A stretch of DNA of 32,444 nucleotides from Spirochaetota bacterium (lineage in GTDB: Bacteria; Spirochaetota; B62-G9). The stretch lies in contig QNBN01000004.1 of assembly GCA_003645695.1 (NCBI GenBank), forward strand, positions 1 to 32,444, written 5' to 3'. The notes beneath the pieces were generated by a model. That model worked only from the letters and a program-made list of their open reading frames with translations. It did no database searches and was not told the DNA's origin. The translations under genes were made by a program, and so were the position numbers. This document shows positions 1 through 32,444 of this stretch, one piece after another (the stretch's first letter is position 1; every line of letters starts with the position of its first letter).

Positions 1-93
1 AAGATAATAATATTCAACTACTTTTTATCAATCACCAGTTTATAATTTTTTATAACTCTAAAGTTATCTGCAAAAAGCTTTTCTGACCAAACC

Positions 94-1905
94 CTATTTT
101 TTAACTTCATTCGTAATATATTCATCAATAGCCTGAGCTGCTCTATGCCCATCAGCTACACCATGTATAATGTCGGGCCCATGCACGATATCGCCGCCTG
201 CAAATAGCCAGGGTATAGGAGTTCTTCCGTATTCATCAGTAAGAATTCTCCCTCTTACTATTTCAAGTCTATCCAAAATATCCTTTCCTAAATAATCATA
301 GTTAGGTGCCTGCCCGATAGCTTCTACAACCATTGTTCCTTCATAGTCCTCTATATCTAATTCATCAACTTTTGGATTGAACCTGCCGCTTTCATCAAAT
401 ATCGATAAACATTTAACTGTTCTTAATCCTTTTAACTTTCCATTTTCATCCAGAAGAACCTCTTTTGGAGATCTTCCAGGATGTATCACGATACCCTCTT
501 CCTGTCCTTCTTCTATTTCGTCTTCATCAGCAAGCATCTCATCGCGTTTTTCAAGACAAGTTAGGTGAACACCAACTTCACCAAACTCAGTTTTCTGTAA
601 CCTTGCAATTGATCTTGCAATATCAAAGGCTACATTTCCACCTCCAATAATTACAACCTTCCTCTGTAGTTCAATTTTTTCGCCTCTTGAGATTTTAGCA
701 AGTAAATCAAGTGCTCTGAAACAACCAGGTTTATCGACATTCTTTATTCCTGTGGACCTTGATTCTGAAAATCCAGTACCAATAAATACTGCATCAGATT
801 TATCTTTAATTTCTTTAATTGTTATATCTTCTCCAACCTTAGTGTTTGTTTTTATCTCCACACCCATAGATTGTATAATCTCTATATCTTTATCTAGAGC
901 TTTATCGGGTAAACGATAATTAGGTATTCCATACCGCATTACCCCACCAGCAAGAGGTTTAGCTTCATATATGGTAATTTTATAACCCATAACTGATAAA
1001 TAATAAGCACAGCTCAGCCCTGAAGGACCGCTCCCGATTATGCTAACCTTCTTCTGCTTTTTACCCCCTTCAAAAATATGTGCTATTTCCTTTATTTGAT
1101 CCACGGACAACTGATCAACTGCATATCTCTTTAACCACCTGATCGCAACAGGCTCACCTCTATGCCCAATGGAACAAACAGTTTCACATTTATGTGTACA
1201 AACTCTACCACAAACTCCCGGTAACGGATTTTCTGTATACATATTCTCCACAGAACCATAGGGATTATCTTCCCATATCTCCTGTATATACTCAGGGATT
1301 TTCATATGAGCTGGACAGACCTCCGTACACAAACCACAAGCCACACATCTTGATGCCTCTTTTATAGCTTCCTCTTTTGTGTATCCCTTAACAATTTCTA
1401 CAAAAGAAGTAATGCGTTCTTCAACTGTAAGTTGCTGCATTTCAACCCTTTCAAGATCAAGAAAGTTAACCTTTTCATCAGCAACATAACCCAGCGGGAA
1501 ATCTACCTTATGTATTCCTTCTTTTGTAGGAAGAATATAAAAACTATCCAGGCCTTCATCTATATGAGTATATTCCCTTGTCATCGTTAAAGATCCTGTA
1601 GTACATATATCCACACAAAGACCACACCAACAGCATCTACCATAATCTATTGAAGGTCTCTTATTTGTTTTCCCAGGCTCTTCTTTAAGGTATGGTATTT
1701 CAATCATTTTAATTGCTTCATTATCACAAATTTCAGCACATGTACCACATCCTATACATTTTTCCCAATCATTAAGATGAAACCCTCTATAACGTTCCGC
1801 TGTTGGCCTTTCTTCATAGGGCACTCTAATCGTTACAGGTTTTTCACCTATATATTTTAGTGATTTAAAAGGCTTTAAAAAACTCCCCTTATTCTTATTT
1901 GACAT
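94..1905 (-). CDS. Fusion of NuoI/MbxN-like 2x[4Fe-4S] ferredoxin subunit (about aa 1-145) with GltD/NfnL-like FAD-NAD(P) oxidoreductase (about aa 146-603)
   Basis: CIGCGTCAEIC and CCWCGLCVDIC cluster motifs with NuoI-like RYRGFHLND and RPSIDYGRC context; then CVACGLCTEVCPAHMKIP, PGVCGRVCTHKCETVC, SIIGSGPSGLSCAYYL (FAD) and VVIIGGGNVAFDIAR (NAD(P)). Last gene of the Mbx-like operon, in the N-subunit position. Confidence 0.9.
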   Translation of the reverse strand: MSNKNKGSFLKPFKSLKYIGEKPVTIRVPYEERPTAERYRGFHLNDWEKCIGCGTCAEICDNEAIKMIEIPYLKEEPGKTNKRPSIDYGRCCWCGLCVDICTTGSLTMTREYTHIDEGLDSFYILPTKEGIHKVDFPLGYVADEKVNFLDLERVEMQQLTVEERITSFVEIVKGYTKEEAIKEASRCVACGLCTEVCPAHMKIPEYIQEIWEDNPYGSVENMYTENPLPGVCGRVCTHKCETVCSIGHRGEPVAIRWLKRYAVDQLSVDQIKEIAHIFEGGKKQKKVSIIGSGPSGLSCAYYLSVMGYKITIYEAKPLAGGVMRYGIPNYRLPDKALDKDIEIIQSMGVEIKTNTKVGEDITIKEIKDKSDAVFIGTGFSESRSTGIKNVDKPGCFRALDLLAKISRGEKIELQRKVVIIGGGNVAFDIARSIARLQKTEFGEVGVHLTCLEKRDEMLADEDEIEEGQEEGIVIHPGRSPKEVLLDENGKLKGLRTVKCLSIFDESGRFNPKVDELDIEDYEGTMVVEAIGQAPNYDYLGKDILDRLEIVRGRILTDEYGRTPIPWLFAGGDIVHGPDIIHGVADGHRAAQAIDEYITNEVKK

Positions 1906-1988
1906 ATCTCATTGAATCCTTTCGATAATTTGTAAGTATAAAAAATATCAAAAAAAAATAACATTGCATATATTATAATTTTCATCTA

Positions 1989-3107
1989 CTATCTATCAAT
2001 TTCTGGTGGACATGCATCAAGACTAAATATAATCTGTGATGCATCTTCTATCCTTTCATTAACCAATAAATTTTCAAGTATGTGAACCCCATGAGTTACT
2101 GATGCCCCCCTCACATGTACACGATATGGTCTTACTCCACCATCACTTACAAAATAATAAGCGAACTCTCCTTTAGATGATTCAGTTCTTACATATGCAT
2201 CACCTTTAGGTATTCTCCATTTAAGTGGATTTGGTGTTTTATTCCAAACTGGACCTTCTGGTATATTTTCAATAATTTGTCTAATAATTTTTATACTTTC
2301 TTCAATTTCAGCTCTACGTACTAATAATCTTGCATATGCATCACCTTCCACTTGAGTCGGTATATCAAAATCCAGATATGGATAAGCCTCATAAGGATCA
2401 TCCTTCCTTATATCTGCCTTAACTCCAGACGCTCTCAAGTTCGGACCTGTTGCACCCCATTTTATAGCATTTTCCTTGCTTAAAATACCAATTCCTTTTG
2501 CTCTTTTTACTGTTAATTTACTATTAATAAACAAATCATCATATTCTGGAAGTCTTGATTCAAGATAATTCACAACTTCTAACACCCGACGTTTAAAACC
2601 TTTTGGTAAATCTCTTCTAACACCACCAGGTATTATAAATATATGGTATACCCTTCCTCCTGTTAATTCCTCAAAAAGCTCTAATATCCTATCACGATCA
2701 GAAATAGTCCAGTTTGGCAAGGTATATAAACCAATACTTCCAGCATGGCTACCAAACGCAAGTAGGTGTGATGCTATTCTGGACAACTCAAGTATCATGC
2801 TTCTAATATACTTTGCCCTAATTGGAACCTCAATTCCTGCAATTTCCTCTATTGCCCTTGAATAATTTTCTTCATTTGGATCAGGATCAGGTACGCATAT
2901 TCTGCATACTATTGCAACATTCTGCAAATATAACCTTTCCTCCATTAACTTTTCAAACCCTCTGTGTAAAAAACCACCTTCTGCTTTTGCTTCTATAATC
3001 TTGTCACCTCTTAACTTCAAAATTACAGAATAATTACCAGATATACCAGGATGATTAGGACCTATAAAAAGGTTATAATCTCGCACCTCATCATTAGTTC
3101 TTGTCAT
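1989..3107 (-). CDS. mbxL: Mbx/Mbs-type large subunit (NuoD / NiFe-hydrogenase large-subunit homolog)
   Basis: NuoD-like protein; N-terminal VCRIC retained, C-terminus ends SLDACPPEIDR (no CxxC); operon position L. Confidence 0.88.
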   Translation of the reverse strand: MTRTNDEVRDYNLFIGPNHPGISGNYSVILKLRGDKIIEAKAEGGFLHRGFEKLMEERLYLQNVAIVCRICVPDPDPNEENYSRAIEEIAGIEVPIRAKYIRSMILELSRIASHLLAFGSHAGSIGLYTLPNWTISDRDRILELFEELTGGRVYHIFIIPGGVRRDLPKGFKRRVLEVVNYLESRLPEYDDLFINSKLTVKRAKGIGILSKENAIKWGATGPNLRASGVKADIRKDDPYEAYPYLDFDIPTQVEGDAYARLLVRRAEIEESIKIIRQIIENIPEGPVWNKTPNPLKWRIPKGDAYVRTESSKGEFAYYFVSDGGVRPYRVHVRGASVTHGVHILENLLVNERIEDASQIIFSLDACPPEIDR

Positions 3108-3648
3108 TCGAATCTCCTAACTTTTTTAATTCCTTCATCCATTCTGGGTTATATTTTCTTTCACCATAAAATTCAATCGAATACTTTCTAGTTATAAAGT
3201 CTTTTCTCATCGGAGGAGATCCTTTCCATTCTGTAAGAATAAACTTTTCTAGATCATCATTTCCATCAAAAACAACACCAAACATCTCATGAATATCTCT
3301 TTCAAAAAATTTTGCAGGCTGCCATAAACTACTGATAGATTCAAAATGTGGTTCATCTTCTCTTGGTATTCTAATTTTTGCACTCACTAATATCTTCTTA
3401 TTATAGCTCCAGAAGTGATAAACAAGCTCAAATTGATTTTCCTTTATCCAATCAACGCAACTTATTGCAGATAAATGAGGGTAGTCCCAATTTTTTTGCA
3501 TTCTTGTTGCAAATTCAAATAACCTTTCAGAAGGAAGCTCAATTTCAATTCTTCTTTCTCTTTTTACAGTACAAACAACCTCTTTAAATACAGACTTTAT
3601 ATCTTTAATGAATTCATTTTCTCTTTCGTAATCCACTGCTGACTCCAT
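3094..3648 (-). CDS. mbxK: NuoC/MbxK-like 30 kDa subunit
   Basis: NuoC-like region around FERDIHEMFGVVFDGNDDLEKFILTEWKGSPPMRKDF; overlaps start of mbxL. Confidence 0.88.
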   Translation of the reverse strand: MESAVDYERENEFIKDIKSVFKEVVCTVKRERRIEIELPSERLFEFATRMQKNWDYPHLSAISCVDWIKENQFELVYHFWSYNKKILVSAKIRIPREDEPHFESISSLWQPAKFFERDIHEMFGVVFDGNDDLEKFILTEWKGSPPMRKDFITRKYSIEFYGERKYNPEWMKELKKLGDSNDKN

Positions 3649-3656
3649 TACAAAAC

Positions 3657-4241
3657 TTATTTTATTTTAAATCTTTTTATATCAGACTTAATATCAAGAT
3701 TAGTATTAACTTCACCAAAGACATACTCCTGATTCTTTTTATAAAATTCATAATTAAGATAATATTTCTTCCAGTTCTGCGCACTACCATTATCAATATC
3801 TTCAATCAACCTGTTAAAACCCCTTATTATCGCTTCTGGTCTCGGCATACAGCCAGCAATATATAGGTCAACAGGTAAATAATTATCTAATTGCTTAATT
3901 GTGGCATAAGAGTTCCAATACATACCACCATTTATTGTACATGAACCAAACCCAATAACCCACTTCGGTGATTGCATTTGTTCATAAACTAAAATTAAAC
4001 GTTTTAATGTTTTTACAGACAAATAACCTGTAACAAGCAAAATATCAGCTTGCCTTGGGGTTACATATGGCACAATTCCAAAACGTTCCATATCAAATCT
4101 TGATGTCATAGTAGGAGGTAATTCGACAGCCCCACAACCTGTACAATAATGAAGCATCCATAATGATCGTTTTCTTAATTTATCAGCTATTTTTTCCCAA
4201 ACTGTTCTATGGGTTAGTTTTCCTTTCTTTAAATCTCCCAT
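3657..4241 (-). CDS. mbxJ: NuoB/MbxJ-like [4Fe-4S] subunit
   Basis: CTGCGAVE, VIGFGSCTINGG and VDLYIAGCMPRPEAI motifs typical of NuoB/hydrogenase small subunit. Confidence 0.9.
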   Translation of the reverse strand: MGDLKKGKLTHRTVWEKIADKLRKRSLWMLHYCTGCGAVELPPTMTSRFDMERFGIVPYVTPRQADILLVTGYLSVKTLKRLILVYEQMQSPKWVIGFGSCTINGGMYWNSYATIKQLDNYLPVDLYIAGCMPRPEAIIRGFNRLIEDIDNGSAQNWKKYYLNYEFYKKNQEYVFGEVNTNLDIKSDIKRFKIK

Positions 4242-4387
4242 TCAAATCTCCCTTTATAATTTCAAATATCCGTTTTCAAAAAGAATATCACCTGATCACT
4301 ATAGCAAATAAATCACAATCCCCCTGATATTTTAAAAATATATTATATTTAACACAAAATCATTAGTTCTACCCAATAATCATTGGA

Positions 4388-5278
4388 TTAAACTAACACA
4401 ATTATTACACCAACAATCGCAAGTAAAACCGGTATTTTCCACAAAAACCGCATAGCGTCATCTATTCTAAATCTCCCAAAAACTCCATTTACACTAATCA
4501 ATATTGTAAAAATAACAAACATTTTTATTAGTAAGAATATCCAGTTTCCACCACCACCCAGGAATAAATCAATATAAATAGTTAGCTCAATAAAAATGGA
4601 AATAGCATGCTGAATAAACATTATGCCTAAATATTTTCCACCCATTTCAACCATTGGTCCTGTAGCAATTTCATGAGGCGCTATAAAAACCTCAAATGGT
4701 TTTTCTCCCATCATTCCAAAAAGCGCTATAAATGCAGCAATAGCTAAAAATGGATGTGTAAATAAGTGCCAACTATGAAATCCATTTACCTGCTGATTTA
4801 CCATTATTTGATAGATTGAAGTTGTATTATTTAATATTGCAATACCTATAAACGATAGAACAAATGGAACATCATAACCTGCAAGTAACATTAAAGCCCT
4901 TGATATCCCAATACTACCGTTTGGGTTTGCTGTCTCTCCAACACCTAACGCCATTCCTAACTGCGGAATTAGAATCAAATACATCAGTACAAGCATATCA
5001 CCATATTTTGAGAAAAAGTGAAATCCTGGAACTGGGACAAAATATAAAGACAGCAAGGTTCCACCTAAAAGCATTATAGCAGATACATCATGCATATAGC
5101 CATGAGATATATTAGTTCTCTTGGCCATAAGCTTTAAAATATCATAAAGCGGCTGAAACCATGGAGGACCATATCTTCTTTGAAGTCTAGCAGTATATTT
5201 TCTACTATAAGCCATAAAAAATATACCAATAAAAAAAGCAATAAATGGCAATAATATAATCCAGAGTACTATGCTCAT
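4388..5278 (-). CDS. mbxM: NuoH/MbxM-like membrane anchor subunit
   Basis: Polytopic; RRYGPPWFQPLYDILKLMAKR and MMGEKPFEVFIAPHEIATGPMVEMGGKYLGIM motifs. Confidence 0.9.
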   Translation of the reverse strand: MSIVLWIILLPFIAFFIGIFFMAYSRKYTARLQRRYGPPWFQPLYDILKLMAKRTNISHGYMHDVSAIMLLGGTLLSLYFVPVPGFHFFSKYGDMLVLMYLILIPQLGMALGVGETANPNGSIGISRALMLLAGYDVPFVLSFIGIAILNNTTSIYQIMVNQQVNGFHSWHLFTHPFLAIAAFIALFGMMGEKPFEVFIAPHEIATGPMVEMGGKYLGIMFIQHAISIFIELTIYIDLFLGGGGNWIFLLIKMFVIFTILISVNGVFGRFRIDDAMRFLWKIPVLLAIVGVIIVLV

Positions 5279-5421
5279 AACAGCTCCAATTAAGCTTTTA
5301 TTATTTTAAATTCATTTTATAAAACTGATAACACAACTCTTTATTATGATTGAATTACAATCTATCTTTTATTTCCATAAAAATTCACAATAGTGTAATC
5401 CATTTAATTACCTTAAATCCC

Positions 5422-7269
5422 CTATAACAAAATTAGTATAGTTATTAATAATCCAATTAATATGTACATACCATAAGTATTAATATTTCCTGTATAGAGT
5501 CTTCTAAAATAATCTGCTATTTCAGTAGTAAACCTTATAATACTATTCTCAGTTCTTTGAACTGGTTCATAATCATACGCTGGCTTTATTATATGTTCAA
5601 ATCCTGCATAAAAATGATAGTTATAATTATATGGTACTGAACTGTCCAGAAAATTACCTGCTGCATAATTATCATATTGACTTACATGCTTTCTTCTATT
5701 CCCAAGAAGGTAAACGATAAATCCAATAAACATCGATGCCATAAAAACAATCGAAACTATCCCCATATTAAGATTACCAACAGTCTGCATAACTCCATGT
5801 AATGTATAATTAACAGGTGCTATACCTAAACTATCCTGAACCTTTGCTATAAAAGAAACTGCAAGTCCAGGATATACACCAAGACCAAATACCGCTAACA
5901 TCAATATCCAAATTGGTATTTGCATATCAAAAGGTACCTCCCTCACATCATTATAACGTTCAGGGAGCTGTCCTAAGAAGATGTTATGAATAAACTTATA
6001 TACAGATAGTATTGTCCCAAGAGTTCCGACAAAAGCTGCCGTCGCCAGGAATGGATATCGAGAAGAAATCAATGCCTTATATATAAACCATTTAGATACA
6101 AAACCATTCATTGGAGGGATTCCAGCAAGTCCTATTATTCCAAGAAGGACTCCTAGAAAGGCTACTGGTTGTTTTTTAATCAATCCACCCAGTTTATTTA
6201 AGTTTGTTGTGCCTGTTCTATACTCCACTGCAGCAAGGCTAAACAATATTAATGTAATATACGTCATGTGGTTTAAAACATGAAACATTCCACCTGCTAT
6301 CCCAAGGCTAGTTCCTGAGGCAATTCCAACCAACATATATCCACCTTGCCCAATACCATGCCAGGTCATCAGCTCTTTTCCATCATTTTGAAGAAGCGCT
6401 GTAAATGTTGGTATTACCATTGTAAATGCGGCAAACAAGGCAAATATATACCTAAAGTTAATTGCACCTATAATGTGCATTTTATCTAACAAAGGCATTC
6501 CTAAAATGTTAAACATATAAAAAATAATCCCATAAACACCCATTCTAGTTGATATACCTGCAAGATAGCTCGTTAACGTCGTAAATGTATTAGAATATGC
6601 CTTTGGAAGCCATTTATGTACAGGATATACCGCAGCTTCGATTGAAAATGAAGTAATTAAAAGAATAGATATTAGCACCAACATTCCTTTATTTATTGAA
6701 GCCAAACTTTTATGAATAATATCATATTCAAAACTTCCAGCATAACTATACATTAACATAATTCCAAACATTAGCATCATTGCTGACACAACAGCATACA
6801 CAAGGTAACGATACGAGGATTCATATGCCTTTCCACCAGACTGAGCCATCAAGAAAAAAGTACTCCAGCTCATCATCTCCCACATTATAAAAAACATTAA
6901 AAAATCACCTGATAAAACTACACCTAACATGCCAAACGTCTTTAGAAAAAGCCAGAAGTAATACATTCTGCTATTTTCTTTATTAACCATATAGCGAAGT
7001 GAGAACAAAACAGTTAAGACAGTGATACCACTAATCATAAGGCTGAAAAACAAGCCCAGGTAAGTTACGCTAAACCCTGGCCTTATTCCCCAGATTTCAA
7101 ATGGTATTTTATATGTATATCCAACTTGGCCAATTAACTTAATATTAAAATAAAAAATTGCTATAAATATTATAAATGCAACTGATTTCTTAACACTTTC
7201 TACCCTATAGAATAAAAGGCTTAATAATGCACCTACAAGAGGTAAAAGCAAAAAAACGTAAAAACCCAT
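5422..7269 (-). CDS. Second antiporter-like subunit (MrpD/NuoL/M-type, MbxH')
   Basis: Polytopic; IMWEMMSWSTFFLMAQ (TM5 Glu) and PVHKWLPKAYSNTFTTLTSYLAG motifs; second MrpD-like copy in the operon. Confidence 0.87.
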   Translation of the reverse strand: MGFYVFLLLPLVGALLSLLFYRVESVKKSVAFIIFIAIFYFNIKLIGQVGYTYKIPFEIWGIRPGFSVTYLGLFFSLMISGITVLTVLFSLRYMVNKENSRMYYFWLFLKTFGMLGVVLSGDFLMFFIMWEMMSWSTFFLMAQSGGKAYESSYRYLVYAVVSAMMLMFGIMLMYSYAGSFEYDIIHKSLASINKGMLVLISILLITSFSIEAAVYPVHKWLPKAYSNTFTTLTSYLAGISTRMGVYGIIFYMFNILGMPLLDKMHIIGAINFRYIFALFAAFTMVIPTFTALLQNDGKELMTWHGIGQGGYMLVGIASGTSLGIAGGMFHVLNHMTYITLILFSLAAVEYRTGTTNLNKLGGLIKKQPVAFLGVLLGIIGLAGIPPMNGFVSKWFIYKALISSRYPFLATAAFVGTLGTILSVYKFIHNIFLGQLPERYNDVREVPFDMQIPIWILMLAVFGLGVYPGLAVSFIAKVQDSLGIAPVNYTLHGVMQTVGNLNMGIVSIVFMASMFIGFIVYLLGNRRKHVSQYDNYAAGNFLDSSVPYNYNYHFYAGFEHIIKPAYDYEPVQRTENSIIRFTTEIADYFRRLYTGNINTYGMYILIGLLITILILL

Positions 7270-7278
7270 GGTTCCCCC

Positions 7279-8745
7279 TTATCCCAACACTGCATGAATA
7301 AATGCAATCTTATTTATTAAATCAGCACCAGCTTTATTTGTGTAGTTAAGAATACCGTTCGTATATATGAAACTTATAACTATGATAATTGCAAGCAGAC
7401 CCAGAGGAAATAAAACTGCAAACGGCACTTTAGCATATCCTTCTTTTCGTTTCTTACCTGTATACATTATTTTTGCAATTTTAAAGAAATAAGATGCCTC
7501 AAAAATTGTGCCTAACAAGACAAGTGCAGTTAAAACTATATATAAAACTGAATGTTTACTTATGGCAGCAAGTATAATATTAAACTTGCTAAAAAAACCT
7601 ATAAAAGGAGGTATACCAATTAGTGAAAGAGCACCAATTATAAACACAATTCCTAGAAAGGGCATCGATTTAGCTATTCCCTTGTAATCTGAGACATTTT
7701 TTGAACCAGTTTTATGTATGACATATCCAGCGCTTAGAAATAGTAATGACTTAGAAACAGCATGATTTATTATCTGGAAAATACCACCACTTATTCCCTG
7801 CGGGGTATTAATACTAAATGCAAATAAAATCAAGCCTATCTGGCCAATACTCGAATATGCAAGGACTCTCTTTATATTTTCCTGTTTAAAAGCAGATAAT
7901 TCACCCATTAAAAGGGTAATAACGCCCACAATCGCAAAAAAAGTTAAGAAATAAGTAGCACTAAATATTAAGAAGATTATCTTCATAATTATTATTAAAG
8001 CCACTTCAATAACAAAACCTGAAAGTACTGCACTTATTGAAGAAGGAGCAGATGAATGTGCATCTGGAAGCCAGCTGTTTAAAGGAAATATTGCTGCTTC
8101 TATTCCAAAACCTGTTATCATCAAAATGATTGCAATAGTTATTAGATTCTTATTAGCATTCTGGTATTTCAATGCAATATCTGCCATATTCAAGGTACCA
8201 ATTGAAAAATAAATAAGAGCAATACCAAAAAGAATCAGTACAGAACCAATAGACCCCTGTATAAGATATTTCATAGAAGCTTCAAGCCCGTCTCTATTTC
8301 TGTCATACGCAACAAGTGCATACGATGAAATACATAGTATCTCAAAAAAAACGAATAAATTAAATATATCTGCAGTTAAAACCATTCCGATTGCTCCTGT
8401 AAGAAGAAGCAGGAACATTGAATAAAAAAGAGGGGAAGAATCATCATTGATATATTTAAAAGAGTATATCATTGACAGAAAACCAATAAATGTAATAACA
8501 ATGGAAAGTACAGCAGCAAGCGGACCCACATAAAGGTTAATACCTACAGGAGGCTTATACCCGGCAATTATTACTGAAATCGGTGTATTAATAGTATGCA
8601 TAAAAATGTAAATAGCTGCAATCAGGTTAAATAATCCTACAAAAAAAGCTATATACTTTGCTAAACTTTTAGCAGCTTTAGAAATTATTGGAATAAAGAA
8701 AGCCGCTGCTATAGGAACAATTATTAGTAAGATTGGGTTTACCAC
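7279..8745 (-). CDS. mbxH: MrpD-type antiporter-like subunit (MbxH)
   Basis: FVFFEILCISSYALVAYDR and LNSWLPDAHSSAPSSISAVLSG motifs. Confidence 0.88.
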   Translation of the reverse strand: MVNPILLIIVPIAAAFFIPIISKAAKSLAKYIAFFVGLFNLIAAIYIFMHTINTPISVIIAGYKPPVGINLYVGPLAAVLSIVITFIGFLSMIYSFKYINDDSSPLFYSMFLLLLTGAIGMVLTADIFNLFVFFEILCISSYALVAYDRNRDGLEASMKYLIQGSIGSVLILFGIALIYFSIGTLNMADIALKYQNANKNLITIAIILMITGFGIEAAIFPLNSWLPDAHSSAPSSISAVLSGFVIEVALIIIMKIIFLIFSATYFLTFFAIVGVITLLMGELSAFKQENIKRVLAYSSIGQIGLILFAFSINTPQGISGGIFQIINHAVSKSLLFLSAGYVIHKTGSKNVSDYKGIAKSMPFLGIVFIIGALSLIGIPPFIGFFSKFNIILAAISKHSVLYIVLTALVLLGTIFEASYFFKIAKIMYTGKKRKEGYAKVPFAVLFPLGLLAIIIVISFIYTNGILNYTNKAGADLINKIAFIHAVLG

Positions 8746-9104
8746 TTAAGCCCCCTTATTTTAGAAATATCAAGTGTACCATAATGTTTATACAACCTTA
8801 TTGCAATGGCAAGAGATAGTGCTGTTACCCCAAACCCAATAACTATGGCAGTAAGAACAAGTGCCTGCGGTAATGGATCAACCATATTCTCAAAACCCAA
8901 TGAACCCTTAGAGAAAATTGGTGCTGTTTTATTTTTAATATATCCAGAAAAAACTATAAAAATATTAACTCCGGAATCGGCAAGGTTAAGACCAATAATA
9001 ATTTTTATGAGATTTTTTTCGGCAATAACCAGATATATACCTATTACTACCAAACCTATTGAAGCCGTGAAAATAAGCGTTTCTATATTAATAATATTAT
9101 TCAT
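8739..9104 (-). CDS. mbxG: MrpC/NuoK-like subunit (MbxG)
   Basis: NuoK-like small membrane protein, DPLPQALVLTAIVIGFGVTALSLA motif. Start moved to ATG at 9104 because GGAGGA precedes it; ORF track begins at 9122. Confidence 0.85.
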   Translation of the reverse strand: MNNIINIETLIFTASIGLVVIGIYLVIAEKNLIKIIIGLNLADSGVNIFIVFSGYIKNKTAPIFSKGSLGFENMVDPLPQALVLTAIVIGFGVTALSLAIAIRLYKHYGTLDISKIRGLKW

Positions 9105-9810
9105 TTTCACTCCTCCTTCCATATTTACTCACAAAAAGGTTACCTACCGCTCCTGATAGCTCAGAGGATACCTTTATACCAATTGCTGCATAAATTAAAG
9201 GGATAATCCCCGCACTAAATACAGTGTTAAAAACACCTTTATTCATAAAATTAACTAAAAAAGATTTTTCTGGGGTAAAAAGCCCTACAATACCAAGTAC
9301 TATAAATGAAAGGCCCGCAAATCCTTCAATAATAGTTAAGAAATAATCTCTAAATTTGAATACATCAGAAGTCATAAGAACTATAAAAAATCCTGTTGCA
9401 ATGATTACCCCTCCAGGGAAACCTCCACCAGGGGTTAAATGCCCATGAGCAATTATATATATTCCAAATAAAAACATAAAAGGAAATAACAAATGGCTAC
9501 CTGTTTTCAATATAAAACTTTCATCTTCAGTTTTATGCTTAAAACTCCTACCTCCTTTCATAAGGAGCGCTATTCCTAAAGCTGATAGAAACAATACAGT
9601 AACCTCTCCCAATGTATCAAATCCTCGATATAGAACAACAATAGAGGTAACTGCATTTGCAGCCCCTGTTTGTCTAACAGAATTCTGCAAAATATCAATG
9701 CCTACACTTTTTTTCTCAGAGCTATCAGATGGAATTACTATTGCTGCTACAATAGTAAACATATAAAATGCAAAACCAAATATTAGAATTAATCCAATTA
9801 ACTTTCTCAT
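9097..9810 (-). CDS. mbxF: MbhE/MbhF-type fusion (MrpA C-terminal-like plus MrpB-like; MbxF)
   Basis: N-terminal NAVTSIVVLYRGFDTLGEVTVLFLSALG (E-like), then HGHLTPGGGFPGGVIIATGFFIVLMTS (MrpB hallmark). Confidence 0.85.
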   Translation of the reverse strand: MRKLIGLILIFGFAFYMFTIVAAIVIPSDSSEKKSVGIDILQNSVRQTGAANAVTSIVVLYRGFDTLGEVTVLFLSALGIALLMKGGRSFKHKTEDESFILKTGSHLLFPFMFLFGIYIIAHGHLTPGGGFPGGVIIATGFFIVLMTSDVFKFRDYFLTIIEGFAGLSFIVLGIVGLFTPEKSFLVNFMNKGVFNTVFSAGIIPLIYAAIGIKVSSELSGAVGNLFVSKYGRRSENE

Positions 9811-9813
9811 GCC

Positions 9814-10068
9814 TTATTCCTTCTTCTCCGAATATTTACCTTTCGTTTTGCTTATGGCAATGATAAAAATAACAGTGGTAAGAGCAGATCCAATTGTCGC
9901 TTCCGTTATTGCAACATCAGGAGCAGCGAGAAAAACAAATATAATAGAAATACCTAAACTTATCACCGAACTTACTATCACTGCATTTAAGACATTTTTT
10001 ATAAAAATAATTCCAACGCCCGCAGCCAACATCATAATCACCAAAAAGAATAACATATATATCATCAT
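9814..10068 (-). CDS. mbxD: MbhD-like subunit (MrpA fragment, DUF4040-type)
   Basis: FVFLAAPDVAITEATIGSALTTVIFIIAI motif. Confidence 0.82.
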   Translation of the reverse strand: MMIYMLFFLVIMMLAAGVGIIFIKNVLNAVIVSSVISLGISIIFVFLAAPDVAITEATIGSALTTVIFIIAISKTKGKYSEKKE

Positions 10069-10394
10069 TTTACCTCTTTATCTGTATTATCCCTGCATTT
10101 ATCAACTACAGATTTTTTATATAATGAAATCCCAGCTTTATGGCTCGCCCTTGCTATCGTACTACTACTAATTGGATTTGAAAGTGCAATGAACACGATT
10201 AATATTAAACTTTTTAATAAGAAAGATGTATTAATAAATCCAACTCCCAAGATTAAAGACATCGCCCCTAATGTAGTAGCTTTTGTACCAGCTTGGAGCC
10301 TATTATAAACATCTGGCATTCGAATTATTCCAAGTGCACCAAGCATAAGAAAAGTCGCACCAATAATAATTAAGACATCACCAATAATAGCCAA
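10065..10394 (-). CDS. mbxC: MrpG-like subunit (MbxC)
   Basis: LGALGIIRMPDVYNRLQAGTKATTLG motif of MnhG/MrpG. Confidence 0.85.
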   Translation of the reverse strand: MAIIGDVLIIIGATFLMLGALGIIRMPDVYNRLQAGTKATTLGAMSLILGVGFINTSFLLKSLILIVFIALSNPISSSTIARASHKAGISLYKKSVVDKCRDNTDKEVK

Positions 10395-10646
10395 TTAAAT
10401 GCCTCCTTCCATATATCGTGCAACAGTAACAATTCCAACAAACCCTAACACAGCATAAACTATAGCTACATCCATATATATTAACCTATCAAAAAACACA
10501 GCCATAAAAACCAACAGTGCAGTAGTAATAGTGGCAAGCGTATCTGAAGCAAGTAATCTATCCGAGGACGTCGGACCGATAAGCAACCTTATAAACGATA
10601 AAAACACAGCAATCCCAATTAATATCAATGAGATATAATTAATCAC
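10395..10646 (-). CDS. mbxB: MrpF-like subunit (MbxB)
   Basis: RLLIGPTSSDRLLASDTLATITTALLV and YAVLGFVGIVTVARYMEGG motifs. Confidence 0.85.
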   Translation of the reverse strand: MINYISLILIGIAVFLSFIRLLIGPTSSDRLLASDTLATITTALLVFMAVFFDRLIYMDVAIVYAVLGFVGIVTVARYMEGGI

Positions 10647-11140
10647 TCAATTATCCCCTTTAAAATTTTTTCAAAACGCATACTTATCTTTTTTGTAGCT
10701 TCTTCAACATCCATACTTTTCACATCAATCCAATGAATAAAAAGTTCATCATCTTTAACATCTAAAGTTAGCGTTCCTGGAGTTAATGTAATTGAATTAG
10801 CTAAAATAAGCTTTGCGAGCCTACTTTTTAACTTTGTCTTAACAGAAACAATCCCAGGATTTATGGGCAACGCAGGATTAATAACTCTCAGGGCAACATC
10901 TATATTGGCTTTTATTAATTCTTTAATAAATACAAAAATATATATTACAAGTTTGAATAAAGATTTTGGTGTTATCTTAACATCAGCATATATATCACTA
11001 AATCTATAAAAAAGAAGAGATCCAATAAAAGATACCAAAAGGCCTAATATAAGATCATCACCTTGAATTGCAGATGTCAAAAAAATCCAAATAATCATTA
11101 AAAAAATAAAAGATAATATGAATCTCTTAATCTTTCTCAT
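10643..11140 (-). CDS. mbxA: MrpE-like subunit (MbxA)
   Basis: MrpE features: NSITLTPGTLTLDVKDDELFIHWID; first gene of operon. Confidence 0.85.
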   Translation of the reverse strand: MRKIKRFILSFIFLMIIWIFLTSAIQGDDLILGLLVSFIGSLLFYRFSDIYADVKITPKSLFKLVIYIFVFIKELIKANIDVALRVINPALPINPGIVSVKTKLKSRLAKLILANSITLTPGTLTLDVKDDELFIHWIDVKSMDVEEATKKISMRFEKILKGIIE

Positions 11141-11241
11141 ATTACAATCCTAATATTTAATTTCCACAAAAAGTATCCACTTCTACTTACTTTGATATGC
11201 TACATTGCTAAAATTGATAGCTTCTAAAAATATAAATAATG

Positions 11242-11265
11242 AAAATGTTAAATTCTTAACATTTT
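11242..11265. promoter_or_regulatory. Perfect 10-bp inverted repeat AAAATGTTAA-ATTC-TTAACATTTT; candidate operator or weak attenuator
   Basis: Exact inverted repeat read from sequence, between arsR stop (11278) and mbxA start (11140). Confidence 0.6.
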
Positions 11266-11277
11266 AAAACAAAGCAA

Positions 11278-11592
11278 TCACCTTTTTAAGCGTGTAGCTC
11301 TATCATCTATAATTTCACATAATATTTTTTTCATTAAATCATAGGCTTCAATAACTTTTGTATTAGAAATTGAATAATAGACTCGCTGTCCCTTCCTCCT
11401 ACTTTTAAGTACCCCTCTATCCTTCATTATTGCTAGATGCTGAGATAGGTTAGTTTTGCTAATATGGACTTTTTTTAAAATATCCGTAACACTCAACTCT
11501 CTATCTCGTAGGATATCTAGAATCTCTAACCTTTTCGGATTTGAAAAAATCCCACAAAGATGAGCATGTAATTCGTATGCATCATCTTTCAA
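11278..11592 (-). CDS. ArsR-family winged-helix regulator
   Basis: LCGIFSNPKRLEILDILRDRELSVTDILKKVHISKTNLSQHLAIMKDRGVLKSRRKGQRVYYSI; TTG start with AAAGGA upstream. Confidence 0.9.
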   Translation of the reverse strand: MKDDAYELHAHLCGIFSNPKRLEILDILRDRELSVTDILKKVHISKTNLSQHLAIMKDRGVLKSRRKGQRVYYSISNTKVIEAYDLMKKILCEIIDDRATRLKR

Positions 11593-11626
11593 TTCATTAA
11601 TCCTTTAATTTAGAATTTCATGAACT

Positions 11627-11655
11627 ATTTTAAAAAAAATAAAGCTTCAAGTCAA
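11627..11655 (-). promoter_or_regulatory. Putative sigma70-type promoter for arsR (TTGACT-17-TAAAAT)
   Basis: Minus-strand -35 TTGACT (11655-11650), 17-nt spacer, -10 TAAAAT (11632-11627). Confidence 0.6.
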
Positions 11656-11691
11656 GAAAAATATTGTTAAAATTTTATTATAATTATAGTT

Positions 11692-12813
11692 TTATTCAAA
11701 TAATTTAAGATAACATCTCCGTCTTTTATGCTGCCTTGATTCAAAATACTTCCAATGAGCTCTCACTAAAAGATTATTTTCTAACTCATTATTCGTTTCT
11801 ACAAGCTTTATTCCATTTTGAATACAGGTTTTTGTAAGTTCTACCATCATAAGTGCATCCACACCTTTTACCTGATAATCCCTTCTTACAGCACCAAGAT
11901 AAAGATCAAGATACTCGTTATGCTTTAATGCTTTTAATAGATGGACAAATCCAAAGGGAAATAACTTACCTTTTGCCTTTTGAAGAGCTCTTGATAAAGA
12001 AGGCATTCCAATAACAAATCCAACCACTTCATCTTTTTCATTCAAAACTACTTTAACATAATCAGGAACTATATTTGGAAAATATTGTTTAATATAAAAA
12101 TTTACCTGTTTTTCAGGCAATGGTGTAAAACTGTAAAGATTTTGATATGTTACGTCAATTAGGTCAAAGATATCATGACCGTATTTTAAAAGGTCCTTAG
12201 GCTTCTTTGCTTTTAAAACCCTAATATTATACTTTTTAACCACAATATCATATATACGTGCCGCTTTTTCCGGTATTTTATCAGGAACTTTAACCTCATA
12301 TTCAACCCAATCAGCATCTTTTTTATAACCCATGGCTTCAATATGCTTGGGATAATATGGATAATTATATATATCAGGAAGAGTACTCAATTCTTCAAAT
12401 CCTTCAACAAGCATTCCTTCAGGATCAAAATCTGTAAAGCCCAAAGGGCCATGAACCCCCACCATTCCATTCGACTTTGCCCAGCTTTCTACCCTATCTA
12501 TCAATGCTCTAGAAACTTCTTCATCATCTATAAAATCTATCCAGCCGAAACGGGCATACTTATTCTTCCACTTTTTTATATAAATATCGTTGATAATACC
12601 AGCAATCCTGCCAACCGGTTTTCCATCTTTGTATGCCATCCAGTATTTAACCTTACAAAAGTCAAAAGCAGGATTAATATCCCATCTTAATGTCTTAACT
12701 TCATCTGGAATATAAGGAGGTACCCAATAGGGATTATCCCTGTAAAGTTTAAATGGAAACATTATAAACTTTTTTAATTCTCTTTTTGTCCTTATTTCTT
12801 TAATTTCAATCAT
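11692..12813 (-). CDS. GNAT-superfamily-like acetyltransferase, function unknown
   Basis: WMAYKDGKPVGRIAGIIND and NEKDEVVGFVIGMPSLSRAL GNAT-like strands; start set at ATG 12813 preceded by GGTGGG. Confidence 0.65.
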   Translation of the reverse strand: MIEIKEIRTKRELKKFIMFPFKLYRDNPYWVPPYIPDEVKTLRWDINPAFDFCKVKYWMAYKDGKPVGRIAGIINDIYIKKWKNKYARFGWIDFIDDEEVSRALIDRVESWAKSNGMVGVHGPLGFTDFDPEGMLVEGFEELSTLPDIYNYPYYPKHIEAMGYKKDADWVEYEVKVPDKIPEKAARIYDIVVKKYNIRVLKAKKPKDLLKYGHDIFDLIDVTYQNLYSFTPLPEKQVNFYIKQYFPNIVPDYVKVVLNEKDEVVGFVIGMPSLSRALQKAKGKLFPFGFVHLLKALKHNEYLDLYLGAVRRDYQVKGVDALMMVELTKTCIQNGIKLVETNNELENNLLVRAHWKYFESRQHKRRRCYLKLFE

Positions 12814-12906
12814 TTTCCCACCCAACTCAAAAAATTTTAATTAAAGTTAATAAAATGAATAACTTAAATCCATTATTTTATTAAATAAAAAACCTATACA
12901 TTACTA

Positions 12907-15177
12907 TTAAAGTATATTTCCCAGAATATTGTGAATTCTCGAAGTAGCTCGCACAAGCACAACAGGTTTATCAATTATATCGATATACTTTTTGGATAAA
13001 AAATCCCAGGATTTATTTTGTCTTCTAATAAGTCCTAATATTACAAGGCCATACCACCCCGATTTTCCTATAATTATTGTATTTAGATTTTTCTTATCAC
13101 TCTCTTCTAACACATTCATTTTAAACTTTAAATTTTTTTTCCTTATTAGACTATCCAATTCATTATTAACTGTTCTTAACCTATTAATCTCAAAGTCTCT
13201 TCGGTTTTTTTCAAAATATACAATATCTATATCAGCCCGGTTTTCAGCAAGGATGGAAGCAATTTCAATAGAGAGGTGGAAATTACCTCCATCCCCTGGA
13301 ATAACCAATAATTTCCTGTATTTATAGTCAGATACATTCTTAAAAATCAGCGTATTAACGGGAGCTTTTTCTATAACTGTATCAACTGTATTCCCAAATC
13401 CCCAACCATGATGACTAATATTTCCAGGATATCCAATAATCAATAAATCTATTTTTTTTTCTTTTACAGCATTTATTATACCTCTGCTAATACTTCTACA
13501 ATACCTTATAGTTGAACTTACCGGCAAAACAGGAGTTAAATAAAGCATTACCTCTATTATTGCCTCTTTACCTTTCAGCAAATATAGATGAGCATCAGAC
13601 AATGGTACCTGATCTGGAACCTGAACCATATGTAGAAGTTCAACATGGGCATTTTTTGAACTACATATCTTATAAGTTGCCCTTACCATGGGTATAGCAC
13701 TGTCAGGATTGGAAAGAGCCACCATTATTTTGTATTTTCCCTCCTCTATTGGCACTGCTTCACTCTCTTCTAAAATCTGAATATCATGAGGTGAAGGTTT
13801 TGCATGTGCTTTTGCATAAACTTGAAATAGAAAAAAACCTATTAGTATCCATAATGGGGCTATTATCCACGCAATAAGGCTCATGTGAATAAGCCATACT
13901 GACAATGTAAGCTGCATTATAATTGCAATTATAGGAAATAGCGGGAAAAGCGGCATTACATATCCGTAAATTAACTCATCACTAAGATTCCACCTTATTT
14001 TGATTACGCATATATTAACCAGTAAGAACAAAAACAAAAACATTATGCTGGCGGATGATGCTATGTGAACGGTGGGTAAAAATAGAGCTATAAGCACAAT
14101 AATAGTCCCTGTAGAAGCAATTGCTATATATGGAGTTTTAGTTTTTTCAGAAATTTTTGAAAAAAATGGCGGAAGCATATTATCCCGACCGAGCGCGTAA
14201 GCAACTCTTGAAGCTGAATAAATTGTTGCATTAAGAGCAGATGTAGAAGCAAAAATTACAGCCATTGTTAATAGGATATTACCCATTGGTAGTAAATGAG
14301 AAACTGCTTCACCAAAACCTCGTTCCCTGTGACTGCCAATCCACTTCCATATGGGTTCAGTAACGCCTGGCATTCCAGGTTTTACTGAAACAATTGAGGC
14401 AAAAGTAACCATGATATAGGTTATAGTAACTATAAAAACAGATAACAACATTGCCTTAGGCAGATTTTGCCTAGGCCTAATTGTTTCATCACCAGCCTGA
14501 GATATAACCTCAAATCCTTCAAACGCTACATAGGTAAACCCCATGGTAACCAGAATTTTTGTCCAGCCATTGGGCATAAAAGGTTTAAAATTACTAAATC
14601 TGACAGGATCTGTTATTGCTACTACTACACCTGTTACTCCAATAGCAATCATAAACAGGGTTTGACCCATTGTAAAAAATGCTCCAAACTTACCAGTTTC
14701 CTGAGCTCCTTTAAAATTAATGTACAAAAAAACTCCTGCAATAATAACAGAAACAATCTTTACAGAAAATTCCATTGAAAAAGGTACCCATGATAAAAGG
14801 CCAATCCCTTCAAAATACCTCAATGTATAAATTGAGAATGTATGTGCATACACACTTCCTGCTACTGAAGATGCAAACCACTCCATCCAGCCAGCAATAA
14901 AACTAGTTCCTTTTCCAAAACCAATTCGTGCGAAATTATAAGCACCACCTGCTCGTGGTATCGCCGAACTAAGTTCTGCATAGGACATTGCAGTAAACAT
15001 TGCAATCAATCCATTTAAAGCAAATGTTAAAACAGCTCCCCCAGGACCGACAATATTGATTGAATTACCTATGCCAAGAAATACACCAGCCCCAATCATC
15101 ATCCCAAGACCCATCATTGTAATATGAAAGAGGTTTAGCTCTCTCGAAAGCTCTGATTTAATTACCGGATCTTCCAT
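12907..15177 (-). CDS. APC-superfamily amino acid permease with C-terminal UspA-like domain(s)
   Basis: MMGLGMMIGAGVFLGIGNSINIVGPGGAVLTFALNG and YAELSSAIPRAGGAYNFAR motifs; soluble tail KYKIMVALSNPDSAIPMVRATYKI...DLLIIGYPGN resembles UspA. Confidence 0.88.
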   Translation of the reverse strand: MEDPVIKSELSRELNLFHITMMGLGMMIGAGVFLGIGNSINIVGPGGAVLTFALNGLIAMFTAMSYAELSSAIPRAGGAYNFARIGFGKGTSFIAGWMEWFASSVAGSVYAHTFSIYTLRYFEGIGLLSWVPFSMEFSVKIVSVIIAGVFLYINFKGAQETGKFGAFFTMGQTLFMIAIGVTGVVVAITDPVRFSNFKPFMPNGWTKILVTMGFTYVAFEGFEVISQAGDETIRPRQNLPKAMLLSVFIVTITYIMVTFASIVSVKPGMPGVTEPIWKWIGSHRERGFGEAVSHLLPMGNILLTMAVIFASTSALNATIYSASRVAYALGRDNMLPPFFSKISEKTKTPYIAIASTGTIIVLIALFLPTVHIASSASIMFLFLFLLVNICVIKIRWNLSDELIYGYVMPLFPLFPIIAIIMQLTLSVWLIHMSLIAWIIAPLWILIGFFLFQVYAKAHAKPSPHDIQILEESEAVPIEEGKYKIMVALSNPDSAIPMVRATYKICSSKNAHVELLHMVQVPDQVPLSDAHLYLLKGKEAIIEVMLYLTPVLPVSSTIRYCRSISRGIINAVKEKKIDLLIIGYPGNISHHGWGFGNTVDTVIEKAPVNTLIFKNVSDYKYRKLLVIPGDGGNFHLSIEIASILAENRADIDIVYFEKNRRDFEINRLRTVNNELDSLIRKKNLKFKMNVLEESDKKNLNTIIIGKSGWYGLVILGLIRRQNKSWDFLSKKYIDIIDKPVVLVRATSRIHNILGNIL

Positions 15178-15337
15178 TACGTTTTCCCTTTATTTTCTTC
15201 TCTTTAATAATTTCGCGAAGTGTTTTATTGGTCTTGTTCAATTTATTTATTGAGTGAATACTCCATACTAACAGGGTAGTAAGTATAAAAATAACTACCA
15301 GTATAGCAAAAATTCCTATTAATGTATGAATATCCAT
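15158..15337 (-). CDS. Small single-TM membrane protein (59 aa), not in the supplied ORF list
   Basis: Own translation: MDIHTLIGIFAILVVIFILTTLLVWSIHSINKLNKTNKTLREIIKEKKIKGKRNGRSGN*; AAGGAT RBS; 8 nt after rdgB stop; overlaps start of the APC gene by 20 nt. Confidence 0.72.
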   Translation of the reverse strand: MDIHTLIGIFAILVVIFILTTLLVWSIHSINKLNKTNKTLREIIKEKKIKGKRNGRSGN

Positions 15338-15345
15338 ATTTATCC

Positions 15346-15960
15346 TTACTTTTCATTAAAATATTCTATTACATGATCCTTCAACCTGTGAAAGGCCTGA
15401 CCTCGATGGCTTATCCTATTTTTTTCTTTTGATGATAGCTCTGCCATTGTTTTTTTAAATTCCGGAAGATAAAATATGGGGTCATACCCAAAGCCATTAA
15501 TTCCAACAGGATTGTGTGTTATGTATCCTTCGACCTCACCAGTCTCCACTGCATATCTGTCCCTGTCATAATAAAAAACAGCCACACATACAAATCTTGC
15601 CTTTCTCTCAATGTCTGGAACCTTCGAAAGTTCGCTTAAAAGCAGTTCATTATTCTCTCGATCTGTGGCATATTCACCAGCATACCTGGCCGAATAAACA
15701 CCTGGACGTCCATTTAATACATCCACTTCCAGGCCAGAATCATCCGCTATAACCGGTATTCCATATCTATCAAAAACTGACGTAGCTTTTATGAGAGCAT
15801 TTTCTTCGAAACTCTTGCCATACTCTACAATTTCATCTTTGAAATCTAAATCATTTAAATCAAGATATCTGACAGAATCCACCTTTAAAATTTCCTTAAT
15901 TTCTCTGGATTTACCTCTATTCTTTGTAGCAATAATTACAATTTTATTCGATATAGACAT
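15346..15960 (-). CDS. rdgB: RdgB/HAM1-family XTP/dITP diphosphatase
   Basis: IIATKNRGKSREIKEIL, SFEENALIKA, VIADDSGLEVDVLNGRPGVYSARYAG, GFGYDPIFYLPEFKKTMAEL. Confidence 0.95.
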   Translation of the reverse strand: MSISNKIVIIATKNRGKSREIKEILKVDSVRYLDLNDLDFKDEIVEYGKSFEENALIKATSVFDRYGIPVIADDSGLEVDVLNGRPGVYSARYAGEYATDRENNELLLSELSKVPDIERKARFVCVAVFYYDRDRYAVETGEVEGYITHNPVGINGFGYDPIFYLPEFKKTMAELSSKEKNRISHRGQAFHRLKDHVIEYFNEK

Positions 15961-17350
15961 CCGATTCTATCCTTATATCAGTATTGATCTTTTCCAAAAA
16001 ATCCTCTTCAAATGCAGCAAATAAAGGAGATACTTCAAGCTTATATTTAGGCAGACCCCCTTCCATTGGAACAGGTATACCTGCATCTTCAAACCACCTT
16101 GCAAAAAGTTTAAGTTGATCCCTAAGAACAGTTTCTGGAGAATCCTTTCCGCTTTTATTCTTAAGCGGTGAAAACTCCTCCTCCCTCTTTACCTCCATAA
16201 TAATTGTACGGGTCACATCCCTCAATGCATCAAAAATGAAAGTTTCAAACTTGTATCCATTTGGAGCCTCCGGTTCGATCCTCTGGCCTTTTTCATCAAT
16301 AAAAGGAATTTTTTTATGAGCAAGATGAAATGGCAACTTTAATCCGGTTACATTCTCATTCCTTGCAAAATCAACATTTAACATATGGATTGCTATATTG
16401 CCCGCAGTAAACATTGGTGCATTATCTCCCATAGACTCCTTTATCTGATCAATTTCTATATATTCAATCACCACAACCTTTCCATCTTTAACAAGAAACA
16501 CACCAATTTTTTCATCTGGATCATCCTTATATACACATTTGGAGGACATCTCACACTTATTCTCAATATGATAGCCTATAAAAACAGGATCACATACCTT
16601 TACCATAACATTGTCCACCTGAAAATAGAATATCTCTTTGATACCCAGCTGATCAAACCAGTCATAAATGCCTGCTTTTCTCATAGCAGAAAATATACCA
16701 CCATGACCATTAGGACTCATAAATAGCCTGTATTTTTCCTTAAGAATCAGTTTACCATAATGATCAATTGCCGGATTCATTCCCTGAATAATAAATCTAA
16801 CCATTTCTGGATTTAGACCAAAAAAACCATTATTTTCAAAAAATTTAACAGTTTGTTCATTGTTTGTTTCACTTGTCATAATCACCCATGGGATAGAGAC
16901 ATTATACTTGTTCTGTACAAATCTTATTTTTTCTGCATGAACCTGAAAAAGACTTTTTTTCTTTATAGGGGTTACAGGGAACGCTCCCTTCGGAATGTTC
17001 AAACCTAACCTTGAACTCTGTCCACCTGCTGCAGTAAATACCGCCAGGGATGCTGTTCGAATGAAGTCTTCACCAATCTTTTTTGCCCTTTTTTCCCGTT
17101 TATAATCCTGAGGTGATTTTGGTATTTCTATTATTTCAGGGGTACCAACGTTACCTATTTTAGTTTTTTTTCTAAGAGAAACTTGAAAAACTTTTTCCAG
17201 CAATTCAAAATCGCACTGTTTAAGATCTTCAATCAGAAGATCCTTTTCTTTATCCGAAAGCTCATCCCAGAATCGGAAAACATGCCCCTGCCCTGCATCA
17301 TAAACTTTCTCAATAATACTCTGCTCAACACTGTTTCGCCCTTTTACCAT
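15944..17350 (-). CDS. UDPGP-family uridylyltransferase (UDP-sugar/UDP-GlcNAc pyrophosphorylase-like)
   Basis: FTAAGGQSSRLGLNIPKGAFPVTPIKKKSLFQVHAEKI; MTSETNNEQT; FQVDNVMVKVCDPVFIGYH. Confidence 0.88.
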   Translation of the reverse strand: MVKGRNSVEQSIIEKVYDAGQGHVFRFWDELSDKEKDLLIEDLKQCDFELLEKVFQVSLRKKTKIGNVGTPEIIEIPKSPQDYKREKRAKKIGEDFIRTASLAVFTAAGGQSSRLGLNIPKGAFPVTPIKKKSLFQVHAEKIRFVQNKYNVSIPWVIMTSETNNEQTVKFFENNGFFGLNPEMVRFIIQGMNPAIDHYGKLILKEKYRLFMSPNGHGGIFSAMRKAGIYDWFDQLGIKEIFYFQVDNVMVKVCDPVFIGYHIENKCEMSSKCVYKDDPDEKIGVFLVKDGKVVVIEYIEIDQIKESMGDNAPMFTAGNIAIHMLNVDFARNENVTGLKLPFHLAHKKIPFIDEKGQRIEPEAPNGYKFETFIFDALRDVTRTIIMEVKREEEFSPLKNKSGKDSPETVLRDQLKLFARWFEDAGIPVPMEGGLPKYKLEVSPLFAAFEEDFLEKINTDIRIESDVYIE

Positions 17351-17400
17351 ACATTACTCCCCCAAAATTGAAATAAAATTATACCAAAGTTATTCGTATA

Positions 17401-18771
17401 TTACAACTGAGAGTTTATCAATTCTTTAAACTTTTTACCCCTATCAAACTCATTTTGAAACATTTCAAAACTTGCAAATGCAGGGGAAAATAAAAGAATC
17501 ATTCCGGGGCTTGAAAGCGATAATGCCATTTGAACGGCTTTTTCAAGATTGTTGTATACATGAAACTTTCTGGCTAGACCTTCATCAATTAACCTTTTAG
17601 TACCACTTCCTTCGAGAAGAATCAGGTTTACAATTTCCGAATTGTTGTTTAACTTATTTATGAGTCTTTTCAAAGGCAATTTCTTATCAGTACCACCCAT
17701 AAGAAGGGTTATATTTTTTCCTCTAAAACTCTCTAGAGCGCTTATTAAAGCTTCAGGGGTTGTTGAAGCGGAGTCATTATAAACATCAACTCCATTTATA
17801 CTACATATATACTCAAGCCTGTGTTCCAGACCATTAAAGTTGGATACTGCTTCGTTAATTAATTTTGAATCAATGCTTAATGCCAAACCCATTGCTACAG
17901 ATGCAGATATATTAAGAAGATTATGAATTCCCTTTAATTTTATATCAGATTTTTCAATTATCTTTTTTACACCATTTTCATCCTTGAAATAGATTGTTGT
18001 TTCATCAAAATATATTCCATACCCTTTAAAATCCTTTTTCATTCCAAAACTATAGAGTTTTACCCCTTTATTAGGTTTAACCATTTTATAAATCCTGTTT
18101 TCCCTATTCAGTACCAGTATATCTCCAGGATGCTGAAACTGATAAATTAGCTTTTTATCTTCGAAATAAGATTTCATATCTCTGTAATAATTCAGATGGT
18201 CTTCATAAAGGTTTGTAATAATAGCATATGGAGGACTGTATTTCTTTTTTTTTATTCCTCCTAATTGAAAACTGGATAGCTCCAGGACAACCCAGCCGTC
18301 TTTTTTTATACTATCAATAATCTCAAACACAGAGATCGTTATATTACCTGCCAATGATACGTTCCTATACCTTTTTTTAAGGATTTCATAGATTAAGGAA
18401 GTGGTTGTAGACTTACCCCTGGTTCCTGTAACAGCAACAATGTTATTAGTTCTGCTTCTTATAGTATCAAAAAAAATTCCAATATCTGTATCCACAGGTT
18501 TTGATAGTTTTTCAGCATATTTTATAAAAGGGGAATCCCAGGGAACAGCTGGATTTTTAATGATAAGATCTGACTGTTCAATATCTCTATAGTCGTGTTT
18601 GCCTAGAGTTAATCTGAGTTTCTCTGTATGAGTCAATTTTTCGAGGCTAATTTTTAGCTCTTTTTCAATCTTTAGATCCGTAATGGTTACACTATCTCCC
18701 CTTTTAAGAAAATAGTTTGCCACTCCTACTCCCCCACCATGTAATCCCAATCCAAAAATTAGAACGTTCAT
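17401..18771 (-). CDS. murD: UDP-N-acetylmuramoylalanine--D-glutamate ligase
   Basis: VAVTGTRGKSTTTSLIYEIL, NLYEDHLNYYRDMKSYFEDK, GLEHRLEYICSINGVDVYNDSASTTPEALISAL, LLMGGTDKKL. Confidence 0.95.
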   Translation of the reverse strand: MNVLIFGLGLHGGGVGVANYFLKRGDSVTITDLKIEKELKISLEKLTHTEKLRLTLGKHDYRDIEQSDLIIKNPAVPWDSPFIKYAEKLSKPVDTDIGIFFDTIRSRTNNIVAVTGTRGKSTTTSLIYEILKKRYRNVSLAGNITISVFEIIDSIKKDGWVVLELSSFQLGGIKKKKYSPPYAIITNLYEDHLNYYRDMKSYFEDKKLIYQFQHPGDILVLNRENRIYKMVKPNKGVKLYSFGMKKDFKGYGIYFDETTIYFKDENGVKKIIEKSDIKLKGIHNLLNISASVAMGLALSIDSKLINEAVSNFNGLEHRLEYICSINGVDVYNDSASTTPEALISALESFRGKNITLLMGGTDKKLPLKRLINKLNNNSEIVNLILLEGSGTKRLIDEGLARKFHVYNNLEKAVQMALSLSSPGMILLFSPAFASFEMFQNEFDRGKKFKELINSQL

Positions 18772-18869
18772 AATAGAAGACTCTCTTTTTCTTATTTAAC
18801 TGATATTCTAATAGCTTGATCAATTGAATTATGGTTTTACATTTATCTGATAGCAAAACAACAGATAAA

Positions 18870-18895
18870 AAATAAAACCCCCTTTTCAGGGGGTT
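18870..18895 (-). terminator. Rho-independent terminator of rpsU
   Basis: Minus strand AACCCCC-TGAAAA-GGGGGTT followed by TTATTTTTTA, just downstream of the rpsU stop. Confidence 0.85.
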
Positions 18896-18910
18896 ATTTT
18901 AAATAAAGAA

Positions 18911-19126
18911 TTAATATCTTTTATTCATTCTTATCTGCAGTTTTCTGAGTTTCTTTAACCTTCGCCTTTCTGCTGCCTTCTTCTTATTTTTCCTCTGAGT
19001 TGCGGGTTTTTCATAATAAGCCCTTTTCTTCCATTCTCTGAGGATTCCATCTCTTTCACACTCCCTTTTAAATCTCTTAAGGGCCCTATCGATACTCTCT
19101 CCCTCTTCTACTCTTACCATTGCCAA
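18911..19126 (-). CDS. rpsU: 30S ribosomal protein S21
   Basis: MVRVEEGESIDRALKRFKRECERDGILREWKKRAYYEKPATQRKNKKKAAERRR. Confidence 0.95.
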   Translation of the reverse strand: MAMVRVEEGESIDRALKRFKRECERDGILREWKKRAYYEKPATQRKNKKKAAERRRLKKLRKLQIRMNKRY

Positions 19127-19183
19127 TCTTCTTCACCCCCTCTCTTTGCAGCCTCTACATCTTATCGATATTACAATTTACTA

Positions 19184-19225
19184 ATTATATGAACTGTCAT
19201 TGGTATTTAATACATAAATGCCAAT
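19184..19225 (-). promoter_or_regulatory. Putative rpsU promoter (-10 TATAAT) with an upstream 11-bp inverted repeat
   Basis: Minus TATAAT at 19189-19184; ATTGGTATTTA (19199-19209) / TAAATGCCAAT (19215-19225) is 10/11 complementary and covers the expected -35 position. Confidence 0.4.
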
Positions 19226-19549
19226 AATAATTTGATTAAATATAATTATAAATAAAGAAAAATTAAAGATAAATTAACCTTATGCTCACTATTCATTTAA
19301 CATTTGCTACCCCATAGAAAATGGGTATATTCTTCTCACTTAATATTTAAATCTTGCCAGATACCGACTCTTTGGCTGGAATAATATTTATTCAAAATTG
19401 TTATTCCTGCAAAAAATGAAACTTTTGAATGCTATAATTTAATACATTAATATATTCTGAATAAATCCCGTGATAACACAATTACTTTATTTTATACAGC
19501 TATTTTTACAATTTTCCTTCTTTCTGCCGGCATGACTTTTATATCTTTC

Positions 19550-20536
19550 CTAAAACTTTACCCCTATCTTCCCACGAACCTCATCCATGGTTTTTTCAGC
19601 TATCGATTTTGCCTTCTCAGTACCGTTATAAAGGATATCCCTAATCTCGTTGTCTCTACTGTCAAGCTCTCTTTTTCTCTCCCTTATTGGGGTTATTGTA
19701 CGGTTAATATTTTCCGCCAGAATCTTTTTACAGTCTATACATCCAATCTCTGCGGTGCGACAGCCATTATCTATCTTTTTTATCTCTTCTTCAGATGAAA
19801 AATATTTATGGAAAGAAAAAATATTACAGATATCAGGATTCCCCGGGTCTGTCCTTCTTTTCCTTGCCGGGTCTGTTACCGCAACCCTCAATTTGTTCCA
19901 TATTTCATCCTTCTCTTCAACCAAAGCAATGTAATTATTCAAGCTTTTACTCATTTTGGCATTTCCATCCAGCCCTTTTATCCTGGGAGCAACTCCAAGA
20001 AGCGTTTGGGGCTCAGGAAAAGTATCGCCAAACCGTTTATTAAAGCGCCTAACAATTTCCCTCGTAAGCTCAAGGTGCTGTTTTTGATCCTCTCCAACAG
20101 GAACAACCTCTCCTTTGTACAACAGTATATCACTGGCCATTAAAATAGGGTAAGTTAAAAGCCCGGCATTAATGTTGTCAGCATTTTGCTGCTTTTTGTC
20201 TTTATACTGGGTCATTCTTTCTAAATCTCCAATGGGAGTTATGCTGTTAAGTATCCATTGTAGTTCGGTATGTTCTGGAACCGTAGATTGTACAAAGAGT
20301 ATTGCTTTATCGGGATCTATTCCTGAGGCTACCAGCACCTTAGCGGCCTCAAGGATTTTATTTGGAAATTCCTTTGGATCATACATTACAGTAATTGCGT
20401 GATAATCAACAATGCTAAATATACAATTGTACTTTGGAATAAGATCTATCCAGCGTTTAATAGCCCCAAGATAATTACCAATATGAATTATACCAGTCGG
20501 TTGTATACCACTGAATACACGCTTTTTCCTATCCAT
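19550..20536 (-). CDS. trpS: Tryptophanyl-tRNA synthetase
   Basis: FSGIQPTGIIHIGNYLGAIKRW, VPVGEDQKQHLELTREI, KMSKSLNNYIAL. Confidence 0.97.
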   Translation of the reverse strand: MDRKKRVFSGIQPTGIIHIGNYLGAIKRWIDLIPKYNCIFSIVDYHAITVMYDPKEFPNKILEAAKVLVASGIDPDKAILFVQSTVPEHTELQWILNSITPIGDLERMTQYKDKKQQNADNINAGLLTYPILMASDILLYKGEVVPVGEDQKQHLELTREIVRRFNKRFGDTFPEPQTLLGVAPRIKGLDGNAKMSKSLNNYIALVEEKDEIWNKLRVAVTDPARKRRTDPGNPDICNIFSFHKYFSSEEEIKKIDNGCRTAEIGCIDCKKILAENINRTITPIRERKRELDSRDNEIRDILYNGTEKAKSIAEKTMDEVRGKIGVKF

Positions 20537-20781
20537 CTATAAATAGGCTCCCTCTAGTGATTTTATTTATGTTTTTTAGAGTGTTTGTTATATTTTTTAA
20601 GAAATTTGGTTCGATAAGCCCTATTTTAAACAAAACTAAAACCTAAACTCCCTAGAATGTAATACTATAGGCAATCATAGTTTATTATTATAATCCTAAA
20701 ATTATTTGCTATTGTTCTAATTGTAATGGGAGATCGAACTGTACCCATAAGATAAAACTAATTGGGAATATATATATAAAT

Positions 20782-20820
20782 AAAAAAAAGGTCAACCACT
20801 CTAAAGCTGCCTTTAACCTT
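20782..20820 (-). terminator. Rho-independent terminator ending the glycine/serine operon
   Basis: Minus AAGGTTAA ... TTGACCTT (8-bp stem, one G-U) followed by a run of Ts. Confidence 0.7.
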
Positions 20821-20948
20821 ATCTATATTGCTATTTTTCAATATTTCATAGTGAACTCATCAACAATAAATCTGAACGCTTAATTTACAGATATAATATT
20901 AATTAGGCAAGAGCTATCTTTTATTATAACTCGAAGTGGACTTTCCCA

Positions 20949-21100
20949 TTAATTACCCGAAATTGCAATATCAAGGTTTAACTCATCTGCTATTGATTCT
21001 AATCCAGATTAAACCCATATTCATATATCAGCTCTGTCATATCAGCAACTATACAAGGCCACTCCTTTCCAAACGCTGTCATTATATACATTTTTTCCAT
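20949..21100 (-). pseudogene. Decayed GcvR-like ACT-domain protein, with internal loss and frameshift
   Basis: Own translation: frame 1 MEKMYIMTAFGKEWPCIVADMTELIYEYGFNLD*, then shifted frame LESIADELNLDIAISGN*; GGGAG RBS retained; lies just after gcvPB. Confidence 0.7.
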
Positions 21101-21131
21101 ATTAGAATCTCCCTGCTAATTAATCTCTTTT

Positions 21132-22613
21132 TCAATCATCCTTTTTCTCCCACTTTAATATTGGGTTTCTCGCGGCCTTAACTTCATCCACTCTTGAAAC
21201 CTTACTAAAATGTGGTGCCTCTTTTAACACCTCCGGATTAGATTCAGCCTCTTTATATATTTTAATCATAGACTCAATAAATTTGTCAATGGTTTCTTTT
21301 GGTTCAGTTTCGGTTGGTTCTACCATTAAGGCTCCCGAAACAACTAGCGGAAAGTATATCGTAGGGGGATGAAATCCGTAGTCAATCAATCTTTTTGCAA
21401 TATCTAAAGTAGTAACACCAAACTTATGCTGATTTTTGTCGGTGAAAACACATTCATGCATACATATTTCATCGTACGGTAGATAGTAGTAGTTTTTAAG
21501 CTTACTCCTAATGTAATTAGCATTGACAACGGCAGCTTCCGAGGTCTTTCTAAGCCCTTCGGCACCCATTGAAAGTATATATGCATAAGCTTTCACCATT
21601 ACAAGAAAATTTCCATAAAAACTTCTAACTTTACCAATTGATTTTGGTATTTCATAATTTAGTTTATAGCTTTCACCAATCTTTTCTACAACTGGTATAG
21701 GCAGGAAATCTGAGAGGTTATCTCGAACAGCAACAGGTCCAGCTCCCGGTCCTCCTCCACCATGGGGTGTTGAAAATGTTTTGTGTAAGTTCATGTGAAC
21801 AACATCAACACCAAGGTCCCCCAGTTTAGTGATTCCCAAAAGGGCATTGAGATTTGCACCATCACAATAAACCAATCCACCCTCTTTGTGCATCAACTCT
21901 GAAATTTCTACAATATTACTTTCAAACAATCCTAGTGTATTAGGATTGGTAAACATAATTGCAGCAACTTTATCATCAATTAATTTTTTGATTGTATCAA
22001 TATCCATTACACCCTGTTTATTTGATTCGACCTTTATCGGTTTCATGCCACACATACTAACTGAGGCAGGATTTGTACCATGTGCTGTATCAGGTACAAG
22101 GACTTTAAATCTACCACTATTTTTATTCTTATGATATGCCTTAATCATCAGCATCCCAGTCAGTTCTCCATGGGCACCTGCTGCTGGTTGCAGGGTAACT
22201 CTGTCTAACCCGGTAATTTCTGAAAGGAACTGTTCCAACTCGTACATTATTCTTAATATGCCCTGACTTAGCTCTTCGGGTTGATGTGGGTGAGCTAGTG
22301 AAAAACCTTCGAAATTGGTAATCATTTCGTTAACCTTTGGATTATACTTCATCGTGCATGACCCAAGTGGATACATTCCTGAATCCACCCCGTAATTCCA
22401 CTGTGATAGGTGTGTATAATGCCTTACTACTTCTACCTCGCTTACCTCAGGCATGCCATTAATACGGTCTCGCAAGAGAGATGGATCAATTGATATAGAT
22501 GTTTTTAATTTAGATTTATCAGCTCTTGGGTACAAAACCCCTTCTCTTTCCTCAGAGCCCAACTCAAAGATTAAAGCTTCTTCTGATAAACTATTTTTAT
22601 CAATATAGGACAT
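21132..22613 (-). CDS. gcvPB: Glycine dehydrogenase (decarboxylating) subunit 2
   Basis: YPLGSCTMKYNPKVNE, LQPAAGAHGELTGMLMIKAYH, DVVHMNLHKTFSTPHGGGGPGAGPV. Confidence 0.97.
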   Translation of the reverse strand: MSYIDKNSLSEEALIFELGSEEREGVLYPRADKSKLKTSISIDPSLLRDRINGMPEVSEVEVVRHYTHLSQWNYGVDSGMYPLGSCTMKYNPKVNEMITNFEGFSLAHPHQPEELSQGILRIMYELEQFLSEITGLDRVTLQPAAGAHGELTGMLMIKAYHKNKNSGRFKVLVPDTAHGTNPASVSMCGMKPIKVESNKQGVMDIDTIKKLIDDKVAAIMFTNPNTLGLFESNIVEISELMHKEGGLVYCDGANLNALLGITKLGDLGVDVVHMNLHKTFSTPHGGGGPGAGPVAVRDNLSDFLPIPVVEKIGESYKLNYEIPKSIGKVRSFYGNFLVMVKAYAYILSMGAEGLRKTSEAAVVNANYIRSKLKNYYYLPYDEICMHECVFTDKNQHKFGVTTLDIAKRLIDYGFHPPTIYFPLVVSGALMVEPTETEPKETIDKFIESMIKIYKEAESNPEVLKEAPHFSKVSRVDEVKAARNPILKWEKKDD

Positions 22614-22696
22614 TTTTTATCTCCATTTTGAATCTTCAATTAGTTCTCTAAGAACAGACAACTGGACTTTTGGTAATAATAAAAACCTTAAATTAT

Positions 22697-24046
22697 TCAA
22701 CCTTTCACAAATTTTTTTATATGCTCTACAAGATTTTCTATCTCATCAGGAGTGTTTATCTCTGTTGCCGTTAGCAGTAACCTTCCATCCATCTTATTAA
22801 AGTATTTTGAGAGAAGTACACCGGCTATAATTCCTTTCTGGGCTAGATAATCAATAAGACTATTAGCACTCCTTTCGATTTCTATAACAAACTCGTTAAA
22901 TGTTGGAGCCGAATATGCCACCTTAACCCCGCTTATATCATTTAACTCGCTTTTTAGCATTTCTGAGTTCAAATGATTGAGCTTTGCCATTTCATAAAGA
23001 CCATTTTTCCCAATGGAAGAAAGAAATATTGTTGCTGCCAGAGCACAAAGGCCTTCATTAGAGCAGATATTGGATGTTGCCTTTTCTCTCCTTATATGCT
23101 GTTCTCTTGCTGATAGGGTTAAAACGTAAGCCCTTTTACCATTTCTGTCGGTGGTCTCCCCTACAAGTCTACCAGGCATTGTCCTTACATAGTTTTGCTT
23201 TGTTGCAAGGATCCCAAGAAAGGGCCCTCCATATGACATTGGAATGCCAAAGCTTTGACCTTCACCAGCTACAATATCGGCATTGAATTCACCGGGTGGT
23301 TTTAAAAATCCATATGCGAAGGCTTCGGTAAATGCTACTATCAACAAAGCACCAGCAGAATGAACCGCTTTCTCGACTTCTGCAAGGTCTTCAATAATAC
23401 CAAAAAAGTTTGGAGATTGAACTACAACAGATGCAGTATTTTGATCTATCATAGAGACTAATTTATCTATATCAACTCTTCCAGTTTTACGATTAAAAGG
23501 GACTATTTCTATAGCTTCACCCCTACCACTTAAATATGTCTTTACAACTGAAAGATATTCTGGATTTAAAGTTTCTGAAATAATAACTTTGGATTTCTTT
23601 TTAAGCCTAAATGACATAAGTACAGCTTCAGCCGTACTTGATGCTCCATCATACATAGAAGCATTGGAAACATCCATCCCTGTAATCATTGACATATATG
23701 TTTGAAATTCGAACATTGCCTGAAGTGTACCCTGACTAATTTCAGGTTGATAGGGAGTATAGGCTGTATAAAACTCCGACCTGCTCAACAGATGGGAAAC
23801 CAATGCAGGAATAAAATGATTGTACGCTCCGCCGCCAATAAAATAACTATATCTCCCCGCATAGGCATTAAGATTTGAAAGACCCTTTAACCTCTTAACA
23901 AGTTCATACTCTGATATTGCATCAGGGAGATTCAGCGGCAGGTTTAGCAGCTTTGGAATATCTTTAAAAAGCTCATCTACTGAAGAGACACCTATTACAT
24001 CAAGCATCTCTTTAATATCTTTTTCAGTTTGCGGTATGTAGTTCAT
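22697..24046 (-). CDS. gcvPA: Glycine dehydrogenase (decarboxylating) subunit 1
   Basis: YIPQTEKDIKEMLDVIGV, FIGGGAYNHFIPALV, AYTPYQPEISQGTLQAMFEFQT, MYDGASSTAEAVLMS. Confidence 0.97.
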   Translation of the reverse strand: MNYIPQTEKDIKEMLDVIGVSSVDELFKDIPKLLNLPLNLPDAISEYELVKRLKGLSNLNAYAGRYSYFIGGGAYNHFIPALVSHLLSRSEFYTAYTPYQPEISQGTLQAMFEFQTYMSMITGMDVSNASMYDGASSTAEAVLMSFRLKKKSKVIISETLNPEYLSVVKTYLSGRGEAIEIVPFNRKTGRVDIDKLVSMIDQNTASVVVQSPNFFGIIEDLAEVEKAVHSAGALLIVAFTEAFAYGFLKPPGEFNADIVAGEGQSFGIPMSYGGPFLGILATKQNYVRTMPGRLVGETTDRNGKRAYVLTLSAREQHIRREKATSNICSNEGLCALAATIFLSSIGKNGLYEMAKLNHLNSEMLKSELNDISGVKVAYSAPTFNEFVIEIERSANSLIDYLAQKGIIAGVLLSKYFNKMDGRLLLTATEINTPDEIENLVEHIKKFVKG

Positions 24047-24090
24047 GTTTTTTACACCTTTTTAAATAGACTTTATCAATTGATGTTCCT

Positions 24091-24486
24091 CTAATGTTTC
24101 TCGCTTTCCATTTTTACAAACTTCTCATATTTAGTGTTATCCATCAATTCATCGGCTTCTTCCGGGTTTGATATTTTAATTTTCACAATCCAACCCTTAT
24201 CATAGGGAGACTGGTTTATATATTCAGGATGGTCTGCAAGTTCTTCATTTACTTCAACTATCTCTCCTGATATTGGACTAAAAACATCCGACACAGCTTT
24301 TACGGATTCTATAGATCCAAGTTCCTCACCTTTTTTAACTTTTGTTCCAATCTCTGGAGTTTCAATATATACAACATCTCCAAGTGATTCCTGGGCATAA
24401 TCGGTAATTCCCACAGTGGCAATATCACCCTCAATCCGCGCCCATTCATGTTCGTTGGTATACTTTAAATCCTTTGGTATCTCCAT
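24091..24486 (-). CDS. gcvH: Glycine cleavage system H protein
   Basis: YTNEHEWARIEGDIATVGITDYAQESLGDVVYIETP; lipoyl motif ESVKAVSDV. Confidence 0.97.
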   Translation of the reverse strand: MEIPKDLKYTNEHEWARIEGDIATVGITDYAQESLGDVVYIETPEIGTKVKKGEELGSIESVKAVSDVFSPISGEIVEVNEELADHPEYINQSPYDKGWIVKIKISNPEEADELMDNTKYEKFVKMESEKH

Positions 24487-24671
24487 CTAAATATCTCCTT
24501 TCAAATGTATGGTATTATGGTTTTATGCATAAAACTCATAGTCTGGCGAAGCTATATCTTTATTTTTTGTACCAGCACAATCTGTTGCATTTAATAACAA
24601 TATTTTGTGTCTAATTAAATTTTCAAAATATATATGGATACTTAATCCCGATTTTTTATAGCTTTAAAACG

Positions 24672-24720
24672 AATAGGTAAAGTAAGATTTTTATTATTAC
24701 CCAAAATCTACTTGCCTATT
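24672..24720. repeat. Imperfect intergenic hairpin between serA and gcvH
   Basis: AATAGGTAAAGTAAGATTTT ... AAAATCTACTTGCCTATT pair along nearly the full arm with two single-nt bulges. Confidence 0.6.
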
Positions 24721-24775
24721 TATAAAATCATGAATATTTCCAAGATCACATCCATTCATTAAAAAACTTTAAGTT

Positions 24776-25987
24776 TTATGACTGAAGAGGAACCTGAGTA
24801 ATCATATAGATATCTTTTGTTAGATTTTTTATTTTATTGATATCCTTATCGGGTAAAATATTATCAAGCTCTATTCTTGCACATGCACCTTCGCCACCAC
24901 TGAAAATAATATTTTCCATTCTTTCGACATTAATGCTTGCATCCCTTATAATATCAAGTATACTGGCAAGCACCCCGATTCTATTTTTATGATGGATTGT
25001 TAAAAGAGCCTTTGAAGGCGGTCTTTCCATAATGTTAACACAGTTCAAAACCTTACCAGTTTTTAAATAGTTTTCAACTATTCTTACAGTCTCATCAGCA
25101 ACAGCCTCCTGGGCCTGCTCTGTAGAAGCCCCTATATGATGCGTGCCATAAACACCAGGATTCAATGCCAGCTGGTCCTGAATGGATCCTTCTTTATAAG
25201 AAGGCTCACCAGAAAAAACATCAAGTCCTGCTCTGATTCCTTTCTCCTCAATAGCCTTTATTAGTGCCTTTTCATCGACGATCTCTGCTCTAGAGGTATT
25301 AATGAAATAGGCACCATCCTTCAAGGCATTAAAAAAATTCTTACCTATTATACCTTTGGTTTCGGGGGTAAGTGCCAGATGTATGGTCACAATATCCGAC
25401 TTCTTAGCCACATCTTCTGGTGATTTTTCATATTCAACCCCGAGTTCCTCGGCAACCAGTGGAGTAAGAGATCTGCTCCACGCAACGATTCTCATACCAA
25501 AGCTCTGTGCTCGATATATAACTTCTCTTCCAATTCTACCCGTCCCAATTACTCCAAGGGTCCTTCCAAAAATGCCCCTTGCTTTCGAAAACTCTTTTTT
25601 ATTCCAGTGTCCTTTCCTTAATTCAATAACATTATCCGGTATCCTTCTATCCACACTCAATATAAGGCCCATAGCAAGCTCAGCAACAGCTATGGAGTTT
25701 TTTCCCGGACAATTTGCCACGTATATGCTGTGCCGGGAGGCCGATTCTACATCAATATTATTATACCCAGAGCCAGCTCTTATTATAAGGCTTATAAGCG
25801 GTGAAGATTCTACCATTTTAGACGTAACTTTTGTCGATCTTACTATTAGAAATTCATAGCTGTTATTTTTTAACTCTTTGAGCAAAGCTTCATCTTTTAA
25901 ATCCTGTTTATATGTGATACAACAACCCAGGGATTCTATTTTTTTTATACCTCTTTCTGGGAACTTGTCCGCTATAAGAATATTCAT
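24776..25987 (-). CDS. serA: D-3-phosphoglycerate dehydrogenase-like with C-terminal ACT domain
   Basis: IIRAGSGYNNIDVESA, LGVIGTGRIGREVIYRAQSFGMRIVAW, FINTSRAEIVDEKAL, GTHHIGASTEQAQEAVA, ACT tail ALLTIHHKNRIGVLASILDIIRD. Confidence 0.9.
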   Translation of the reverse strand: MNILIADKFPERGIKKIESLGCCITYKQDLKDEALLKELKNNSYEFLIVRSTKVTSKMVESSPLISLIIRAGSGYNNIDVESASRHSIYVANCPGKNSIAVAELAMGLILSVDRRIPDNVIELRKGHWNKKEFSKARGIFGRTLGVIGTGRIGREVIYRAQSFGMRIVAWSRSLTPLVAEELGVEYEKSPEDVAKKSDIVTIHLALTPETKGIIGKNFFNALKDGAYFINTSRAEIVDEKALIKAIEEKGIRAGLDVFSGEPSYKEGSIQDQLALNPGVYGTHHIGASTEQAQEAVADETVRIVENYLKTGKVLNCVNIMERPPSKALLTIHHKNRIGVLASILDIIRDASINVERMENIIFSGGEGACARIELDNILPDKDINKIKNLTKDIYMITQVPLQS

Positions 25988-26037
25988 TACCCACCTCCTT
26001 TTGATGAGAATAAATACCGGCTATATTTAAAACAACA

Positions 26038-27261
26038 TTAAAATCTATGTACCAATAACCCTGATCTAAGTTTAGGTGCAAACCACGTTGATTTTGGTGG
26101 CATTATTTTTCCTGCGTCAGCAATTGCCATCAGCTCATTAATGCTAACTGGATAAAAGGCAAATGCAACTCCTCCTTCATTATCCACCAAAACTTTTAGT
26201 CGACCTGAACTGTTTGGACCCCCAACAAAATCAATTCTAGTATCCTTTTTTTGATCCACAATACCAAGTATAGGCTCAAGAACCTTTTCCTGAAAAACTG
26301 ATAAATCCAATGATTTTACAGGATCATTATGATCGTAGTAATTTTCCGGGATATGAAGCTCATACCATTTTCCATTTAGATACATCGAAATAATACCTTT
26401 TCTATCCGGCTCAACCATACCATTATCAACAACTTTAAAAATACCTCTAACCTTTTCTAAAAAATCTTCTGTGCTGATACCATTAAGTTCTTTTATATAT
26501 CTATTATATGGATAAATTTTTAGCTGATTATCAGGGAATGCCACAGCTAAAAAGTAATTAAATTCTTCATCGCCATTAATTTTCCTCAGGCGCTTTATCA
26601 TTTCCTTTTTAACCCGACTTGCACCTGCTGCCCTGTGATGGCCATCAGCAATATAAAGTGCAGGCAAACCATTAAAAACTTCAACGAAGGGATCATCATC
26701 GGTAATTCTCCATAAAGTATGCCTTACATTATCCTCTGCAGTAAAATCGTATAAAGGTGCATTTTTTATAGATTTATTCAGCAGGTTATTAATTTCTTTA
26801 TTTGACTTAAAAGCGAGCAGAACAGGGCCAGTATGTGCTGAAAGGGTAAGCATATGCTTTAATCTATCATCCTCTTTATCTTTTCTGGTTAACTCATGTC
26901 TTTTAATAATGCCTCTATCATATTCATCCACAGAGTAACATGCAGCTATGCCAATTTGAGAGTGATCCCCCATTGTTAATCTGTAGAGATAGATAGCCTT
27001 CTCATTATCCCCTATTAGTATATTTTCATTAACTAACTTAAGAAAATTCTCCCTTGCCTTGTTATAAACAGCATCATCATAAGGATCAATATCTGCAGGA
27101 AGATCTATCTCAGGTCTTATAACATGAAGAAAACTAATTGGATTTCCTTCGGCGAGTTTTTTAGCCTCTTCCCTGTTAACAACATCATAAGGTACACTCG
27201 AAACCTTTTCTGCTATCTCTGGTTTAGGCCTTAATGCTTTAAAACTTTTGATTGTTGCCAT
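26038..27261 (-). CDS. DUF1015-family protein with DGHHR motif
   Basis: FKALRPKPEIAEKVSSVPYDVVNREEAKKLAEGNPISFLHVIRPE and LYIADGHHRAAGASRVKKE are typical of the family. Confidence 0.88.
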   Translation of the reverse strand: MATIKSFKALRPKPEIAEKVSSVPYDVVNREEAKKLAEGNPISFLHVIRPEIDLPADIDPYDDAVYNKARENFLKLVNENILIGDNEKAIYLYRLTMGDHSQIGIAACYSVDEYDRGIIKRHELTRKDKEDDRLKHMLTLSAHTGPVLLAFKSNKEINNLLNKSIKNAPLYDFTAEDNVRHTLWRITDDDPFVEVFNGLPALYIADGHHRAAGASRVKKEMIKRLRKINGDEEFNYFLAVAFPDNQLKIYPYNRYIKELNGISTEDFLEKVRGIFKVVDNGMVEPDRKGIISMYLNGKWYELHIPENYYDHNDPVKSLDLSVFQEKVLEPILGIVDQKKDTRIDFVGGPNSSGRLKVLVDNEGGVAFAFYPVSINELMAIADAGKIMPPKSTWFAPKLRSGLLVHRF

Positions 27262-27291
27262 AATTCCTCCTATTTATTAATATGAGTTTTC

Positions 27292-27316
27292 CATGATTTC
27301 ATCAAAAGAAATCATG
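27292..27316. repeat. Perfect intercistronic 9-bp hairpin CATGATTTC-ATCAAAA-GAAATCATG
   Basis: Exact inverted repeat between the glyA-gcvT fusion stop and the DUF1015 start. Confidence 0.65.
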
Positions 27317-27377
27317 ACCCTAAGATAGCAATTTACAGCAGTTTTAAAAGTAAAATATTGGGCTTTACAATAATTGC

Positions 27378-30300
27378 TTATCTATTTAAAAATCTTGATA
27401 CAATTTTCGCATCAATTGATAGTGGAAATCTTTCTCCGAGCTCAACTTTACTAAAATCAAGAGATGTCATCTTACCCTTTGGCGTTAGGGGGACCAATGC
27501 AATTCTGTTATCTTCAACAGCTGCTCTTTTGTCCATTAGTGCAAGCCCCACCTGTATCCCTTCACCATTTACCGCATTGCTTGTTACGAAACCCACAACC
27601 TTTTGATTCTTCTTGCTAACAACCAGGTCACCGGATTTTACCATCTTTACCCCTTTTTCATACATCTGAAATCTTGCAATACTGAGTGTATGATTTTTAA
27701 TTTTTTCGATCATTGCCTCCCTTCCTACAAAAAAGGGTTTATGCAGTTTCACATAGGGGGCAAATCCGGCCTCAATAGGGGAAATATTGTATGGACCCGC
27801 CAGTTCATGGCCGTACAGAGGTAAACCAGCTTCTGTTCTTAAAGAATCCCTGGCTCCAAGACCGATTGGCTTTAATCCATAATTCCTACCCACATCTAAA
27901 ATAATATTCCATAGCTTTGGTGCATGTTCGGGATGAATGAGTATCTCATACCCTATACTCTCCCCTGTATATCCAGTTCGCGCTACTATTGCATCGATTC
28001 CAGAAAGTTTTATTCTTGTAAATTCAGTTTTTTTGACATGAGAAAGCTTAACCTTCTCCCTCTCATCTTCAATAATCTGTAGCAGTATATCGAGAGATTT
28101 AGGTCCCTGGATGGCAATGTTAATTTTAGCTTTATGTCCTGCTTTTGGATCTTTTAAATTAAGAATCTCAGCTTGTCCAAGAATTTCCTTATAAGGATAC
28201 CTGTTATCAATGATATATTTTCCTGAATTAACACCGGTCATCCATCTAAAATCCTTTGTTTCATTTGCAGCATTTACCACAACTATATAATCTTCAACGG
28301 CCAACCTATAAACCATGATATCATCTATTACATTGCCATCAGGATCAAGCAGATAGCTATACTGCGATTCTCCGATTTTAAGCCAATCTACATAATTAGA
28401 AGTTACAGTATCCAGGAAGGAGGTGGCATGTGGTCCGGATACAGAAAAAACTCCCATATGAGAGATGTCAAATAATCCAGCGTTTTGCCTTACAGTAATG
28501 TGCTCATCAATAATCCCCTCATAACGCACAGGCATTTTCCAGCCTGCAAAATCAACCATAACTGCTCCGAGTTTCTTATGTTCCTCGTACAAAACACTTT
28601 TTTTTGTATCTTCCTCTTTATCTTCATATTTAAAGGTTTCCTTATTTTCATAACCAATATTAGCACTTATTCTATCATGCCCGATAAAATACGGTTTTTT
28701 CACATCAAAAAACTCTGGATACGATTCAAATATTTCCTTAACTTCGTTTAAGCCTTTAATAGGATTTTCTTTCTCCTTAATTATTCCCGATTTTTCAAGT
28801 GTCGAAATTATAAGATTTTTCGTTCCCTTACACACCTCTGCAAACTCCCTTACAATAACCGGGCCTTCTATTTTCATATAAATATCATTCTTGTTAAACT
28901 CTATGTAGCCATCCGAGAGGCCCCTCAACCACTTAACCAGATTAACCTTATCATCCGGGTGAACAATTAAAACGAACATATTATTGCCTGTTTCTACATC
29001 TTTTATCTTCATCAGGCAGGTATGAGCTATCAAACTGTCTTTTTCATCAAAGAAAAGCGTTTCAATAACATCCCCATACTTAAGGTCTGATATCTTTCGT
29101 GTTGTTGATTCTTCAATAAGTTGTATTGACCTTTTACCCTCGACCAAAACAATTGAACGATCACCATAATCCTTTGTAGCATTAATTTCAAACAAGTCAT
29201 GGGGATAACATTCATCCGATTTCTGCCTTCTCTCATTCTCAGACTTAAGCCCTTCCACTACCTCTTTTACAATAGTCTGTGCATCATTCAGGATAGGAAG
29301 TGATATTTTTCCTCTTGGAAGCCGCCCTGTAAGCCCAGTATATTCAAAAGGCCTTATATTTTTAATAACCAGAGAAATGGCATCTGCAAGCTTTTGAAGG
29401 CCCTGCTCAGTAATTCCCCTTTGAGTTATCCATGGTGTCCCCATCCTTACACCCGTGGCTTCAGGAGTAATAAGGTCACCAGGTATAGTATTCTTATTGG
29501 CCACAATTCCGCATATATCAAGCATTCTAACGGCTATTTCTCCCCTTAAAACAAATCCAGTTTTCGTATCTACTGATTTAAGATCAAGGACAAACAGATG
29601 AGTGTCGGTTCCACCATATGCCAGTTTTATCCCATTTTTTTCGATCATCGAAGATAGGAGCTTAGCATTCTTAACTATTTGCCGTTGTGTATTTTTAAAC
29701 TCTTCACTTTCAGCTATTTTAAAGGCAACTGCCATAGCTGCGAACTTATTAACATGCGGTCCTCCCTGCTCCCCCGGGAAAACAGCCTGGTCAATAAGCT
29801 CTGCATAATCTGAATTTGTAGTAAGAATTACAGCTCCCCTCGGGCCAAACATGGTTTTATGAGTGGTAAAGGTTACAACATCAGCATAATCAATGGGATT
29901 TGGATAGGCTCCGGCAACTACCAGGCCGGCCGGATGAGAGATATCTGCAAATAGTATGGCATTTACACTATCAGCAATTTCTCTAAACTTCTTCCAATCG
30001 GGAGCCCATGGATATGATGTGTAACCGGCAATTATCATTTTTGGCCTATGTTGCTGTGCAAGGTCATATATGGCATCATAGTTCAACCGTTCAGTTTTTG
30101 TATCCACCTCGTATGATACTATTCTATAAGTCTTTCCGGATCTGTTAAACTCGCTCCCATGGGTGAGGTGTCCACCGTGCATTAAGGACATACCCATAAC
30201 AGTTTCACCACTATTAACAAAAGCATCATATACAGCAGTATTTGCTGCTGCTCCTGATAAAGGTTGTACGTTAGCGTAGATATATTCAGCAGGATGTTTT

Positions 30301-30656
30301 TGAGTTTGGAATAGTTTTGCAACCCTTTTCTGTGCTAAAGCTTCTACAAAATTAACATATTCACAACCCTTATAAAACCTTCTATCTGAATACCTTCTAT
30401 AGTATGCTATTATTCTGAAGTATTCTTTTAAAGTTTCATCATCCTCAAGCATAAGGTCTTTTGGTGGATAACCTTCTGCATATATATTTGTAAATACACT
30501 CCCAAGCGCTTTTCTAACAGGAAAAGGTGCGATACTTTCAGAAGGAATAAGAATAATTCTATTCTTCTGCCGTATTTCTTCAAAATCAATTAAATCCGAC
30601 ACAGCTCTATCAATTTCCTCCAAATCCTTACCGAAAAACTTATCTGCATATATCAT
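27378..30656 (-). CDS. Trifunctional-looking fusion: serine hydroxymethyltransferase (about 29247-30656), degenerate GcvT/YgfZ-like segment (about 28596-29246), aminomethyltransferase GcvT (about 27378-28595)
   Basis: GlyA: [20 protein letters not shown] (PLP Lys267). Middle: [22 protein letters not shown]...[27 protein letters not shown]...DIYMKIEGP. GcvT: [35 protein letters not shown]...[20 protein letters not shown]. Confidence 0.92.
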   Translation of the reverse strand: [1092 protein letters not shown]

Positions 30657-30804
30657 TTGAATTCCCTCATTAAGTTCTTTTAGAAATTCTTTTTGGTTTC
30701 AATTATTATTAAACTCTTCTCCGAAGATTACTTTTTCAAGATACCATCAGACAGTCTAAATCATTTTTATTCTAAATAACAGTCTACTTAAAAACTCTTC
30801 TCTA

Positions 30805-30833
30805 ATTTTAAAAACTTTCCTGTTTTATGTCAA
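30805..30833 (-). promoter_or_regulatory. Sigma70-type promoter of the glycine/serine operon (TTGACA-17-TAAAAT)
   Basis: Minus -35 TTGACA (30833-30828), 17-nt spacer, -10 TAAAAT (30810-30805); implies a ~140-nt leader. Confidence 0.75.
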
Positions 30834-31048
30834 GTTAAATATACAAAGATATTGTGGATTTTAATATATATTTAGTTATTATTTACGAATACAATAACAT
30901 TTTATGATATAAATACGATATTATGTATTTTTTATATTTCATTTATTCATTAGAAATTTGAGGATCTATTCATAGCAACCTAAACAGAGATTTAATTCTA
31001 CTAAGGTATTAAATTCTTCAAACCCAGATATTTTTTATAAAATACTTG

Positions 31049-31077
31049 TTGACAAAAATTCTACCATAATTTAGATT
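31049..31077 (+). promoter_or_regulatory. Promoter of the cold-shock gene (TTGACA-17-TAGATT)
   Basis: TTGACA at 31049-31054, TAGATT at 31072-31077. Confidence 0.6.
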
Positions 31078-31115
31078 TAATTATCTTTGTTTTATTTTTG
31101 GAGGATGAAGCAAAC

Positions 31116-31316
31116 ATGGCAGAAGGAAAAGTTAAATGGTTCGACGAGAAGAAGGGGTTTGGGTTCATCAGTATGGAGAATGGAGAGGATGTTTTTGTCC
31201 ATTTCTCAGAAATAGAGGTTGATGGATTTAAAACACTGACCCAGGATCAAAAAGTATCCTTTGAAATCAAGGAAAGTGACAAAGGATTACAAGCAATTCA
31301 TGTAAAACCTCTCTAA
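31116..31316 (+). CDS. CspA-family cold-shock protein
   Basis: [44 protein letters not shown] at 31116 preceded by GGAGG; ORF-track TTG start at 31098 overlaps the RBS. Confidence 0.96.
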
Positions 31317-31324
31317 AAGATCCA

Positions 31325-31359
31325 TAGGGGCTCCTCTAAAGGAGTCCCTATTTTTTTTT
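31325..31359 (+). terminator. Rho-independent terminator of csp
   Basis: TAGGGGCTCC-TCTAAA-GGAGTCCCTA followed by 9 Ts. Confidence 0.92.
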
Positions 31360-31368
31360 GATTTATCT

Positions 31369-31613
31369 TCAAAGAATAGAAGTATAGTATTGAGTATTTT
31401 TGTATAATCTAATATAGGGAGTAGCTATATACATTTTTACCAGGGTAAATACTGCATCGTATTCAAAAGGCTCATTCTTACTAATTATTGAAGGATTTAC
31501 ATGGATACAAGGCAAATTATTTTCTTCTATTGCATTATTCAATTACGCTTTTATTCATAGAAATTATGATCTAACAAAACTATATCTTTCTCTCTTGTAC
31601 TCGAATTTGACAT
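31369..31613 (-). pseudogene. Possible decayed small gene of unknown family
   Basis: Own translation: MSNSSTREKDIVLLDHNFYE*, then shifted KSVIE, then AIEENNLPCIHVNPSIISKNEPFEYDAVFTLVKMYIATPYIRLYKNTQYYTSIL*; at least two frame disruptions. Confidence 0.35.
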
Positions 31614-31649
31614 TAAACAATTTTTTCCCAATATCCAATTAATAAAAAA

Positions 31650-31795
31650 TATTGAGTCCACTCTAAAAAGGCCTTAAATTGTTATTTTTCATAATTTTCA
31701 CATAATACATAATATATAATTGCTTATATTTTAAAGAGTTATCAATTAAACTTTTTTAAAAACTGATAAAAATAGTTTTTAGAGTAGACTCAATA
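31650..31795. mobile_element. MITE-like ~146-bp element with 20-bp terminal inverted repeats
   Basis: TATTGAGTCCACTCTAAAAA (31650-31669) versus reverse complement of 31776-31795 TATTGAGTCTACTCTAAAAA (1 mismatch); flanked by ATAAAAAA at 31642-31649 and 31796-31803. Confidence 0.5.
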
Positions 31796-31821
31796 ATAAA
31801 AAAATAAATTTTTAATATCAC

Positions 31822-32202
31822 CTAACTTATATTTGGAAAATGCTTATTTAATAAATTTTCCACAGCATTATTAATAGGTAAAATATAATTTTCGGTAAAT
31901 ACTTCCAAAAGTTGTTCTCCTGACTCAGTAATGGTGTAATATTTTCTTTGAGGACCTTTTATTGATTTCTTCCAGATTCCTTTTATAAAACCTTTTTCAT
32001 TTAATTTTTTTAAAATATGATATGTACTACTTTCCTGAAATGATACCTTTCCTCCTGTAATTTCTAATAATTTATTATTTATCTCCATACCATACAATTG
32101 TTTATCCTTTAATAGCAGCAAAATTATATACGGAAAAAATCCTTTTTTATATTCTTTATTCCATAATTTTAAAGTAGCCTTTACATTTTTTTTATATACC
32201 AT
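31822..32202 (-). CDS. PadR-family transcriptional regulator
   Basis: FPYIILLLLKDKQLYGMEINNKLLEITGGKVSFQESSTYHILKKLNEKGFIKGIWKKSIKGPQRKYYTITESGEQLL. Confidence 0.9.
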   Translation of the reverse strand: MVYKKNVKATLKLWNKEYKKGFFPYIILLLLKDKQLYGMEINNKLLEITGGKVSFQESSTYHILKKLNEKGFIKGIWKKSIKGPQRKYYTITESGEQLLEVFTENYILPINNAVENLLNKHFPNIS

Positions 32203-32374
32203 ATTTTTTACTCTTAATTATTCTGAATTTTAACTTTCCACATTAAAGATACATCATGTTTATTTCTTTTAAAATCTACAATAAAAGAATAAAGCCTGAC
32301 AGACCACATTATTTCTTAAATATTTTTCTGGAATAGCATTTATTAATTATATAAATAAATTATTTACAAAAAGG

Positions 32375-32438
32375 TTGACAATAACAAAAAATATTATATA
32401 TTGTACTATAGTATATAATACTATAGTACAATATTCAA
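32375..32438. promoter_or_regulatory. Divergent promoter/operator region with a 37-bp perfect palindrome (32398-32434)
   Basis: ATATTGTACTATAGTAT-ATA-ATACTATAGTACAATAT; plus -35 TTGACA (32375-32380) / -10 TATATT (32397-32402); minus -35 TTGAAT (32438-32433) / -10 TATACT (32415-32410), 17-nt spacer. Confidence 0.65.
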
Positions 32439-32444
32439 ACAATA

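Follow-up and report, generated by a model that had tools for sequence, protein, structure and literature searches.

A predicted NAD(H)-linked electron-entry subunit in a bacterial MBS-type complex: NuoI-like and GltD-like domains joined in one protein

MBS is regarded as an evolutionary intermediate linking hydrogenases with complex I and, to our knowledge, has been described solely as a ferredoxin enzyme. Among bacterial systems, mbxA of Thermotoga maritima is induced by S0 (PMC9431562), and a "putative Mrp-Mbx", whose function and direction are listed as unknown, is expressed together with the reductive TCA cycle in Riftia symbionts (PMC11636981). No structure of a bacterial Mbx was found in PDB. 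For flavin modules of the GltD type two points of reference are available. In NfnB the residues Y-R-R grip the phosphate of NADP, and DsrL proteins with YRR use NADP(H), while those lacking it prefer NAD(H) or depend on it (PMC7596348). In StnC, having a non-bifurcating GltD domain, K170 is a ligand of the flavin-proximal cluster (PMC10482914, 8oh5). Here we describe a gene combining the N subunit of an mbx operon with such a flavin module. It was found in a stretch of 32,444 nucleotides from a Spirochaetota bacterium (GCA_003645695.1, contig QNBN01000004.1, positions 1 to 32,444), hereafter called the window.

Operon and type of the complex

The fusion is the last of 13 mbx genes, which run from MrpE-type A (11140) through L (1989) and are arranged as follows:

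94..1905, minus strand: mbxN-gltD fusion, 603 aa (profile, structure-match and alignment evidence)
1906..1988, minus strand: spacer between mbxL and the fusion, 83 bp, AT-rich (18% GC), with a ribosome-binding-like site AAAGGA
1989..3107, minus strand: mbxL (NuoD-like), with MBS-type R-I-C-V and C-P-P-E-I-D-R, without [NiFe] or quinone residues
3094..3648, minus strand: mbxK (NuoC-like)
3657..4241, minus strand: mbxJ (NuoB-like), with MBS-type short C-T-G-C loop and proximal [4Fe-4S]
4388..5278, minus strand: mbxM (NuoH-like membrane anchor)
5422..7269, minus strand: mbxH' (antiporter-like pump subunit), with E, R and H at the MbsH' E128/K248/H336 sites
7279..8745, minus strand: mbxH (MrpD-like pump subunit), with E138 retained and the K250 and H330 sites altered
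8739..9122, minus strand: mbxG (MrpC/NuoK-like)
9097..9810, minus strand: mbxE (MbhE + MnhB)
9814..10068, minus strand: mbxD (MbhD)
10065..10394, minus strand: mbxC (MrpG)
10395..10646, minus strand: mbxB (MrpF)
10643..11140, minus strand: mbxA (MrpE)

The 13-subunit MBS set (A, B, C, D, E, G, H, H', M, J, K, L and N) is complete in the window. A separate MbxN, the absence of which had been noted from the beginning, was indeed not found in this operon, all remaining ORFs being assigned to the other twelve subunits. Directly upstream of mbxA there is a gene for an ArsR-type regulator with two cysteines (C13 and C92; 11278-11592, minus strand), which we assume may be a sulfur-responsive switch comparable to archaeal SurR. 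Another part of the window contains a 1092-aa ORF (27378-30656, minus strand) matching serine hydroxymethyltransferase at residues 86-427 and aminomethyltransferase GcvT at 689-965; this apparent SHMT-GcvT fusion sits close to the genes for glycine cleavage proteins P and H.

The Mbx/MBS scaffold assumed in the original prediction is supported by MbxJ and MbxL, which have MBS chains as their best matches and possess MBS diagnostic residues. E-values for MbxJ were 4e-68 with MBS, 7e-36 with NDH and 4e-29 with MBH; those for MbxL were 4e-116 with MBS, 1e-76 with complex I and 8e-49 with MBH. The roles of the MBS and Nqo4 diagnostic residues were taken from PMC7684303. The motifs R-I-C-V and C-P-P-E-I-D-R of MbxL correspond to the C85/C385 sites, i.e. 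two of the four [NiFe]-ligating cysteines are retained, as in MBS, and the Nqo4 quinone residues H38 and Y87 are replaced by S and V. The loop of MbxJ is 3 aa shorter than that of MBH (the aligned stretch is 127 aa versus 130 in MbhJ, with no gaps relative to MbsJ) and contains C-T-G-C in place of the tandem CC of complex I. Two other types of complex were rejected on these grounds: a [NiFe] membrane-bound hydrogenase (MBH), since only two of the four [NiFe] cysteine sites are occupied in MbxL, and a complex I or quinone-type reductase, because of C-T-G-C in MbxJ and of S and V at the H38/Y87 sites in MbxL. Judged by its diagnostic residues, the core of the operon is MBS-type (sulfane/polysulfide) and neither hydrogenase nor quinone-type.

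In some relatives MbxL retains H at the H38 site, and in a few both cysteines are gone. The equivalent of C25 in MbxJ is absent at eight loci (L035-L037, L098, L101, L108, L111 and L117), leaving the proximal cluster with only three cysteines, in independent agreement with the three-Cys coordination that has been published, and we infer the same coordination for MbxJ. As to the pump subunits, E138 of H and E128 of H' are conserved in the window. MbxH has E and Q at the sites of MbsH K250 and H330, a feature that is common to most proteins of the Spirochaetales type but depends on the alignment; its ion path or pumping may differ from that of MBS.

Architecture and predicted specificity of the fusion

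The ORF of the fusion is read from the ATG at 1905 to the stop codon at 94-96 without internal stops. Residues ~1-150 represent a NuoI/MbsN-like dicluster ferredoxin domain with two [4Fe-4S] clusters, and residues ~152-600 a complete GltD/NfnL-like module with two further [4Fe-4S] clusters, FAD and an NAD(P) site. The N subunit was expected to be joined to a full FAD/nicotinamide module in one polypeptide, and three lines of evidence agree with this. Pfam domains found were Fer4 dicluster (49-104), Fer4_20 (GltD/DPYD FeS domain, 165-266) and Pyr_redox_2 (286-581). The NCBIfam model NF010590 matched residues 5-600 by its positions 7-609 of 611 with 918.6 bits, which is just below the cut-off of 946 and characterizes the fusion as related over its whole length but slightly divergent. 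The closest solved chains were MbsN (6u8y_N) for residues 4-112 and NfnI-L (5jca_L) for residues 152-600. Profile search and structure prediction had been proposed as a check of the 603-aa protein; besides the nearly end-to-end match to NF010590, the AlphaFold2 model built with 35 homologues (mean pLDDT 88.8, pTM 0.83) had NfnI-L as its top Foldseek match (target TM 0.88). Across the fusion alignment K259 does not vary, and neither do 16 cysteines, of which each cluster motif has four.

A sequencing error that had joined two adjacent genes, initially named as a potential refutation, was rejected, since one ORF spans residues ~1-600 in nearly all of at least 80 loci from other genomes; the exceptions among the loci listed are L107, which ends at a contig edge, and L113, which is split. 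The fusion itself, however, is not the novelty it was supposed to be: it belongs to an already catalogued uncharacterised family, NF010590/PRK13984 ("putative oxidoreductase"), represented in many phyla. No biochemistry of any family member was found in searches of the open literature, and key reviews may contain an earlier remark on the fusion. The NAD(H) prediction, the rubrerythrin-like partner, the distribution among sulfur oxidisers, with its prevalence in sulfur-oxidising Gammaproteobacteria, and the mosaic gene described below appear to be new.

At the position of YRR the window fusion has C-L-E, and nearly all relatives in the alignment have S/A/C/T-L-E. Based on this loss of YRR, NAD(H) rather than NADP(H) is predicted as the partner in nearly all the family, and the window fusion is predicted to be specific for NAD(H). 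Thus, of the exchange with NAD(P)(H) originally proposed, a nicotinamide partner remains the natural reading, while NADP(H) does not. YRR is retained only in the divergent fusions L035, L036 and L037, which are probably NADP(H) users inside the same family. K259, positioned by the offset of an ungapped alignment, aligns with K170 of StnC, while NfnB has Glu at this site, and no NfnS partner was found in the window operon. Both features argue for linear, non-bifurcating transfer and disfavour bifurcation, so that electrons should pass through the flavin module linearly. Hence all hallmarks of Nfn, i.e. the NfnS partner, the NADP motif YRR and Glu at the flavin-proximal cluster, are absent at this locus.

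Distribution, neighbours and ancestry

The survey of NuoI-GltD fusions next to mbxL suggested with the original prediction was performed as a scan of species genomes. It gave at least 80 named loci from ~10 phyla among the matches listed, belonging to Spirochaetota, Thermotogota, Halanaerobiales, Gammaproteobacteria, Bacteroidota, Chlorobiota, Cloacimonadota, WOR-3, Delongbacteria and one alphaproteobacterium, and the usual place of the ORF among the loci listed is the end of mbxA-L, after mbxL. Thermosipho, Fervidobacterium, Halanaerobium and many sulfur oxidisers carry the fusion; by analogy with the Thermosipho and Fervidobacterium loci, Mbx of T. maritima very probably has it as well. In 149 genomes of the window phylum MBS-type MbxL (380 bits or more) was registered in 10 and full-length fusion (over 600 bits) in the same 10, which represent six families. 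Ten genomes were picked because their fusion had no full mbx cluster adjacent to it in the retrieved DNA, and all ten gave a strong match to MbxL. Since the fusion and MBS-type MbxL occur in the same genomes, one can assume that the former is a component of the Mbx complex and not a chance neighbour. The NF010590 cut-off was passed by one of 14 control genomes.

The source genome has at least two additional MBS-like L genes, located on contigs C50 and C147. On the former (L029, G000:C50, 8553-13942) there is a second mbx K-L-N, in which MbxL lacks both MBS cysteines, followed by genes for a membrane protein with DUF4405 and a ferritin-like protein with DUF2202. The latter (L133, G000:C147) contains a third MBS-like set, J-K-L, which is broken off at the contig end and adjoins an ORF resembling, by eye, a REP-type transposase.

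A rubrerythrin-like gene (PF02915) lies directly downstream of the fusion in 43 of the 80 loci listed (for instance, L039 4054-4548 and L055 11792-12295), and in six Spirochaetales such a domain is fused to its C-terminus (as in L042, 9971-12256), four more having divergent tails. Three tandem ferritin-like genes are found in L032-L034. In the nearest relative, G028 (L031/L039), the rubrerythrin-like gene is separated from the fusion by 25 bp. The window contig ends 93 bp past the stop codon of the fusion, and a similar downstream gene would lie out of view; no ferritin tail hidden by a frameshift or stop was seen within these 93 bp. As a guess, the rubrerythrin-like partner may protect the cluster chain against peroxide or oxygen.

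The gene of the window is mosaic. Its neighbours L, K, J, M and H' are nearest to the Spirochaetales type (L030, L042-L046; identity of L 69-78%), and residues 1-165 of the fusion cluster with the same type (support 98/97), whereas residues 196-600 cluster with G028 (L031; 86% identity, support 100/99), MbxL of which is just 50% identical to that of the window. Ancestry switches within codons ~165-195, at the NuoI/GltD domain boundary, and the ferritin-like tail is lost. This may reflect either recombination or a MAG chimera. The completeness of the source MAG is 88% and its contamination 5.7%. In a search for traces of chimeric assembly no long word common to the window gene and the compared donors was found, the longest being 29 bp and lying elsewhere in the gene. 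Unless the contig is chimeric, the position of the switch implies that the flavin module is swappable as a unit.

Putative electron path and comparison with known systems

Altogether, the fusion is probably the electron-entry subunit of a bacterial MBS-type complex, with the flavin module linking this complex to the NAD(H) pool. From the sequences we infer the route of its electrons, its specificity for NADH, its sulfur substrate and its coupling to ions in the following way. Electrons would be exchanged between NADH, FAD and the two [4Fe-4S] clusters of the GltD-like part, then between these, the two [4Fe-4S] clusters of the NuoI-like part and the proximal [4Fe-4S] of MbxJ, where S-S bonds of sulfane or polysulfide would be cleaved (or formed), and this chemistry would be coupled via MbxL/M to H/H' and the Mrp ion-translocating arm. 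Because NADH and polysulfide have similar potentials, the enzyme probably works almost reversibly. In fermenters it would run as a polysulfide reductase and in sulfur oxidisers, possibly, in ion-gradient-driven NAD+ reduction.

The same closeness of potentials counts against the NADH-linked reading, as electron transfer from NADH (about -320 mV) to polysulfide releases little energy that could drive pumping. The altered K250 and H330 sites of MbxH, the incompleteness of the source MAG and the different ancestry of the two halves of the gene weigh against it as well. Ferredoxin may still dock at the NuoI-like domain, and since this domain retains both its clusters, the real partner could be ferredoxin, with NADH in a secondary role. 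The NAD module would then be auxiliary, i.e. regulatory or serving as a side exit that balances ferredoxin and NADH. MBS does take electrons from ferredoxin (PMC7684303), and Mbx of T. maritima is modelled as ferredoxin-dependent (PMC9431562). Nevertheless, we consider ferredoxin unlikely as the physiological donor, since practically every member of the family retains all cluster cysteines together with the two nucleotide folds, and the strict co-occurrence of the fusion with MBS-type MbxL is not needed for an accessory role. The idea originally put forward, an Rnf/Nfn-like ferredoxin:NAD(P) oxidoreductase built on the Mbx scaffold and possibly electron-bifurcating, agrees with NfnI-L being the closest solved relative of the GltD module and with potential ferredoxin binding by the NuoI-like domain. 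It is nonetheless clearly unlikely, given the operon without NfnS, the StnC-type Lys instead of the NfnB Glu, the lost NADP motif and the MBS-type active site conserved in MbxJ/L, while electrons moving only from ferredoxin to NAD would skip the coupling site and bypass its chamber. Moreover, the source genome has its own rnfC (575 bits, above the cut-off), so a ferredoxin:NAD function is not needed from Mbx. No [FeFe] hydrogenase was found in this genome.

The frequency of the rubrerythrin-like neighbour and its six fused variants may also suggest a soluble NAD(H) oxidoreductase mainly serving this protein in peroxide or O2 reduction and loosely tied to Mbx, and in some Beggiatoaceae the fusion and the rubrerythrin-like gene are indeed located away from mbx. 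Yet mbxL is still present in the genomes with the unlinked pair, and Halanaerobium, Bacteroidota and others have the fusion and mbx with no rubrerythrin gene detected, which makes this explanation highly improbable.

If the fusion is indeed the NAD(H)-linked entry subunit, the complex could be a reversible ion-translocating NADH:polysulfide oxidoreductase, which in sulfur-oxidising Gammaproteobacteria, including vent tubeworm symbionts, runs backwards, so that a gradient of sodium or protons drives the reduction of NAD+ by sulfide or polysulfide to supply carbon fixation. This extension is possible, though still doubtful. In the alignment, the NAD-type fusion is present in tubeworm symbionts related to those of Riftia (L097, L110 and L118). 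A widespread NAD(H)-wired bacterial branch would, if true, mean a second, independent joining of the MBS/complex I core to nicotinamide, by means of a GltD-type module different from the NuoEFG of complex I. It also gives a concrete prediction for bacterial Mbx, including the Riftia-type Mrp-Mbx: NAD(H)-dependent, linear and sulfur-linked.

Among known systems, MBS of Pyrococcus furiosus (6u8y; PMC7684303) has the same set of 13 subunits; its chains are the best solved matches of the window MbxJ, L, M, H and H', and both complexes share the cysteines of L and the short loop of J. The window complex is a variant, as MbsN is small, separate and ferredoxin-fed, while N of the window is extended by a full NAD(H)-flavin module. 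The Thermotoga Mbx operon is likewise bacterial, sulfur-induced and composed of 13 subunits, but it is described as ferredoxin-dependent (PMC9431562). NfnL/NfnB (5jca, 4ylf) resembles the flavin module in fold, FAD site and two [4Fe-4S] clusters, but its YRR for NADP, Glu cluster ligand and bifurcation with NfnS are absent here. StnC of the Stn transhydrogenase (8oh5; PMC10482914) also combines a GltD domain with a complex I-type FeS domain, has the Lys ligand and transfers electrons linearly from nicotinamide to clusters, but its fusion partner is NuoG and not NuoI, its nucleotide is NADPH, and it is not built on an ion-translocating membrane arm. Finally, DsrL (PMC7596348) unites a GltD-like module, in which YRR sets the choice between NAD and NADP, with a ferredoxin domain in sulfur metabolism, but it is soluble, has DsrAB as its partner and bears the ferredoxin domain at its C-terminus.
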